Positions 1-64,000 of a stretch of DNA of 64,000 bases are shown piece after piece. Both the position numbers and the translations under genes were made by a program. Origin of the DNA: Ferrovibrio sp. (GTDB taxonomy: Bacteria; Pseudomonadota; Alphaproteobacteria; Ferrovibrionales; Ferrovibrionaceae); the NCBI RefSeq assembly GCF_019636075.1, contig NZ_JAHBYG010000017.1, positions 1-64,000 on the forward strand, given 5' to 3'. Below the pieces are notes generated by a model. The model ran no database searches. It saw only the letters and a program-made list of their open reading frames with translations, and was not told the origin of the DNA. How positions within the stretch are numbered: the first letter of the stretch is position 1; the number at the start of each line of letters is the position of its first letter.

Positions 1-594
1 CGGATTGCGCTCCATATCCCAGCGACCGCGATATCGCTGCAGCACCAGGCTCCATAGCAGGCAGATCAGCAGGCAGGTGATGATCGCCGCCCGCCAATCC
101 AGCAGCAGGGTGATCGGCGGCAGCAGCAGGCCGGCCAGCATGCCGCCGATCGGAACGCCGCATTGCTTGATGGAAAAGATCAGATTGCTGCGGCTGCCGA
201 TGGCGGCGCGGCTAAGCAGCAGGGAGGCGGCCGGATTGGTGAAGCCATAGCCCAGGCCGATCACCACGGCGCCGATCATCACGCCGGCCAGGCCCAGTGT
301 TGCGGTGAACAGGCAGCCCAGCGCAGCCAGCCAGAGCGCGATCTGGCTGCTGCGCGCCGGTCCGAAGCGGTTCACTACGGCGCCGCCGATCAACGAGGAA
401 AGCATGGCGCCGGTATAGACCATGGCTACCTGATAACCCACCAGTGATGCTGGCAGGCCCAGCCCATGCGCGGCATCGGGCGCAATGGCCGATAGCGACA
501 TCGAGCAGAGCGTGGTGAAAGACTGTGTCGCCATGGTGGCGATCAGCACAGTCCAGATCGGCAATTTTTTCGGGGCTGTATCGGACGTTGACAT
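1..594 (-). CDS. MFS transporter, N-terminal part (cut by window edge)
   Basis: This is the first ~198 residues of a major facilitator superfamily permease; the rest lies beyond base 1. Translation from the ATG at 594 begins MSTSDTAPKKLPIWTVLIAT and runs through several hydrophobic helices. The loop after helix 2 carries the MFS-like VNRFGPARSS stretch, and there are small-residue-rich helices (GAVVIGLGYGF). It should sit in the inner membrane and move a small solute by cation symport or antiport; the substrate cannot be read. It lies downstream of gcvPB on the same strand, but a large inverted repeat covers its start codon, so it may not be cotranscribed. No good Shine-Dalgarno sequence is visible because the repeat occupies that position. 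Confidence 0.8.
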   Translation of the reverse strand, partial: MSTSDTAPKKLPIWTVLIATMATQSFTTLCSMSLSAIAPDAAHGLGLPASLVGYQVAMVYTGAMLSSLIGGAVVNRFGPARSSQIALWLAALGCLFTATLGLAGVMIGAVVIGLGYGFTNPAASLLLSRAAIGSRSNLIFSIKQCGVPIGGMLAGLLLPPITLLLDWRAAIITCLLICLLWSLVLQRYRGRWDMERNP

Positions 595-650
595 GCTTGC
601 ACTTTATCGCCACTCCGGCTTACGCCGGAATGACGATAAAGTGCAAGCAT
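593..650. repeat. Perfect 17-bp inverted repeat with inner GC stem, over the MFS start codon
   Basis: Arms 593-609 (ATGCTTGCACTTTATCG) and 634-650 are exact reverse complements. Inside them is a second stem, TCCGGC (615-619 region) pairing with GCCGGA (624-629) around a TTAC loop. The inner part resembles the TTCCGGCGTAAGCCGGAA core of dispersed proteobacterial REP-like elements. The left arm contains the MFS start codon (592-594 read on the minus strand). There is no U-tract, so it is not a classical intrinsic terminator. It could still block readthrough or translation between gcvPB and the MFS gene. Confidence 0.75.
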
Positions 651-669
651 TGTTGTGCGCCGGAAGCGA

Positions 670-2241
670 CTATTCCGCCGCCGCTTTGTTGTCCTGGGCG
701 GGTTTCCAGCGCAGCACCGGCTTGCGGGCGGCCTGGGTTTCGTCCAACCGGCGGCGTGGCACCAGATAGGGCGCGCCGTGGAAATAGTCGGCGGCTTGCT
801 TGCTTTGGGCGCGTTCGGCCAGGCCGCGCAGCACCATGATGAAATGGTCCAGCGCATCCTTGCTTTCGCTTTCGGTGGGTTCCACCAGCAGCGCGCCATG
901 CACCACCAGGGGGAAATACACCGTCATCGGATGATAGCCCTCGTCGATCAGGGCCTTGGCATAATCCAGGGTGCTGACGCCGGTATCCTTGAGGAAGCTA
1001 TCGTCGAACAGGGCTTCATGCATGCAGGGGCCTGCGAATGCAGGACTCATCACATCGTCACACGAGGCCATCACGTAGTTGGCGGCCAGAACGGCATCCT
1101 CGGCCACGCGCTTGAGGCCATCGCCGCCATGGCTGAGCATGTAGGCCAGCGCGCGGATGAACATGCCCATCTGGCCATGGAAGCCCTTCATGCGGCCGAA
1201 ACTCTTGCCGCTTTCATCCTGTTCCACCAGGCGATAGCCATTCGCATCGTGGATCACATAGGGCAGCGGCACGAAATCCTTCAGCGCATCCGACAACACC
1301 ACCGGGCCAGAGCCGGGGCCGCCGCCGCCATGGGGCGTGGAGAAGGTTTTGTGCAGGTTGATATGCATGGCGTCGATGCCGAGATCGCCCGGCCGCACCT
1401 TGCCCACGATGGCGTTGAAATTGGCGCCGTCGCAATAGAAGAAGCCGCCGATGGAGTGGATCATATCCGCCACCTGACGGATATCGCGCTCGAACAGGCC
1501 GCAGGTATTGGGATTGGTCAGCATGATCGCCGCCACATCCGGGCCCAGCTTGGCACGCAGGGCTTCCAGGTCCACGCGGCCATCGGCTGTGGCGGGGATC
1601 GGGTCTACCGTATAACCGCACATCGCTGCCGTGGCCGGATTGGTGCCATGGGCGGATTCCGGCGCCAGGATGCGCTTGCGGGCATCGCCGCGTGCGATAA
1701 GGGCGGCGCGGATGCTCATCAGGCCGCAGAGTTCGCCATGGGCGCCGGCAGCAGGCGACATCGCCACTGCCGGCATGCCGGTCAGCGTCTTCAGCCAGCC
1801 GGCCAGTTCGTCGATCAGCGCCAGCGCGCCCTGCACGGTGCTTTCCGGCTGCATCGGATGCAGATCGCCCAGGCCTTTCAGCCGTGCCAGTTTTTCATTC
1901 AGGCGCGGATTATGCTTCATGGTGCAGGAGCCGAGCGGGAACACGCCCATATCGATGGCGTAGTTCTTGCGGCTCAGGCGCACGAAATGGCGGATCACCT
2001 GGGGCTCGGACAGGCCAGGCAAACCGATCGCGCCCTTGCGGCGCAGGCCGCCCAGGCGCTCCGCCACATTCGCCGGTGCGGGCAGATCAACGCCGCAGCG
2101 GCCGGGCTCGCCCTGTTCGAAGATCAACGGTTCTTCATGCTCAAGGCCCTTATGGCCGCCGATGGTGGCATAGCCCCCGGCTGGTCCGCTGTTGTCGGCG
2201 CCGGCATTGGGTGTCGTTTGGCGTCCCTGCTTGTTCAGCAT
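670..2241 (-). CDS. gcvPB: Glycine dehydrogenase (aminomethyl-transferring) subunit 2
   Basis: PLP-containing subunit of the two-subunit P-protein of the glycine cleavage system. It decarboxylates glycine and passes the aminomethyl group to lipoyl-GcvH. The protein is 523 aa from the ATG at 2241. The PLP lysine is K298 in NLHKTFSTPHGGGGPGSGP; upstream DGANFNAIVG and PESAHGTNPA are typical of the family. The ATG overlaps the gcvPA stop as TGATG, so the two are translationally coupled; a GTG one codon earlier (2244) is also possible. It is the last gene of gcvT-gcvH-gcvPA-gcvPB. Length and motifs are complete, with no sign of damage. Confidence 0.97.
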   Translation of the reverse strand: MLNKQGRQTTPNAGADNSGPAGGYATIGGHKGLEHEEPLIFEQGEPGRCGVDLPAPANVAERLGGLRRKGAIGLPGLSEPQVIRHFVRLSRKNYAIDMGVFPLGSCTMKHNPRLNEKLARLKGLGDLHPMQPESTVQGALALIDELAGWLKTLTGMPAVAMSPAAGAHGELCGLMSIRAALIARGDARKRILAPESAHGTNPATAAMCGYTVDPIPATADGRVDLEALRAKLGPDVAAIMLTNPNTCGLFERDIRQVADMIHSIGGFFYCDGANFNAIVGKVRPGDLGIDAMHINLHKTFSTPHGGGGPGSGPVVLSDALKDFVPLPYVIHDANGYRLVEQDESGKSFGRMKGFHGQMGMFIRALAYMLSHGGDGLKRVAEDAVLAANYVMASCDDVMSPAFAGPCMHEALFDDSFLKDTGVSTLDYAKALIDEGYHPMTVYFPLVVHGALLVEPTESESKDALDHFIMVLRGLAERAQSKQAADYFHGAPYLVPRRRLDETQAARKPVLRWKPAQDNKAAAE

Positions 2242-3581
2242 CACAGCACCTCTTCCAGCGCGCTGCGCAGCGCCGACATATCATGTTCGGTGTTCATTTC
2301 GGTGGCGCTCACCAGCAACAGATGCTCGGCTGCCTTCTCACCGGGCCACAGCCGCGAGGCCGGAACGCCGCCGAGAATGCCTTTCTTCGCCAATGCTTCC
2401 ACCACACCCGCTGCCGGCTTGGGCAGCGCGAGGGTGAATTCGTTGAAGAAGCTGCCATTCACCAGCTTGATGCCTTTGAGGCCATCCAGCTTGCCGGCCA
2501 GTTCCACGGCCTTGGCATGATTGATTTCGGCCAACCGGGTGAAGCCGGCTTCGCCCAGCAGTGAAAGATGGATGGTGAAGGCCAGCGCGCAGAGGCCGGA
2601 ATTGGTGCAGATATTGGAGGTGGCCTTCTCGCGGCGGATATGCTGTTCGCGTGCGGACAGCGTGAGCACGAACCCGCGCTTGCCATCCTGGTCCACGGTT
2701 TCGCCGCAGAGCCGGCCCGGCATCTGGCGCAGGAATTTTTCCTTTGCCGCGAACAGGCCCACATAGGGCCCGCCGAAACTGAGCGGCACGCCCAGCGACT
2801 GGCCTTCCGCCACCACGATATCGGCACCCATCTCACCCGGCGGCGTGATCAGGCCGAGCGATACCACTTCGCTCACCGCCACGATCAACAGCACGCCCTT
2901 GGCCTGGCAGGCCTTGGCCAGCGGGCGCAGATCGCGCACATGGCCGAACAGCGAGGGATTCTGCACCACCACGCAGGCGGTCTGCTCGTCGATCAGGGCA
3001 GCAAGATCCTCGTTGCCCTCGGCATCCATCGGCGCTGCCAGATAGGGCTGATCGGTCTGGCGCATCAGGGTTTCCACCACGCCGCGATAATGCGGATGCA
3101 GGCCGCCCGACAACACGGCTTTCTGCCGCCTGGTGGCCCGCTGGGCCATCAGCACGGCCTCGCCGCAGGCGGTGGCGCCGTCATACAGCGAGGCATTGGC
3201 CACATCCATGCCGGTGATCAGCGCCACCTGGCTCTGGAACTCGAACAGATATTGCAGCGTGCCTTGCGCGATTTCGGGCTGATAGGGCGTGTAGGAGGTA
3301 AGGAATTCGCTGCGCTGGATCAGGTGATCGGCGGCGGCGGGAATATGGTGGCGATAGGCGCCGGCACCCAGGAAGCAGGGTGCATCGGCCGGCGACAGGT
3401 TGCGTGCCGCCAAAGCGCCGATATGGCGCTCTACTTCCAATTCCCCGCGATGATCCGGCAGTTCTATGGCCGCGTTCAGCGCATCGGCCGGCACGTCCTT
3501 GAACAGCGCGTCGATATCCGCCACGCCGATCTTTGCCAGCATGGCCTGGCGGTCGGCGGCGGTTTGTCCGAGATAGCGCAT
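2241..3581 (-). CDS. gcvPA: Glycine dehydrogenase (aminomethyl-transferring) subunit 1
   Basis: Partner subunit of the glycine decarboxylase heterodimer; it has the aminotransferase fold but not the PLP lysine loop used by GcvPB. It is 446 aa, the usual size for GcvPA, and begins [20 protein letters not shown]. Family stretches visible are [15 protein letters not shown] and [22 protein letters not shown], with [19 protein letters not shown] near the C-terminal third. A GAGG sequence lies about 5 nt before the ATG. It sits 7 nt after gcvH and its stop overlaps the start of gcvPB, which fits stoichiometric production of the two halves. Confidence 0.97.
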
Positions 3582-3588
3582 GCCAGCC

Positions 3589-3963
3589 TCAACCCAGCGA
3601 TTTTACGAAAGCATCATAGCCGGCGCGGTCCATCAACCCGCCAAGCTCGCCGGAATCCGACAGCTTGATCTTGGTGAACCAGCCCGCACCTTCGGCGTCC
3701 TGGTTCACCAGCGATGGATCGGCGGCCAGGGCATCGTTGCTTTCAACCACACTGCCCGAAACCGGGGCATAAACCTCGCTGGCGGCCTTAACGGATTCAA
3801 CCACGGCCATCTCGCCGCCCTGCTTCACGCCGCGGCCAGGCTCGGGCAGTTCCACGAATACTACATCGCCGAGTTGCTCCTGGGCATAAACGGTGATGCC
3901 TACGGTGCCGGTATCGCCGGCAACGTCGATCCATTCGTGGTCCTTGGTGAAATAGAGGGTCAT
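3589..3963 (-). CDS. gcvH: Glycine cleavage system H protein
   Basis: Small lipoyl carrier that shuttles the methylamine intermediate between the P-, T- and L-proteins. It is 124 aa, the usual size. The lipoylated lysine is K59 in [17 protein letters not shown], and the N-terminus [11 protein letters not shown] is characteristic. A GGAG sequence stands about 10 nt before the ATG. It lies between gcvT (17 nt upstream) and gcvPA in one minus-strand operon. The L-protein (lipoamide dehydrogenase) and lipoyl ligase genes are not in this window. Confidence 0.97.
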
Positions 3964-3980
3964 AGGTGCTGTCTCCGGGC

Positions 3981-5093
3981 TCAGGCTTTGGCGTAACGCT
4001 TGGTGATGAAGGGCATGGCAGAGATGCGGGCAGGCAAGGGCTTGCCGCGCACCAACAGGTTGATGGATGTGTCGATGGCGGCAGACGCAGCGGCGACATA
4101 GCCCATGGCAACCGGTGCATCCACACTTGGGCCGAAACCGCCCGAGGTGATCATGCCGATCTTGTTGCCGCTGATATCGAGGATATCGGTGCCTTCGCGA
4201 GCCGGGGCGCGGCCTTCGGGGCGCAGGCCCACGCGCTTGCGGGTAACGCCTTCCGCCAATTGTTTTTGGATGATCCCGGCGCCGGGGAAACCGCCTTCGG
4301 CGCGGCGACGCTTGGAAATGGTCCAGGTCAGGCCGGCTTCGATGGGGGAGGTGGTGGTGTCGATATCATGGCCGTAAAGGCACAGCCCGGCTTCCAGACG
4401 CAGGCTGTCGCGTGCCCCCAGGCCGATGGGTTTCACTTCGGGCTGCGCCAGCAATTTGCGGGCGAAGGCATCGGCGGCATCGGCGGGCAGCGAGATTTCG
4501 CAGCCATCCTCGCCGGTATAGCCGGAGCGGGTGACGAAACAACTGATGCCATCCAGCAGGATTTCCGCGCCCTGGCCGAATTGCAAAGCGGCGATTTGCG
4601 GATTCAGCCGCGCCAGCACGGCCACCGCTTCGGGGCCTTGCAAGGCCAGCAGGGCGCGGTCGGCCAGATATTCCACTTTGCAATCCGGCAGGCCGGCTTG
4701 CAGCAATGCGATATCCTGTTGTTTGCAGGCCGCATTCACGATCACAAGCAGATCGTCGGCGCGCTTGTTGATCATCAGATCGTCGAGGATACCGCCGGCC
4801 TCGTTGGTGAACATGGTGTAGCGCATGCGGCCCACTTCAAGGGCTTGCACATCGCCGGGCACCAGGCGTTCGATGGATTTGGCGGGATCGGCGCCGGTGA
4901 TGCGCACCTGGCCCATATGCGACACATCGAACAGACCGGCGGCGGCGCGGGTATGCTTATGCTCGGTGAGGATGCCGCTGGGGAATTGCACCGGCATTTC
5001 ATAGCCGGCAAATGGCACCATGCGACCGCCCAGTTCTTTATGCAGGGCGTTCAGGGGCGTTATATGCAGGGTTTCGTCGGAGGAAGCGCTCAC
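3981..5093 (-). CDS. gcvT: Glycine cleavage system T protein (aminomethyltransferase)
   Basis: Tetrahydrofolate-dependent aminomethyltransferase releasing ammonia and 5,10-methylene-THF from aminomethyl-lipoyl-GcvH. It is 370 aa, in the normal range. Visible family stretches include [53 protein letters not shown] and [20 protein letters not shown]. The frame opens with GTG at 5093, giving an N-terminus ([19 protein letters not shown]) that fits the family; the next in-frame ATG would remove conserved sequence. It is the first gene of the operon, directly downstream of the tandem glycine riboswitch. Confidence 0.96.
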
Positions 5094-5149
5094 TGGACCT
5101 CACAGGTTTCAACAGAACAGGCGGCGCGGCGGATTTGCACCCACCGCTG

Positions 5150-5352
5150 CCCCCTCTGTCCTGAGAACCTGAGAGATTCGCCAAGCATGCTTTGATGCCT
5201 GACTTACTCCGTCGGTGGGCCGGATTGCACCGACCGCTTTCCAGAGTTTCGCTAGATCCCTGCGGTCCTTTGGCCTGAGAGTTTCCGGGGCGGTTGCTCC
5301 TTCGGCGTACCGGGCCCGGCTTTAGTCAAGCCGGCTGGCACCTCTCCCGCGG
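5150..5352 (-). promoter_or_regulatory. Tandem glycine riboswitch upstream of gcvT
   Basis: On the minus strand two consecutive glycine aptamers can be read. The first opens GCGGGAGAGGTGCC, then GCCGAAGGAGCAA, then GGAAACTCTCAGGC and AAAGGACCG, closing with ACTCTGGA. The second has CACCGACGGAGTAAGT, then AATCTCTCAGGTTCTCAGG and GACAGAGGGGG. These are the conserved blocks of the gcvT element. The RNA lies about 57 nt before the gcvT GTG start. In other bacteria glycine binding turns on the cleavage operon; a GCGG/CCGC hairpin just downstream (around 5129-5149) may be part of the expression platform. Confidence 0.95.
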
Positions 5353-5372
5353 GGATGCGCGCGAATGGGCCG

Positions 5373-5400
5373 AGCATAGGCGGGCAGGCCGGGGAGTCAA
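5373..5400 (-). promoter_or_regulatory. Sigma-70-like promoter of the gcv operon
   Basis: On the minus strand TTGACT (5395-5400) and TATGCT (5373-5378) are separated by 16 bp, placing the start of transcription near 5366. That is a few bases before the first riboswitch aptamer, as expected for the leader of this operon. Confidence 0.65.
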
Positions 5401-5443
5401 AGCCTTTCGCCGATTTGTCGCAAAAAGCTGGGGAAAACTCGGG

Positions 5444-5471
5444 TTGACAGCGCCGTAGCCAGGATTACCCT
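5444..5471 (+). promoter_or_regulatory. Sigma-70-like promoter for the Mpo1-like/cyclase pair
   Basis: TTGACA (5444-5449) and TACCCT (5466-5471) with a 16-bp spacer lie about 64 bp before the ATG at 5535. It is divergent from the gcv promoter; together they account for the gene-free stretch 5353-5534. Confidence 0.55.
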
Positions 5472-5534
5472 GACAGGCAAAGCAGATAAGGCCTGTCCGA
5501 CTCGGGCTAGGCGCGGAATGTCAGGGAGGCGAAC

Positions 5535-6077
5535 ATGAACCCGTTTTTCATCGAGCAGATGGCGATGTATTCCGCCTATCACCGCGATGCGCGCAATCGT
5601 GCCACGCATTTCATCGGCATTCCGTCCATCGTCTTCGCGCTGTTCATTCCGCTATCCTGGGTTTCGCTTGGGCAAGCAGGCGGCATCGCAATCACCGGCG
5701 CGACATTGCTATGGGTGGCAACCGGGCTGTTCTATCTGTGGCTCGATCGTGCCATCGGCCTTGGCATGGTGATCGTGGCCGCGTTTTTGCTCTGGGCCGG
5801 GCAATGGGTAGCCGGCTTGGGCAGCACCATCGGCTGGAGCGTGTTTGCCATCGCCTTCGTGGGCGGCTGGGTGTTCCAGCTTGTCGGCCATGTCTTCGAG
5901 GGGCGCCGGCCGGCATTGGCCGATAATCTGTTGCAGGCACTGATCGGCCCGATGTTCCTGGTAGCGGAAACCGTATTCGCTGCCGGTATGAAGCATGAAT
6001 TGCATGAAGCCGTGGAAGCGCGCTGGAAGCATTATTCGGTGGGTGCCGTGCAGGCGCGCGCTGCCGGCGCGAATTGA
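5535..6077 (+). CDS. Mpo1-like (DUF962) membrane protein
   Basis: Small integral membrane protein, 180 aa, of the DUF962/Mpo1 family. The yeast member is a Fe(II)-dependent dioxygenase that alpha-oxidises 2-hydroxy fatty acids during phytosphingosine breakdown. The N-terminus has the family signature: QMAMYSAYHRDARNRATHFIGIP, with histidines at about positions 16 and 25. A later HVFEGRRPAL block (about residue 118) and a C-terminal H-containing segment supply the other conserved histidines. About four hydrophobic helices lie between. A GGGAGG sequence precedes the ATG. Its stop codon overlaps the next gene's ATG (TGATG). The bacterial substrate is not known from sequence. Confidence 0.85.
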   Translation: MNPFFIEQMAMYSAYHRDARNRATHFIGIPSIVFALFIPLSWVSLGQAGGIAITGATLLWVATGLFYLWLDRAIGLGMVIVAAFLLWAGQWVAGLGSTIGWSVFAIAFVGGWVFQLVGHVFEGRRPALADNLLQALIGPMFLVAETVFAAGMKHELHEAVEARWKHYSVGAVQARAAGAN

Positions 6078-7120
6078 TGAATCCGCGCTGGAAGCAGCGG
6101 CCGGAAGGATCTACCTGGGGCGATTTCGGCGCGGATGACCGGCTGGGCCGGCTTAATCTCATAACAGCCGATAAGGTTCGGCAGGGCATTGCGGAGGTAC
6201 GCGAGGGCCGCAGCTTCTGCCTGTCGTTGCCGCTGGATTATCCCGGCGGCAACCTGCTCAACCCGCGCCGCTATCCGCCGAAGTTATACGGCGTAGTGCG
6301 TGAAGGGCGGGCCAACATGCCGTTCCGCCTGTCGGTTTACGATGTGCGGCATAACGACGTGATGTGCGACGATGCCGCGCTGATCTACCTGCAATATTCC
6401 ACGCAATGGGACAGCTTCGCCCATGCCGGCCAGATGTTCGATGCCGATGGCGATGGTGTGCCGGAGCCGGTTTTTTACAATGGCTGGCGTGCCGGCGAGC
6501 ATGTGCCGGAGGCGCTGGATATGGGCGGCGAGCCCAGGCTGGAGCGCTTTCTCTCGCCGGGCAGCGAAGTTCTGGGAATCCATAATTTCGCGCGTCATGG
6601 TCTGCAGGGGCGCGGCGTGCTGGTCAACTTGTTCGACGGAATCGGTCGCAGGCGCGAATGGGTGGGTTACGACACTTTGATGCGGGCCATGCAGGCGCAG
6701 AAGGCGGAGGTGGAGCCGGGCGACATGCTTTGCTTCTACACCGGTTTTGCCGATCTGCTGTTGGAGATGGAGCGTAAGCCTGATCTGCACCGGCTGGAAA
6801 ATAGCTGCGCCGTGTTGGATGGCCGCGACAAGCGGTTGTTGAACTGGATTGCCGATAGCGGCGTAGCCACGCTGATCGCCGATAATTATGCCGTGGAAGG
6901 CCTGCCGGCCAAGGATGGCGGCCCGGATGGCCATGCTGCCTTGCCGTTGCATGAACATTGCCTATTCAAGCTGGGCGTGCCTTTGGGCGAAATCTGGTAT
7001 CTGGCGGAATTGGCGGCCTACCTGAAACAGCAGGAACGTAACCGTTTTTTGCTCACCGCCCCGCCCCTGCGGCTGCCTGGGGCGGTAGGGTCTCCGGTCA
7101 CGCCGATCGCTACGGTATAG
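6077..7120 (+). CDS. Cyclase-family (kynurenine formamidase-like) hydrolase
   Basis: Member of the cyclase/kynurenine formamidase fold (PF04199), which contains metal-dependent amidases and lactonases. From the ATG at 6077 it is 347 aa; an upstream TTG (6074) is less likely. WGDFGADDRLGRLNLI at the N-terminus and QWDSFAHAGQMFD near residue 115 are typical of the long group of this family. The second motif normally carries a metal-binding histidine (HxGTHxD in classical members); here it is reduced to DSFAHAG, as in the long subgroup. A late ALPLHEHCLFKLGVPLGEIW supplies further conserved residues. It is coupled to the Mpo1-like gene. The substrate is unknown. Confidence 0.82.
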   Translation: MNPRWKQRPEGSTWGDFGADDRLGRLNLITADKVRQGIAEVREGRSFCLSLPLDYPGGNLLNPRRYPPKLYGVVREGRANMPFRLSVYDVRHNDVMCDDAALIYLQYSTQWDSFAHAGQMFDADGDGVPEPVFYNGWRAGEHVPEALDMGGEPRLERFLSPGSEVLGIHNFARHGLQGRGVLVNLFDGIGRRREWVGYDTLMRAMQAQKAEVEPGDMLCFYTGFADLLLEMERKPDLHRLENSCAVLDGRDKRLLNWIADSGVATLIADNYAVEGLPAKDGGPDGHAALPLHEHCLFKLGVPLGEIWYLAELAAYLKQQERNRFLLTAPPLRLPGAVGSPVTPIATV

Positions 7121-7240
7121 CGCTACAGTATTGAACGTGTAATTAACTGCATTTTCCCCCTGCATCTGGCAAATTTTTCCTGACAGAATGCAACTTTGAT
7201 GGAAGAGTGATTGTCGGCATTACATGCTGAGGGGGAAGCT

Positions 7241-9370
7241 ATGGCCTGGTTCCGCAATTTGAGCCTATCGGTGAAGCTGTTTGCCGTGGTGGCAATCCTG
7301 ATTGCGACCGCCGCGATTCAGGTTTTGGTCGCTATAAATGGCGCCAACAAGATGGAAGCGGCGCTGGATCGTATCGAGCTGAAGGGCGACCAGATCGAGC
7401 ATGCCGGGCGCGGCGGCATCAATTTCGTGCAATTCGTGCGGATGACCGAAAATATGACGCGCCCGCTTTCACCGGAATTGCGCGAGCGCGTGGTGGCCGG
7501 TGCGGCCGATGAATTGCGGCGTTTTCTCGGCCGGATGGAGCGCTTGAAGCCGTTGCTGGATGATGATTTCGAGAAGAGCGAATTTGCCTTGGCGATGGCT
7601 GCGGCGGAAAAGTATCAGGACAGCTACAAGCGCATATTGGCCGATACCGAACAGCTGCGGTTCGAATTGGCTGAGCGAACGGTGATAGCTGCCTCGCAGC
7701 ATTACAATGCGGCGCGCCAGCATATACGCAATCTGGAGGAGCGCTTCACCAGCGAGTTGAATGAAGAAGAACAGATGGAGCGGGCAAGCGTAATCCAGAT
7801 GCGCCAAGCCCTGATCCTTATTGCCATCGTGGGTGGCGGCACCGGCTTGCTGCTGGCGCTGGGGATCATCATTTATGGCGTGACGCGGCCCCTGGGCGGC
7901 ATGATCGGCGCCATGCAAAGGTTGGCGCAGGGCGATCTGGAAGCGGATGTTCCGGTGCTGCGACAGACCGATGAGATCGGTCGTATGGGGTCGGCGTTGG
8001 CAGTGTTCAAGACCAACGCGGTTGAGCGTCGCAATGCCGAAGCAGCGGTAGAGGCGCAGCGCCGCGAGGCCGACCGCCTGCGGCAGGAGAGCGAGCACCG
8101 CGAAAGCAAGGCGGCCGAGGAGGTGGCCGACCTTTGCCGCCGCATCGTGGCGGGCGATCTTTCGGGCCGTCTCGACGAGGCAGACAAAGAAGGATTTTTG
8201 CTGGCTTTGAGCCGCGAACTGAATCGTTTGTCGGGCACGCTTGGTTCGGTGACCGGAGATTTGGCGCAGGTGATGCAGGCCATGGCGGAAGGCGATCTGT
8301 CCCGCGAGGTGGCCGGTGAATATGAGGGAGTGTTTGCCACGCTGAAAGGGTCTGCAAATGGCATGGCCGGAAAGTTGCGCGAATTTGCCGGCCGCTTGCT
8401 GAATACCACCCAGACGGTGCGCGGCGCATCCAACGAAATCTCCACCGGGAGTCAGGATCTGGCGCAACGCACCGAAAGCCAGGCTGCCAGCATTGAGGAA
8501 ACTGCTGCCTCGATGCACGAGATAACCACCACCGTGCGGCAGAATGCCGACAATGCCCAGGCCGCCAATCAACTGGCCACGGCTGCCCGCGATACCGCCG
8601 AAAAGGGTGGCTCGATCACTGAGCAGGCCGTGGTGGCAGTGAGCGAGATCGAGGAGAGCGCACGCAAGATCGCCGATATCATGGCGCTGATCGACGAGAT
8701 CGCCTTCCAGACCAACCTGCTGGCCTTGAATGCCTCGGTGGAGGCGGCCCGTGCCGGCGAGGCCGGCAAGGGCTTTGCCGTGGTAGCGCAGGAAGTGCGC
8801 GCATTGGCGCAGCGCTCGGCCAATGCCTCGAAGGAGATCAAGGCGTTGATCCAGGCTTCCAACGCGCAGGTGAAAACCGGTGCCGGTCTGGTGAATCAGG
8901 CAGGTCGGTCGCTGGTGGATATCGTGGGGGCCGTGAAGAAGGTGGCCGACATCGTGGCCGAGATTGCTGCGGCCAGCCGCGAACAGGCCACGGGGCTGGA
9001 TCAGGTGAACACCGCCGTGGCCAGCATGGATGAGATGACCCAGCGCAATGCCGCCCTGGTGGAAGAAACCACGGCTGCTGCGCAATCCCTTGCCAACCAG
9101 GCCAATGAACTGGCGGAATTGGCGCGTTTCTTCAAAACCGGTAACGAGATTCGCGTGAATACGCCCGCTGTCGGAGCCGGGCTGCAGAAACCCGCCGTAA
9201 GCAAACCGGCAGCGGCTGCTGTTCCGGCCGCCAAGCCAGCCATTGCCAGGCCCGCACTTGCCAAGCCAGCCGCTCCCAAGCCTGTTGCTACCAAGCCGGT
9301 GCCAACGCCATTGGCGCCTGCGCGGGCATTGCCGCCTGTGGCCGATGACGATGATTGGAAGGAATTCTGA
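7241..9370 (+). CDS. Methyl-accepting chemotaxis protein
   Basis: Membrane chemoreceptor feeding CheA/CheW. The ATG at 7241 follows GAGGGGGAAGCT and gives 709 aa; an upstream TTG (7211) is unlikely. Order: TM1 (about residues 10-32), a short helical periplasmic domain (about 33-190), TM2 (about 195-215), a HAMP region followed by a second HAMP-like segment, then the signalling coiled coil. The hairpin tip reads [33 protein letters not shown]-like, the hallmark of the family. The C-terminus is a long Ala/Pro/Lys linker ending DDDDWKEF, an xWxxF tether of the kind that recruits CheR/CheB. No flagellar or che cluster adjoins it. The ligand is unknown. Confidence 0.95.
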
Positions 9371-9472
9371 TCCGGTTCTGCCGGGGCTTGTCAGGCCCTG
9401 CGATAAACACCAATCTTCCGCCTCCGGCTTCTGTAGGGAGGAAGCGGGGTTTGAAGCGCAGGGATAATAAAA

Positions 9473-11023
9473 ATGAATGGTGCGGAAAGTTTGGTGCGCA
9501 CGCTGATCGGTAGCAGCGTGGATGTTTGTTTTGCAAATCCCGGTACATCGGAAATGCATTTCGTGGCGGCGCTGGATCATGTGCCGGGTATCCGCTGCGT
9601 GCTGGGGCTGGCCGAAGGCGTGGTGACTGGAGCGGCCGATGGTTTCGCCCGCATGGCCGGGCGGCCGGCGGCAACCTTGCTGCATCTCGGCCCCGGCCTG
9701 GCCAATGGCGTTTCCAATCTGCATAACGCGCGCAAGGCCAATTCGCCGATCGTGAATGTAGTGGGCGAGCATGCCACTTATCACATCGCCTATGATGCGC
9801 CGCTGACCGCCGATATCCAGGGGATTGCGCGGCCGGTTTCCCATTGGGTGGGCACCGGCCTCACGGCGCCGGAAATCGCCGGACTGGGTGCGCAGGCTGT
9901 CGCCGAGGCGCGCAAGGGCGCGGGCTGCATCGCCACTCTGATCCTGCCCGCCGATACCGCCTGGACCGATGCACCGGCTGGCCCGGCCAAGCCGGTGGCG
10001 GTGGCGCCGCTGCAGCGTGCCGAGGAGGCCGCGATAACGGCCGGCGCCATTGCGCTGAAACGCGGCGGGGCCAAGGCCATGCTGCTGCTGGGCGGCAAGG
10101 CGCTGCTGAAACGCGGCCTGCGTGCCGCTGCCCGCATTCAGGCCGCGACCGGCTGCCAACTTTCCGGCCAATCCTCGAATGCGCGGATTTCACGCGGCGA
10201 GGGTCTGCCCGATGTGGGGCGCATTCCTTTCGTGATCGGCTCGGCGCTGGATTACCTGAAGGATTTATCCGAGATCGTGCTGGTGGGGGCGAAAAATCCG
10301 GTGGCCTTTTTCGCCTATCCTGGCAAGCCCAGCCTGCTGGCGCCGGAAGGCTGCGGCATCACGCCAGTGGCCCCGATCGACTATGATCTGGATGATGCGC
10401 TGGAGCGCCTGGCCGATGCCCTGCGTGCGCCAGCCAATCCGCTGTTGCCGCCGCGGCCGGCCAGGCCAGACCTGCCTAGCGGCGCGGTTTCGCTGGATGG
10501 TATTGCGGCGGCGCTTGCCGCATTGCTGCCGCAGGATGCAGTGCTGATCGATGAATCCGTTACCTCGGGCCGTTCGATCTACAATGTCACCGCCGGCTCG
10601 GCCGATCACGAATGGTTGCAGAATATGGGCGGCTCGATCGGCTTTTCCATGCCGGTAGGCGTGGGGGCAGCGATTGCCTCGCCCGAACGCAAGGTGGTGG
10701 TGCTGACCGGCGATGGCAGCGCGGCCTACACGCTGCAATCGCTGTGGACCATGGCGCGCGAGAAACTGAATGTGACCGTGGTGGTATTTGCCAACCGGCG
10801 CTACAGCATTCTGCAGGGCGAATTGAAGAATGTGGGTGTGCAGAATCCCGGCCCGCGCGCCGTGGATATGCTGACCATCGGCCGGCCCGACATGAACTGG
10901 GCCAAGCTGGCCGAGGGCCATGGCGTGGAAGGCGTCACCGTGGATGATCTGGATGGTTTCGTGAAGGCCCTGCGCGATGCCTTCGCCGATACCAATCCGC
11001 GCCTGGTGGAATTGCTGCTTTAG
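9473..11023 (+). CDS. Thiamine diphosphate-dependent enzyme, acetolactate synthase large-subunit-like
   Basis: A 516-aa ThDP enzyme with the three-domain layout of the acetolactate synthase/benzoylformate decarboxylase superfamily. The N-terminal Pyr domain has the activating glutamate in GLAEGVVTGAADGFAR (about residue 48). A central domain follows, then a C-terminal PP domain with the ThDP/Mg motif GDGSAAYTLQSLWTMA...NRRYSILQGEL. It is shorter than biosynthetic IlvB (about 570-600 aa) and no regulatory small subunit (ilvN) follows, so a role in branched-chain amino acid synthesis is doubtful; a 2-oxoacid decarboxylase or lyase is as likely. It stands alone, 102 bp after the chemoreceptor and converging on the next gene. 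Confidence 0.85.
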   Translation: MNGAESLVRTLIGSSVDVCFANPGTSEMHFVAALDHVPGIRCVLGLAEGVVTGAADGFARMAGRPAATLLHLGPGLANGVSNLHNARKANSPIVNVVGEHATYHIAYDAPLTADIQGIARPVSHWVGTGLTAPEIAGLGAQAVAEARKGAGCIATLILPADTAWTDAPAGPAKPVAVAPLQRAEEAAITAGAIALKRGGAKAMLLLGGKALLKRGLRAAARIQAATGCQLSGQSSNARISRGEGLPDVGRIPFVIGSALDYLKDLSEIVLVGAKNPVAFFAYPGKPSLLAPEGCGITPVAPIDYDLDDALERLADALRAPANPLLPPRPARPDLPSGAVSLDGIAAALAALLPQDAVLIDESVTSGRSIYNVTAGSADHEWLQNMGGSIGFSMPVGVGAAIASPERKVVVLTGDGSAAYTLQSLWTMAREKLNVTVVVFANRRYSILQGELKNVGVQNPGPRAVDMLTIGRPDMNWAKLAEGHGVEGVTVDDLDGFVKALRDAFADTNPRLVELLL

Positions 11024-11029
11024 GCCGGG

Positions 11030-12574
11030 TTATTTCACCACGCCGAGGGCCTGCATCAGCGGCATGCGCCGCTGATGTGCCTTGGCATCCTCGGTCAGTT
11101 GCGCCAGATGCGCATCATCGCCATCCAGCGGTTTACCATCCTTGAATATCTTCTGGCCCAGCGCGTTCATCATGGCATACACCGCCTTCGCCAGCGCAGC
11201 CGGGGTTTTGGCGCCTTCGGCCTGGGCCAGCATAAACATCTGCGGCAGTTTCTGCACCGTCACGCCGCCGCCCAGCACCGGCGAGGCCAGATAATTGATC
11301 TCGGAAACCTGGCGGGCGCGGGCAAGCACATGGCTGTTGAAGCGCTGTGCATTGGCCCGGCAGACCTGCTCCTCGGCGGCGCTCTGTGCCACGCCCAGAT
11401 GGTTGGCGCCGATCAACAGCGTGATGGCCTGTACAATCTGCGCCTGGTTGGTTTCCGGCCGTGCGGCTGCGATTTCGCTTAAGCTTTTCGGCTTGTAATT
11501 ATCGGCAGCCAGGGTTTGCAGCAACGGCTTGTAGATCTGTTCGGCCAGATTGATCTCGCCCAAAGGCGAGGTCAGTTTCATCGGAATTTCGTCAGGCAGG
11601 GTCAGTAGCACCACGCGGGTCTCGCTCAGCAGCGCGTTGCGCTCGGCGATGGTCAGGCGGCGGGCGCCGCGCAAATAAATGTCGCGGCGGAAAACCTGGT
11701 TCAGCAGATAGTCGCGGGCGGTTTCGCGCAGCATCGGATGGGCAATGCCGGCCAGGAAGTTGCGCGCCGCATCGTTGAGGTTCACCGCATCCACATGGTC
11801 CAGCAGGTTGGACGAGCCGGCGAAGCTGAGCTTGGCGTTTTCGAGCATTTTCGCCACATCGGCGAAATACATCGGCTTCCAGTCGCGATTGAAATATTCG
11901 TGGGCCAGGTAATTCACCGGCTTGCCCTTCAGGCTTTTCAGCCTTTCACGCGCGGCCGGCGCCTGGCGGAAATACAGCGCGCCGGCGGCATCCACTGCCT
12001 CGCCGAAGCCGATGGCATTGTTGATGCGGTCGGCGATGCCTTTCTCCTGGCTGCCGGCGATATCCTCGTGCAGTTTCATCAATGCGCGCAGCGGCATGGA
12101 TTGCGACCAGCCGGGCAGGGCGTTGTAGGAAAGATAGAGCGCACCGCCGAGTTTCAGCCGTTTGCGCATCAGCGCCACCATGGTGTCGCGATTTTCGTCG
12201 GACACCCAACTCCATACGCCATGGGCGCAGATGTAATCGAATTGCGGCAGGTCGTCGCGCGCCAACAATTCGGCGAAGCCATCGTCCAGCACATGGCTGC
12301 CGCTGCCGGTGGCGGCCGCCAGCGCCTGGGCATTGGCGGCCTGGGCGGGGTTGAAATCGGTGCCCCAGAACTGCCCGCGCGTGCTTGCGGCATGGATATT
12401 GAGCGACAGGCCCTGGCCGAAGCCCAGCTCCAGATAGCGGATATCGCTGGCAGGGGGCGGGGCAAAGCCGCGCGATATGAGGGCAAAGCGCAGATGCGCC
12501 GGGTTCATCTCGCGGTAATAGCCATGGGTGTAGTCGATCTCGGCTACATAGCCGGAGGTCCATTCAGGCTGCAC
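11030..12574 (-). CDS. SAM-dependent methyltransferase with methyltransferase regulatory domain
   Basis: Class I methyltransferase of about 514 aa. The start chosen is GTG at 12574, preceded by AAAGGA at a spacing of about 8 nt. It gives an N-terminus QPEWTSGYVAEIDYTHGYYREMNP, usual for this group; reading further upstream adds 75 residues that overlap a promoter region and look non-coding. The SAM-binding motif is RYLELGFGQGLSLNI (about residue 48), followed by FWGTDFNPAQAANA and FDYICAHGVWSWV. The middle and C-terminal parts match the regulatory domain (PF10119 type) linked to this methyltransferase. The target is unknown; relatives are often annotated near surface-structure genes, but no such genes are here. 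Confidence 0.82.
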   Translation of the reverse strand: MQPEWTSGYVAEIDYTHGYYREMNPAHLRFALISRGFAPPPASDIRYLELGFGQGLSLNIHAASTRGQFWGTDFNPAQAANAQALAAATGSGSHVLDDGFAELLARDDLPQFDYICAHGVWSWVSDENRDTMVALMRKRLKLGGALYLSYNALPGWSQSMPLRALMKLHEDIAGSQEKGIADRINNAIGFGEAVDAAGALYFRQAPAARERLKSLKGKPVNYLAHEYFNRDWKPMYFADVAKMLENAKLSFAGSSNLLDHVDAVNLNDAARNFLAGIAHPMLRETARDYLLNQVFRRDIYLRGARRLTIAERNALLSETRVVLLTLPDEIPMKLTSPLGEINLAEQIYKPLLQTLAADNYKPKSLSEIAAARPETNQAQIVQAITLLIGANHLGVAQSAAEEQVCRANAQRFNSHVLARARQVSEINYLASPVLGGGVTVQKLPQMFMLAQAEGAKTPAALAKAVYAMMNALGQKIFKDGKPLDGDDAHLAQLTEDAKAHQRRMPLMQALGVVK

Positions 12575-12720
12575 GATGATGATCCTTTTCGCGCCGTGAG
12601 GTCGGTTGCAATATTGTTGGGACAGATATTGGCGGGCAAGGTTTGGATAAACCCTTAACGGGCATTCCATTGCCCGCAACCAGGTCGGAATTGGCCGAAA
12701 AGGGCGGCCGACAGGCCCTG

Positions 12721-12749
12721 TTGACAGAACTGGGCGGGATTTGTATGGT
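12721..12749 (+). promoter_or_regulatory. Sigma-70-like promoter of rpmJ
   Basis: TTGACA (12721-12726) and TATGGT (12744-12749) with an ideal 17-bp spacer lie about 90 bp before rpmJ and face it. No other gene lies between. Confidence 0.7.
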
Positions 12750-12838
12750 CCGCCCGCTTTTCGCGCCGAGGCGGATTCCGCTTCGGCTTTTTCGTTCACC
12801 GGTTCTTCGGGTCCGGTTCAGAGCCATAAGGTCGTGTC

Positions 12839-12964
12839 ATGAAAGTCATCAATTCGCTCAAGTCGGCCAAGACCCGCCATCGCGATTGCCGCGTGATCCG
12901 CCGCAAGGGCCGGGTTTTCGTCATCAACAAGACCAACCCGCGTTTCAAGGCCCGCCAGGGCTGA
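12839..12964 (+). CDS. rpmJ: 50S ribosomal protein L36, zinc-independent form
   Basis: A 41-aa protein reading [20 protein letters not shown] and ending [11 protein letters not shown]. This is the L36 family, a small protein of the large ribosomal subunit. The C-x2-C...C...H zinc ribbon of the classical form is lost (one Cys remains in RDCRVI), so this is the C-minus paralogue type that needs no zinc. It is monocistronic, with its own promoter upstream and a strong intrinsic terminator downstream. In some bacteria C-minus paralogues are induced by Zur under zinc limitation; whether a second rpmJ exists here cannot be seen. Confidence 0.95.
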
Positions 12965-13008
12965 TACGCGCGTCCGGCTGGCTGAATAGCCATCTGGATC
13001 AAAGGTTT

Positions 13009-13046
13009 AAAAAGGCCTGGACGGTTTGGATCGTCCAGGCCTTTTT
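13009..13046 (+). terminator. Intrinsic terminator after rpmJ
   Basis: AAAAAGGCCTGGACG (13009-13023) pairs perfectly with CGTCCAGGCCTTTTT (13032-13046) around an 8-nt loop, giving a 15-bp stem with a U-tract. It ends rpmJ transcription 45 bp after its stop codon. Confidence 0.95.
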
Positions 13047-13058
13047 GCGTTTTCCGGC

Positions 13059-13087
13059 TTGACGAATATACGCAGTCCGGCATATTT
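13059..13087 (+). promoter_or_regulatory. Putative promoter of the GntR-glcDEF operon
   Basis: TTGACG (13059-13064) followed after 16-17 bp by CATATT/ATATTT (13081-13087). The predicted transcription start (about 13093) falls in the centre of the palindrome at 13079-13111, so a repressor bound there would block it. Confidence 0.5.
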
Positions 13088-13111
13088 GTCTGATAACCAG
13101 ACAAATATGCC
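13079..13111. promoter_or_regulatory. Perfect 14-bp palindrome, likely operator of the adjacent GntR regulator
   Basis: GGCATATTTGTCTG (13079-13092) and CAGACAAATATGCC (13098-13111) are exact reverse complements around ATAAC. The right arm ends on the base before the regulator's ATG (13112). Position over the -10/start region fits autorepression by an FCD-type GntR protein. It leaves no room for a Shine-Dalgarno sequence, so the mRNA may be leader-poor. Confidence 0.8.
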
Positions 13112-13831
13112 ATGTATCATCATCCAGACCTTCCACATCCGCATCTGCCACGCAGCCAAGGGCTGGGCGATGGCCTGGCGCGCCAGCTGGCCGAATGGAT
13201 TTCCGGTGGCGGCGCCGGCCCGGGCGAGCGGCTCCCCACTGAAAAACAACTGGTGGAACGCTTTGGCGTGAGCCGAGCCGTGGTGCGCGAGGCGATTGCC
13301 CGGCTGAAGGCTGATGGCTTTGTTGAGACGCGCCAGGGCGCCGGTGCTTTTGTGGCGGCCCGGCCCGGTCAGGGCAGTTTCAAGCTCGGCAGCATGGCCG
13401 ACGACGACCTGAACCATGTTTTCGATCTGCGGGCTGCCGTGGAAGCCAAGGCGGCCGAACTGGCGGCCAGACGTCGATTGCCGGAAGATATTGCAGCTAT
13501 CCGTGCCGCATATCAGGCCATGCAGCAGGCTTTGCAGAGCGGGCAGGCCGGTGCCGAAGCGGATGATGCGTTTCATGCGGCCATCGCGGTAGCCAGCGGC
13601 AATCCCCATCTGGGCCGTTTTCTGGATTATCTGGCTGGGCAATTCTCGGCCAGCCGGGCGCTTACATGGTCGGCGGATGCCATTGCCGATGGCCGTGCTG
13701 CGGCCTCGCAGGCCGAGCATGCAGCCATCCTGTTGGCGATCGAAGCCGGGGATACGGCTGCCGCTGCGATTGCCGCTACTCGCCATGTAGAGAATGCCAC
13801 CCGCCGCGCAAAAGAGAATACGCCATGCTGA
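13112..13831 (+). CDS. GntR-family (FCD) regulator, probable controller of glcDEF
   Basis: A 239-aa FadR-subfamily regulator. An N-terminal winged helix (about residues 20-85) includes GERLPTEKQLVERFGVSRAVVREAIARL, the GntR signature. A C-terminal FCD ligand domain has the metal/ligand residues in DDAFHAAIAVASGNPH and AEHAAIL. Its 3' end overlaps the glcD start by 7 nt, so it is in the same transcript. This resembles GlcC/LldR-type control of glycolate or lactate oxidation, and the ligand is inferred to be glycolate or a related 2-hydroxyacid. A perfect palindrome lies directly before its ATG. Confidence 0.9.
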   Translation: MYHHPDLPHPHLPRSQGLGDGLARQLAEWISGGGAGPGERLPTEKQLVERFGVSRAVVREAIARLKADGFVETRQGAGAFVAARPGQGSFKLGSMADDDLNHVFDLRAAVEAKAAELAARRRLPEDIAAIRAAYQAMQQALQSGQAGAEADDAFHAAIAVASGNPHLGRFLDYLAGQFSASRALTWSADAIADGRAAASQAEHAAILLAIEAGDTAAAAIAATRHVENATRRAKENTPC

Positions 13832-15312
13832 TGCCGCCGCCCGATGCAGCCATCCTCGAACAGCGCAACGGCTTGATCGAGGATTTGCGGCGGATTCTGC
13901 CTCATGAAGCCGTGATCGTGGATGAGCGCTCACTGAAGGCATTCGAGTGCGATGGTCTCACCGCTTATCGCCAGGTGCCGATGGTGGCGGTGCTGCCCAG
14001 CAATACCCAGCAGGTTTCAGCCATTCTGGCCCTGTGCCATTCACGCGGCGTGAATGTGGTGCCACGCGGCGCCGGCACATCGCTTTCCGGTGGTGCGCTG
14101 CCGCTGGCCGATGGCGTGCTGATGGGCATGGGCAAGTTCAACCGCGTGCTGGATATCGATTGGGACAATCGTTGCGCCGTGGTGCAGCCGGGCGTGACCA
14201 ATCTGGGCATCACACGCGCAGTCGAGCATCGCGGCTTTTATTATGCGCCGGATCCATCCAGCCAGATCGCCTGCACCATCGGTGGCAATGTGGCGGAAAA
14301 TTCCGGCGGCGTGCATTGCCTGAAATACGGCCTCACCACGAATAACATCCTGGGTGTGGAGCTGGTTTTGATCACCGGCGAAATCATTCGCCTGGGCGGT
14401 CGGCACCTGGATGCGGAAGGCTACGACCTGCTTGGCCTGGTCTGCGGCTCGGAAGGCCTGCTCGGCGTGATCACCGAGGTGACCGTGCGCATCCTGCCCA
14501 AGCCGACCACCCAGCGCGCGCTGCTGGCGGGCTTTCCAAGCTCGGAAGCTGCCGGTGATTGCGTGGCCCGCACCATTGCCGCCGGCATCATCCCGGGCGG
14601 CATGGAGATGATGGATAGGCCCGCCATCCATGCCGCCGAGGATTTCGTGCAGGCCGGCTATCCGCGCGATGTGGAGGCGCTGCTGGTGATCGAACTGGAT
14701 GGCCCGCCCGCCGAGGTGGACGACCTGCTGCATCGTGTGAATGCCATTGCCAATGCCTGCGGCGCGGTGAGCTGTCGTGTCAGCGAAAGTGAAGAGGAGC
14801 GTTTGCGCTTCTGGGCCGGGCGCAAAGCGGCTTTTCCGGCGGTGGGGCGCATCTCGCCGGATTATCTCTGCATGGATGGCACTATCCCGCGCAAGAAGCT
14901 ACCGGAAGTGCTTACGCGCATGAACCAGCTTTCCGAGAAGCATGCCCTGCGCGTGGCCAATGTATTCCATGCCGGCGATGGCAATCTGCACCCGTTGATT
15001 CTCTACGATGCCAACAATCCCGGCGAACTGGAACGCGCGGAAGCTTTCGGCGCCGACATCCTGCGGCTTTGCGTCGAAGTGGGCGGCGTGCTCACCGGCG
15101 AGCATGGCGTGGGCGTGGAAAAGCGCGACCTGATGCCGGCGATGTTCTCGGAAGCCGATCTGGCCCAGCAGCAGCGCGTGAAATGCGCCTTCGATCCGGA
15201 TCATCGGCTCAATCCCGGCAAGGTGTTTCCGCAATTGCATCGCTGCGCCGAACTCGGTCGCATGCATGTGCATAAGGGCAAGATCGCCTTCCCGGATATT
15301 CCGCGTTTTTGA
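13825..15312 (+). CDS. glcD: Glycolate oxidase subunit GlcD (FAD-linked)
   Basis: Catalytic flavoprotein subunit of glycolate oxidase, converting glycolate to glyoxylate. From the ATG at 13825 it is 495 aa, the normal length. The PCMH-type FAD-binding domain contains VVPRGAGTSLSGGALPL and the glycine-rich ACTIGGNVAENSGGVHCLKYG. The C-terminal FAD-oxidase domain has NVFHAGDGNLHPLILYD and GGVLTGEHGVGVEKRDLM, typical of GlcD. The frame extends upstream but that part overlaps the regulator. An ATG two codons on (13831) is an alternative. It is the first structural gene of glcDEF; glcE follows 8 nt later. Confidence 0.95.
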   Translation: MLMPPPDAAILEQRNGLIEDLRRILPHEAVIVDERSLKAFECDGLTAYRQVPMVAVLPSNTQQVSAILALCHSRGVNVVPRGAGTSLSGGALPLADGVLMGMGKFNRVLDIDWDNRCAVVQPGVTNLGITRAVEHRGFYYAPDPSSQIACTIGGNVAENSGGVHCLKYGLTTNNILGVELVLITGEIIRLGGRHLDAEGYDLLGLVCGSEGLLGVITEVTVRILPKPTTQRALLAGFPSSEAAGDCVARTIAAGIIPGGMEMMDRPAIHAAEDFVQAGYPRDVEALLVIELDGPPAEVDDLLHRVNAIANACGAVSCRVSESEEERLRFWAGRKAAFPAVGRISPDYLCMDGTIPRKKLPEVLTRMNQLSEKHALRVANVFHAGDGNLHPLILYDANNPGELERAEAFGADILRLCVEVGGVLTGEHGVGVEKRDLMPAMFSEADLAQQQRVKCAFDPDHRLNPGKVFPQLHRCAELGRMHVHKGKIAFPDIPRF

Positions 15313-15320
15313 GGCCGGGC

Positions 15321-16562
15321 ATGACCGACACCTTCATCCCAACCACCGCGCAGGAAACCCTCGATGCCATCGGCTGGGCCGTGGCGGAAGCCAAGCCGCT
15401 GAGGCTGTTTGGCCATAACAGCAAGGCGCGTTTGGGCCGCCCGGTGCAAACAGCTTACAATCTCGATCTCAGCCGCCTGCAGGGCGTGGTGGAATACGAA
15501 CCGGCAGAATTGGTGCTCACCGCAAGGCCTGGCACACCCATGGCAGATATCGAGGCTTTGGTGGCCGGCCAGGGCCAGATGCTGGCTTTCGAGCCGCCGG
15601 ATTTCGGCCCGCTCTGGGGCGGCGCTGCCAATCGCGGCACTTTGGGCGGTGCCATCGGCGCCAACCTGGCTGGGCCGCGCCGTTTCAAGGCAGGCGCCAT
15701 GCGCGACCATCTGTTGGGATTCAGTTGCGTCACCGGCCGGGCGGAAATCATCAAGGCCGGCGCCAAGGTCGTGAAGAATGTCACTGGCTACGATCTGCCA
15801 AAGCTGGTCTGCGGTGCTTATGGCACGCTTGCGGCGCTTACCGAGGTGAGCATCAAAGTGCTGCCCGCGCCCGAGAAGACCCGCACGATCCTGATCTATG
15901 GCCTGAGCGACGAGGCCGCCATCAAGGCGATGGCCGAGGCGGCAGCCTCGCCGCATGAAGTCTCCGGCCTGGCCCATCTGCCGCAAACCGTGGCCGCGCG
16001 GTCCGGCGTGCGTCATGTCGGCGATGCCAATGCTGCCGTTACGCTGATCCGGCTGGAAGGCACGGATATATCGGTGAAGGCACGCTGCACGGCTTTGCGC
16101 GAGCAGCTTGGCCGGCATGGCGCATTGGAGGAATTGCATTCGCTGAATTCCGCCTGGGCCTGGCGCGAAATCCGCGATGTGTCGCTGCTGGTTCAGCCAT
16201 TGGATCGGCAACTCTGGCGCATCAGCCTGCCGCCCATGCAGGGCGCGGCCTATCTTGCCGCCATCCGCGCCGCTTTGCCGATGGCGGAAGCGCTATATGA
16301 CTGGGCGGGCGGCTTGCTCTGGCTCGCACTTCCCGCTGTCGAGCATGCCCATGCCGATCTGCTGCGCGGCGCCCTGGCGGCATGCGGCGGCCATGCCACG
16401 CTATTCCGCGCGCCTGATTCCGTCCGCGCGGCAATACCCGTGTTCCAGCCGCAGCCGGAGGCTTTGGCCGCGCTCTCGCGCCGCGTGAAGCAAAGCTTCG
16501 ATCCAGGCAATATTTTGAATCCTGGCCGCATGGAGCCAAGGCAAATGGAAGCAGGCGTGTAA
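15321..16562 (+). CDS. glcE: Glycolate oxidase subunit GlcE (FAD-binding)
   Basis: Second flavoprotein-like subunit of glycolate oxidase, 413 aa from the ATG at 15321 (GAGG about 6 nt upstream). An upstream TTG at 15309 overlaps the glcD stop and is unlikely. The FAD_binding_4 domain shows PLRLFGHNSKARLGRP, NRGTLGGAIGANLAGPRRF and AGAKVVKNVTGYDLPKLVCG, all GlcE-like. It ends KQSFDPGNILNPGRM, the same closing motif as GlcD-type oxidases. Its stop is 1 nt from the glcF ATG, suggesting coupling. Confidence 0.95.
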   Translation: MTDTFIPTTAQETLDAIGWAVAEAKPLRLFGHNSKARLGRPVQTAYNLDLSRLQGVVEYEPAELVLTARPGTPMADIEALVAGQGQMLAFEPPDFGPLWGGAANRGTLGGAIGANLAGPRRFKAGAMRDHLLGFSCVTGRAEIIKAGAKVVKNVTGYDLPKLVCGAYGTLAALTEVSIKVLPAPEKTRTILIYGLSDEAAIKAMAEAAASPHEVSGLAHLPQTVAARSGVRHVGDANAAVTLIRLEGTDISVKARCTALREQLGRHGALEELHSLNSAWAWREIRDVSLLVQPLDRQLWRISLPPMQGAAYLAAIRAALPMAEALYDWAGGLLWLALPAVEHAHADLLRGALAACGGHATLFRAPDSVRAAIPVFQPQPEALAALSRRVKQSFDPGNILNPGRMEPRQMEAGV

Positions 16563-16563
16563 C

Positions 16564-17862
16564 ATGCAAACCAGCTTCACCCTCGCGCAACTGGCCGATC
16601 CGGATATCGCGATCGCCAACGATATTCTGCGCAAATGCGTGCATTGCGGCTTTTGCACCGCCACTTGCCCCACCTATGTGCTGTTGGGCGATGAGCGCGA
16701 TAGTCCGCGCGGGCGCATCTATCTGATCAAGCAGATGCTGGAAGCCGGCGAGGCGGCCACGGAAGAAACCGTGTGGCATGTGGATCGCTGCCTGTCCTGC
16801 CTGTCCTGCATGACCACCTGCCCCAGCAGCGTGCATTACATGCATCTGGTGGATCATGCCCGTGCACATATCGAGGAAACCTATAAGCGGCCTTTGGGCG
16901 AGCGTTTGCTGCGTTGGCTGCTGGCGAAGCTGTTGCCCGATCCGACGCTGTTCCGCTGGGCTTTGCGCGGTGCGATGCTGGCGCGGCCTTTCGGTTTTCT
17001 GCTGCCTGGGCGGTTGCGTGGGATGGTGAAGATGGCGCCCAAGGCATTGCCCAAGCCTTCGGCCATGGATGCGCCGCAGGTTTTCGAGGCGGAAGGCGAG
17101 CGCCGCCTGCGCGTGGCATTGATGACCGGCTGCGCCCAGCGCGTGCTGGACCCCGCAATCAACGAAGCCAGCATTCGCCTGCTCACCCGCCATGGCTGCG
17201 AGGTGGTGGTGGCGCAAGGCGCAGGCTGCTGCGGCGCGCTCACCCATCATATGGGGCAGGTGGAGGATTCGCATGCCAAGGCCAAGGCGAATATCGCCGC
17301 CTGGATTGCCGAAGCCGAGGGCGAAGGCCTGGATGCCATCGTGATCAACGCATCGGGTTGCGGCACCAATGTGAAGGATTACGGCTTCATGTTGCGAAAC
17401 GAGCCGGAATGGGCCGAGCATGCCGCGAAAGTATCGGCGCTGGCCAAGGATATCTCGGAAGTGCTGGCGCAATTGCCGCTCAAGCCCAATGGCGCGGCGC
17501 AGGGCAGGGTGGTGGCTTATCATTCCGCCTGCTCGCTGCAGCATGGCCAGAAAATCACCAGCCTGCCCAAGCAATTGCTGGTCAAGGCGGGATTCGATGT
17601 GCGCGATGTGCCGGAAGGCCATCTCTGCTGCGGTTCGGCGGGCAGCTATAATCTGCTGCAGCCAGACATCGCCACTCAATTGCGCGACCGTAAAGCCGAA
17701 GCCATCGCCGGCACCAATGCCGAGATCGTGGCGGCTGGCAATATCGGTTGCCTGGTGCAGCTCAACCAGGGGCTGGAGGCGCGCGGCGCCGGCCGGCCGG
17801 TGCTGCACAGTGCTATATTGCTCGATTGGGCCACGGGCGGGCCGCAGCCGAAAGGCCTGTGA
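16564..17862 (+). CDS. glcF: Glycolate oxidase iron-sulfur subunit GlcF
   Basis: Iron-sulfur subunit that passes electrons from GlcD/GlcE to the membrane quinone pool; 432 aa, the usual length. Two [4Fe-4S] motifs are plain: CVHCGFCTATCPTY (about residue 22) and CLSCLSCMTTCPSSV (about residue 75). Two cysteine-rich CCG domains follow, with GAGCCGALTHHMGQ and GHLCCGSAGSYNLLQ. It closes the GntR-glcD-glcE-glcF operon. No terminator was seen before hutH, whose promoter begins within the next 20 bp. Confidence 0.96.
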   Translation: MQTSFTLAQLADPDIAIANDILRKCVHCGFCTATCPTYVLLGDERDSPRGRIYLIKQMLEAGEAATEETVWHVDRCLSCLSCMTTCPSSVHYMHLVDHARAHIEETYKRPLGERLLRWLLAKLLPDPTLFRWALRGAMLARPFGFLLPGRLRGMVKMAPKALPKPSAMDAPQVFEAEGERRLRVALMTGCAQRVLDPAINEASIRLLTRHGCEVVVAQGAGCCGALTHHMGQVEDSHAKAKANIAAWIAEAEGEGLDAIVINASGCGTNVKDYGFMLRNEPEWAEHAAKVSALAKDISEVLAQLPLKPNGAAQGRVVAYHSACSLQHGQKITSLPKQLLVKAGFDVRDVPEGHLCCGSAGSYNLLQPDIATQLRDRKAEAIAGTNAEIVAAGNIGCLVQLNQGLEARGAGRPVLHSAILLDWATGGPQPKGL

Positions 17863-17874
17863 TAAAATCCTGGC

Positions 17875-17904
17875 TTGACGCTTAAGCCGGCTTGTCTCTA
17901 ACAT
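17875..17904 (+). promoter_or_regulatory. Putative hutH promoter
   Basis: TTGACG (17875-17880) and TAACAT (17899-17904) with an 18-bp spacer, 12 bp after the glcF stop. The predicted start (about 17911) touches the palindrome at 17913-17926. Confidence 0.5.
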
Positions 17905-17912
17905 GTCCGCAG

Positions 17913-17926
17913 CATGTATATACATG
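17913..17926. promoter_or_regulatory. HutC-like operator
   Basis: CATGTATATACATG is a perfect 14-bp palindrome built on TGTATATACA, the core described for the histidine-utilisation repressor HutC (GntR family). It lies between the predicted transcription start and the hutH Shine-Dalgarno sequence, where a repressor would block transcription. Urocanate is the usual inducer. The repressor gene is not in this window. Confidence 0.7.
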
Positions 17927-17945
17927 TCTAGCCATGGAGCGTGCC

Positions 17946-19463
17946 ATGACGGCCTTGCTGCTCACCCCAGGCGAAATCCCGCTCTCCGATCTGCGGCGGC
18001 TGCATGCCGGTGCGCCTTTCTCGATATCCGAGGCGGCGCGGCCCGGCGTTGATGCCAGTGTAAAAACCGTGGCCGATATCGTTGCCGCCGGCCAACCGGC
18101 CTATGGCATCAATACCGGTTTCGGCAAGCTGGCCCAGGCCGGCATTGCGGCCCATGACCTCTCTGCGCTGCAGCGCAACCTTGTGCTGTCCCATAGTGTG
18201 GGCACCGGGCCGCTGCTGGATGATGATTGTGTGCGGCTGATCCTGGCGCTGAAGGCGGCCAGCCTGGCGCGCGGCCATTCCGGTGTGCGCTGGCTGGTGA
18301 TCGAGCGGCTGGTCGAGTTGCACCGCCACGATATCCTGCCCTGTATTCCCGCTCAGGGTTCGGTGGGGGCTTCGGGCGATTTGGCGCCGCTTGCCCATAT
18401 GAGCGCCGCCATGCTGGGCATCGGCGATGTGCGTGTGCAGGGTGTGCAGATGCCGGCCATCGAGGCGCTCAAGCAGGCGGGCTTGCAGCCGTTGCAACTC
18501 GGCCCCAAGGAGGGATTGGCGCTGCTGAATGGCACGCAGGTTTCCTGTGCTTTGGCCCTGCGCGGTCTGTTTGCGGCGGAACGTGCGTTTGCGTCCGCGC
18601 TTGTATCCGGCGCGCTGAGCGTGGAGGCCGCCAAGGGTTCCGACACCCCCTTCGATGAACGCATTCATGCTTTGCGCGGTCAGCCTGGGCAGAAGGATGT
18701 GGCGGCTCTGTTCCGCAAGCTGATGGCGGGCAGCCGCATCCGGGAATCGCACCGCGATTGCCCGCGTGTGCAGGATCCGTATTCGCTGCGCTGCCAGCCG
18801 CAGGTGATGGGTGCGGCGCTGGATCTGCTGCGCCATGCGGCCGATACGCTTTGCACCGAGGCTAATGCGGTATCCGACAATCCGCTGATCTTCGCCGATA
18901 CCGGCGAAGTGCTGTCGGGCGGCAATTTCCATGCCGAGCCGGTGGCTTTCGCCGCCGATATGATCGCCATGGCGCTGGCCGAGATCGGTGCGCTGTCGGA
19001 ACGCCGCATCGCCTTGCTGGTGGATGCCAATATGAGCGGGTTGCCGGCCTTCCTGGTCTCAAGGCCCGGCCTTAATTCCGGCTTCATGATCGCCCAGGTG
19101 ACGGCGGCGGCCCTGGTGGCCGAGAACAAGCATCTGGCGCATCCCGCCAGCATCGACTCGCTGCCCACTTCGGCCAATCAGGAAGACCACGTGTCCATGG
19201 CCACCCATGCCGCGCGGCGGCTTGGCGATATGGCGGAAAACCTCGCTGCCATTCTCGGCATCGAATTGCTGGCGGCCGCTCAGGGCATTGAATTCCACCG
19301 TCCGCTGCAAAGCTCGAATGCGCTGGAGGCTGTGCACGCCGCCATCCGCGCCAAGGTGGGGCCATATTTCGAAGATCGCTTCTTCGCGCCCGATATCGAG
19401 GCAGCAAAAACCATGGTGCGCCAAGGCCTGTTCCGGCAATGGGTCGAAGATATTTTGCAATAG
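17946..19463 (+). CDS. hutH: Histidine ammonia-lyase
   Basis: First enzyme of histidine degradation: L-histidine to trans-urocanate plus ammonia. From the ATG at 17946 (GGAG 6-7 nt upstream) it is 505 aa, close to the usual 510. The self-forming MIO cofactor triad is A142-S143-G144 in [15 protein letters not shown], and the catalytic Tyr is Y53 in AYGINTGFG. The C-terminal [15 protein letters not shown] is also conserved. The other hut genes (hutU, hutI, hutG or hutF, hutC) are not beside it, so this is an isolated entry gene, but a HutC-like operator precedes it. Confidence 0.95.
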
Positions 19464-19464
19464 G

Positions 19465-19506
19465 TGAATACCATAGTATTAGTGCAGTTGAATACTATGG
19501 TATTCA
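19465..19506. repeat. Perfect 16-bp AT-rich inverted repeat between hutH and the methyltransferase
   Basis: TGAATACCATAGTATT (19465-19480) and AATACTATGGTATTCA (19491-19506) are exact reverse complements with a 10-bp spacer. It starts 1 bp after the hutH stop and has no U-tract. It may serve as a hutH 3' hairpin, or as an operator for the downstream methyltransferase. Confidence 0.8.
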
Positions 19507-19571
19507 AGAATTTACGTAGTATTTAAAGTATATGCCGAATGCTTCTCCTCGAAAATTACTTCGAGGCGACC

Positions 19572-21299
19572 ATGGGCAATCTGCTGTATTTCGGCGACAA
19601 CCTGAAGATCATGCGTGAATTCATCAAGGATGAATCCGTCGACCTGATCTACCTCGATCCGCCGTTCAATTCGAATGCCAGCTATAATGTGCTTTTCAAG
19701 TCGCCGATCGAGCCGGCGTCAGCGCAGGTCAAGGCGTTTGAGGATACCTGGCATTGGGAAATCGAGGCGCAAACTGCTTTCGAGGAATTGGAAAGCAGAA
19801 GCATGGATACGTTTCGTCTGCTTCTATCGCTGAAAAGTTTTTTGGGTACGAGCGATGTGATGGCCTATCTGGCGATGATGGCGATCAGGCTTGTCGAAAT
19901 GCATCGGATACTTAAACCAAACGGCTCGATATATCTCCATTGCGATCCCACCGCGAGCCACTATTTGAAGATACTCATGGATGGCATCTTCGGTGCGACG
20001 ATGTTTCGCAACGAGCTTATTTGGAAGCGAAACTCTGCGCATAGCGACGGTAAGCAAGGCGCGAAACATTATGGAAGAATCAGTGATTGTATTCTTTTTT
20101 ATTCTAAAGGCAGCAAGGTCATATGGAATCAGCAATACGCGCCATATGATGCAAAATATATAGAGAGGGATTATCGCCGCATCGATGAAAATGGTCGTCG
20201 GTATCGACTCAGCGACATACAGGGGCCGGGGAGAGCCGAGAAAGGCAATCCTTTTTATGAGGTAATGGGTGTTTTCCGGCACTGGCGTTATACGAAAGAA
20301 AATATGCAGCGGCTCATAGAGCAAGGGCGGATTGTGCAAACAAGGCCGGGTGCGGTGCCTCAGTACAAGAGATACTTGGATGAAATGCCCGGGGTTCCGA
20401 TTCAAAACCTCTGGGATGATATCCCTGTCATCAATAACAGATCGAAAGAAATGCTCGGGTACCCTACGCAAAAACCCATGGCATTGCTGGAGCGAATTAT
20501 TCTCACGTCGTCGAATCCAGGCGATATCGTGTTGGATCCATTCTGCGGTTGCGGCACGGCCGTTCATGCTGCGGAGAAACTGGACCGTAAATGGATCGGG
20601 ATTGACATAACCTATGTTGCATTGAAGGTTATTCGAGATCGTTTGGCGTCGAATTTTCCTTCGGTGCGTTACGCCATGCGCGGCATTCCCCGCGACGTGG
20701 AGGCGGCACGCCGCCTGGCGGAGCAGACGCCGCATGAATTTCAGAATTGGGCGATCTCGGAACTTGGTGGCAATTCGCGCGGCAAAGGTGCGGATCGCGG
20801 GATCGACGGTGATATCGTATTCATGACCGGGCGCGACGAATACCGCCGGGCCATCATTTCGGTAAAGGGCGGCAAGTATGTCGCGCCGGCTGCCATTCGT
20901 GAATTGATCGGCACGGTGAAGCGGGAGCGGGCCGAATTCGGCATCTTTATCTGTTTCGGGCCGCTCACACGCGAGATGCGCCGTGAAGCCGCCGAGGCCG
21001 GACAGGTTGAGTTGCCCGGCGGCGACAGACCGCGCATCCGTATCGTCACCGTGGAAGAATTGCTGGCCGGAGCCAACCTCGGCCTCACCGTGGTGCTGGA
21101 TAGCGTTTCCAGCGCCAGCGAAGCCAAGCGGGTGCAGGCAAAGCGCCAGCGCAAGACCAAATCCGCCGACCCGAAGCAGAAGAGCATGATGCTGCCGTTG
21201 AAGGGCGGCCGTTCTCATGACGCGCCGCATGGCAAGAGCCTGGAATTGCCCTTGGAAGAGGCCGCCACCGGGCGCAAGCGGGCCGGTCGCAGGTCATGA
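19572..21299 (+). CDS. DNA adenine methyltransferase fused to an Mrr-like nuclease domain
   Basis: A 575-aa protein from the ATG at 19572 (GAGG 5 nt upstream; an ATG at 19539 lacks an RBS). Residues 1-375 form a beta-class amino-methyltransferase: catalytic DPPF at 29-32, a variable target-recognition insert, YPTQKP at about 297-302, and the SAM motif DPFCGCGT at 322-329. Residues about 388-500 resemble the Mrr_cat restriction-endonuclease fold, with GADRGIDG (D408, D412) and ISVKGG (K432) as the PD-(D/E)XK-like site; the usual E/Q two residues before the Lys is Ser430. The methyltransferase half is AT-rich (23 of 60 bases G/C at 20101-20160) while the nuclease half is host-like (39 of 60 at 20881-20940). 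No separate R or S gene is adjacent. It may be an epigenetic methylase, a one-protein R-M system, or a methylase with a dead nuclease. Confidence 0.88.
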   Translation: MGNLLYFGDNLKIMREFIKDESVDLIYLDPPFNSNASYNVLFKSPIEPASAQVKAFEDTWHWEIEAQTAFEELESRSMDTFRLLLSLKSFLGTSDVMAYLAMMAIRLVEMHRILKPNGSIYLHCDPTASHYLKILMDGIFGATMFRNELIWKRNSAHSDGKQGAKHYGRISDCILFYSKGSKVIWNQQYAPYDAKYIERDYRRIDENGRRYRLSDIQGPGRAEKGNPFYEVMGVFRHWRYTKENMQRLIEQGRIVQTRPGAVPQYKRYLDEMPGVPIQNLWDDIPVINNRSKEMLGYPTQKPMALLERIILTSSNPGDIVLDPFCGCGTAVHAAEKLDRKWIGIDITYVALKVIRDRLASNFPSVRYAMRGIPRDVEAARRLAEQTPHEFQNWAISELGGNSRGKGADRGIDGDIVFMTGRDEYRRAIISVKGGKYVAPAAIRELIGTVKRERAEFGIFICFGPLTREMRREAAEAGQVELPGGDRPRIRIVTVEELLAGANLGLTVVLDSVSSASEAKRVQAKRQRKTKSADPKQKSMMLPLKGGRSHDAPHGKSLELPLEEAATGRKRAGRRS

Positions 21300-21305
21300 T
21301 CCTGT

Positions 21306-22148
21306 TCAGAGTCGTATGCTGAGGTAATCCCGCACGCGGGCGTCTCGCCAAGCCATGTCGAGATGCCGGTTCTGGGCGCGGGCCGTGGTGCAGGCGGCCA
21401 GTGCCTGTTCGCGGCCGAGTGCCAGTGATGGCGACAGCAGATGCGCCGGCGTGGCGGCGCGCAGCCGTTCGGCCACATGGTCCGGCGGCGAAGGGCGGCT
21501 GGCCAACCAGGCTTCGGCATCGCGGAAGCCGTCACGCATCGACAGCGCAATCATGTAATCACAGGCAAGTTGCGGGGCAGCGGGTTGATTGGGCGGCGCG
21601 GTCAGCAAGGGCAACAGCGGCGCCAGGCTGGGGATTACGTGATTGGCATAAACCTCGGTTTCCCAGTAGCTGGCGGCGATGGCGGCGCAATGGGCAATAT
21701 CGCGCACGGATTCCATGCCGCTTTCAGCCAAAGGCAGGATTTCGATCTGCGGCTTTTTCGGGTCGACGGTATCGTTGCCCACATCGACATAGAGTGCGCC
21801 GATTTGCAGGGCGTTCTGGAAATATCGCCCGCGCAATATGCCCCAGATGGAGCGTATCTCGCCGCCGGCCAACAGGAAATCGCGCAGCGCCACCATGCCC
21901 GGATCGGTGGCGGAACGCATCGTTTCGGGCAGCAGATTCAGCGCCACGCGCGCAATCGGCTCGCAACGGCCGATCGGATAGGGCTTGCCGAAATACTCCG
22001 GCATGGCGGGTTTCAACTGCGCGTCTACGGCATGGCGCAGGGCCCTCAGGGCGTCGGTCAGTGCATTTATGTGAGGCGACAGATAGCGGTCGGTCAGCGC
22101 CTGCATCTGCGGCGTGACGGGAGCCATTTCCTGCGGGAGTAACTTCAT
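21306..22148 (-). CDS. Protein of unknown function
   Basis: A 280-aa soluble protein from the ATG at 22148; no clear Shine-Dalgarno sequence marks the start, and an ATG at 22127 is an alternative. It is mostly alpha-helical by composition, with no signal peptide or membrane segment. Stretches that might be conserved include PYPIGRCEPIARVALNLLP, the acidic YVDVGNDTVDPKKPQIEILPL, and AASYWETEVYANHVIPSLAPLLPLL. Codon use matches the surrounding genome. It converges on the methyltransferase (6 bp between stops) and follows tRNA-Val on the same strand. I do not recognise the family. Confidence 0.65.
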   Translation of the reverse strand: MKLLPQEMAPVTPQMQALTDRYLSPHINALTDALRALRHAVDAQLKPAMPEYFGKPYPIGRCEPIARVALNLLPETMRSATDPGMVALRDFLLAGGEIRSIWGILRGRYFQNALQIGALYVDVGNDTVDPKKPQIEILPLAESGMESVRDIAHCAAIAASYWETEVYANHVIPSLAPLLPLLTAPPNQPAAPQLACDYMIALSMRDGFRDAEAWLASRPSPPDHVAERLRAATPAHLLSPSLALGREQALAACTTARAQNRHLDMAWRDARVRDYLSIRL

Positions 22149-22239
22149 GGCGATAGAATCACATCGATTTTCCTGAAGGGGCTCACCAGAATGGCTCACC
22201 GCCGGCTCTAGCAATCCAAGGCTTTGATTTTTCAGGAAA

Positions 22240-22314
22240 TGGTGGGCGGTGCAGGGATTGAACCTGCGACCCCAGCAATGTGAATGCTGTGCTCTACCGC
22301 TGAGCTAACCGCCC
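22240..22314 (-). tRNA. tRNA-Val (anticodon CAC)
   Basis: On the minus strand a 75-nt cloverleaf folds completely. The acceptor GGGCGGT/ACCGCCC is followed by an encoded ACCA end. The D-arm is GCTC...GAGC. The anticodon stem CAGCA/TGCTG holds the loop TTCACAT (anticodon CAC), and the T-arm is GCAGG TTCAATC CCTGC. CAC reads GUG valine codons. It is preceded by its own promoter. Confidence 0.97.
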
Positions 22315-22348
22315 GTCCGTGTGCCGGCGGTCTCGCCGGACGGGCAGC

Positions 22349-22377
22349 TTAATACGGGCCGGGGCGGCCGGTGTCAA
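22349..22377 (-). promoter_or_regulatory. Promoter of tRNA-Val
   Basis: On the minus strand TTGACA (22372-22377) and TATTAA (22349-22354) with a 17-bp spacer lie 35 bp before the tRNA, between it and the PBP1A stop codon. Confidence 0.75.
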
Positions 22378-22393
22378 GCTTCCCGGATCGGGT

Positions 22394-24916
22394 TCAGTAC
22401 AGCCCGCCGGTGCCCGAGGTGGCGCCTGTGCCGGCGCTGCCGCCGATGCCGGAGATGGTGTCGCGTTCGTAGCGCGAGCCGTCCAGAACGCCGCGTTCAG
22501 TGCCGGCGCTGCCGCTGCTTTCCGCGCCGGGTTCGGTGCCGGGCTTGAAGGCTTCCAGGATCACGTTGCGGTCGCCGGGCCGGGCCGGCAGGCCGGTTTC
22601 AGCCTGCACCCGCACCAGTCGCACGCCAGGCGGCACGCGGAACTGCACATTGGGCCGGCCCTTAAGCGCCTCTGCCATGAAATCCCTAAAGACCGGCACC
22701 GCCACCGAGGAGCCGGTTTCGCGCTTGCCCATGTCGCGCGGCGTGTCGTAGCCCACGAACACGCCTACCGCCAGATCGGGGCTGAAGCCGATGAACCAGG
22801 TATCCATGCTGTCGTTGCTGGTGCCGGTCTTGCCGGCCAGGGTCTTGCCCAATTCGCGCAGCCGCACGCCGGTACCGCGCTGCACCACGCCTTCCAGCAT
22901 GGAAACGCTCTGATAGGCAGTCACCGGATCGATGACGGTTTCGCGCGTATCGGGCAAGGGCGGTTCGGTGGCCGGTTGGCCGGCTGCGGTAAAGCTGGCG
23001 AATTCGGCGCGGCAGGCATCGCATGGCCGGGTATCGTGGCGATAGATGGTGCGACCGGCACGATCCTGCACCTTGTCCACCAGCGAGGGTGTGATGCGGC
23101 GCCCGCCATTGACGAATTCGGCATAAGCCGTGGTCAATCGCATCAGTGTGGTTTCGCCTGCACCGAGCGACATCGCCAGCATGGTGGGCAGGTTGTCTTG
23201 GATGCCGAAGCGGCGGGCGTAATCCGATACTTTCTCCATGCCGATGGCCTGGGCCAGACGCACGGTCATCAGGTTGCGCGATTTTTCGATGCCCACCCGC
23301 AACGTGGAAGGTCCGTAGAATTCGCGGGTGTAATTGCCCGGCTTCCAGAGCGGCAGGCCGGGGCCCTGATCCAGCACGAAGGGCGCATCCAGCACCAGGC
23401 TGGAGGGCGTGAAGCCGCTATCCAGCGCCGCGGCATAGACGAAGGGTTTGAAGGACGAGCCGGGCTGGCGTTGGGCCTGGGTGGCGCGATTGAACTGGCT
23501 GACCTTGAAATCGAAGCCGCCCACCAGGGCCAGCACGCGGCCGGTATGCGGGTCCATCGCCACCAATGCGCCACCCACTTCGGGGATCTGGCGCAGAGCA
23601 TACTGGTCGCGCGCATCAGGCAGCGGTTCCACGGCGATCACGTCGCCCACCGCCAGCACTTCATTGGCCGTGCGCGGCACGGGGCCGAGATGCACCGGAC
23701 CGATATAGCCCGCTGCATCGGGCAACTTGGCGCGTGCCCAGCGCAGGCCGGCATAGGCAATCTGCCCGCGCGTCTTGCCGTCTGACAGCAGGATATCCAC
23801 CTGCTGGGCTTCCACTTTCAGCACCACGGCCACCCGCCAGGGCGGCTGGATGGCGGCCAGCGGCAGGCCGCCGGGCTGGGTTGCCAAAGCAACAAGCTGT
23901 TGGGCCAGATCGCCGCCGGCTTCCAGCTTGGCCAGCGGGCCGCGCCAGCCGCCGGCGCGGCGATCATAAGCCACCAGGCCATCGCGCAGCGCGCGCTCGC
24001 CGATGGCCTGTAGCTTGGGATCCATGGTGGTGCGCACGCTGAGGCCGCCTTCATAGAGGCCCTTGTCGCCATAGCGCTGGGCCAGCAGGCGGCGCACTTC
24101 CTCGGCAAACCAATCGGCGCGGGCATATTCGGTTTCCGGCCGGGTGAGGGCCACCAGCGGCGTATCGAAAGCCTGCCGCGCCGTGGCCTGATCGATCACG
24201 CCATCTTCCAGCATACGGTCGATCACATAATCGCGTCGTGCCCGGGCGCGCTCATTCTGCCGCACCGGGTGGTAATTGCTCGGCGCTTTCGGCAGAGCGG
24301 CCAGATAGGCTGCCTCGGCCACGGTCAGGTCATAGAGCGACTTATCGAAATAGGTCAGCGCGGCGGCAGCCACGCCATAGGCGCCGGCTCCGAGATAGAT
24401 TTCGTTCAGATAGAGTTCGAGGATTTTCTCTTTCGAGAAGGCGCGTTCGATGCGGAATGCCAGAATGGCTTCCTTGGCCTTGCGGCTAAGCGACACTTCG
24501 TTGCCGAGCAGAAAATTCTTCGCCACCTGCTGGGTGATGGTGGAGGCGCCAACCGGGCGGCGGTTCTGCGCCATGTTGAGAATGTTCTGCACCACGGCGC
24601 GCGCGATGCCCATCGGGTCGATGCCCGGATGTGAGAAGAAATTCTTATCCTCTGCCGAAAGGAAAGCCTGGATCACCGTGTTGGGCATCGCATCGATCGG
24701 CACGAACAACCGGCGCTCGCGGGCGAATTCGGCGATCAGGCGGCCATCGCCGGCATGCAGGCGGGTGGTTACGGGCGGCTGATAATTGGCCAATTGCTGA
24801 TAATCGGGCAGGTCGCGGCCGTAATACCACAGGCCATACAAACCGGCAGCCACGGCAGCCAGGCTTCCCAGCACGCCGAGAAACAGCAGAACGAGCAGAT
24901 AACGCATGAAACGCAT
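22394..24916 (-). CDS. mrcA: Penicillin-binding protein 1A (class A, bifunctional)
   Basis: Bifunctional peptidoglycan synthase, 840 aa. An N-terminal membrane anchor (about residues 5-27) is followed by the GT51 glycosyltransferase domain with AEDKNFFSHPGIDPMGIARA and GASTITQQVAKN, then an OB-like insert, then the transpeptidase domain. The transpeptidase has all three motifs: GSSFKPF (SxxK), SRN (SxN) and GKTGTSND (KTG). It acts in the periplasm on lipid II and nascent glycan. It lies downstream of the amidase on the same strand, with rne divergent, an arrangement seen in many alphaproteobacteria. The C-terminal tail is low-complexity Gly/Ser/Thr-rich. Confidence 0.96.
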   Translation of the reverse strand: MRFMRYLLVLLFLGVLGSLAAVAAGLYGLWYYGRDLPDYQQLANYQPPVTTRLHAGDGRLIAEFARERRLFVPIDAMPNTVIQAFLSAEDKNFFSHPGIDPMGIARAVVQNILNMAQNRRPVGASTITQQVAKNFLLGNEVSLSRKAKEAILAFRIERAFSKEKILELYLNEIYLGAGAYGVAAAALTYFDKSLYDLTVAEAAYLAALPKAPSNYHPVRQNERARARRDYVIDRMLEDGVIDQATARQAFDTPLVALTRPETEYARADWFAEEVRRLLAQRYGDKGLYEGGLSVRTTMDPKLQAIGERALRDGLVAYDRRAGGWRGPLAKLEAGGDLAQQLVALATQPGGLPLAAIQPPWRVAVVLKVEAQQVDILLSDGKTRGQIAYAGLRWARAKLPDAAGYIGPVHLGPVPRTANEVLAVGDVIAVEPLPDARDQYALRQIPEVGGALVAMDPHTGRVLALVGGFDFKVSQFNRATQAQRQPGSSFKPFVYAAALDSGFTPSSLVLDAPFVLDQGPGLPLWKPGNYTREFYGPSTLRVGIEKSRNLMTVRLAQAIGMEKVSDYARRFGIQDNLPTMLAMSLGAGETTLMRLTTAYAEFVNGGRRITPSLVDKVQDRAGRTIYRHDTRPCDACRAEFASFTAAGQPATEPPLPDTRETVIDPVTAYQSVSMLEGVVQRGTGVRLRELGKTLAGKTGTSNDSMDTWFIGFSPDLAVGVFVGYDTPRDMGKRETGSSVAVPVFRDFMAEALKGRPNVQFRVPPGVRLVRVQAETGLPARPGDRNVILEAFKPGTEPGAESSGSAGTERGVLDGSRYERDTISGIGGSAGTGATSGTGGLY

Positions 24917-25048
24917 ATTTATTCAGGCCCGCAAAATAAACTGCCCGGAAAATTAGGGCGTTGTGTCTTAAACCCAGCAATCCCGCCTGTACAGGCCGAT
25001 TATGGCAAGGATGCGGCGCCAAGGGAAATTCCCCTTTTGGTGGAGAAT

Positions 25049-26230
25049 TTACGGCCCGTCAAAAAACCGGTCGATGGCGGCCACAACGGCTTCGGCCAGT
25101 TGGTTGCGGCCGGCTTCCGAAAACAGCAGGGCTTCTTCGGTGGGATTGGAGATATAGCCGAGTTCCAGTAGCGCGGAGGGGATGTCGGGTGCGCCCAGCA
25201 CCTTGAAATTGGCCGCCCGCAGCGCATTGCGGCGCAGCGGAATGCGTTCCGACAGGCTCGCGGTCAACAAGCCGGCAAAGCGGCCCGAAAGCCGCTTGGT
25301 GTCGCGGCTTGCGAGATCCACCAGGATGGCCAGCACGTCGTCCAATTCCTGCTCCCGGGCGGTATCGGCCAGTTGGTCGGCTTTGTTTTCGCGCAGAGCC
25401 AGTGCCTCGGCATCGCGGTCGGAAGCATCCTCGGCGCGGGTATACACGCTTGCGCCGCGCGTGGCCCGGTCGGCGGCCAGGCTATCGGCATGGATGGAGA
25501 GGAACAGATCGGCCTCGCGGTTCCGGGCCAGTTTCACCCGGTCCAGCAGTTTTACAGCCACATCCTTGTCGCGGGTGAGAAGCACCCGATAGCGACCGCT
25601 GGCCCGCAGCCGGGCGGCGATAGCGCGGCCCACCGCCAAGGTGAGTTCTTTTTCATAGCGCCCCGAAGCGCTGATGGCGCCTGGATCATGGCCGCCATGG
25701 CCGGGATCCAGCACGATCAGCCGGCGCGGATCGCGCCCGGGCGGGGTGGCTGCCGGCTGCAAGGGGGCGGCCAGCGGCAGTTTGACCGGGGCGGCAAAGG
25801 CCTCCAGGAAGGCGGCCGGATCGGCCGGCAGCAGGTCGATAACCAGCCTATGGCCGCGGCCACCCTGGGGCGGGAGCTGGAAGGCGCGGTCGATCATCGC
25901 CCCGTCCAGCAACTGAAGGCTGATTGTATCGGGTTGGCCCAGGGCTGGGCGCAGGCCTGTCACTACGCCGCTGGCTTCTCCGGTCAGGCTCTGCGACAGG
26001 GCAAACTGCCCATCCAGCAATCGCAGATTCAACCCTAACGAATTGATTTGGCTTGATATTTCGGCAGTGATCGGGCGATCAGCCTCGAGCACCAAGCGGG
26101 TGAAGCCGGCATTCAGGCTCAGCGATAGCCTGTCCACCCGCAAAGGCTGGCCCCAGGCGGGAATCGAGAGTAGGCCGAGCAGAAATAAAAAAACCTTTGA
26201 TATCAATCTCATACGGGTTATTGGAGCCAT
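25049..26230 (-). CDS. N-acetylmuramoyl-L-alanine amidase with AMIN domain (AmiC-like)
   Basis: Periplasmic peptidoglycan amidase used in daughter-cell separation; 393 aa. A signal peptide (RLISKVFLFLLGLLSIPAWG) is followed by an AMIN targeting domain (about residues 28-140). A proline-rich linker leads to the Amidase_3 catalytic domain, with zinc-site motifs IVLDPGHGGHDPGAI (His), LFLSIHADSL (His) and the catalytic Glu in LLELGYISNP. The ATG at 26230 is used; the ATG at 26212 directly before the signal peptide is equally possible. The probable partner, PBP1A, follows 132 bp downstream; nothing else was seen in that gap. Confidence 0.94.
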   Translation of the reverse strand: MAPITRMRLISKVFLFLLGLLSIPAWGQPLRVDRLSLSLNAGFTRLVLEADRPITAEISSQINSLGLNLRLLDGQFALSQSLTGEASGVVTGLRPALGQPDTISLQLLDGAMIDRAFQLPPQGGRGHRLVIDLLPADPAAFLEAFAAPVKLPLAAPLQPAATPPGRDPRRLIVLDPGHGGHDPGAISASGRYEKELTLAVGRAIAARLRASGRYRVLLTRDKDVAVKLLDRVKLARNREADLFLSIHADSLAADRATRGASVYTRAEDASDRDAEALALRENKADQLADTAREQELDDVLAILVDLASRDTKRLSGRFAGLLTASLSERIPLRRNALRAANFKVLGAPDIPSALLELGYISNPTEEALLFSEAGRNQLAEAVVAAIDRFFDGP

Positions 26231-26774
26231 CCTCTCGCGGTCGGGTCAAGAATTCCCTTGTCGGTATGCCGGCTAATTGATTACTTTGTTTCCTGCGAAT
26301 ATCCGAGTCAGTTCTCGTCGGCCGTTTTCAGGCTTCAAGCTCCCCAAAAAGCTTTCAAGCACAAGCGGTTCGCCGGGGCGGCGCGTCGATTGTGAGCCAT
26401 ACCGCCTAATTTCGCGGCCTGCCCAAAGGAGTGGCGGCCCTAGGCGAAGCGGCCTCGGTCATCGCGCTAAAGACAGCACGGATTTGTTAGAACCCTCGGA
26501 GCCAGCGCCGGCTTGATGGCGATGGCACCAGTCGGCGGTGACCCCGCCGGCGGATCGATCGGGTGATGCGCCCGGGCCGGACTGTATAGTTCCTGGCCGG
26601 CTTAGGCGCTCCAGCCTTCAGGTACGTCGCTTCCAAGCACGTATCTCCAAGGCAACCCGCTGCGGTCTTGCGGCCCGCCCCGTGCAAGCGGAGGCCGGCT
26701 GGCTTCGAAAAGCAAAGGCGTCCCGCCACCTGTTATTCGCATGGGAGGCGCCACGCCGCAGGGTAATTGCCGCT
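26231..26774 (+). other. 544-bp gene-free region: divergent control region and probable long rne leader
   Basis: No credible coding sequence lies on either strand. It separates the amidase start from the rne start. A weak promoter-like pair, TTGTCG (26258-26263) and TTACTT (26281-26286), with a 17-bp spacer faces rne and would give a leader of nearly 490 nt. RNase E mRNA leaders are long and self-regulatory in enterobacteria, so this may be the equivalent; that is inference. GC-rich self-complementary stretches occur around 26535-26570. Confidence 0.4.
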
Positions 26775-29771
26775 ATGGGCATGCGTATGTTGATTGATGC
26801 CACCCATCTCGAGGAAACTCGGGTGGTGGTTGTGAAGGGCACCCGTCTCGAAGAGTTCGATTACGAGACATCCACCAAACAGGTTTTGAAGGGCAATATT
26901 TATCTGGCGCGGGTTACCCGCGTAGAGCCCTCTCTGCAGGCCGCCTTCGTGGAATATGGCGGCAACCGCCATGGCTTCCTGGCGTTTGGTGAAATTCACC
27001 CCGACTATTACCAGATTCCGATTGCCGACCGTCAGGCGCTGCTGGCGCAGCAGGCTGAGGAAGAGGCACGCGCCGCCCAGGCCGAGGAAGAAGAACTGGA
27101 AGCGGCCGAACGTGCCGCTGCCAGGCGGGCCGAGCGGCGTGCTGCCGCTGCGGCTGGCGGCGGCCGCAATGATGGCCGCTCCGATGATCATGGCGACGAC
27201 CATGGCGATGAGCACGGCGATACCGATGGCGTAGAGACCGTGGAAGGCGATTACGATGCGGTGGAGGAAATCACCTCCGAACGCCCGCCGCTGGATGCGC
27301 CGTCTTACTGGAACGTACCGAGCCGCGCCGAAGCGCCGCTTGCCCCCGAGGTTGTTGGCGACGTTTCCTCCCAGGATATGGATCAGGATGCGGGCCAGGC
27401 TTCCGAACCGGTAGTCGAGGCCGTTTCCGACGAACAAGAGGTGGCCGCTGCGTCGACTGCCGATCTCGATATCCCCGCCGCGCCGGGCAGCGAAGCGTTG
27501 AGCGAAGACGTGCCTGCCGCCGAAGAAGCCGCGCCGGCTGCCGAAGCGGGCGAGAAATCGGAAGAAGCCGAGAAGGGCGAAGAGGCCGAGGAAGGCCGCC
27601 GTCCGCGCCGGACCAATTTCTATCGCCGCTACAAGATTCAGGAAGTGATCAAGCGCCGGCAGATCATGCTGGTGCAGGTGGTGAAGGAAGAGCGCGGCAA
27701 CAAGGGCGCTGCGCTGACCACCTATCTGTCGCTGGCCGGCCGTTATTGCGTGTTGATGCCCAACACCGCGCGCGGCGGCGGCATTAGCCGCAAGATCCAG
27801 TCGCCCGCCGATCGCAAGCGTTTGAAGGCCATCACCAGCGAGCTGGATATTCCGGAAGGCATGGGCGTTATCGTGCGGACTGCCGGCATGGAACGATCCA
27901 AGCCGGAAATCCGCCGCGATTTCGAATATCTGCTGCGCAGCTGGGACAGCATCCGCGAGCGCACGCTGGAAAGCACCGCGCCGGCGCTGATCTACGAGGA
28001 AGCCGACCTGATCAAGCGGTCTATCCGCGACCTGTATTCCAGCGATATCGATGAAGTGCTGGTGGAGGGCGACCAGGGCTATGCCGCCGCCCACGACTTC
28101 ATGCAGATGCTGATGCCGACGCATGCCGATCGCGTGAAGATGTATCAGGACAAGATTCCGCTCTTCCATCGCTATCAGGTGGAGCAGCAGCTGGATGGCA
28201 TGTTCAGCCCCACGGTGCAGCTGCGTTCCGGTGGCTATATCGTGATAAACCCCACCGAAGCGTTGGTTTCCATCGATATCAACTCGGGCAAGTCCACCCG
28301 CGAACACAATATCGAGGAGACCGCCTACAAGACCAATCTCGAGGCCGCCGAGGAAATCGCCCGCCAGTTGCGGCTGCGCGATCTGGCCGGCCTGGTGGTG
28401 ATCGACTTCATCGACATGGAGGATCACCGCAATATCCGCAATGTGGAGCGCCGGCTGAAGGAATGCCTGCGCAACGACCGCGCGCGCATCCAGGTGGGCC
28501 GTATCTCCGGTTTCGGCCTGCTCGAGATGTCGCGCCAGCGCCTGCGACCGAGCCTGATCGAAAGCTCCACCATGCCCTGCCCGCATTGCCAGGGCCGTGG
28601 CTATGTGCGTTCCATCGAAAGCACTGCCTTGCAGGTGCTGCGTGCCATCGAGGAAGAGGGCATCCGCGACCGCGCCAGCGAAATCACCGTATCCGTGCCG
28701 GCCGAGGTGGCGATCTACCTGCTCAACCACAAGCGCGAGCGGATCAGCGATATCGAGCGCCGTTATGTGATGCGCGTGATCGTGGCTGCCGATAACAGCC
28801 TGGTGCCGCCGGATTACAAGATCGAGCGTATCAAGCCGCGCCAGCCCGGCGAGGTTTCGCGCCCGGATCTGGTGCAGCGCGAGGGCCCGCGTCCGATCAC
28901 CCAGGAAAGTTCCTATGCCGAGGTGAATGACGCTGAAGACGGCGAAGGCTTTGAGGATGGTGCCGAGGCCGAAGAGGCCAATGGCGAGACCCGCGATGCC
29001 GAAGGCCGGGATGGCGAGAATGGCAAGCGCCGCCGCCGCCGCCGCCGTCGGCGTCGTGGCCGCGATGGTGAAGGTGAGACTTCCGGCGTCGAAGCGGGCC
29101 AGGAGCAGGATGCCGAGGGCATTGCTGAACTCGAGGGCGATGAAACCGCTGGCGCCGAGGATGGCCTTGTTGAAGATGGCGAAGGCGAAGCGACTGCCGC
29201 TGATGATGTGAATGATGCGCCGGAAGGCGAGGGTGAACCCCGTCGTCGTCGTCGTGGCCGCCGTGGCGGTCGCCGTCGGCGCCGTGGCGAAGAGGGCAGC
29301 GAGCCCCGTCAGGCAGAGAGCGGTGTTGAGGCCATTGATGACGCCTTGAGCGACCAGGATGCCGCGCCGGTCCAGCCGCGCCGCCCCTATCCGCCGCGTG
29401 ATAACGGTTCCCGCGATAGCGGCGCGCGCGATAATGGCTTCCTTACGCCGGCAGCGCTTGGCGCCATGCTGGATGGCCGACCGACATTCGAGTTCGATGA
29501 AGACGAGCCGGAACCGGCCAAGCCGGCGCCTGCCGCGCCTGCCGTTATCGTGGCGCCGCCTCTCGAAACTGCGCCTGTTGCCGAGGCCCAACCTGTTATT
29601 GAAGCCCAGCCTGTCGTTGAGACGCAGCCTGTTGCCGCTCCGGAAGTCCCGCTTGCTGCCGAACAGCCTGTGGAACCAGCCGCTCCTGCCGCGCCCGTAC
29701 ATAGCGCTCCGGTTTTCCAGAGCAACGGCGATGCACCGGCTGCTCCTAAGCGGGGTTGGTGGTCGCGCTGA
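26775..29771 (+). CDS. rne: Ribonuclease E
   Basis: Endoribonuclease that starts mRNA decay and processes rRNA and tRNA. From the ATG at 26775 it is about 998 aa (MGMRMLIDATHLEETRVVVV); ATG at 26781 is also possible. The S1 domain is split by an insert of about 200 acidic, Ala/Glu-rich residues between ALLAQQAEEE and RRTNFYRRYKIQEVIKRR, as in many alphaproteobacterial homologues. The catalytic acids are in VSIDINSGKST and VVIDFIDMEDHRN. The zinc-link is CPHCQGRG. The C-terminal ~350 residues are disordered, with Arg-rich clusters (RRRRRRRRRRG) for RNA binding and a Pro/Ala tail for degradosome partners. Confidence 0.95.
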   Translation: MGMRMLIDATHLEETRVVVVKGTRLEEFDYETSTKQVLKGNIYLARVTRVEPSLQAAFVEYGGNRHGFLAFGEIHPDYYQIPIADRQALLAQQAEEEARAAQAEEEELEAAERAAARRAERRAAAAAGGGRNDGRSDDHGDDHGDEHGDTDGVETVEGDYDAVEEITSERPPLDAPSYWNVPSRAEAPLAPEVVGDVSSQDMDQDAGQASEPVVEAVSDEQEVAAASTADLDIPAAPGSEALSEDVPAAEEAAPAAEAGEKSEEAEKGEEAEEGRRPRRTNFYRRYKIQEVIKRRQIMLVQVVKEERGNKGAALTTYLSLAGRYCVLMPNTARGGGISRKIQSPADRKRLKAITSELDIPEGMGVIVRTAGMERSKPEIRRDFEYLLRSWDSIRERTLESTAPALIYEEADLIKRSIRDLYSSDIDEVLVEGDQGYAAAHDFMQMLMPTHADRVKMYQDKIPLFHRYQVEQQLDGMFSPTVQLRSGGYIVINPTEALVSIDINSGKSTREHNIEETAYKTNLEAAEEIARQLRLRDLAGLVVIDFIDMEDHRNIRNVERRLKECLRNDRARIQVGRISGFGLLEMSRQRLRPSLIESSTMPCPHCQGRGYVRSIESTALQVLRAIEEEGIRDRASEITVSVPAEVAIYLLNHKRERISDIERRYVMRVIVAADNSLVPPDYKIERIKPRQPGEVSRPDLVQREGPRPITQESSYAEVNDAEDGEGFEDGAEAEEANGETRDAEGRDGENGKRRRRRRRRRRGRDGEGETSGVEAGQEQDAEGIAELEGDETAGAEDGLVEDGEGEATAADDVNDAPEGEGEPRRRRRGRRGGRRRRRGEEGSEPRQAESGVEAIDDALSDQDAAPVQPRRPYPPRDNGSRDSGARDNGFLTPAALGAMLDGRPTFEFDEDEPEPAKPAPAAPAVIVAPPLETAPVAEAQPVIEAQPVVETQPVAAPEVPLAAEQPVEPAAPAAPVHSAPVFQSNGDAPAAPKRGWWSR

Positions 29772-29780
29772 AACGATAAA

Positions 29781-29806
29781 TGGCCGGCGGCATCAAACGC
29801 CGGCCA
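29781..29806 (+). terminator. Hairpin after rne, probable terminator
   Basis: TGGCCGGCG (29781-29789) pairs perfectly with CGCCGGCCA (29798-29806) around 8 nt, 9 bp after the rne stop. The stem is strong but no U-run follows, so it may be a stabilising 3' end rather than a classical terminator. Confidence 0.6.
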
Positions 29807-29831
29807 CATTATACCGGGTGGGGGAACAATC

Positions 29832-30641
29832 ATGTTGCGCCGCAGCTTCGTGTGCCTGGGCTTCCTGTTGGGGCTGATTTTTTCTGTCGTCGGGGTTCAG
29901 GCGCAGGAGAAAATTGGCGTTTTGATGTTGCATGGCAAGAATCCCGGTGGACCTAACAGCCCCGGTTTCTTCGCACTGAAGCGGCATCTCGATCGAGAAG
30001 GCATGGCCACGCTGCTGCCCGATATGCCGTGGTCTGCCAAACGCTATATCGATGGTGATTGGGAACAGGCCATGGTCGAGATCGATGGCCATGTGAAGAC
30101 GTTGCGCGATGCCGGCGCCACCAAGATCGTATTCATCGGCCATAGCATGGGCTGCGCGGTTTCGCTGGGTTATGCCTTGCGCCCAGGCAAGGATGTGGAT
30201 GCCATAGCTCTGCTGGCGCCGGGCCATTCGCCCCATCTATACACCACATTACCCGGCCTGAAGGCTTTGCGCGAAAGCGTGGAGGAAGCCCGCCGCATGG
30301 TTACGGCCGGGGATACCGCCAAGCGGAAGGATTTCAAGGATTTTAACCAAGGCCAGTCGTTGCTGGTGCGCACCACGGCGCCGGCTTATCTGTCGTATTT
30401 CGATCCGCAATCGGATGCCGAGATGACCCGCAGTGCATCGCGCATTCCCGCGCGAGTACCGGTGCTGATGGTACTGGGCGACAAGGATCCGCTTTACGAA
30501 TACGGCAGGGCGTTCATTTTCGACAAGCTGCCGGCCAATCCGAAAAGCCGCTATATGGAAATCCAGGCCGATCACTTAAACACGCCGCAAATTGCCGCGG
30601 AAGATGTGACGGCGTGGATACGCCAGGCGGTTAAGGAATAA
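29832..30641 (+). CDS. Exported alpha/beta hydrolase
   Basis: A 269-aa serine hydrolase of the alpha/beta fold with an N-terminal signal peptide (RRSFVCLGFLLGLIFSVVGVQAQ, cleavage after about residue 25), so probably periplasmic. The strand-loop IGVLMLHGKNPGG gives the oxyanion region. The nucleophile is Ser in VFIGHSMGCAVSLG, the acid is probably Asp in MVLGDKDPLYEYG, and the His is in QADHLNTP near the end. GGGGGAA stands about 6 nt before the ATG. It is monocistronic, converging on tkt. The substrate (ester, thioester or peptide) cannot be told. Confidence 0.8.
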   Translation: MLRRSFVCLGFLLGLIFSVVGVQAQEKIGVLMLHGKNPGGPNSPGFFALKRHLDREGMATLLPDMPWSAKRYIDGDWEQAMVEIDGHVKTLRDAGATKIVFIGHSMGCAVSLGYALRPGKDVDAIALLAPGHSPHLYTTLPGLKALRESVEEARRMVTAGDTAKRKDFKDFNQGQSLLVRTTAPAYLSYFDPQSDAEMTRSASRIPARVPVLMVLGDKDPLYEYGRAFIFDKLPANPKSRYMEIQADHLNTPQIAAEDVTAWIRQAVKE

Positions 30642-30646
30642 GCCGA

Positions 30647-32647
30647 TCAGAGCGCCTTGAGCGCAGCTTCCGCTGCGGCTTCGGCAGTGATGCCGAAATG
30701 CTTGTAGAGCTGCTCATAGGGGCCGGAGGCTCCGAAATCGCTCATGCCGATGAAGATGCCGTTATCGCCGAGATATTTATCCCAGCCCTGACGGATGCCT
30801 GCTTCGATGGCGATGCGCAGACCGCCCTGCTCTTGTCCTGGGCCAAGCACCTGCTTGCGATAGGCGGCATCCTGCTCGTCGAACAATTCCATGCACGGCA
30901 CGGATACCACGCGGGCGCCGATGCCCTTGGCCTGTAGCAGGTCGCGGGCTGCGGCAGCAATAGCCACTTCCGAACCGGAGGCCAGCAGCGTCACCTTGGC
31001 CGGGCCCTCGGCGGCATGCAATTCATAGGCGCCGCGCGCCACTGGATTGTCGGCGCGCTCGGTCACCCGCTGGGCCGGCAGATCCTGGCGGGTAAGGCAG
31101 AGCAGGCTGGGGCGATCCTTCTGCTTCAGGGCCACTTCCCAGGCTTCCAGGCTTTCCACGGCATCGCCGGGGCGGAATACCAGCAGATGCGGAATGGCGC
31201 GCAAGGCGGCTACCTGCTCCACCGGCTGATGCGTCGGGCCGTCTTCGCCCAGGCCGATGGAATCGTGGGTCATCACATAGATCACGCGCTGACGCATCAG
31301 CGCCGAGAGGCGGATCGAGGGGCGGCAATAATCGCTGAACACCAGGAAGGTGCCGCCATAGGGGATTACGCCGCCATGCAGGGCCAGGCCGTTCATCGCT
31401 GCCGCCATGCCATGCTCGCGCACGCCATAATAGATATAGCGACCGCCGAAGGTGCCGGGCTTCACCGGCTCCAGGCCGGCAGTCTTGGTGTTGTTCGAAC
31501 CGGTGAGATCGGCCGAACCGCCGATCGCCTCCGGCAGCACTGGGTTGATCGCTTCCAGCGCCATCTGCGAGGATTTGCGCGTGGCCCATTTCGGCTTGTC
31601 GGCAATCAGCTTCGCCTTGTAGGCGGCAATTGCGGTATCCAGCTCGGCCGGCAATACGCCGGCCAGGCGCCGCTGCCATTCCTTTTGTTCGGCGGCATTC
31701 AGGCCGGCCAACACCTTGTCCCAGGCGGCAGATGCCGCCGCACCCTTGGTGCCGATGGCGCGCCAGGCGGCCAGGATGGCGGCCGGAATCTCGAAGGGCG
31801 CATGAGGCCAGCCAAGCTTTTCGCGGGCGCCGGCGATTTCGTCCGGACCCAGCGGCGAGCCATGCACGCCGGACGTACCGGCCTTTTTCGGCGCGCCGAA
31901 GCCGATCACGGTCTTGCAGGCGATCAGGCTGGGCCGGTCGCTACGCTTGGCGGCGGCAATCGCCTTGGCCACGGCTTCCGGATCATGGCCATCAACGGCA
32001 GCCACGGCCCAACCCGATGCCTTGAAGCGGGCCAACTGGTCGTCGCTCACCGACAGGCTGGTGGGGCCGTCGATGGAAATGCCGTTATCGTCGAACAGCA
32101 CGATCAACTTGTTCAGCTTGAGATGGCCGGCCAGCGAAATCGCCTCGTGGCTGATGCCTTCCATCAGACAGCCGTCGCCGGCAATCACATAGGTGTAGTG
32201 ATCCACCAATGCGTCGCCGAAGCGGGCATTCATCAGCCGCTCGCCCAGCGCGAAACCCACGGCATTGGCAATCCCTTGGCCCAGCGGCCCGGTGGTGGTT
32301 TCGATGCCGGCGGCATGGCCGTATTCCGGATGGCCGGCGGTGCGGGCGCCGAGCTGGCGGAAATTCTTGATCTCGTCCAGCGTCATGTCTGCATAGCCGG
32401 TGAGATGCAGCAGCGCATAGAGCAGCATCGAGCCATGGCCGGCGGACAGGATGAAGCGGTCACGATCCGGCCAATCGGGGCGGGCGGGATCGAATTTGAG
32501 GAAGCGCTCGAACAGCACAGTGGCTACATCAGCCATGCCCATGGGCATGCCCGGATGGCCAGAATTGGCTTTTTGCACTGCATCCATCGCAAGCGCGCGG
32601 ATCGCGTTGGCGAGATCGGAATGGCTGGGGGTGGCGGCAGAAGGCAT
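30647..32647 (-). CDS. tkt: Transketolase
   Basis: ThDP-dependent transketolase exchanging two-carbon ketol units between pentose, triose and hexose phosphates. It is 666 aa, the normal length. Visible motifs are [25 protein letters not shown], the ThDP/Mg site [13 protein letters not shown], and the pyrimidine-domain signature [17 protein letters not shown]. The C-terminal domain ends [19 protein letters not shown]. No gap or cbb genes adjoin it. The 147-bp gap to the chemoreceptor upstream on the same strand holds a GCGGGCG/CGCCCGC inverted repeat (about 32690-32720). Confidence 0.96.
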
Positions 32648-32794
32648 GTGCGCAATCCAAAGGCTGAAAAGATGGAGTCGGCAAAAACAACGCGGGCGAA
32701 GATGGCCGCCTTAAACGCCCGCGTCAACCCATGCGACAGGCCGTTAAAGCATCTGGCCAGTCGCTATAACTGTCTCAGAAACGCTGGAATTGTC

Positions 32795-35353
32795 TCAGAA
32801 TTCCTTCCAATCGTCGTCATCATTGCTGACGATGGCGCGGGCCGGTGCCAGGGGGGCTGCCGGGCTGGTCGCGCGGGTTGCGGCCCGGGGTGCAGATAGG
32901 GGAGTAGCCTGGGGAGCCACCCGGGGTGCAACAGGTACCATGGCTTTGGCGGGCTGGGCTGGCTTGGTCGGGTTGGCTGCGGCGGCAGGGCCTGGGGTGG
33001 TTTTGGGCCCTGGATTGGCTCCTGGGATAGCCGGTGCTTTGGTGTCCAGCTTGAAGAAACCGACCAGATCGGCCAGTTCGGTGGCCTGGCTGGCCAGTGA
33101 TTGCGCGGAGGCGGTGGTTTCCTCCACGAGTGCGGCATTGCGCTGGGTGATTTCGTCCATGTTGCCGATGGCAGTATTGATCTGATCCAGGCCGGTGGCC
33201 TGCTCGCGGCTGGCCGCAGCAATCTCGGCTACGATATCCGACACCTTTTTGATGGCAGTGACGATTTCAGTGAGGCTGCCGCCGGTCTGGTTCACCAAGG
33301 TGGCGCCGGATTTGACCTGAGTGTTGGACTCCCCGATCAGCGATTTGATCTCCTTCGAGGCATTGGCCGAGCGTTGCGCGAGTGCGCGCACCTCCTGTGC
33401 CACCACGGCAAAGCCCTTGCCGGCCTCACCAGCGCGTGCCGCTTCCACACTGGCATTGAGCGCCAGCAGGTTAGTCTGGAAGGCGATTTCGTCGATCAGT
33501 GTCATGATATCGGAAATCTTGCGTGCGCTTTCCTCGATGCGGCTGACAGCGGTGACCGCCTGCTGGGTGACATTGCCGCCCTTCTCGGCGGTATCGCGCG
33601 CGGCCACGGCCAGTTGACTGGCGGCCTGGGCATTATCGGCATTCTGCTTCACCGTGGCCGTGATCTCATGCATCGAAGCTGCGGTTTCCTCGATACTGGC
33701 GGCCTGGCTTTCGGTGCGCTGCGCCAGATCCTGGCTGCCCGTGGAGATTTCATCGGAGGCGATTTTCACCGATTGCGCCGTATCGGTGAGGCGTCCGGCG
33801 AAAGTGCGCATGCGCTCGGCCATGGCATTCACGTCGTTTTTGATTTCGCCGAACACACCGCGATAATCGCCACGGACAGACTTGGTAAGATCACCATCGG
33901 CCATGGCGCCCATGGTTTGCGCCAGTTCCTGGTTCATGGTTTGCAGGGTGGTGGCCAGGCGATTCAATTCGCTGCTGGTGGTAAGGAAAAAGCCGTCCTT
34001 GCCGGTTTCGTCTATCCGGCCCGAGAGGTCGCCCTGGGCCACCTTGTTCACCAGCACGGCGATTTCCTCGCCAGCCTGCTTCTCGCGTGCTTCGCGTTCC
34101 TGACGCTGGCGTTCGGCTTCCTCGCGCTGGCGAGCGATATCGGCTTCAGCTTTTTCGCGCGCAAGCATGTTGTCTTTGAACACCTGCACGGCTTTGGCCA
34201 TGGCGCCGATCTCGGCACCGCGGTCAACGAAGGGGATTTCCACGGTCAGGTCGCGGTCGGCCAGTTTCTGCATGGTGCCGGTCATGCGCAGGATCGGGCC
34301 GCTGACGCGCGATTGTACAATCAGAAAACCGATGGCCGTGAAGATCAGGGCGGCGGCCAGCATGGCGCTGTTGAAGATCAAGGCATTGCGTGAGGCAACG
34401 GTTTGCGCGTTGGCGCGCAGTACCAGTTCGGTCAAGGCGGTATTGGCCACGTCGTTCAGCAGCGACAGGCCTTCCACTGCACGGGCCTGGAATTGCGCGC
34501 GGTCGATGTCGGGAATCTGGCCTTCCGACAAGGCACGCACCACCACTTGGCGCTCCTGCGCTAGCGGGCCGTTGAAAAAGCCATCGGCCTTCTTGATGGA
34601 ATCCACCAGGGCCTTCGGAATGCCCGGCAATGTGGCGATATCGGCCAGGCTGTCATGGGCGGTCAGCATACGGCCGCGCTCTTCCGCATTGGCGGCAATT
34701 TCGACGCTGCCCCAGGTTTTCTGCGTGCCCAGCGAGGTGAGCAGGCGCAGCACCAGGCTGCCGCCGAAATTGCGCATGGTCCAGGCATTATCCTTGGCGC
34801 TCAGCAACTGATCGGCCAGCGGATCCACCAGCATGAGGGATTTCTCGAGATAATCCGAGGCGGCCTCCACGGCTGAGAGAAAAGCTTGCGTCACCTGCGG
34901 CCAGTCGCGCGCTAATTGGGCATCGCGCTGCGCACCGGCCTGGTTCAGGTTGGCGGTCATGCGCGGGCGCAAGGCCTCTACGGCATCATGGGTGGATTTC
35001 AAGCGGCCGAGCAGGGCTTCGGCGCCCGGCATGTTGCGCAATTGGGCGAGGCCGGCAAAGCCGCTGGAAAATCCCTTTTGCGCATTGGCGCGCTGTTCGG
35101 CGATGCCATCGGTGACGGCTTTTTCGGCCGGCTGAGGATTCCCGAGCGCGATCAGCACATTGCCACGCTCAAGCCGATGCGCTTGCAGGCTGTCGAAGAA
35201 GGATTGGCTGATCGGGGCAAGCGTGGCCACTTTCTGTGCGGCCCGATAACGCTCCAGTGCGCCCATCAATGCAATGGCGCTCACGGCAACCAGCAACAAC
35301 CCGAGCAGGCCGATAACAACACCTAAGGTGGAGCGAATGGACAAAGCCTTCAT
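32795..35353 (-). CDS. Methyl-accepting chemotaxis protein with large periplasmic domain
   Basis: An 852-aa membrane chemoreceptor. Order: TM1 (about 10-32), an all-helical periplasmic sensor of about 280 residues (FFDSLQAHRLERGNVLIALG near its start resembles NIT-like helical bundles, not proven), TM2 (about 325-345), HAMP, a second HAMP-like segment, and the signalling domain with the [21 protein letters not shown] tip. The C-terminus is an Ala/Pro-rich linker ending DDDDWKEF, identical to the chemoreceptor at 7241-9370. GGGGGAACGAGACC precedes the ATG. It is transcribed after the cheW-like gene (70 bp upstream), so it probably has a dedicated coupling protein. Confidence 0.95.
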   Translation of the reverse strand: MKALSIRSTLGVVIGLLGLLLVAVSAIALMGALERYRAAQKVATLAPISQSFFDSLQAHRLERGNVLIALGNPQPAEKAVTDGIAEQRANAQKGFSSGFAGLAQLRNMPGAEALLGRLKSTHDAVEALRPRMTANLNQAGAQRDAQLARDWPQVTQAFLSAVEAASDYLEKSLMLVDPLADQLLSAKDNAWTMRNFGGSLVLRLLTSLGTQKTWGSVEIAANAEERGRMLTAHDSLADIATLPGIPKALVDSIKKADGFFNGPLAQERQVVVRALSEGQIPDIDRAQFQARAVEGLSLLNDVANTALTELVLRANAQTVASRNALIFNSAMLAAALIFTAIGFLIVQSRVSGPILRMTGTMQKLADRDLTVEIPFVDRGAEIGAMAKAVQVFKDNMLAREKAEADIARQREEAERQRQEREAREKQAGEEIAVLVNKVAQGDLSGRIDETGKDGFFLTTSSELNRLATTLQTMNQELAQTMGAMADGDLTKSVRGDYRGVFGEIKNDVNAMAERMRTFAGRLTDTAQSVKIASDEISTGSQDLAQRTESQAASIEETAASMHEITATVKQNADNAQAASQLAVAARDTAEKGGNVTQQAVTAVSRIEESARKISDIMTLIDEIAFQTNLLALNASVEAARAGEAGKGFAVVAQEVRALAQRSANASKEIKSLIGESNTQVKSGATLVNQTGGSLTEIVTAIKKVSDIVAEIAAASREQATGLDQINTAIGNMDEITQRNAALVEETTASAQSLASQATELADLVGFFKLDTKAPAIPGANPGPKTTPGPAAAANPTKPAQPAKAMVPVAPRVAPQATPLSAPRAATRATSPAAPLAPARAIVSNDDDDWKEF

Positions 35354-35402
35354 GGTCTCGTTCCCCCGAACGAATAAACAATAATAATTTTGTAAGATCA
35401 GG

Positions 35403-35421
35403 CGCTAACGGCTGGTTAGCG
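35403..35421 (-). other. Intercistronic hairpin between cheW and the chemoreceptor
   Basis: CGCTAAC (35403-35409) pairs with GTTAGCG (35415-35421) around a 5-nt loop, immediately after the cheW stop. No U-run follows. It may lower chemoreceptor expression relative to CheW or protect the cheW 3' end. Confidence 0.5.
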
Positions 35422-35422
35422 A

Positions 35423-36010
35423 CTAATTGGCGGCAAGGGTCGCGGCAGGCTGTTGATCGGCGATCTGCTGCATTTGCATGGCAGCTTGGCCGGAGACCAG
35501 CCGATCCAGGTCTATGATCGAAACCATGCGTTCATCGCGCGCAACGATGGCACTGAGGAAACGATAATCCGATGCGGCATCGGTTTCCGGCACGGTCTGC
35601 AGGTCGCGATCCACTATGGAGAGGATATCGGAAACGGAATCCACCAGCAGGCCAAAGGTTCCGTTGGCGGCCACCACCACGATCACCACATGCATGCGCG
35701 TAGGCTTGGTTACTCCGCCGCCGAGCCTTACCCGCAGATCGTAAATCGGCACGATCGTGCCACGCAGATTGATGATGCCGCGCACATATTCGGGCGTGTT
35801 GGGCAGGTTGGTCACATCGGTCCAGGCGCGGATTTCGCGCACGCTCAGGATATCGATGCCGTAAACCTGCTGGTCGATAGCGAAAGTCAGATAATCCTGT
35901 GCCGCGGCGGTGTTTTCGCCGTCGCTGCGGGCATTGCCCCGCGTCAGGCCGCCGCGCGGGTTGCCAAGCGGGCCGCCAGTCTGGGATTGCGAAGCCGGTA
36001 AGTGAGCCAT
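35423..36010 (-). CDS. cheW: Chemotaxis coupling protein CheW
   Basis: Adapter linking chemoreceptors to the CheA kinase; 195 aa from the ATG at 36010 (GGAGGG about 9 nt upstream). A Gly/Gln-rich N-terminal tail (about 45 residues) precedes the CheW domain: YLTFAIDQQVYGIDILSVREIRAW, NTPEYVRGIINLRGTIVPIYDLR (the core signature), then GLLVDSVSDILSI. The C-terminal tail is Gln/Ala-rich. It is followed on the same strand by a chemoreceptor gene. No cheA, cheR or cheB is in the window, so this is an accessory CheW-receptor pair. Confidence 0.93.
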   Translation of the reverse strand: MAHLPASQSQTGGPLGNPRGGLTRGNARSDGENTAAAQDYLTFAIDQQVYGIDILSVREIRAWTDVTNLPNTPEYVRGIINLRGTIVPIYDLRVRLGGGVTKPTRMHVVIVVVAANGTFGLLVDSVSDILSIVDRDLQTVPETDAASDYRFLSAIVARDERMVSIIDLDRLVSGQAAMQMQQIADQQPAATLAAN

Positions 36011-36042
36011 GATGCACGACCCTCCAAGCATAATATTGCAGA

Positions 36043-36072
36043 AGTATAGCAAAGGACGGGCAATCCAGTTAA
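36043..36072 (-). promoter_or_regulatory. Putative promoter of the cheW-chemoreceptor operon
   Basis: On the minus strand TTAACT (36067-36072) and a good -10 TATACT (36043-36048) with an 18-bp spacer lie about 33 bp before the cheW ATG, in the divergent gap with the dehydratase. Confidence 0.45.
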
Positions 36073-36149
36073 GACTTTACCGGGTGGAACTTGGCCCTGT
36101 TAGCACTATTTAATGGAAAAACAGAACAATCTGACGGGAGGGATGGGGA

Positions 36150-37889
36150 ATGTCGGTAAGTGGCAAGCCGCGTAAGAAGTCCGAGGAGTTGCGCAGCCAT
36201 CGCTGGTTCGGCGTGGATGACCTGCGGTCCTTCGGGCATCGTTCGCGTGCATATCAGATTGGTTTCGGCCGCGAGGATTTCGCCGGCAAGCCGGTGATCG
36301 GCATCATCAATACCTGGTCCGATATCAATCCCTGCCACACCCATTTCCGCCAGCGCGCCGAAGAAGTGAAGCGCGGCATCTGGCAGGCCGGCGGCTTTCC
36401 ATTGGAATTGCCTGCCATCTCGTTGAGCGAACCGTTCCAGAAGCCCTCCACCATGCTCTATCGCAATCTGCTGGCGATGGAGACAGAGGAAATGCTGCGC
36501 TCCTATCCGCTCGATGGTGCAGTGTTGATGGGGGGCTGCGACAAGACCACGCCTGCGCTGATCATGGGCGCAACGAGCATGAACATCCCGTCGATTTTTC
36601 TGCCGGCAGGTCCGATGCTGCGCGGGCATTGGCGCGGCCAGACACTGGGCAGCGGCTCGGATGCCTGGAAATACTGGGCGGAAAAGCGCGCTGGCAATAT
36701 CGACGACAATGATTGGCGTGAGATCGAGGAGGGTATTGCCCGCTCGCCCGGCCATTGTATGACCATGGGCACGGCTTCCACCATGGGGGCGATTGCCGAA
36801 GTGCTTGGCCTCACTCTGTCGGGAGCCAGTTCCATCCCGGCGCCGGATTCAAGCCATTCACGCATGGCCACCCGCACCGGTCGCCGCATCGTAGAGATGG
36901 TCTGGGATGATCTGAAGCCCAGGGATGTGCTGTCCGCTGCTTCGTTTGATAACGCCGTAACCCTGGCGATGGCTGTTGGCGGCTCCACCAATTGCATTAT
37001 CCATCTGGTGGCGATGGCAGGGCGCGCCGGCATCGACTTGCCGCTCAGCCGCTTCGACATGTTTTCGCGCAAGGTACCGGTGATCGCCAATCTGCGGCCC
37101 AATGGAAAATTCCTTATGGCGGATTTCTATTTCGCCGGCGGTCTGCGGGCCTTGCTGGGCGAATTGGCGCCGATGCTGGAACTGGGCTGCGCCACGGTGA
37201 GCGGCAAGACGCTGGGCGAGGATATTGCCGGCGCCCGGAATAACGAGCCCGATGTGATCCGTCCGCTCGACAATCCAATTTCCGGCCCTGGCGGCCTTTG
37301 TGTATTGTTTGGCAATCTGGCGCCGAATGGTGCGGTGATGAAACCGGCTGCCGCCGATCCGCGCCTTGCCAAACATACCGGCCCTGCCGTGGTGTTCGAT
37401 GATTACAACGATATGGCCGCGCGTATCGATGATCCCGATCTGGATGTAACCGCAGACAGCGTGCTGGTGTTGCGCAATTCCGGCCCGCAGGGCGGCCCCG
37501 GCATGCCGGAATGGGGCATGCTGCCGGTGCCGAAGAAATTGCTGGCCCAGGGCGTGCGCGACATGGTGCGGATTTCCGATGCGCGGATGAGCGGCACCAG
37601 CTATGGCACCTGCATCCTGCATGTATCGCCCGAAAGCTATGTGGGCGGGCCGTTGGCGCTGGTGCGCAGCGGCGATATGATAGCATTGGATGTGGCCGAA
37701 CGACGCCTGGATCTGTTGGTGAGCGACGCTGAATTGGCCGCGCGCCGCGCCAACTGGAAGGCGCCGCCGCCGCGTTATGAACGCGGGTATGGCGTGATGT
37801 TCGCCCAGCACATCACTCAGGCCGAACGCGGCTGCGATTTTGATTATCTGCATGCTGGGCCGGCCACGCCGGAACCGGAAATCCATTGA
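36150..37889 (+). CDS. IlvD/Edd-family sugar-acid dehydratase (arabinonate dehydratase-like)
   Basis: Iron-sulfur dehydratase, 579 aa, the same length as characterised rhizobial L-arabinonate dehydratase. Cluster cysteines are C62 (DINPCHTH), C130 (GGCDKTTPA) and C203 (GHCMTMGTAS). DARMSGTSYGTCILHVSPES near the C-terminus is the family's substrate region. It should convert a pentonate or related aldonate to its 2-keto-3-deoxy acid. The adjoining HpcH/HpaI aldolase (24 bp downstream) supports sugar-acid catabolism rather than branched-chain amino acid synthesis. GGGAGG stands about 8 nt before the ATG. The exact substrate is inferred. Confidence 0.88.
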   Translation: MSVSGKPRKKSEELRSHRWFGVDDLRSFGHRSRAYQIGFGREDFAGKPVIGIINTWSDINPCHTHFRQRAEEVKRGIWQAGGFPLELPAISLSEPFQKPSTMLYRNLLAMETEEMLRSYPLDGAVLMGGCDKTTPALIMGATSMNIPSIFLPAGPMLRGHWRGQTLGSGSDAWKYWAEKRAGNIDDNDWREIEEGIARSPGHCMTMGTASTMGAIAEVLGLTLSGASSIPAPDSSHSRMATRTGRRIVEMVWDDLKPRDVLSAASFDNAVTLAMAVGGSTNCIIHLVAMAGRAGIDLPLSRFDMFSRKVPVIANLRPNGKFLMADFYFAGGLRALLGELAPMLELGCATVSGKTLGEDIAGARNNEPDVIRPLDNPISGPGGLCVLFGNLAPNGAVMKPAAADPRLAKHTGPAVVFDDYNDMAARIDDPDLDVTADSVLVLRNSGPQGGPGMPEWGMLPVPKKLLAQGVRDMVRISDARMSGTSYGTCILHVSPESYVGGPLALVRSGDMIALDVAERRLDLLVSDAELAARRANWKAPPPRYERGYGVMFAQHITQAERGCDFDYLHAGPATPEPEIH

Positions 37890-37913
37890 CCGATCAGCCA
37901 GGAGTTTTCTTCG

Positions 37914-38696
37914 ATGCGCATTCCCTCTAATCCTTTCAAGCGTGCGCTGGCCGAGGGGCGGCCGCAGATCGGTCTGTGGAGTTCGTTGTGCAGCAATATC
38001 GTGGCCGAGATACTGGCCTCCAGCGGGTTCGACTGGATCGTGCTGGATACCGAGCATTCGCCCAACGAATTGCCCATGGTGCTGCAGCAATTGCAAGCCA
38101 TGCAGATCGATGCCAATACCGCCAGCCCGGTAGTGCGGCCGGCCTGGAATGACCCGGTGCTGATCAAGCGTTTTCTGGATATCGGCTCGCCCAACCTGAT
38201 CCTGCCTTTCATACAGGATGAAACCGAGGCCGCAGATGCGGTCAGCGCCACGCGTTATCCGCCACGAGGGATTCGTGGCGTTTCCGGCATCCAGCGCGCC
38301 AGCCGCTATGGCTTGGTCGAGGATTATCTGCACAGCGCCGAACAGGAACTCGGCCTGATCCTGCAGGTGGAAACCATGGCCGCCGTGCAGCGCATACCGG
38401 AAATCGCCAAGCTGGATGGCGTGGATGGCATCTTTATCGGGCCGGCCGACCTGTCGGCCGATGTGGGGCATCTGGGCAATCCCGGGCACCCGGAAGCACA
38501 GGCCGCGATCATGAAGGCTTTGCAGCTCTGCAAGGCGGCGGGCAAGCCGGCCGGCATCCTGGCGCCCAACGAGGATGATGCGAAACGCTATCTCGATGCC
38601 GGCTTCGTATTCGTGGCAGTGGGCATCGACCAGATGCTGCTCGCCCGCCAGAGCCGCGAGATTGCCGCGCGCTTCAGGAAATATGTGGGCGGGTGA
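37914..38696 (+). CDS. HpcH/HpaI-family class II aldolase
   Basis: Metal-dependent aldolase of 260 aa, related to 4-hydroxy-2-oxoheptanedioate and 2-keto-3-deoxy-sugar-acid aldolases. Family landmarks are IGLWSSLCSNIVAEILA, DWIVLDTEHSPNE, SPVVRPAWND (active-site Arg), the metal Glu in ILQVETMAAV, and the metal Asp in IFIGPADLSADVG. AGGAG lies 9 nt upstream of the ATG. Placed directly after the dehydratase, it probably cleaves the 2-keto-3-deoxy product to pyruvate plus an aldehyde (glycolaldehyde if the acid is a pentonate). The glycolate oxidase at 13.8-17.9 kb could use the oxidised aldehyde, though the loci are far apart. Confidence 0.88.
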   Translation: MRIPSNPFKRALAEGRPQIGLWSSLCSNIVAEILASSGFDWIVLDTEHSPNELPMVLQQLQAMQIDANTASPVVRPAWNDPVLIKRFLDIGSPNLILPFIQDETEAADAVSATRYPPRGIRGVSGIQRASRYGLVEDYLHSAEQELGLILQVETMAAVQRIPEIAKLDGVDGIFIGPADLSADVGHLGNPGHPEAQAAIMKALQLCKAAGKPAGILAPNEDDAKRYLDAGFVFVAVGIDQMLLARQSREIAARFRKYVGG

Positions 38697-38697
38697 T

Positions 38698-38991
38698 TCA
38701 ATAGCCGGCTTCACGCTGATGCCGGAAGGCCAGCACGACCACCATGTTTGTTATTGCTTCGAAGCGATATAGCGCCACATAACCGCTATCGCCGAATGGG
38801 ATCAACAATTCGCGCATGGTTGGTTCGTCGTCATGCGGCCGGCCGATCTCCGGGAAATCCGACAAGCCGAGCAGATGCGATTTGATCGCCTCTGCGGCTC
38901 GGCGGGATGCTTGCGGATTTTTCTCGGCAAGGAAAAGCCTGCAACGCTCCATGCCTAGAAGCGCTGCTGGCGTGATAACTACTTTTGCCAT
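38698..38991 (-). CDS. RelE/ParE-family toxin
   Basis: A 97-aa protein of the RelE/ParE superfamily: MAKVVITPAALLGMERCRLF, then AAEAIKSHLLGLSDFPEIGRPHDD and a C-terminal MVVVLAFRHQREAGY. Strand and helix order and the R/H residues near the C-terminus fit the fold. Whether it cleaves ribosome-bound mRNA (RelE-like) or poisons gyrase (ParE-like) cannot be decided. Its start overlaps the antitoxin gene by 13 bp, the common antitoxin-toxin arrangement. It converges on the aldolase with only 1 bp between stops. Confidence 0.85.
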   Translation of the reverse strand: MAKVVITPAALLGMERCRLFLAEKNPQASRRAAEAIKSHLLGLSDFPEIGRPHDDEPTMRELLIPFGDSGYVALYRFEAITNMVVVLAFRHQREAGY

Positions 38992-39251
38992 TTTGGCGGA
39001 GTGCTTTCCGCGGCTGTGCCCCAGCGATCAAGCCATGACCCCAACGCGGCGCCAGTAATATGCTCGCCGGTTTCCTGGAAGCTTTGCCAGGCTGCGAGAG
39101 CCTCGCGCTTGAAGCTTTCCCGGGCCTCCTCACGGTCCAGATATTGCCGGATCGCCTCGCGCATCAGGTAATGCGGCGTTCGGTCGCGTTGTTCTGCCAA
39201 ATTGCGCAAGCGCAGTTGTTCAGCAGAATCCAATTTTACGGATACAGACAT
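38979..39251 (-). CDS. Ribbon-helix-helix antitoxin
   Basis: A 90-aa protein from the ATG at 39251 (MSVSVKLDSAEQLRLRNLAE). The N-terminal strand SVSVKLD followed by two helices (EQLRLRNLAEQRDRTPHYLMREAIRQYLDREE) is the RHH/CopG DNA-binding fold. The acidic and aromatic C-terminal part should wrap the toxin. Two GATATCTG repeats upstream look like its operator. The reading frame continues 31 codons further upstream, but those codons lie across the operator. Confidence 0.85.
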   Translation of the reverse strand: MSVSVKLDSAEQLRLRNLAEQRDRTPHYLMREAIRQYLDREEARESFKREALAAWQSFQETGEHITGAALGSWLDRWGTAAESTPPKWQK

Positions 39252-39296
39252 CGGGTATCTCTGGGTATTACCTTTTATAACCATCGTGGAACGAAC

Positions 39297-39315
39297 GATA
39301 TCTGAAAGATATCTG
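39297..39315. promoter_or_regulatory. Probable operator of the toxin-antitoxin operon
   Basis: Two GATATCTG copies (39297-39304 and 39308-39315). The self-complementary GATATC cores are 11 bp centre to centre, one helical turn, as expected for two RHH dimers binding side by side. It lies about 46 bp before the antitoxin ATG. Confidence 0.55.
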
Positions 39316-39401
39316 CCAATCAACGCTATTAAATTTACAAACAAATCCCTTAATAGTTGTATGTTATTGCAAACATAGAACCTAAAAACAGGAGGCTCCG
39401 T

Positions 39402-39752
39402 ATGGTCAAAAGCATAGCTCCTAAAGGGAGTTTTGATGCCTCAGAAAGAACCAAAAAGCTACGCCCGCGCCTTTCGCTTTCGGATAGGCAGGTTGCTAAA
39501 GCAAGGAAAATGAGGCGCGCCGGGCTCACAAATAATCAGATTGCAAGAGAGTTCGGGGTTGCGGAAGAAGAGATCAAAGTTTTACTTGCCGCGATGAGAA
39601 CGCGCATCGATCAACATAAAAGATATACTTTGAATATTGGGGTAGAGGCCTGCGATTTTATAAAATGGGAGCGCCTACCAAGTGAGGCCATATGGGAAAC
39701 CATGGATCGTCTGCTTACGGAATTGCAGCAATACAGAAATGACGATCGTTAG
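39402..39752 (+). CDS. Small helix-turn-helix protein of unknown role
   Basis: A 116-aa basic protein from the ATG at 39402, which has a perfect AGGAGG 6 nt upstream; the frame extends 15 codons earlier without an RBS. Residues about 35-65 (VAKARKMRRAGLTNNQIARE, then FGVAEEEIKVLLAAM) form a clear helix-turn-helix of the recombinase/sigma-like type. The C-terminal half (NIGVEACDFIKWERLPSEAI) is not recognised. Base composition is low in G+C (24 of 60 at 39601-39660), unlike neighbours, so it is probably acquired. It is divergent from the toxin-antitoxin pair and may control it or another element. Confidence 0.7.
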   Translation: MVKSIAPKGSFDASERTKKLRPRLSLSDRQVAKARKMRRAGLTNNQIAREFGVAEEEIKVLLAAMRTRIDQHKRYTLNIGVEACDFIKWERLPSEAIWETMDRLLTELQQYRNDDR

Positions 39753-39773
39753 GCTGGGATCACGCTTCGACTA

Positions 39774-41909
39774 TCAAACCGGCTTGCGCAGCCAGAAGCG
39801 GTAGCAATTGCTGAACAGGTCCGGGTGTTGCCGCTCTACTTCGGCCCAATGGGCGAAGCTTATGGCGCGGGGATCGTCGGGATATTCCTTGCGATAATGC
39901 GCAAGCGTATCCGGCGTGGTGAATTCGAAGCCGAGGAATTCCAGCCCGGCATCGCCGATCAGGGTTTCCAGCTGCTGCGGAAAATAGCGATGTTCCTGGC
40001 GATGGAATACCAGGTCGCGCAGGTCCGACAGACTGTGGAAGGCGCTGGAGCGACGCAGTCGTTCGGTCAGTTCGGGGTCCAGCTTTTCCAGATCGGTGCG
40101 GAAGCGGCGGATATCGTCGGGCGTATCGCTGTAGCCATGCATGGCGATCAGGCGACGTGCAGCCACCACATCCCGGCGGCCGATCTCGCTGTATAGCCCC
40201 AGCATCATATAGCCGCCGGGCTTCAACAGCATCACCAACTGGGCCAGGCCGGCGGCGGGTTCGCGCAGGTGATGGATCACGCCGAAGGATTCGATCACGT
40301 CGAAACGATCCGGCAGGCTGCCCAGTTTCAGGATATCGGCCTGGCCGAAGCGCAGGCCGGGAATGCCAAGCTCTGTGGCCTTGCGCTTGCCATAGGCCAG
40401 GCTGGCGCGGCTGAGATCGATGGCCAGCACATCGGCATCGCGATAGCTGGTAGCGGCCAGGATGGCATGCAGCCCGGTGCCGCAGCCCGCCACCAGAACC
40501 CGCGGCTTTTCGATGGTGATTTCGGGGATATTCTGCAGCGGCAGAGCGGCACGCAGGTGGCGGGCCAGCGGCATGTCGTTGCCCAGCACGGGCTGGTTCC
40601 AGCGTGGAAACGGGCTTTCTTCATACATCGCCCGCACATTCTTGCTGGTGGCATCCTCGATCGGCGTGAGGGATGGCAGTTCGGCGGCAATGGTGATTTC
40701 CCGCAATGGCTCGCCGAGTTGGATGCGCTTCAATTCCTGCAGGCTTTCCGGCCAGGGCAGGCTGGGCAGAATGGTGGCGAAATCCTCACGATAGAGCGGC
40801 CGGTAGCAGCCCAGCAAGGTGAGCAAGGCCACGGGCGCTGTGCCGCCGGCCGGTATCTTCGCCAGCGCTTTACGGATGCGGTGGCGCAGCAATTCCACCC
40901 GGTGCTTTTCTTCTTCGGTCTCGATATCGAGATATTCGGCGTGGAAATTGCGAACGGCCAAGGCTGCCAGCCAGATTGCATGGCGCTGCAGGGCGGCGGC
41001 ATCGCCAAGGCCGAGAGCCAGGGCGCCGCGCCGTAGCGCGGTAAAAAGGGCCTCGAGATCACGTTCACTCACCAGGCCATAGCGTAGCCAGGCCATCAGC
41101 AGCGGCAGTTTCGACAGATCGGGCGATGCCGGGCTTTGCAGGAAGACCGCGATTTCTGCGCTGCTGTTTGTGGTCAGGGGCTTCAGGCCGGCAATTGTCG
41201 GCTCCAGCAGCAGGGCGCTTTCCACAACGGCGGAAAGATCTCGCGGTTCCACGCCAGGGGCACCCAGCAGAGGCAATACGCTGTCGATCAATTCAGGATC
41301 TGGCCTGGTCAGTCGCAGGCCGCGCAGGGCACGGGCATAAGCACTGCGATAGCGCTGATCCTCGGGGTTTAGCGCAAGGGCGATGCGAAAATTCACCATC
41401 GCTTTTTTCGGTTTGCCGCGCGCCATCTGGGTGAAGCCGAGCAGATAGCGCAATTCCGGGTCGCGATCGTTCACCGCCTTGCCATTCCGCAAGGCCGCCA
41501 CCGCCTGTTCGTAATCGCCTTCGGCAATCAGGGCTTGGGCCAAGCCGGTATAAGCCCCAAGCGATGCCTGATTCAGGGTCAGCGCCGCGCCGAAACATTG
41601 CTTGGCGGCGGCCACATCGCCTTGCGCCAGACGAATCTTGCCAAGGGTTTCGTGGTAATCCTCGAAATGGAAATCCTTGTCGATGGCGGCCTGCACCAAG
41701 GCGGCCGCATCGGCCAGTTGCCCACGCAGCATGGCGATATGGCCCTTGATATGCAGGGCATCGGCAAAATCGGCTTCCTGGTTCAGGATTGCATCCAGCA
41801 GCCGCTCGGCTTCCTCCAGCCTATGGCCGCGCACGGCCGCGATGGCGCCGCGCAAAAGCGGCAGCAAATGGGCTTTGGAGGCTATGGTTTCGTCGTTCGG
41901 AATCGTCAT
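39774..41909 (-). CDS. TPR-repeat protein with C-terminal SAM methyltransferase domain
   Basis: A 711-aa protein from the ATG at 41909. The longer frame upstream overlaps the divergent gene and is not likely coding. The N-terminal ~270 residues are TPR-like helices (EAERLLDAILNQEADFADAL, AAKQCFGAALTLNQASLGAYTG, EQAVAALRNGKAVNDRDPEL). A helical middle follows. The C-terminal ~250 residues are a class I methyltransferase with the SAM motif PRVLVAGCGTGLHAILAAT, then VLAIDLSRASLAYGK and VIESFGVIHHL. No signal peptide or membrane helix is present. Such TPR-methyltransferases are often annotated beside glycan or protein-modification genes; here there is no such context. No Shine-Dalgarno sequence is obvious. 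Confidence 0.82.
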   Translation of the reverse strand: MTIPNDETIASKAHLLPLLRGAIAAVRGHRLEEAERLLDAILNQEADFADALHIKGHIAMLRGQLADAAALVQAAIDKDFHFEDYHETLGKIRLAQGDVAAAKQCFGAALTLNQASLGAYTGLAQALIAEGDYEQAVAALRNGKAVNDRDPELRYLLGFTQMARGKPKKAMVNFRIALALNPEDQRYRSAYARALRGLRLTRPDPELIDSVLPLLGAPGVEPRDLSAVVESALLLEPTIAGLKPLTTNSSAEIAVFLQSPASPDLSKLPLLMAWLRYGLVSERDLEALFTALRRGALALGLGDAAALQRHAIWLAALAVRNFHAEYLDIETEEEKHRVELLRHRIRKALAKIPAGGTAPVALLTLLGCYRPLYREDFATILPSLPWPESLQELKRIQLGEPLREITIAAELPSLTPIEDATSKNVRAMYEESPFPRWNQPVLGNDMPLARHLRAALPLQNIPEITIEKPRVLVAGCGTGLHAILAATSYRDADVLAIDLSRASLAYGKRKATELGIPGLRFGQADILKLGSLPDRFDVIESFGVIHHLREPAAGLAQLVMLLKPGGYMMLGLYSEIGRRDVVAARRLIAMHGYSDTPDDIRRFRTDLEKLDPELTERLRRSSAFHSLSDLRDLVFHRQEHRYFPQQLETLIGDAGLEFLGFEFTTPDTLAHYRKEYPDDPRAISFAHWAEVERQHPDLFSNCYRFWLRKPV

Positions 41910-42000
41910 TTTGCTTTGCAGCGCATCTTTGTTTTGCAGAATGGGGTATGAGCCGGGTATTCTGCGGGGAGAGGAAGCATATTGACCCGGAGTTAACAGA

Positions 42001-42942
42001 ATGAAAACCACCCCGGTAAAGCCCGAAGATCTCGGCAAATCGGTAATCGCCGTTCCGCCCCTTGCACGCAATGCCGATTTCAGCCTCAACGAGGCCGCCA
42101 ACCGGGCATTGATCGGTTTTCTGGAGGCTGGTGGCGTGCGCAGCCTGATGTATGGCGGCAATGCGAATTTCTACAATATAGCCTTGAGCGAATATGCCCG
42201 GGTACTGGATTTCCTGGAATCTGCGGTGGGGCCCGATACCTGGCTGCTGCCATCCTTTGGGCCCGATTACGGCAAGCTGATGGATCAGGCTGCCGTCTTG
42301 CGCGGATCGCGCTTTCCCACGGCAATGGCCTTGCCGATGACCTTCCCGGCCACCCAGGCCGGCATCGCCATTGGTTTGCGCAAGGCAGCCGAGGCGATGG
42401 CCAAACCAATCGTGATCTATATCAAGTCAGACAACTACATCGCCCCCGCCGATCTGGGGCGTCTGGCCAAGGATAGCCTGGTCACCTCGATCAAATACGC
42501 CGTGGTACGCGACGATCCGTTGCAGGACGATTATCTGCGCCGGTTGCTGGATCATGTAGATCCCCGCTTGATGGTGAGCGGTATCGGTGAACGGCCCGCC
42601 ATCGTGCATTTCCGCGATTTCGGCCTTAGCAGTTTCACTTCCGGTTCGGTCTGCGTCGGGCCGCGCGGTTCGATGGCGATTCTTGCGGCGCTCAAGCGCG
42701 GCGATTGGGATACGGCGGCGAAATTGCGCGAAGCCTATATGCCGCTGGAAGACCTGCGCGACGGCATCAGCCCGATCCGCGTGCTGCACGAAGCGGTGCG
42801 GCTGGGCGGCGTGGCCGATACCGGGCCGATGCTGCCGTTGTTGACCGGCTTGGATGAAGCCTCCTGTGCAAAGATCGCCCCGGTGGCCAAGGCCTTGAAG
42901 GCTTGGGATGCGGCGTTGGATACTGCGCGCGCGGCGGAATAG
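42001..42942 (+). CDS. DapA-family (dihydrodipicolinate synthase-like) lyase/aldolase
   Basis: A 313-aa TIM-barrel protein of the DapA/N-acetylneuraminate lyase superfamily. The Schiff-base lysine is K165 in DSLVTSIKYAVVRDD, and the catalytic tyrosine is probably Y140 in PIVIYIKSDNY; the usual YNxP signature is altered. GGVRSLMYGGNANFYNI replaces the usual G-T-T-G-E loop, so substrate binding differs from true DapA. GGAG lies about 8 nt before the ATG. It is probably a catabolic 2-keto-acid aldolase or dehydratase rather than lysine biosynthesis. It is followed 36 bp later by a BenE-type transporter, perhaps supplying its substrate. Confidence 0.8.
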   Translation: MKTTPVKPEDLGKSVIAVPPLARNADFSLNEAANRALIGFLEAGGVRSLMYGGNANFYNIALSEYARVLDFLESAVGPDTWLLPSFGPDYGKLMDQAAVLRGSRFPTAMALPMTFPATQAGIAIGLRKAAEAMAKPIVIYIKSDNYIAPADLGRLAKDSLVTSIKYAVVRDDPLQDDYLRRLLDHVDPRLMVSGIGERPAIVHFRDFGLSSFTSGSVCVGPRGSMAILAALKRGDWDTAAKLREAYMPLEDLRDGISPIRVLHEAVRLGGVADTGPMLPLLTGLDEASCAKIAPVAKALKAWDAALDTARAAE

Positions 42943-42978
42943 GTTGCGGACATAACCAACAGCCAATCCAATAGTGTC

Positions 42979-44151
42979 ATGGCCCATCAAAGAATCACCG
43001 GCCCGGCTTTCGCCGCCGGCCTGTTGGCGGCTTTTGTCGGCTTTGCCAGTTCATTCGCCGTTATCATCCAAGGTCTCAGTGCCATGGGCGCTAGCCCGGC
43101 GGAGGCCGCATCGGGGCTGATGGCCTTGGCGGTGGCTATGGGTCTGGGTGGCGTGGTGCTCAGCCTGAAGTCGCGCATGCCGATCAGCCTGGCCTGGTCT
43201 ACCCCAGGCGCGGCCTTGCTGGCCAATAGCGGTGCGCCGCAGGGCGGCTTTGCCGTAGCGGTAGGGGCTTTCATCATTTGCGGGCTGGCCATCGTTCTGG
43301 CTGGTGCCTGGAAACCGCTGGCGCGTGCGGTGGCCATGCTGCCCGGCTCGATCGCCAACGCCATGCTGGCAGGGGTGTTGTTTGGGCTCTGCCTCGTACC
43401 GGTCCGCGCGGTGGCTGAATTTCCCTGGTTCGGCTTACCGATCATCGGCGCCTGGCTGGCAGTGGGCTTGTGGCGCAAGCTCTGGGCGGTGCCTGCGGCT
43501 TTGGCGATGACGGTGGCATTGATCCTGTTTGCATTGCCGCCGCCGGATCTGAGCCATGCTTCGCTGTTGCCGGATCCGGTTTTCATCTGGCCGGAATTTT
43601 CTTTTTCGGCGGCCATCGGCATCGCCTTGCCGCTCTTCCTGGTTACCATGGCATCGCAGAATCTGCCGGGTATGGCCGTGCTGAACGTGAATGGCTATCG
43701 GCCGGATGCCGGGCCGATATTCAGCGCCACCGGGCTGCTCACCCTGGCAGCGTCGCCGTTTGGCGGCCATGCCGTGAATCTGGCCGCTATCACTGCGGCG
43801 CTTTGTGCCGGCCCGGATGTGGACCCGAAGCCGGAGCGGCGCTATTGGGCCGGCGTGGTTTCCGGCGCTTTCTATACCCTGTTCGGTCTGGGCGCCGGCG
43901 CGGTGATGGCTCTGATTTCGGCAGCACCGCCAGTGTTGATCCAGGCGGTGGCCGGCCTAGCCTTGCTGGGGTCGCTGGCTGCCTCGCTCAGCAATGCCTT
44001 GAGCGTGGCGGATGAGCGGGAAGCTGCCGTCATAACATTCATTGTTACCGCCTCTGGCCTCACGTTGTTCGGCATCGGCGGTGCCTTCTGGGGCCTGCTG
44101 GCCGGCGGCGCGGTGCTGATCCTCACCCGCTGGCGGCAAAAGACGGCCTAA
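42979..44151 (+). CDS. BenE-family (benzoate:H+ symporter-like) transporter
   Basis: A 390-aa polytopic membrane protein with about 11-12 hydrophobic segments. The BenE signature region is visible: the N-terminus GPAFAAGLLAAFVGFASSFA, MPISLAWSTPGAALLA, LPGSIANAMLAGVLFGL and FLVTMASQNLPGMAVLNVNGY, which resembles the xanthine/uracil-permease-like fold of BenE. The first member of the family imports benzoate; no aromatic-ring genes are nearby, so the substrate here is open. No clear RBS is present. Its stop overlaps the end of the convergent esterase gene by 4 bp. Confidence 0.9.
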   Translation: MAHQRITGPAFAAGLLAAFVGFASSFAVIIQGLSAMGASPAEAASGLMALAVAMGLGGVVLSLKSRMPISLAWSTPGAALLANSGAPQGGFAVAVGAFIICGLAIVLAGAWKPLARAVAMLPGSIANAMLAGVLFGLCLVPVRAVAEFPWFGLPIIGAWLAVGLWRKLWAVPAALAMTVALILFALPPPDLSHASLLPDPVFIWPEFSFSAAIGIALPLFLVTMASQNLPGMAVLNVNGYRPDAGPIFSATGLLTLAASPFGGHAVNLAAITAALCAGPDVDPKPERRYWAGVVSGAFYTLFGLGAGAVMALISAAPPVLIQAVAGLALLGSLAASLSNALSVADEREAAVITFIVTASGLTLFGIGGAFWGLLAGGAVLILTRWRQKTA

Positions 44152-45359
44152 TTCAGCCGCTGCAGCCGGGTTTCGTTGGGCGGTTCATTCGGCTTGCGGC
44201 TGTCGCTGCGCCGCGCTAGCAGGCTGCCATCGGGCTGCGGCAGCAATTCAAAACGCAGAGGCGATTGCTCAAACAGCAAGCCGTTGCCGGAAAGCTTCAG
44301 CGGCAGGGCTTGGGTTTCTGCTGCTTCGGTGGCCATGCCTCGCCCCAGCATGTATTGCATCTGCCGCGCTCCGTCATTGCCGGGCAGGGCGATGTTTATG
44401 GCCACGAAACGCCCGGTGCCCGATGTGCCCTGCCACAGGCCGGCAAAGGCATCATTGGCCGAGCGGATGGCGGCGGCAGGGAGCAGGCCGAAACTGGCCA
44501 ATGCGCTGCGATCGCCATCTTCGCAGGCCGGGGTTTTCTCGCTTTCCGCCAGCAGCAGGATGCAGGCGGTATAGCGTCGGGCAAAGGGCAGGCCGAGGCC
44601 GGCATTATGGCCACGCATGCCGGCATGGGGCGGTTCGCCGACCACCAGATAGGGCAGGCGGGCGCGGGCCAATTCCTGCCGTGCGATGGCTGCGCGTTTG
44701 CCTGGCTCGCTGCGTTCGAAATACGGGTCGTCGGCAAAATAGGCGAGCGCGATACTCACCCGTTGCGGCCCTAGACGACGCAGGAATTCCGTCGTTCTGC
44801 TTTCATTGAGGCGCCAATCATTGCCGCCGCGATCAGCCGGAGGATAAGCCGCCGGCGCCAGAGCAACCAGGCCATTGGCCAGTGCACCGCGCGAGAGGGT
44901 TTCCAGCGCCAGGAAGCCACCAGCCGATTGCCCCATGAGCAAGATGCGGCGATAGCCGAGCGTGCGGCCCTGTTCTATCCCGGCGGCGATGATGCGGTTG
45001 GCCACGTCGCGCACATCATGGGTGCCCAACCGCGCCTGGGCATAAACATCCCAGCCCGCGCGGGCGAATTCCCAGGCCAGCGGCGGTGCGGTGGCGGGTG
45101 CTACGGCGGCCACATCCCGGCCGTGATTCCAGATCACCAGACCTTTGGCCTTGGCGGGGCCTTGCAGGGCAACCGGCGGCAGGCCGCGGGTGAATTCGGC
45201 CGGTTCGAAACGATAAAGCGCCGGATCGAGCGGTCCGCGCAGATGCTTCGGGTCGCGCTGGTCTGGCGCCGGTTCCAGTCCCCAGGCCGGGGGCGTTGCT
45301 ACAAGCGCCAAAAAAAACGCGGCAGCAAGCCTGAAAGCCATGCTGCCGCGCTGGGTCAT
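44148..45359 (-). CDS. Exported alpha/beta-hydrolase-like protein
   Basis: A 403-aa protein with a signal peptide (AFRLAAAFFLALVATPPAWG) and an alpha/beta-hydrolase core: KGLVIWNHGRDV at the oxyanion strand, the nucleophile elbow in ILLMGQSAGGFLALETLS (Ser), and a possible acid/His near PHAGMRGHNAG. The last ~120 residues form an extra beta-rich C-terminal region (LWQGTSGTGRFVAINIALPG, then QALPLKLSGNGLLFEQSPLR) of unknown role. Start at 45359 is used; ATG at 45341 lies directly before the hydrophobic stretch. It sits 20 bp downstream of fadD on the same strand, so it may be cotranscribed. Confidence 0.72.
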   Translation of the reverse strand: MTQRGSMAFRLAAAFFLALVATPPAWGLEPAPDQRDPKHLRGPLDPALYRFEPAEFTRGLPPVALQGPAKAKGLVIWNHGRDVAAVAPATAPPLAWEFARAGWDVYAQARLGTHDVRDVANRIIAAGIEQGRTLGYRRILLMGQSAGGFLALETLSRGALANGLVALAPAAYPPADRGGNDWRLNESRTTEFLRRLGPQRVSIALAYFADDPYFERSEPGKRAAIARQELARARLPYLVVGEPPHAGMRGHNAGLGLPFARRYTACILLLAESEKTPACEDGDRSALASFGLLPAAAIRSANDAFAGLWQGTSGTGRFVAINIALPGNDGARQMQYMLGRGMATEAAETQALPLKLSGNGLLFEQSPLRFELLPQPDGSLLARRSDSRKPNEPPNETRLQRLN

Positions 45360-45379
45360 CTGTTGCCGGTTCCCGGTTT

Positions 45380-47092
45380 TCAGGAGGCGGCCTGTTTGCG
45401 GCTCTCGTCGAATTTCTTCTTTTCTTCTTCCACGAGTTCTTTCTTGGAGAGTTTGCCGATCAGGGTCTTGGGCAGTGCGTCGCGGATTTCCATCGCAGTG
45501 GGCATTTCATGTTTGCCCAATTTGTCTTTCAGGAACGCCTTCAATTCGTCGAAGGTGAAGGGGGTGTTGCCGGCTTTCAGCTTGATGAACGCCTTGGCGG
45601 ATTGGCCGCGATATTCGTCGGGCACGCCCACCACGGTGCATTCTTCCACGCTGGGATGCTCGTAGATGGCTTCCTCGATATTGCGTGGATAAACGTTGAA
45701 GCCGCCAGACAGGATCATGTCCTTCTTGCGGTCTACGATGAAGATATAGCCATCCTCATCCATATAGCCCACATCGCCGGTATGGAAGCGACCGCCGGCA
45801 AAGGCTTCGGCGGTGGCTTCCGGCTTGTTCCAGTAACCCTTGGTCACGTTGGGTCCGCTGATGCAGATCTCGCCGCGTTCGTTCACCCCCAGCACCTTGT
45901 TGGGATCGTCTACGTCCACGATTTCCATGATCAGGCCGGGCAACGGCAGGCCGCAAGACCCCTTCTTGCGCGGGCCGCCATACACGGTCTGGGTGCCGGC
46001 GGGCGAGGTTTCGGTCATGCCCCAGCCTTCGATCATCTTGTGGCCGGTGATGTATTCGAACTTATCCTGCACTTCTGTGGGCAGCGGCGCGCCGCCGGAG
46101 GCGCAGAATTTCACCGTCGAGAGATCGTAATCCTTGATGTTGGGCATGTTCACGATGGCGGCATACATGGTCGGCACGCCGGGGAAGATGGTGATCTTCT
46201 TCTTATGCAGATCGTCGATCACCGCCTTCAGTTCAAAGCGCGGATGCATCACCATCTCGGCGCCGATGGTCATCATGCGCAACAGCACGGCGCTCAGGCC
46301 GTAGATGTGGAACATGGGCAGCACCATCAGCACCCGTTCCTCGCCATCCTTCAATTCCAGCGCCGGGCTGGTCCAGGAATTATACATCTGCACGGTTGCG
46401 ATGATATTGGCGTGAGTGAGCATGGCGCCCTTCGGCACGCCGGTGGTGCCGCCGGTATATTGCAGCAGCGCCACTTCTTCCTTTGTGTCTTTCACCGGAT
46501 GGGGGGTGTAGCGGCCGTCATTGGCGATCAGGTCGGAGAACCGCACATGGCGATCGTCCTTCGGCACCTTGGCGATTTCCTTGCTCTTCACCAGCGGGAA
46601 TAGCAGGCTTTTGGGGAAGGGCAGCACTTCGCTCAGGCTGCCGGTCACGATCTTTTTCAGCCTGGTGCCGTTCAGCAGCTTGGCGACATTCGGGTACAGC
46701 GCATTCAGATCCAGCGTGCACATGATGTCGGTCTGGCTGTCTTCGATCTTGTAGCGCAGCTCGCGCTCGGCATCGAGTGGGGAGTAGTTCACCACCCGGC
46801 CACCGGCCTTGAGGATGCCGAAGAAGCAGATCACGTAATGCGGCGTGTTGGGCATGAACAGGCCCACATGCACACCGGGGCCGACTCCGAGCGATTGGAA
46901 GCCCTTGGCGGCGCGGTCGATCAGGTCAGACACCGCCGCATAGGTGTAGCGTTTGCCCATGAATTCCAGGAAAGGCTTGGGCGCGAAGCGAGCCACCGCC
47001 TCATCCAGCAGGGCCCAGATCGGCTTGGCTGGCACGTCCAACGCCCATTTCACGCCAGGCGGATAGGATTTTTCCCAAAAAGGCGCCGTCAT
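45380..47092 (-). CDS. fadD: Long-chain-fatty-acid-CoA ligase
   Basis: Acyl-CoA synthetase activating fatty acids with ATP and CoA, the entry step of beta-oxidation. It is 570 aa from the ATG at 47092, which has GGGAGGG about 6 nt upstream; the frame extends 16 codons earlier without support. The AMP-binding P-loop is LLQYTGGTTGVPKGAMLTHAN, with EGWGMTETSPAGTQT and RFHTGDVGYMDEDGYIFIVDRKKD as the later core motifs and SGGFNVYPRNIEE as the hinge. The C-terminal lysine lies in DALPKTLIGKLSKKEL. The surrounding genes (hydratases, dehydrogenases) fit an acyl-CoA degradation cluster. Confidence 0.95.
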   Translation of the reverse strand: MTAPFWEKSYPPGVKWALDVPAKPIWALLDEAVARFAPKPFLEFMGKRYTYAAVSDLIDRAAKGFQSLGVGPGVHVGLFMPNTPHYVICFFGILKAGGRVVNYSPLDAERELRYKIEDSQTDIMCTLDLNALYPNVAKLLNGTRLKKIVTGSLSEVLPFPKSLLFPLVKSKEIAKVPKDDRHVRFSDLIANDGRYTPHPVKDTKEEVALLQYTGGTTGVPKGAMLTHANIIATVQMYNSWTSPALELKDGEERVLMVLPMFHIYGLSAVLLRMMTIGAEMVMHPRFELKAVIDDLHKKKITIFPGVPTMYAAIVNMPNIKDYDLSTVKFCASGGAPLPTEVQDKFEYITGHKMIEGWGMTETSPAGTQTVYGGPRKKGSCGLPLPGLIMEIVDVDDPNKVLGVNERGEICISGPNVTKGYWNKPEATAEAFAGGRFHTGDVGYMDEDGYIFIVDRKKDMILSGGFNVYPRNIEEAIYEHPSVEECTVVGVPDEYRGQSAKAFIKLKAGNTPFTFDELKAFLKDKLGKHEMPTAMEIRDALPKTLIGKLSKKELVEEEKKKFDESRKQAAS

Positions 47093-47426
47093 GTTTATCC
47101 CTCCCTGGGCCCTCTCCACGCGAGGGCGGGTTACACTCATTTGCGATCATTCTAAGGTAGGGTGGGTAAATTGTTCAACCAGGGGCGATGCCCGGATTTC
47201 CTAGCGTAAACCGCGCGGGTTGCGCGACCGACCCATGCTCTGGCACACTCGGTCGACGGGTGGCCAATCCCCGGTCGGCCCGGTTCGATTCCGTATTCCC
47301 CCGGTCGCGGTCGTGCCCGGTCATGATAGCCACCCGGCATACCGGGATGAAAGATTGGGAGCCCAGGTGTGAGACTAGGCCCAACTGTGAGATTAGGCCG
47401 GGCGCGAGACCAGGGATGACCCAGGC
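47093..47426. other. 334-bp intergenic region between fadD and the EAL gene, with short repeats
   Basis: No gene is visible. It is the divergent control region of fadD and the EAL protein. It is rich in CGGTCG-like runs (47240-47320). At 47368-47399 there are two 18-bp-spaced copies of TGTGAGAYTAGGCC (14 bp, 13 identical), followed by a degenerate third copy (about 47403-47411). No convincing promoter was found. Confidence 0.5.
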
Positions 47427-49139
47427 ATGAGCGACGGCACCTCCAGGGATATGCGGGACGAACGCGATCGCTTTGTGGCTTTTGCCTTTTCCGCCGCCGA
47501 CCTGCTGATGGAAGTGGGTGAGGATGGCGGCATAGTGTATGCCACTGGCGCGGCCCGCCAGCTTTTCGGCTGCGACACCGATGACCTGATCGGCCGCCAG
47601 CTTGGCCCGTTGATCGATGGCCAGGATCGGCAATTCCTGCTCAATCTGCTGGCCAGCCTGACGGTTGGGGCGCGTATCGAGCCGGTGACGGTCCGCCTCG
47701 CCGGCAACGGCGAGCCGGGCGAGCTTTGCGTTTTGGGCGGATGCTGCCTTCCACGCAAGCAGGGCCGGTATTATCTGGCGCTGTCGGCGGCTAGGCTGCC
47801 ACAGGCCGAAACCGCCCTGCATAACAAGCGCGATTATCAGACCGGTCTGCTGGCGGTCGATGATTTCGAGCCGCGTGCGCAGGATCGCCTGCGGCTGGCG
47901 CGCGAGCTCGGATCGGAAGTGAAGATCACGCTGCTTGAGATTGTCGGCCTGCAACAGCTGGCCCAGGAATTGCCGGGCGAGCAACAGGCGGCGCTGATGG
48001 GCGATGTGGGGGCATTGCTACGCGCCAAGTCGATAGCAGGCGATACCGCTGGCCGCATCGCCGAGGATAAATATTCCATCTTGCATGGCGGCAATATCGA
48101 CAAGGGCGGTATGGGCGAGCATCTGCGCGCGCTGGCTGCCCGCGCCAAGCCTGATGCTGCCAAGCTGCTCGATATGCGCAGCACCACGCTGGATTTGCAG
48201 GCCAAGGGCATGAGCGACGAGGATGCCGCCAGTGCCATGTCCTTCGCCGTGCAGCGTTTCGCCAACCAGGGCACGGCCGGCCTGAATTTCGGTAGTACCG
48301 AAGAAAGCCTGAAACTGCTGTTGTCGGAGACCGTGAATCGTGTGCGGGTGCTGCGCAGCACGGTGAGCCAGCGCAATTTCGAGATGGTGTTTCAGCCTAT
48401 CGTGGGCCTGTCCGATCGCAAGCTGCATCATTACGAGGCATTGGTGCGCTTCGAGGATGGCGGCTCGCCATTCGAGACCATTCGCCTGGCCGAAGGCGTG
48501 CATCTGATCGGCGAATTCGATCTTGCCGTGGTGAAAAGGGTGATGGATACGCTGGCCGAAGCGCGCCAGCGTGGCGAGCGGCCGGAAATCGCGGTCAACC
48601 TTTCCGGCCACAGCATGGAAAGCACGGTATTCATCGCGGCGCTGCGCGAGTTGATCGGGCAGGATCGTGATTTAAGCCGGCAGATCATATTCGAAGTAAC
48701 GGAATCCACCCAGATCACCGATCTGGTGCATGCCGGCAATGCTGTGCGGCAATTACGCGCCGATGGCCATTCGGTCTGCCTGGATGATTTTGGCGCCGGA
48801 GCGGCTTCCTTCCCCTACCTGCAGGCACTGGAAGTGGATTTCGTGAAGATCGATGGGGCTTACGTAAAGGCGCTGCAAACGAGTGAAAAACAGCGCGACC
48901 GGTCCATCCTGCGCGGCATGGTTTGGCTGTGCAAGGATTTGGGTATCGGCACCGTGGCCGAGATGATCGAAACCGAGGAACAGGCCCGCCTATTGCAGGA
49001 TTTTGGTATCGATTACGGCCAGGGCTGGTTGTTCGGCAAGCCCGAGGCGGTGCCCAAGATCAGCGGCGGCCTGGTTTCGGCGCAAACCGGCGGCACGTAT
49101 ATCGATCCCAGCAAGATCAAGCTGGGCAAGCGCACATAA
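47427..49139 (+). CDS. PAS-like and EAL-domain protein, c-di-GMP phosphodiesterase
   Basis: A 570-aa cytoplasmic protein. The N-terminal ~120 residues look like a PAS domain (SAADLLMEVGEDGGIVYATGAARQLFG). A middle segment of about 190 residues resembles a degenerate GGDEF domain without its catalytic motif. The C-terminal EAL domain (about residues 300-555) has all active-site blocks: FQPIVGL, HYEALVRF (EAL), AVNLSGHSM, FEVTEST, CLDDFGAG, DFVKIDGAYV, GTVAEMIETEE and DYGQGWLFGKPE. It should hydrolyse c-di-GMP to pGpG, affecting motility or adhesion. No membrane anchor. It interrupts the acyl-CoA gene cluster and converges on the MaoC gene. Confidence 0.88.
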   Translation: MSDGTSRDMRDERDRFVAFAFSAADLLMEVGEDGGIVYATGAARQLFGCDTDDLIGRQLGPLIDGQDRQFLLNLLASLTVGARIEPVTVRLAGNGEPGELCVLGGCCLPRKQGRYYLALSAARLPQAETALHNKRDYQTGLLAVDDFEPRAQDRLRLARELGSEVKITLLEIVGLQQLAQELPGEQQAALMGDVGALLRAKSIAGDTAGRIAEDKYSILHGGNIDKGGMGEHLRALAARAKPDAAKLLDMRSTTLDLQAKGMSDEDAASAMSFAVQRFANQGTAGLNFGSTEESLKLLLSETVNRVRVLRSTVSQRNFEMVFQPIVGLSDRKLHHYEALVRFEDGGSPFETIRLAEGVHLIGEFDLAVVKRVMDTLAEARQRGERPEIAVNLSGHSMESTVFIAALRELIGQDRDLSRQIIFEVTESTQITDLVHAGNAVRQLRADGHSVCLDDFGAGAASFPYLQALEVDFVKIDGAYVKALQTSEKQRDRSILRGMVWLCKDLGIGTVAEMIETEEQARLLQDFGIDYGQGWLFGKPEAVPKISGGLVSAQTGGTYIDPSKIKLGKRT

Positions 49140-49157
49140 TCTCTTCGCGCGTCAGGT

Positions 49158-50039
49158 TTACTTGCGCAGTCGCACCAGTCCGTTATCCAGCGCGGTCACG
49201 CCACGCTCGGCCAGCTTGGCGCGGAAACTGACAACGGTGCCATCCTGCCAGATTTCGGTGACTATGGTTTCGCCAGGAAAGACCGGGGCGGTGAAGCGCG
49301 CCTCGATATGCTCCACCAAGGCCGGATCATGCTTGCAGGCGGTTTTCACCACGGCGCGCACGGCGTGGCCATAGGTGCATAGCCCATGCAGGATCGGACG
49401 CGGAAAGCCGGCGGCCTTAGCGAAATACGGATCCGCATGCAGCGGGTTGCGGTCGCCGCAGAGCCGGTAGAACAGCGCCTGATTGGGCTGGGTTTGCGCT
49501 GCTAGCGAAAAATCCGGCGCGCGGTCCGGCAGTTTATGCGGAGCAGGCGGCGCAGCCGGCGTGGGGCGTGTCGGCTCACCGAAACCGCCATCGCCACGGG
49601 CAAAGATGGTGGATAGCAGGGTTACCAGCTTGTCGCCGGTTTCGGCATCGCGGATCAGGTTTTCCACCAGCACCACGGCGCCTTTGCCAGCGCCTTTATC
49701 AAAAGCATCCACGAAGCGCGTCTTGCTCTTGATGCGGCCATGGCTGGGTAGCGGCTTGTGCAGCGTGATACGCTGTTCGCCATGCACCACCATCAGCATG
49801 TTGAGCCCGGAGGCGGGGCCGAAGACATCGTCCCACGCGATTACGGTGGCTTGGCTCGGCAATGCTTTCAGCTTGCCGGCGAAGGCGCCGTTCTCCACCA
49901 CGAAGGCCAGATCCTCGGTATCCATCGGGTCGGTCGCCATGCCTACGCTCAGGGCATAGAGCATGGTGTCGCGCTCGTCGTAGCGCAGATCGCGTTCCGG
50001 CAGATCGAGTTTGAGAAGTCTATCGTAGACAATCGCCAT
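49158..50039 (-). CDS. MaoC-family (R)-enoyl-CoA hydratase
   Basis: A 293-aa double hot-dog hydratase, from the ATG at 50039 (GGAGGAAAC directly upstream). The C-terminal half has the hydratase-2 signature YRLCGDRNPLHADPYFAKAAGF, with catalytic Asp and His, followed by PILHGLCTYG. The N-terminal half (MAIVYDRLLKLDLP, then TMLYALSVGMATDP) is the non-catalytic hot-dog of the hydratase-2 family found in peroxisomal MFE-2 and bacterial relatives. It should hydrate 2-enoyl-CoA to (R)-3-hydroxyacyl-CoA. It is divergent from the crotonase gene 93 bp away. Confidence 0.9.
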   Translation of the reverse strand: MAIVYDRLLKLDLPERDLRYDERDTMLYALSVGMATDPMDTEDLAFVVENGAFAGKLKALPSQATVIAWDDVFGPASGLNMLMVVHGEQRITLHKPLPSHGRIKSKTRFVDAFDKGAGKGAVVLVENLIRDAETGDKLVTLLSTIFARGDGGFGEPTRPTPAAPPAPHKLPDRAPDFSLAAQTQPNQALFYRLCGDRNPLHADPYFAKAAGFPRPILHGLCTYGHAVRAVVKTACKHDPALVEHIEARFTAPVFPGETIVTEIWQDGTVVSFRAKLAERGVTALDNGLVRLRK

Positions 50040-50131
50040 GTTTCCTCCGTAATTAGAGACAAGTCTAATCATACGGCAGACCGCTGGCCATAGATTTCCC
50101 CAGCGTCAACTTGCCGTAACGGGAGGTAGCC

Positions 50132-50980
50132 ATGAGCTATGAAACATTCGATTTCAGCGTTTCCGATCATGTGGCGCATATCCGCTTCAACCGTCCAGAC
50201 AAGGCCAATGCCATGGTTTTGCCGTTCTGGCAGGAGATGGTGGATGTGTTCGCCGAAATCGAGGATCGGCCGGAAATACGGGTGGTGGTGATTTCATCGT
50301 CCGGCAAGACCTTTACCGGCGGCCTCGATCTTTCCGCTTTCGGTAGTATCGCTGCCGATATGCTGACCGGCGATCGCGGACGGGTGGGGGAGCAATTCCG
50401 CCGTACGGTGGCGGAGATGCAGGAGAGCTTTGCGGTGATCGACCGCTGTCGGGTGCCGGTTCTGGTGGCAGTGCAGGGCGGTTGCGTGGGCGGCGGGGTG
50501 GACCTGATCTCGGCCTGCGACATGCGTTATGCCACCGAGGATGCCTGGTTCTGCATCCAGGAAATCAATATCGGTATGACTGCCGATGTGGGCACGCTGC
50601 AGCGGCTGCCGCATCTGATGCCTTCCGGTTTGGTGCGTGAACTGGCCTATACCGGTCGCCGGATGTCGGCGGAAGAGGCCTTCCGTTGCGGATTGGTCAA
50701 CCGGTTGTTCGGCAACCATGCGCTGATGCTGGAAGAGGTGATGGCGATTGCACGCGGCATCGCCGCCAAGTCGCCGTTGGCCATTCATGGCAGCAAGCAG
50801 ATGCTGAATTATACCCGCGATCACAGCACAGCCGATGCACTGGATTACATGCAGGTTTGGCAGGCGGGCATGTTTCTCACCCAAGACCTGATGGAGCAGA
50901 TGCAGGCCAACCAGCAGAAGCGCCCGGCACAATTCGCCGATCTTCTACCGGCCAAGAAACTGGTGCGGCGCCGACGCTGA
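50132..50980 (+). CDS. Crotonase, probable delta(3,5)-delta(2,4)-dienoyl-CoA isomerase
   Basis: A 282-aa crotonase-family protein; GGGAGGTAGCC precedes the ATG. The oxyanion holes are in SSSGKTFTGGLDL and QGGCVGGGVDLISACDMRYA. The later EINIGMTADVGTLQRLP has both an acidic residue in the enoyl-CoA position and the Asp of TADVGTLQRLP, which marks the dienoyl-CoA isomerase (ECH1) subgroup rather than simple enoyl-CoA hydratase. Its role would be rearranging doubly unsaturated acyl-CoAs during beta-oxidation of unsaturated fatty acids. The following ACADs fit that pathway. Confidence 0.88.
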   Translation: MSYETFDFSVSDHVAHIRFNRPDKANAMVLPFWQEMVDVFAEIEDRPEIRVVVISSSGKTFTGGLDLSAFGSIAADMLTGDRGRVGEQFRRTVAEMQESFAVIDRCRVPVLVAVQGGCVGGGVDLISACDMRYATEDAWFCIQEINIGMTADVGTLQRLPHLMPSGLVRELAYTGRRMSAEEAFRCGLVNRLFGNHALMLEEVMAIARGIAAKSPLAIHGSKQMLNYTRDHSTADALDYMQVWQAGMFLTQDLMEQMQANQQKRPAQFADLLPAKKLVRRRR

Positions 50981-50997
50981 GCTATCTGCGGCCAGGA

Positions 50998-51444
50998 CTA
51001 TGCCTGGCCGAGGATTTTCCAGATGCCTTCGGCCGTAAGTACGGAGGCATCGTTCACGGTGAGTGCGCCCTGCATGAAAACCAGCGAGCGGGTTTTGCGC
51101 ACCACACGGCCGCGCGCTTCCACCCAGTCGCCCGGTCGGGCACCGGCAATGAAATGCGTGTTCAACCCCGCGGTGACGCAGGGTGCCCGTCCGATGGCTT
51201 CCCAGGCAAGCCGGCCGAGGCTTTGATCGATGAACGTCATCAACATGCCGCCATGGATCACGCCCAAACCATTGGCATGATGCGGCCCCGCCAGAAAGCC
51301 ATAGGCCCAGCCCGTTGCTTCGCTCCGGCTCCAGAATGGACCGATCAGATTGGTGAAGCCGCTGTCGCTGCCAGGGCGTATCGGATTCCAGCCATGGGCG
51401 GCAGGATCGAAGGCGGCGGCATTTTCCTGAATGTTGCTTGTCAT
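50998..51444 (-). CDS. PaaI-like hot-dog thioesterase
   Basis: A 148-aa acyl-CoA thioesterase of the PaaI/hot-dog family. The core block is GLGVIHGGMLMTFIDQSLG, where the conserved Gly-Gly and the following acidic residue line the active site, followed by TAGLNTHFIAGARPGDWVEARG. It probably releases CoA from stalled acyl-CoAs. It lies opposite and between the crotonase and ACAD genes, within the fatty-acid region. Confidence 0.87.
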   Translation of the reverse strand: MTSNIQENAAAFDPAAHGWNPIRPGSDSGFTNLIGPFWSRSEATGWAYGFLAGPHHANGLGVIHGGMLMTFIDQSLGRLAWEAIGRAPCVTAGLNTHFIAGARPGDWVEARGRVVRKTRSLVFMQGALTVNDASVLTAEGIWKILGQA

Positions 51445-51553
51445 GCCCAGGGTTTACGACAGTGTGCGGTGCAGCGGTAGCTTTACGCCACGTCACGCCC
51501 TTGTTTTGTGGCCGCCGGCTTAATAACCTTGCGGGAAATGCCGGAGCGAAACG

Positions 51554-52744
51554 ATGAATCTGGAACTGAGCGACGCTGATCGCGCCTTCCAGGCCGAGGT
51601 GCGGGATTTTGTGCGCAGCAGCCTGCCGCCTGAACTGGCCGAACGCAATCGCCGCCATATGCATCTTGCCAAGCAGGATTACGTAACCTGGCACCGATTG
51701 CTGAACAAGCGCGGCTGGGGCGCCCCCAATTGGCCGAAGGAATTCGGCGGCACCGACTGGAACCCGGTGCAGCGTTATATCTTTGATGAGGAATGCGCCA
51801 TCGCCGATGCGCCGCCGCTGGTTCCCTTTGGCATCAGCATGGTGGGCCCGGTGATATACACCTTCGGCACGCCGGCGCAGAAGGCGCATTACCTGCCGCG
51901 CATCCTATCGATGGAAGACTGGTGGTGCCAGGGCTATTCCGAGCCGGGTTCGGGTTCCGACCTGGCCAGCCTGCGTACCCGCGCCGAGTCCGATGGCGAT
52001 GATTACATCGTGACGGGCCATAAGATCTGGACCACCCAGGCGCATTTCGCCGACATGATGTTTTGCCTGGTGCGTACCGATGCGCAGGCCAAGCCGCAAG
52101 AGGGTATCAGCTTTCTGCTGATCGATATGAAAACACCGGGCATCACCGTGCGTCCCATCATCAGCATCGATGAAGGCCATGGCGTGAACGAGGTGTTTCT
52201 CGATGGCGTGCGCGTGCCCAAGGCCAACCGTATCGGCCAGGAAGGCAAGGGCTGGACCTACGCCAAATTCCTGCTCGGCAACGAACGCACCACGATTGCC
52301 GAAGTATCTACCTCCAAGCAGCGGTTGCGGCGTTTGAAGACGATAGCCAGGGCCGAGATGGCGCAAGGCGCAAGCCTGCTGGAAGACCCGGCATTCCGCG
52401 ACAAGGTTGCGGCGGTAGAGATCGAATTGCTGGCGTTGGAATATACCAATCTGCGGGTGCTTGCGGCCGAAACCGCCGGCAAGGGCGTGGGGCCCGAAGC
52501 CAGCATGCTGAAAATCCGTGGCTCGGAAATCCAACAGACGATTACCGAGTTGGTCTGCGAGGCGCTGGGTTATTATGCCGCGCCCTTCGAGCATGCGCCG
52601 GAAGGCTCTAATCTGGCGCCATTGGGGCCGGATTATGCGCAAGGCCGCATGGAAAGCTTTTTGTATAATCGCGCCACCACGATCTATGGCGGCTCCAACG
52701 AGATTCAGCGCAACATCATCGCCAAAATGGTGTTGGGGCTCTGA
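51554..52744 (+). CDS. Acyl-CoA dehydrogenase (first of an adjacent pair)
   Basis: FAD-dependent acyl-CoA dehydrogenase, 396 aa. GGAGCGAAACG precedes the ATG. Flavin-site stretches WCQGYSEPGSGSDLASL and ITGHKIWTTQAHFAD-like (here VTGHKIWTT) are clear. The C-terminal ATTIYGGSNEIQRNIIAKMVLGL ends the protein. The Glu of the medium-chain ACAD motif (YEGT) is replaced by Gly (YGGS), so the catalytic base must lie elsewhere, as in isovaleryl-CoA dehydrogenase, or belong to a partner. A second ACAD gene follows 20 bp later on the same strand. Confidence 0.93.
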   Translation: MNLELSDADRAFQAEVRDFVRSSLPPELAERNRRHMHLAKQDYVTWHRLLNKRGWGAPNWPKEFGGTDWNPVQRYIFDEECAIADAPPLVPFGISMVGPVIYTFGTPAQKAHYLPRILSMEDWWCQGYSEPGSGSDLASLRTRAESDGDDYIVTGHKIWTTQAHFADMMFCLVRTDAQAKPQEGISFLLIDMKTPGITVRPIISIDEGHGVNEVFLDGVRVPKANRIGQEGKGWTYAKFLLGNERTTIAEVSTSKQRLRRLKTIARAEMAQGASLLEDPAFRDKVAAVEIELLALEYTNLRVLAAETAGKGVGPEASMLKIRGSEIQQTITELVCEALGYYAAPFEHAPEGSNLAPLGPDYAQGRMESFLYNRATTIYGGSNEIQRNIIAKMVLGL

Positions 52745-52764
52745 CAGCGGGCAGCGAGGACAAC

Positions 52765-53901
52765 ATGGATTTCCAACTCAGCGACGAACAGAAATTACTG
52801 GCCGATAGCCTGGAAGGCTGGCTGCGCAAACAATATGCCTTCGAGGATTGGCGCAAACTGGTGCGCAGCGAACTCGGCTATTCGCAAGCCAATTGGCAAA
52901 CCTTTGCCGAAATGGGCTGGCTGGGCGTGGCCTTGCCTGAAGACCATGGCGGCCTGGGCGGCGGCCCGGTAGAAACCATGGTGATTGCCGAGCGGTTTGG
53001 CGCTGCCCTGGTGGCAGAGCCGTATTTTTCAAGCATTGTGCTGGGGGGCGGTTTGGTGGCAATTGCCGGCGACCAGGCTCAGCAGGCTGAAATCCTGCCC
53101 AAGCTGGCCGAGGGGCGGATCAAGCTGGCTTTTGCGTTTGCCGAGCATGGCAGCCGTTTCGCACTCAATGAGGTGGCAACGAAAGCGACCAAAACCGGTG
53201 CGGGCTATGCCATCTCGGGCAAAAAGATCGTGGTTTGGGATGCGCCCGGCGCCGATCTGCTGATCGTGCTGGCGCGCACCGCTGGCGGCAGCGGCGATGA
53301 AAATGGTCTTGGTCTTTTCCTGGTGGATAACAAGGCGGCCGGGGTGACGCGCCGTGATTATCGCACTGTGGATGCCCGTCGCGCCGCCGATATCAGCTTC
53401 GAGAATGCTTCGGCGATTGCGCTAGGCGATGCCGAGGCTGCTTTCCCGCATGTGATGGCGGTGGTGGACAAGGCGATTGCCTATCTGGCTGCCGAGGCGG
53501 TGGGCGCCATGCAGGTGCTGCACGAAACCACGCTGGCCTATGTGAAGACACGCAAGCAATTCGGCCGCGCCATCGGCGACTTCCAGGTCATTCAGCACCG
53601 CATGGTGGATATGATGATTCATTTGGAAAGCGCGCGTTCATTGGCCTTGCTGGCCACGCTGAAGGCGGATGCACCGGCACCGGAGCGGGCCAAGGCGGCG
53701 GCAGCGGCGAAAGTGCAAATCGGCAAGTCCGGGCGTTGGGTGGGCCAGCAGGCGGTTCAACTGCATGGCGGCATGGGCATGACCGACGAATTGAATGTCG
53801 GCCATTACATGAAGCGGCTGATGATGATCGACACGGCCTTTGGGCATGCCGATTACCACCAGCGCCGCTTTGCCGCATTGGCTAACGCCGAGGCGGCTTG
53901 A
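52765..53901 (+). CDS. Acyl-CoA dehydrogenase (second of the pair)
   Basis: A 378-aa ACAD-fold protein; GAGGACAAC precedes the ATG. The N-terminal helical domain (QLSDEQKLLADSLEGWLRKQ), the middle strand region (KLAFAFAEHGSRFAL) and the C-terminal helices (QAVQLHGGMGMTDELNVGHYMKRL) are recognisable. The usual flavin-site TEPxAGSD sequence is not plain, and the C-terminal catalytic Glu motif is not visible. That suggests a non-identical partner of the first ACAD, as in the alpha2beta2 enzymes of steroid side-chain degradation. No terminator separates them. Confidence 0.9.
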   Translation: MDFQLSDEQKLLADSLEGWLRKQYAFEDWRKLVRSELGYSQANWQTFAEMGWLGVALPEDHGGLGGGPVETMVIAERFGAALVAEPYFSSIVLGGGLVAIAGDQAQQAEILPKLAEGRIKLAFAFAEHGSRFALNEVATKATKTGAGYAISGKKIVVWDAPGADLLIVLARTAGGSGDENGLGLFLVDNKAAGVTRRDYRTVDARRAADISFENASAIALGDAEAAFPHVMAVVDKAIAYLAAEAVGAMQVLHETTLAYVKTRKQFGRAIGDFQVIQHRMVDMMIHLESARSLALLATLKADAPAPERAKAAAAAKVQIGKSGRWVGQQAVQLHGGMGMTDELNVGHYMKRLMMIDTAFGHADYHQRRFAALANAEAA

Positions 53902-53907
53902 ACGGCT

Positions 53908-54150
53908 TTAGCTGAAAGCTTTAAAGGTGATGATGGTGAAGGTGTCCTTCACGCCGGGGATGGTCTGCAGTTTGTTGACCACGAAATGGCCGATATCTTC
54001 ACCTTCGGCGAGGTAGCATTTCATCATCAGGTCGTACTGGCCTGATACGGAATGCACTTCCGAGACCTGCTCGATGCGCTCCACTGCGTCGGCCGCCACA
54101 TCGTAGGCGCGTCCGAGCTCGCATTTCACCATCACGAAGATCGTCTGCAT
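53908..54150 (-). CDS. Stand-alone RAM-domain protein (Lrp/AsnC ligand-binding domain)
   Basis: An 80-aa protein from the ATG at 54150 (GGAG about 6 nt upstream). The whole chain is the RAM/AsnC_trans_reg fold: MQTIFVMVKCELGRAYDVAA, then VSEVHSVSGQYDLMMKCYL and KDTFTIITFKAFS. There is no DNA-binding helix-turn-helix. Such stand-alone RAM proteins can bind amino acids and modulate partner Lrp-like regulators; a direct role here is not shown. It converges on the second ACAD (6 bp between stops). Confidence 0.9.
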   Translation of the reverse strand: MQTIFVMVKCELGRAYDVAADAVERIEQVSEVHSVSGQYDLMMKCYLAEGEDIGHFVVNKLQTIPGVKDTFTIITFKAFS

Positions 54151-54244
54151 AATCCGCTCCGCCAATTTTCTTATCGGGGCCTGCTCGTTGGGCAAGTTTA
54201 GCCGAAAGCCGGTAGAGATTACAGGCGTGCTAGATACCCGATTT

Positions 54245-55960
54245 TCAGAACCGTGCCTTGCGGACCGGACGTTTCAGGAATTCCGGCATATGGTCGCCCA
54301 TGCCCACCACCGGCGGGCCGAGATCGTCGCGATCACGCGGGCGTTCGCCCGAACGATTGCGTGGGCGCTCTTCTGAGCGGGGCCGATCTTCCTGACGAGG
54401 CCGATCTTCCTGGCGAGGCCGGTCTTCTTGGCGAGGCCGATCTTCCGAGCGCGATTTGTCGTCGCCACGGGCCTTGCTTTCGGAACGAGGCTTGCGCTGA
54501 TCGCGGCGATTGCCGCGTTCCTTCCTGCCTTCGCGCCTGGGTTCCTGGCTGGTTTCCTGAGCGGTCTGCTCTGAAATCGTCTGCTCAGGGGCCGGAATAT
54601 CCAGGCCATCGGCCGGTTCGGCGGGCGCGTCGACCTGGCTGAAATCCTGGGCGATCGGCGTGGTGGAGGCTTCGCCCGGGCCACCGGGCCGCAGATCGGC
54701 ACCGCGCGGGCCGCTGCGCTCGTTGCGACGGCCACGGCCGCCGCTGCGGCCGCCACGATCCCGGCCGCCACGCCGGCCATCACGGCCTTCACGTTCAGGG
54801 CGATCGCCGCTGCCTGCGGCTTCGCCGCCTTCGCCGGGCTCGAAGCCCTGCAATTCCATGACCGGGATTTCCCGGTTGATCAGGCTGCTGATGGCACGCA
54901 CCAGCTTGGCATCGTCGTCGGTGGTCAGCGTGAAGGCGCGGCCTTCCATGCCGGCGCGACCGGTGCGGCCGATACGGTGCACATAATCTTCCGGATGTGT
55001 GGGCACATCGAAATTGAACACATGGGTGAGGCCCTGCACATCGAGCCCGCGCGCAGCCACGTCGGAAGCAACCAACAGAGAAATCTCGTTGCGCTTGAAC
55101 TTCTCCAGCGTGGCGGTGCGCGCCGATTGGTCCATGTCGCCATGCAGCGGTTGAGCGTCGAAACCGTGGCGGATCAGCGATTTCGCCAGGATGTCCACAT
55201 CGCGCTTGCGATTGCAGAAGATAATGGCGTTCTTCACTTCCTCGCTGCGCAGCAGGCTGCGCAGGGCTTCGCGTTTCTGGCGCTGGGTCACCGGCACCAG
55301 ATGCTGGGTCACCGTTTCGGCGGTGGTGGATTGCCGGGCAACCGCGATCTCTTTCGGATTCTGCAGGAATTTGTCAGCCAGCTTGCGCATTTCCGGCGGC
55401 ATGGTGGCCGAGAAGAACAGGGTCTGTCGCAGCGGCGTCAGCAATTTGCCGATACGCTCCACATCGGGCATGAAACCCATATCCAGCATGCGGTCGGCTT
55501 CGTCGATCACGAACACCTGCACGCCGGTGAGCATCACCTTGCCGCGCTCGAAATGGTCGAGCAGTCGGCCCGGCGTGGCGATCAATACGTCCACGCCACG
55601 ATCCAGCAGCTTTTCCTGCTCCGTGTAGTTTACGCCACCGATCAGCAGGGCCATCGAGAGGTTGGCGTATTTGCCGTAGGTGACGAAACTGTGCGCGACC
55701 TGATCGGCCAACTCGCGGGTGGGCTCCAGGATGAGCGCGCGCGGCATGCGGGCGCGCACCCGGCCGCCGGCCAGTATGTCGATCAGTGGGAGCGTGAAGC
55801 CGGCGGTTTTACCCGTGCCGGTTTGGGCCGTACCCAACACGTCGCGCCCGGTGAGCACGATGGGAATGGCCTGGGCCTGAATTGGCGTTGGCTGCACATA
55901 ACCGGCATCCGCGACCGCCTTCAGCACCGGCTCGCTTAAGCCAAGACTTGCGAAATCCAT
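54245..55960 (-). CDS. DEAD-box RNA helicase (RhlE-like)
   Basis: ATP-dependent RNA helicase, 571 aa, from the ATG at 55960 (MDFASLGLSEPVLKAV). All helicase motifs are present: Q motif PTPIQAQAIP, Walker A AQTGTGKT, PTRELA, DEAD (VIDEADRML), SAT, and HRIGRTGR. The core (about 370 residues) is followed by a disordered Arg/Gly/Asp-rich tail of about 190 residues, which contains a tandem DRPRQE repeat. It probably remodels RNA and ribosome-assembly intermediates, especially in the cold. The frame continues upstream of 55960 but without family similarity. Confidence 0.93.
   Translation of the reverse strand: MDFASLGLSEPVLKAVADAGYVQPTPIQAQAIPIVLTGRDVLGTAQTGTGKTAGFTLPLIDILAGGRVRARMPRALILEPTRELADQVAHSFVTYGKYANLSMALLIGGVNYTEQEKLLDRGVDVLIATPGRLLDHFERGKVMLTGVQVFVIDEADRMLDMGFMPDVERIGKLLTPLRQTLFFSATMPPEMRKLADKFLQNPKEIAVARQSTTAETVTQHLVPVTQRQKREALRSLLRSEEVKNAIIFCNRKRDVDILAKSLIRHGFDAQPLHGDMDQSARTATLEKFKRNEISLLVASDVAARGLDVQGLTHVFNFDVPTHPEDYVHRIGRTGRAGMEGRAFTLTTDDDAKLVRAISSLINREIPVMELQGFEPGEGGEAAGSGDRPEREGRDGRRGGRDRGGRSGGRGRRNERSGPRGADLRPGGPGEASTTPIAQDFSQVDAPAEPADGLDIPAPEQTISEQTAQETSQEPRREGRKERGNRRDQRKPRSESKARGDDKSRSEDRPRQEDRPRQEDRPRQEDRPRSEERPRNRSGERPRDRDDLGPPVVGMGDHMPEFLKRPVRKARF
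54380..54450 (-). repeat. 18-bp tandem repeat in the helicase tail
   Basis: Four imperfect 18-bp units in frame encode DRPRQE repeated (ending in a DRPRSEE variant). It lies in the disordered C-terminal tail of the DEAD-box helicase, where unit number can vary by slippage without breaking the frame. Confidence 0.85.
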
Positions 55961-56128
55961 GGAAATCCAGCGTTGATAAAGCGAGTCTGGCGGAAACGCC
56001 GCTCGCGGCCCGGAAAAGACCATACAGGGCCTCGGGAGTCAATCCCCGTATAAGTCGCTGGAAACAGGAAAATCAATCGTTTAGTGTGGCTGTCCACAGG
56101 CCTTCAGGAAGTCGCGGAGCAGATTGAA

Positions 56129-57298
56129 ATGGAATTGATTGACGAGATCGTGGCCAATGCGGCGGAAATCACGGCGTGGCGCCGTGATTTGCATATGCAT
56201 CCTGAAACCGCCTTCGAGGAGCATCGCACCGCGCAATTCGTGGCGGATAAGCTGGAATCCTTCGGCTTGGAAGTGAATCGCGGGCTGGCTCGCACCGGTG
56301 TAGTGGGCACCTTGCGGGCCGGCACCGGCAACCGCGCCATCGGTCTGCGTGCCGATATGGATGCGTTGGATTTGCATGAGTTGAATGATTTCGCGCATAA
56401 GTCGCGTCACCAGGGCAAGATGCATGGCTGTGGCCATGATGGCCATACCGCGATGCTGCTCGGTGCGGCCCAGTATCTGGCTAAGGCCAAGCCGTTCGAT
56501 GGCATTGTGCATTTCATCTTCCAGCCGGCCGAGGAGAATGTGGCTGGCGGCAAGGTAATGGTGGATGAGGGGCTGTTCGAGAAGTTTCCCTGCGAGGCGG
56601 TGTATGGCATGCACAACATGCCTGGCATCGATGTGGGCAAGATCGTGGTGCGCACCGGGCCGATGATGGCTTCGGCCGACATGTTCTTCATCAAGATACG
56701 CGGCACCGGCGCCCATGGCGCTTATCCGCATCGCGGCGTCGATCCTATCGTGATCGGGTCTGAGATCGTGATGGCGCTGCAGCAGATCGTGAGCCGCAAT
56801 GTCGATCCGCTGGAATCCGCCGTGGTCAGCGTCTGCCAGTTCAATTCCGGCCATACCACCAATGTGATTCCGGAAGAGGCGATTCTGACCGGCACTACCC
56901 GCGCCTTCCTGCCTGAAGTGCAGGATATGATCGAGGCGCGCATGCAGCAGATCGTTACCGGCATAGCAGCGGCCCATGGCGCCACCGCCACCCTGGATTA
57001 CCAGCGCCGCTACCCGCCCACCATCAACACGGCCGACGAAACCGAACTGGCCGCCCGCGCCGCCGCCGCCGTGGTGGGGCGCCAGAATGTGCTGAACAAT
57101 GTTGCCCCTTCCATGGGAGCGGAGGATTTCGCCTGGATGCTGCAGGCGCGTCCGGGTTCTTATGTCTGGCTTGGCAACGGCGCAGGCGAAGGCAGCTGCA
57201 TGGTTCATAATCCACGTTACGATTTCAACGATCAGGCCATTGCGGTAGGCGCCAGCTACTGGGCGCGCCTTGCCGAACTGGCCTTGCCGCGTGGTTGA
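56129..57298 (+). CDS. M20-family amidohydrolase (hippurate hydrolase/AbgB-like)
   Basis: Zinc-dependent amidohydrolase of the M20D peptidase family, 389 aa from the ATG at 56129, the usual length. The frame extends upstream, but without an RBS. Metal-binding motifs are visible: HMHPETAFEEHRTAQFV, KMHGCGHDGHTAMLLGAA (the HDGH signature), FQPAEENVAGGKVMV (Glu base and ligand) and the dimerisation domain RGTGAHGAYPHRGVDPI. It hydrolyses N-acyl or N-aminobenzoyl amino acids in related enzymes; the substrate is not known here. Confidence 0.92.
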   Translation: MELIDEIVANAAEITAWRRDLHMHPETAFEEHRTAQFVADKLESFGLEVNRGLARTGVVGTLRAGTGNRAIGLRADMDALDLHELNDFAHKSRHQGKMHGCGHDGHTAMLLGAAQYLAKAKPFDGIVHFIFQPAEENVAGGKVMVDEGLFEKFPCEAVYGMHNMPGIDVGKIVVRTGPMMASADMFFIKIRGTGAHGAYPHRGVDPIVIGSEIVMALQQIVSRNVDPLESAVVSVCQFNSGHTTNVIPEEAILTGTTRAFLPEVQDMIEARMQQIVTGIAAAHGATATLDYQRRYPPTINTADETELAARAAAAVVGRQNVLNNVAPSMGAEDFAWMLQARPGSYVWLGNGAGEGSCMVHNPRYDFNDQAIAVGASYWARLAELALPRG

Positions 57299-57350
57299 GG
57301 CCGGATTGCCGAAGTAGAAAACTCAGATATTACGCTCAGGGGGAGGGCGC

Positions 57351-58175
57351 ATGAGTTTCAAGGTGAAATTCTGGGGTGTGCGTGGCAGTATCGCCACGCC
57401 TTCGCCACGCCATATTGCATTTGGCGGCAACACATCCTGCGTGGAGGTGAAGCTGGGCGGCCGCACCTTGATACTGGATGCCGGCACCGGCATACGCAAT
57501 CTTGGGCATTGGCTGCTCAAGCGGGGCGAAACATCGGCCGAACTGCTGCTGTCTCATACCCATTGGGACCATATCAATGGCTTTCCGTTTTTCTCGCCGG
57601 CCTTTCGGCGGGGTTGCCGTTTTGTGATCCGCGCCGGCCATGTGGCGGATTCCGGGGGCATCGAGCGGGTGTTCAGTTCGCAGATGGCCGAACCGTTCTT
57701 TCCTGTTCCGTTGAACAAGATGGGCGCTTCCTTCGTGTTCGAGGATTTTCGGGCCGGCGACAATTTTTCGCTGGGTGATGGCATCCATGTTCGCACGGCG
57801 CCGCTTAATCATCCCGATGGCGCCACCGGCTATCGCATCGAATATGGCGGCAAGTCGATGTGCTATGTCACCGATACCGAACATGTGCCGGGCAAGCCGG
57901 ATGAGAATATCCTGAAGCTGATCGAAGGCGCCGATCTGGTGATTTACGACAGCACCTATACCGACCGTGAATACGAAAACCATGTCGGCTGGGGCCATTC
58001 CACCTGGCAGGAAGGCGTGCGCCTTTCACTGGCAGCCAATGTGCGCCAACTGGCTATTTTCCACCATGACCCAGACCATGAAGACAGCTTCATGGAACGC
58101 CTGGAGGCCGATGCCAGGCAGGTCTGGACCGGTGCTCTGGTGGCGCGCGAAAACATGCGCATCAACCTGCTCTGA
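57351..58175 (+). CDS. Metallo-beta-lactamase-fold hydrolase
   Basis: A 274-aa MBL-fold protein; GGGGGAGGGCGC precedes the ATG. The zinc motif SHTHWDHINGFPFF (HxHxDH, about residue 67) is intact, with further metal ligands in NHPDGATGYRIEY and TDTEH. It opens with KFWGVRGSIATPSPRHIAFGGNT, a start shared by MBL proteins of the cyclic-nucleotide phosphodiesterase-like group. It probably hydrolyses a phosphodiester or thioester; no neighbour fixes the substrate. It is followed 15 bp later by a SixA-like phosphatase. Confidence 0.88.
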   Translation: MSFKVKFWGVRGSIATPSPRHIAFGGNTSCVEVKLGGRTLILDAGTGIRNLGHWLLKRGETSAELLLSHTHWDHINGFPFFSPAFRRGCRFVIRAGHVADSGGIERVFSSQMAEPFFPVPLNKMGASFVFEDFRAGDNFSLGDGIHVRTAPLNHPDGATGYRIEYGGKSMCYVTDTEHVPGKPDENILKLIEGADLVIYDSTYTDREYENHVGWGHSTWQEGVRLSLAANVRQLAIFHHDPDHEDSFMERLEADARQVWTGALVARENMRINLL

Positions 58176-58190
58176 GCGGAAGCTGCAGCA

Positions 58191-58751
58191 ATGGCCAAAC
58201 TTTACCTCGTGCGTCACGCCAAAGCCCAGGCCGGCTTTAGCGAAGCCGAGGATCCCGGTCTCTCGGAAGAAGGCCGCGATCAGGCCGTGGATCTTGCCTT
58301 GCGGCTTGAGGATTTGGGCCCATTGCCGATCCAGACCTCGCCGTTGAAGCGCGCGCAGGAAACCGCAGCGCCGCTGGCCAATCGTTGGGGCGAGACCCCC
58401 GAAGTGACGGCCATGGTTGCGGAACTGCCCACGCCGCCCGATATAGCTGCGCAGGGTCTGGCGGCGCGCGGACCATGGTTGCAGCGCATAGCTTCGCAGC
58501 GCTATGCCGATCAGGCTGGTATCCTGCGTGCCTGGCGCCAGGGCATCATCGGGTCTTTGCAATCCTGCCGTATCGATATGGTGATCGTTACGCATTTCAT
58601 GGTGATCAACGCTGCCTTGGGCGCGGCCATGGGAGATGATCGACTGGTGATCATGCAACCGGATTATTGCTCGGTTACCGTGTTCGAGAATGCTAGCGGC
58701 TCGCTTGCTTTGGTGCAGCGTGGTGCCGAGGCCTCCACCAGGATACTGTGA
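58191..58751 (+). CDS. SixA-like histidine phosphatase
   Basis: A 186-aa phosphatase of the histidine-phosphatase superfamily. The catalytic RHAK motif is in LYLVRHAKAQAG (H9), and the second His is in VIVTHFMVINAAL (about residue 134). It resembles SixA, which removes phosphate from histidine residues of phosphotransfer proteins, but could also act on small phosphoesters. It lies directly downstream of the MBL gene and is likely cotranscribed with it. Confidence 0.88.
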   Translation: MAKLYLVRHAKAQAGFSEAEDPGLSEEGRDQAVDLALRLEDLGPLPIQTSPLKRAQETAAPLANRWGETPEVTAMVAELPTPPDIAAQGLAARGPWLQRIASQRYADQAGILRAWRQGIIGSLQSCRIDMVIVTHFMVINAALGAAMGDDRLVIMQPDYCSVTVFENASGSLALVQRGAEASTRIL

Positions 58752-58830
58752 AATTCTGTAGTCCTTGGCCTGATGGGGTAATGCGGATAATCTCCCGCAG
58801 CCTCGCTTTTCCCATTTCAGTGCTATTCGG

Positions 58831-59343
58831 ATGAAACCGCAAAAAACCAAGACCGAGGATCAACCCGAAACCGCCCCGCAGGGGAGCGCGGTTGTCGTTG
58901 CAGAAAGTGTGGCTGGCGAGGGCTTGCCGCAGGGCTATGTGCTTGAGGAGCAGATCGGCAATCTGATCCGTCGGGCGCATCAGCGCGCCACGGCAATCTT
59001 TCTGGGAACGATCGGCGATGGCCAGGTAACGCCCACCCAATATGCCGCGCTGGTGAAGCTCTATGAAGCCGGTGAGCTGTCGCAGAATCATCTGGGCCGG
59101 CTTACCGCGATGGACCCCGCCACCATTCAGGGCGTGATCCGCCGCCTTACGTTGCGCAAGCTGATTTCGCATCGCCCAGACAAGAGCGATCGTCGCCGGC
59201 GCTATCTCAGCCTTACGCCGCTTGGCCGCGAGCAAGTGGAGCGGCTTGCCAAGAACGGCCCGCTGGTGACACAGATCACCCTGGCGCCGCTGCCGCCTGC
59301 CGAGCAGGCGCAGCTTGTGGCGCTGTTGAAGAAGATTGTTTGA
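58831..59343 (+). CDS. MarR-family transcriptional regulator
   Basis: A 170-aa winged-helix regulator. An N-terminal polar tail of about 35 residues precedes helices (LEEQIGNLIRRAHQRATAIF), then the recognition helix LSQNHLGRLTAMDPATIQGVI and the wing SHRPDKSDRRRRYLSLTPLG, which is the MarR signature. No Shine-Dalgarno sequence is visible before the ATG, so the start is uncertain; a later in-frame start would still leave the HTH intact. It converges on fpr with 3 bp between stops, and no obvious palindrome was seen upstream. Confidence 0.88.
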   Translation: MKPQKTKTEDQPETAPQGSAVVVAESVAGEGLPQGYVLEEQIGNLIRRAHQRATAIFLGTIGDGQVTPTQYAALVKLYEAGELSQNHLGRLTAMDPATIQGVIRRLTLRKLISHRPDKSDRRRRYLSLTPLGREQVERLAKNGPLVTQITLAPLPPAEQAQLVALLKKIV

Positions 59344-59346
59344 GCC

Positions 59347-60180
59347 TTACTGCTCTACGAAGGCTTTCTCGATTACATAATGGCCGGCCCCAGTGGTGGA
59401 GCCTTCCTTCCAGCCCAGGCCATCCATGATCGCCCGCAGATCGGCCAGCATAGCCGGGCTGCCGCACAGCATCACGCGGTCGCGCTCGATATCGAAAGCC
59501 GGCTGGCCCAGATCGGCAAACAGCTTGCCGTTCTTGATCAGATCGGTGATGCGGCCCTGATTGCGGAAGGCCTCGCGCGTCACCGTGGGATAATACAGCA
59601 GCTTCTGCTTCACGGCGTCGCCGAAGAATTCATTCTCCGGCAGTTCCTTGGTGATGAAATCGCCATAGGCCAGTTCGGCCACATCGCGGCAACCATGCAC
59701 CAGCACCACGCGCTCGTAGCGCTCATAGGCATCGGGATCCTTGATGATGCTCATAAAGGGTGCAAGCCCGGTGCCGGTCGCCAGCAGCCACAGCGTCTTG
59801 CCGGGGATCAAGTTGTCTTGCAGCAGGGTGCCGGTGGCTTTGCGGCCTACGATGATGCGCTCGCCGACCTTGATATGCTGAAGCCGCGATGTGAGCGGAC
59901 CGTCAGGTACCTTGATGGAGAGGAATTCCAGGTTCTCGTCGTAATTGGCGCTCACCATGCTGTAGGCGCGCAGTAGCGGCTTGTCGTTCACCAGCAGGCC
60001 GATCATGGCGAATTGCCCGTTGATGAAGCGGAAGCTGGGATCGCGGGTGGTTTTGAAACTGAACAACCGATCCGTCCAATGATGCACCCAGGTGACGGTT
60101 TCTTCCCGAAGATTTCCGCCCGGCTTGAACAGCGGATTGGTGGAGACTGCGGGAATGGCGGCGGCGGCATCGGCGGTCAT
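59347..60180 (-). CDS. fpr: Ferredoxin-NADP+ reductase
   Basis: FAD-containing ferredoxin/flavodoxin-NADP+ reductase moving electrons between NADPH and ferredoxin. From the ATG at 60180 it is 277 aa, slightly longer than classical Fpr (about 257) because of an N-terminal tail. FAD motif LRAYSMVSANYDENLEFLSI and NADP motif LLATGTGLAPFMSIIKDPDAYER are clear, and it ends HYVIEKAFVEQ with an aromatic-poor C-terminus of the bacterial subtype. Its promoter was recognised upstream. Confidence 0.94.
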   Translation of the reverse strand: MTADAAAAIPAVSTNPLFKPGGNLREETVTWVHHWTDRLFSFKTTRDPSFRFINGQFAMIGLLVNDKPLLRAYSMVSANYDENLEFLSIKVPDGPLTSRLQHIKVGERIIVGRKATGTLLQDNLIPGKTLWLLATGTGLAPFMSIIKDPDAYERYERVVLVHGCRDVAELAYGDFITKELPENEFFGDAVKQKLLYYPTVTREAFRNQGRITDLIKNGKLFADLGQPAFDIERDRVMLCGSPAMLADLRAIMDGLGWKEGSTTGAGHYVIEKAFVEQ

Positions 60181-60214
60181 GGCATTCGCTCGGCTGTTTT
60201 TTGTTTGCACACAT

Positions 60215-60243
60215 ATAATATGGCTCATGGGGCAATGCAGCAA
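60215..60243 (-). promoter_or_regulatory. Promoter of fpr
   Basis: On the minus strand TTGCTG (60238-60243) and TATTAT (60215-60220) with a 17-bp spacer lie 35 bp before the fpr ATG. Confidence 0.65.
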
Positions 60244-60516
60244 AAATCATATTCCCCAGGTAAAAACAAGCGAAGCGGGGTATTTACAGATAGAAACTGA
60301 TTATTTTCGCGGTGCCTCGGATGGTCGCAAGCGATGGGGTGATAGGCATTTCGGTTGCCGGCCCTAGGCAGACTCAAGGTATTGTTTTTCGGCCATATTT
60401 GCTGAAAAATTGACCGCATACTGCTTAAACTTTGACGTTGACTCTTGCTTGGGCAATTGGCAGCCTTGTTCGTATACAAACGATGAAGCAGGGCATCGTT
60501 ATAGGGGGTGGCTGTA
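60244..60516 (+). promoter_or_regulatory. Intergenic control region of the Mo-hydroxylase genes, with GntR-like site
   Basis: The gap between fpr and the FAD-subunit gene holds no gene. It contains TTGACG and TTGACT (60432-60443), but no good -10 at the right distance. GTTCGTATACAAAC (60468-60481) is a near-palindrome (6 of 7 pairs) centred on GTATAC, the type bound by some GntR regulators. It lies 36 bp before the ATG at 60517 and could be an operator. Confidence 0.45.
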
Positions 60517-61362
60517 ATGGCGGCGTATGCACGTCCGGCTGATTTAAGCGAGGCATTGGCGATTCTGGCATCGCCCAGGCCGCCGCTGATTCTGGCAGGC
60601 GGCACCGATTATTACCCCGCCCGGGTTGGCAAACCGCTTAACGACGATCTGCTTGATATTACGGCTATCCCCGATCTACGCGGCATCCAGGATGCTGCCA
60701 ATCACTGGCGCATCGGCGCAACCGTAACCTGGGGCGAGATCGCCGCTGCCGAGTTGCCGCCGCTATTCGATGGTTTGCGCCAGGCGGCCCGCGAGGTAGG
60801 CGGTGCCCAGGTGCAGAATGCCGGCACCTTGGCGGGCAATCTGTGCAATGCATCCCCGGCCGCCGATGGCGCGCCGATGCTGATGGCGATGGATGCGCGG
60901 CTGGAATTGCAAAGCAAGGGCGGCCGCCGCGAAATGCCGTTGGCGCAGTTCATCAGTGGCAATCGCCGCACGCAGTTGCAGCCGGGCGAATTGGTCACCG
61001 CCATTCTGGTGCCCAAGCCGGCGTATCAAGGCCGCAGCGTTTTCCTCAAGCTTGGTGCGCGGCGCTATCTGGTGATCTCGATTGCCATGGTGGGGGTGAT
61101 GCTGGATGTGGCCGATGGCATCGTGCAACAGGCCGGCCTGGCGATCGGCGCCTGCTCGGCGGCGGCGAAACGGTTGCCCGAGCTGGAACAGGCCTTGGTG
61201 GGCCACAAGCTTGCACCAGCCTTGGCTCAGCGCGTTCTGCCTGAACATTTCGCCAGCCTGTCACCGATAGACGATATTCGCGCCGATGCCGCCTATCGCC
61301 GCGACTCCGCCATGATCCTGACCCGCCGGGCAATTGCCGCCCTGGCCATACAGAAGACCTGA
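60517..61362 (+). CDS. Molybdenum hydroxylase FAD-binding subunit (CoxM/XdhB-like)
   Basis: FAD subunit of a xanthine dehydrogenase-family hydroxylase, 281 aa from the ATG at 60517 (AGGGGG about 9 nt upstream); a GTG at 60508 is also possible. The flavin motifs are LILAGGTDYYPARVG, RIGATVTWGEIAA and QVQNAGTLAGNLCNASPAADGAP, which match the CoxM/XdhB pattern, followed by the CO_deh_flav_C domain (SVFLKLGARRYLVISIAMVG). It is 3 bp from the fused Fe-S/molybdopterin gene, its obvious partner. Confidence 0.93.
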   Translation: MAAYARPADLSEALAILASPRPPLILAGGTDYYPARVGKPLNDDLLDITAIPDLRGIQDAANHWRIGATVTWGEIAAAELPPLFDGLRQAAREVGGAQVQNAGTLAGNLCNASPAADGAPMLMAMDARLELQSKGGRREMPLAQFISGNRRTQLQPGELVTAILVPKPAYQGRSVFLKLGARRYLVISIAMVGVMLDVADGIVQQAGLAIGACSAAAKRLPELEQALVGHKLAPALAQRVLPEHFASLSPIDDIRADAAYRRDSAMILTRRAIAALAIQKT

Positions 61363-61365
61363 CCC

Positions 61366-64000
61366 ATGCGTATCGTCGTCAACGGCAAGGCACATACTTA
61401 CGAAGGTCCGGGCGGCAAGCGTCTGGCCGATCTGCTGCGGGATGATCTAGGCCTTATCGGCACCAAGATCGGCTGCAATGCCGGCGATTGCGGCGCGTGT
61501 ACGGTGCTGATGGATGGCAAGCAGGTTTGCGCCTGCCTCACGCCGGTTGCCCAGGCTGAAGGCAAGCCGGTGGTGACGGTAGAGGGGCTGGAGGCCCATG
61601 GCACATTGTCGCGCCTGCAGCGCGCTTTTCTGGCGCATGGCGCCGCGCAATGCGGCATCTGCACGCCAGGCATGCTGGTGGCGGCTACGGATTTGCTGGC
61701 CGCCAAATCCAGGCCCTCGCGGCAAGAGGTGATGGATGCCTTGGGGGGCGTGCTGTGCCGCTGCACCGGCTATCAGAAAATCGTGGAAGCCGTGTTGGCG
61801 GCAAGCCGTACATTGCCTTTGCCAGAGGCTCCGCCGCAGGGCGAGGCAGTGGGCGCGCGGGCGGCAAAGGTGGATGGCCTGGCCAAGCTGCGCGGACATG
61901 AGCGCTATGGCGCCGATACGATTCCGGCGGATGCAATTTGGTTGCGCATTCTGCGCGCGCCGCACCATCGTGCCAGTTTCACGGTTGGCGATACCGCACC
62001 GTTGCTGCAAAAATATCCAGGCCTGGTGCGGGTGCTGACGGCAGCCGATGTGCCGTTCAACGGCTATGGCATCTATCCGCATATCAAGGATCAACCGGTG
62101 CTGGCCGATGGCATCGTGCGCTATCGCGGCGAAGCGGTGCTGGCCTTGGTGGGCAGCCGTGATGCCGTTGAAGCGGTGCGTGAGGAGGATCTGCCGCTTG
62201 CATATCTGCCGGAAGATCCGATCCATGGCGTGAAAGCCGCCATTGCCGCCGACAAACTGGTGCAGGCCGACAAGCCCGGCAACATGCTGCTGGAAGGCGG
62301 CGTGATTCGCGGCGATGCGGATGGCATGTTCAGTCAATGCGCCGCCTTTTCGGAAGGCCATTTCCAGACCGCTTTCGTGGAGCATGCCTATATCGAGCCG
62401 GAAGCCGGCTGGGCCCGCCGCGTAGGCGACCGCATCGAAATCCATGCCACCACCCAGACGCCTTATATGGATCGGGATGAAGTGGCTAACCTGATGCGTA
62501 TGGCGCCCGATCTCATCCGCATCGTGCCCACCGCTTGCGGCGGTGGCTTTGGCGGTAAGCTCGATCTGTCGGTGCAGCCCTTGCTGGCCGTGGCCACTTG
62601 GCTGCTGAATCGGCCCGTCGCCTGCATCTATACCCGGCCGGAAAGCATGGCTGCCAGCACCAAGCGCCATCCGGCCACCGTGACGGTGAAATTCGGCAGC
62701 GATGCCGAAGGCCATTTGCAGGCTGTGCGCACCCATGCCGATTTCGATACCGGAGCCTATGCCAGTTGGGGCCCCACTGTGGCAAACCGTGTGCCGGTGC
62801 ATGCCACGGGGCCGTATTTCGTGCCCCATGTGCATAATTGGGGCCGGGCGTTTTTCACCAATGCGCCGCCGGCCGGTGCGTTTCGTGGCTTCGGTGTGCC
62901 GCAGGCCGCCATTGCCCATGAATGCATGATGGATGATCTTGCCAAGCAACTTGGCCTGGATCGCCTGGAGATTCGCCGCCGCAATGCTCTGCGTGTTGGC
63001 CAGACCACCGCTACAGGGCAGTTGCTGGAGCATTCCGCCGGCCTGCCGGCCTGCCTGGATGCCTTGGCCGAACGCTGGCAGGAATGGCAGGATGCCGCCG
63101 ATGGGTTCAACGCCAAGCCTGCGGCAAGGCGCAAAAGCGTGAAGCGCGGCGTGGGCATCGGTTGCATGTGGTATGGCATCGGCAACACTTCGCTGTCCAA
63201 TCCTTCCACCATGCGGGTAAGCCTGCGGGCCGATGGTCGCTTCATGCTCTATAATGGCGCGCTGGATATCGGACAGGGCTCCAACACCATCATGATGCAG
63301 ATCGTGGCCGATGCGGTGGGCGCGCCGATGGCTTTGTTCGACCTCATTGCCGGCGATACCGACCGCACCGCCGATGCCGGCAAAACCTCCGCTTCGCGCC
63401 AGACTTTCGTTTCAGGCCGTGCGGCACAGGAAGCCGGCCTTGATTTGCGACGGCAGATTCTGCGCTTGGCCAATGCAGCTGAGGATGCACGTATCCATGT
63501 GGCGGATGGCGCATTGCATATCGGCGAGAACGCCGCCATGCGAGTGATCCGGCTTGCCGATCTGCCGCGTCTGAATGAAGACGGCGACCTGCTGTTGGGC
63601 GAAGGGCGTTTCGATCCGCCCACCACCATGCCGGATGAAAACGGCCAAGGCATACCCTACGCCACCTATGCCTTCGCCGCACAGATTGCGCTGGTGGAAG
63701 TGGATGTTGAACTTGGCAAGGTGCGTGTATTGAAAATGGCGGCGGCCCATGATGTGGGCCGTGCCATCAATCCGCAGCAAGTGGAAGGCCAGATCCATGG
63801 CGGCATCGCGCAAGGCCTGGGTCTGGCATTGATGGAAGAATATCTGCCTGGCCGCACCGAGAATCTGCACGATTATCTGATCCCGACTGTCGGCGATATG
63901 CCGGAGATCGAGGTGATGCTGATCGAGGATGCAGAACCGCTCGGCCCTTATGGCGCCAAGGGCGTGGGCGAACCTGGCCTGGTGCCTACCGCGCCCGCCA
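61366..64000 (+). CDS. Molybdenum hydroxylase: [2Fe-2S] subunit fused to the molybdopterin subunit (partial)
   Basis: A single open frame from the ATG at 61366 to beyond the window end (at least 878 aa). Residues 1-150 are the two-cluster ferredoxin-like subunit: GCNAGDCGACTVLMDGKQVC (plant-type cluster) and QCGICTPGM...CRCTGYQKI (second cluster). A short linker leads into the large molybdopterin subunit, with CGGGFGGK, the AFRGFG loop, GQGSNTIMMQIVAD, and the catalytic Glu region GAKGVGEPGLVP close to the edge. It should hydroxylate a heterocycle or aldehyde using molybdenum-bound water, with electrons leaving by the Fe-S and FAD subunits. The substrate is unknown. Confidence 0.92.
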   Translation, partial: MRIVVNGKAHTYEGPGGKRLADLLRDDLGLIGTKIGCNAGDCGACTVLMDGKQVCACLTPVAQAEGKPVVTVEGLEAHGTLSRLQRAFLAHGAAQCGICTPGMLVAATDLLAAKSRPSRQEVMDALGGVLCRCTGYQKIVEAVLAASRTLPLPEAPPQGEAVGARAAKVDGLAKLRGHERYGADTIPADAIWLRILRAPHHRASFTVGDTAPLLQKYPGLVRVLTAADVPFNGYGIYPHIKDQPVLADGIVRYRGEAVLALVGSRDAVEAVREEDLPLAYLPEDPIHGVKAAIAADKLVQADKPGNMLLEGGVIRGDADGMFSQCAAFSEGHFQTAFVEHAYIEPEAGWARRVGDRIEIHATTQTPYMDRDEVANLMRMAPDLIRIVPTACGGGFGGKLDLSVQPLLAVATWLLNRPVACIYTRPESMAASTKRHPATVTVKFGSDAEGHLQAVRTHADFDTGAYASWGPTVANRVPVHATGPYFVPHVHNWGRAFFTNAPPAGAFRGFGVPQAAIAHECMMDDLAKQLGLDRLEIRRRNALRVGQTTATGQLLEHSAGLPACLDALAERWQEWQDAADGFNAKPAARRKSVKRGVGIGCMWYGIGNTSLSNPSTMRVSLRADGRFMLYNGALDIGQGSNTIMMQIVADAVGAPMALFDLIAGDTDRTADAGKTSASRQTFVSGRAAQEAGLDLRRQILRLANAAEDARIHVADGALHIGENAAMRVIRLADLPRLNEDGDLLLGEGRFDPPTTMPDENGQGIPYATYAFAAQIALVEVDVELGKVRVLKMAAAHDVGRAINPQQVEGQIHGGIAQGLGLALMEEYLPGRTENLHDYLIPTVGDMPEIEVMLIEDAEPLGPYGAKGVGEPGLVPTAPA

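Follow-up and report, generated by a model that had tools for sequence, protein, structure and literature searches.

What does a single gene encode when its product joins a DNA methylase to a nuclease-like domain, and does the uneven base composition of that gene record how the two parts came together? Both questions are raised by a reading frame in the stretch of Ferrovibrio DNA analysed here (64,000 nucleotides, referred to as the window), for which a first-pass annotation had proposed an adenine methylase fused to an Mrr-like nuclease with a composition break at the junction. The features to which the argument refers are the following (positions in the window; residues counted from the start at 19572).

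19572–21299, + strand: single-chain methylase-nuclease fusion protein, 575 aa (start picked from relatives)
19572–20021, + strand: N-terminal methylase core, residues 1–150 (Pfam N6_N4_Mtase; DPPF in 118/118)
19656–19667, + strand: catalytic motif IV, DPPF, residues 29–32 (invariant in 118/118 aligned members)
20022–20426, + strand: target-recognition region, residues 151–285 (variable, exchanged, lowest GC3, 0.49)
20427–20666, + strand: methylase motifs X and I, residues 286–365
20460–20477, + strand: motif X, YPTQKP, residues 297–302
20535–20558, + strand: motif I, DPFCGCGT, residues 322–329
20697–21071, + strand: Mrr-type PD-(D/E)XK nuclease domain, residues 376–500 (Pfam Mrr_cat; AlphaFold; Foldseek)
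20742–20867, + strand: predicted nuclease active site, Q391 to K432 (alignment of 118)
20742–20744, 20793–20795, 20805–20807 and 20859–20867, + strand: predicted active-site residues Q391, D408, D412 and S430-V431-K432
21072–21296, + strand: variable, basic C-terminal tail, residues 501–575 (residues 536–575 predicted disordered)

Domain layout and the predicted nuclease active site

The longest form of the open reading frame spans 19539–21299 (586 aa) and the frame is open from this alternative upstream start; the start at 19572 was preferred because the equivalent methionine opens many relatives (M-N-x-L-Y/F-F/Y-G-D-N). The methylase belongs to the beta class, as the first-pass annotation had it, both by its Pfam match (N6_N4_Mtase, E=1e-42) and by the motif order IV, recognition region, X, I. 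An AlphaFold model built with 79 family sequences (pLDDT 87.7, pTM 0.85) has EcoP15I Mod as its top structural match (E=5.9e-22), and RsrI and CcrM also match. In its C-terminal part this model shows a nuclease core made of helix 387–397, strands 413–420 and 423–431, helix 439–451 and strand 456–461. Mrr_cat is matched by the window protein (E=1.8e-8, 34.9 bits against a cut-off of 21) and by 73 of the 79 relatives in Pfam. The nuclease was also modelled alone from 46 sequences (pLDDT 88.3, pTM 0.83), and its Foldseek matches were predicted proteins of viruses that are annotated as restriction endonuclease, the best at E of about 5e-5. Together with the Pfam result, the core and these phage matches uphold the PD-(D/E)XK-like fold that had been suggested for the C-terminal part. 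The same model returned nothing below E=0.001 against the PDB, where the weak matches above that value were RPB5, whose N-terminal domain is a known relative of this nuclease fold, and the Type II enzymes EcoO109I and EcoT38I; searching the PDB with the sequence of this domain yielded nothing relevant.

Alignment of 118 members shows strong conservation of the proposed catalytic residues: D412 and K432 never vary (118/118), D408 is retained in 117/118 and position 391 is either Q (76) or E (42). The numbering of D412 and K432 is right when counted from 19572 and S430-V431-K432 stands as described; nevertheless, the replacement of the usual E/QxK by SVK, although present in the window, is no local oddity, since S is the commonest form at position 430 (S 82, Q 35, N 1), making SVK the family norm. 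A serine in place of E/Q could lower activity. In Cfr10I/NgoMIV, the carboxylate is relocated to give PD-XXK-E (PMC551604). No single compensating downstream acid specific to S-type members was found here, positions 444, 450 and 452 being mostly acidic in both S- and Q-type members, which are otherwise alike. The idea that S430 is a local defect marking a degenerate nuclease was rejected on account of this likeness and of the prevalence of S in the family.

A related alternative is that the whole protein serves only as a protective or regulatory methylase, its Mrr-like domain being weak or dead and retained for binding DNA or anchoring the protein, so that phage DNA is shielded from host restriction. 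Phage-borne methylases can indeed act solely to protect phage DNA, and this explanation gains from the phage gene context, the "DNA methylase" annotation, the serine at 430, a weak Pfam match of the window protein to NA-iREase1 (an "inactive REase" family) and a frame break in one relative (L046, genome G041), which indicates that the methylase part can persist alone. A dead domain would, however, be expected to lose its invariant residues, and the near-complete retention of D408, D412 and K432, the overall similarity of S- and Q-type members and a nuclease dN/dS of about 0.12 in Likavirus phages, as low as that of the methylase core, all argue for a working domain. The nuclease is under purifying selection in Likavirus, and the methylase-only explanation is therefore considered unlikely, though it carries more weight than the other alternatives treated below. 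In favour of an enzyme with two activities, all key residues of both catalytic halves are kept in the 118 relatives, with the serine at 430 counting against it.

Distribution and gene neighbourhood

The fusion is old and widely distributed. Over 100 relatives with the fusion were recovered, from plasmids, temperate phages and bacteria belonging to several phyla, and a scan of genome contigs gave members matched across the two domains in Bradyrhizobium, Asticcacaulis, Inquilinus, Mesorhizobium, Chloroflexi, Planctomycetota and Actinomycetota. Strong matches were present in 8 of the 398 sampled genomes of the phylum and 7 of the 385 of the class (window genome included), and at least 80% of the protein was matched in 8 plasmid and 28 phage records; since the query was the entire protein, these counts favour full-length matches. 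In viral contigs, the single-protein query matched no relatives and the alignment query 368, of which the best 80 were kept. Among the 18 genomes of its own family, only the window genome carries the fusion.

Some members depart from the common layout. In L046, the frame break lies between methylase and nuclease (about 1028–1531 of the locus, - strand); the methylase stays open and the nuclease resumes in a different frame. The copy on a Sinorhizobium fredii GR64 plasmid (L047, 6001–7657) is annotated as two genes, split within the methylase half. Additionally, a same-genus genome (G008; L017, 1000–3249) encodes a different N6_N4 methylase of 749 aa that has a similar recognition region and no Mrr domain.

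In the window, the gene is preceded by a histidine ammonia-lyase-like gene (hutH, Pfam Lyase_aromatic) and followed by an unrelated gene on the - strand (21306–22214), which matches no Pfam family and has a patchy occurrence among genomes of the genus (4/10), and then by a tRNA-Val (22240–22314). The tRNA was considered as an integration site and rejected, since no att-like direct repeats flanking the fusion gene were found. The downstream neighbour is retained in only three further genomes of the genus, none of them with hutH in the stretch examined, and thus no clean empty site was recovered. One further element lies between hutH and the start of the fusion gene:

19466–19505, no strand assigned: perfect inverted repeat GAATACCATAGTATT-N10-AATACTATGGTATTC

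Its arms of 15–16 bp are separated by a 10-nt gap, each arm being itself nearly palindromic (GAATAC-YATR-GTATTC) in the manner of a double operator, and it occurs as a single copy in the genome. It is possibly a candidate operator; it was absent upstream of the relatives and from the viral contigs, and as a feature of the family it was discarded because only the window has it.

No res, hsdR, hsdS or helicase gene adjoins the fusion gene in the window. In those phage and plasmid neighbourhoods that are annotated the gene likewise stands alone, and res, hsdR and hsdS are absent beside it; on one plasmid (L057) a separate restriction endonuclease gene is its neighbour. The earlier proposal that modification and cutting parts share one chain without R or S subunits is accordingly sustained at the level of predicted domains. 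Four groups of phages have the gene next to, or not far from, an integrase or repressor, the usual place of lysogen-expressed cargo: it sits between the serine integrase and ribonucleotide reductase genes in the Likavirus locus, near the integrase in Dori, near a tyrosine integrase and the immunity repressor in Amgine, and directly 3' of a CI-like repressor in Marinitoga phage MPV1. In the sister Likaviruses Lika, Zemlya and Danzina, an Lsr2-like gene occupies the same slot, which therefore holds variable cargo. This context agrees with, and does not prove, a defence role expressed in the lysogen.

Base composition and exchange of the recognition region

The composition break reported in the first-pass annotation is real and milder than the 38% versus 65% G+C of its 60-base sample. 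The G+C fraction is 0.51, 0.48, 0.48 and 0.49 in successive regions of the methylase, 0.63 in the nuclease and 0.66 in the tail, with flanks at 0.64 (host about 64%); along the sequence it stays at 0.43–0.54 from about 19400 to 20700 and at about 0.6 or above on either side. Third-position values (GC3) give a finer picture: 0.75 for residues 1–52, 0.60 for 53–150, 0.49 for 151–285, 0.55 for 286–365, 0.72 for 366–500 and 0.83 for 501–575, with about 0.54 over residues 53–365 against about 0.76 over 366–575 (z about 5). The minimum in a 50-codon window is 0.40, at residues 162–211 as numbered in the longer ORF, whereas the neighbouring genes have GC3 of 0.71–0.78 and seven of eight stay at or above 0.64 in every such window. 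The low-GC3 segment thus has two edges, at about residue 52–60 and about 365–390, and reaches its lowest values in the recognition region, so that no simple step between methylase and nuclease is present.

The idea that the break records the fusing of parts with different histories is not supported, since the fusion is old and widespread and several relatives (L001, L003, L055) have the same fusion with even composition, the very outcome that the first-pass annotation had named as a refutation. The view that it implies, in which a low-GC methylase was recently joined in this lineage to a resident high-GC nuclease, could draw on the G+C and GC3 step near residue 365–390 and on the other 17 family genomes, which lack the gene as a fusion. 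Against it, the same fusion occurs across phyla, plasmids and phages, the nucleases nearest to that of the window (53–55%) sit in fusion proteins of Bradyrhizobium, Mesorhizobium and Asticcacaulis, the first 52 codons are also host-like in GC3, and the genome holds no other Mrr_cat domain that could have been the donor. A recent local fusion is hence extremely improbable, and it was dismissed on the cross-phylum occurrence, the nearest fused nucleases and the missing second Mrr_cat.

The low-GC3 segment fits instead an allelic exchange of the specificity segment within a pre-existing fusion gene. An example of such exchange comes from the Likavirus phages of Streptomyces, where one locus (alleles at L050, L053, L059, L060 and L141–L147) holds 11 alleles with seven recognition types that are 31–70% identical, next to nucleases that are 90–98% identical. 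DNA identity in these alleles is 0.42–0.58 over residues about 163–270 and 0.90–0.96 over most of the nuclease. The recognition region has therefore been swapped repeatedly under a constant nuclease. In the methylase flanks, dS is 0.83–0.98 compared to 0.29 in the nuclease, as expected if the replaced segment exceeds the recognition region. When identities are compared pair by pair over all 118 members, those of the recognition region hardly correlate with those of the other regions (Spearman 0.12–0.14), which correlate among themselves at 0.41–0.48; the region (residues 151–285) is exchanged independently of the rest of the protein. The window gene is itself a mosaic: its recognition region shares 72% identity with that of viral contig L061, for which the nuclease figure is only 43%, and its nuclease is 55% identical to that of a Mesorhizobium member (L012) whose recognition region reaches 22%. 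A GC3 dip in the recognition region is also seen in other high-GC members (L042–L045). On the strength of the Likavirus swaps, the weak correlation, the mosaic gene and these dips, we infer that the composition break in the window is a trace of recognition-region exchange.

Relation to known systems and proposed mode of action

Several known systems share parts of this architecture. Type III Mod proteins (EcoP15I Mod, Mbo45V Mod) have the beta-class fold and the variable central recognition region of the window protein, but their mod gene stands beside a gene for a Res helicase-nuclease; neither the window nor the annotated neighbourhoods of fused relatives hold such a separate subunit, and the nuclease is fused at the C-terminus instead. 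Type ISP enzymes (LlaGI, LlaBIII) are single chains with an Mrr-like PD-QxK nuclease (PMC3874165), like the window protein; unlike it, they have an N-terminal nuclease, a gamma-class methylase and a helicase/translocase, and no helicase domain was matched by Pfam in the window protein or its relatives. Type IIC/IIG enzymes (MmeI, Eco57I, BcgI) combine methylase and PD-(D/E)XK nuclease in one chain, as is found here at the domain level only; in most of them the nuclease is N-terminal and the methylase of the gamma class, and altering the specificity module alters both activities at once (PMC4081073). Their specificity diversifies by module change or exchange, which is safest if both activities depend on a single recognition domain (PMC4081073), as they would in the window protein. 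Their module is C-terminal or a separate S, whereas the window protein has a predicted internal recognition region, beta class and C-terminal nuclease in place of the majority form, and because of this order it is classed as a protein that would work like a IIG enzyme and not as a standard member of that type. The nearest described architecture is that of BtgZI, an exceptional Type IIC enzyme with the methylase first and a C-terminal PD-(D/E)XK variant with Q for E (PMC4081073); compared by description only, it differs in its alpha-class methylase, and in the window family S is found more often than any other residue at that position. No description of a beta-class methylase with a C-terminal Mrr domain was found in open-licence papers, a search that did not extend to REBASE, which may list such proteins as putative enzymes. 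The window protein is thus a putative new variant of single-chain restriction-modification enzymes.

The best explanation, which we hold to be reasonably probable, is a one-gene, helicase-free restriction-modification enzyme in which a Mod-type beta-class adenine methylase and an Mrr-type nuclease share one exchangeable recognition domain. Since the fusion is widespread and its DNA-reading part has been repeatedly swapped, the protein is probably a compact one-gene restriction system. In the proposed scheme, the recognition domain (about residues 151–285) would bind a specific site, where the SAM-bound methylase would mark a base, presumably adenine, and so protect resident DNA; where the site is unmarked, the C-terminal nuclease would cut nearby, probably after pairing of two molecules. 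Such dimerisation is proposed because a chain carries only one active site and lacks a helicase/translocase. The target would thus be unmethylated rather than methylated sites, and the role that of defence or superinfection exclusion.

The polarity of cutting could be reversed, since classical Mrr enzymes cut modified DNA. In a Type IV-like arrangement, the Mrr part would be modification-dependent and cut foreign-methylated DNA, while the tethered methylase lays down a tolerated mark. The catalytic domain is of the Mrr family, as in the Mrr/MspJI modification-dependent endonucleases, and Mrr of E. coli responds to methylated DNA (PMC12707154). Yet Mrr-type domains also serve ordinary restriction, for example in Type ISP (PMC3874165), and, unlike the Mrr/MspJI enzymes, the window protein is fused to an apparently complete methylase and has no recognised modified-base reader (SRA, winged helix), Pfam giving methylase and Mrr_cat only in it and its relatives. 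This arrangement is accordingly regarded as quite improbable, and cutting of unmarked sites is kept as the preferred reading.

If the nuclease cuts, about 1.7 kb of coding sequence would suffice for a complete restriction system that needs no helicase, and one swap of an internal segment would reset its specificity. Annotations that name these genes "DNA methylase" only would then be corrected, the enzymes would offer an attractive platform for restriction enzymes with new specificity, and they would be a likely source of the superinfection immunity conferred by many actinophages and other temperate phages. The exchange reading also accounts for the composition break, as the footprint of specificity exchange and not of domain fusion. 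A wider proposal, to which we give slightly less than even weight, is that these proteins form an unrecognised and widespread single-chain restriction-modification class, largely borne by phages and plasmids. In it, a Type III-like beta-class Mod would carry a C-terminal Mrr-type (S/Q)VK nuclease in place of the Res helicase, would be retargeted by internal recognition-domain cassette exchange that switches methylation and cutting together, and would be carried beside the integrase of temperate phages as superinfection-exclusion cargo.
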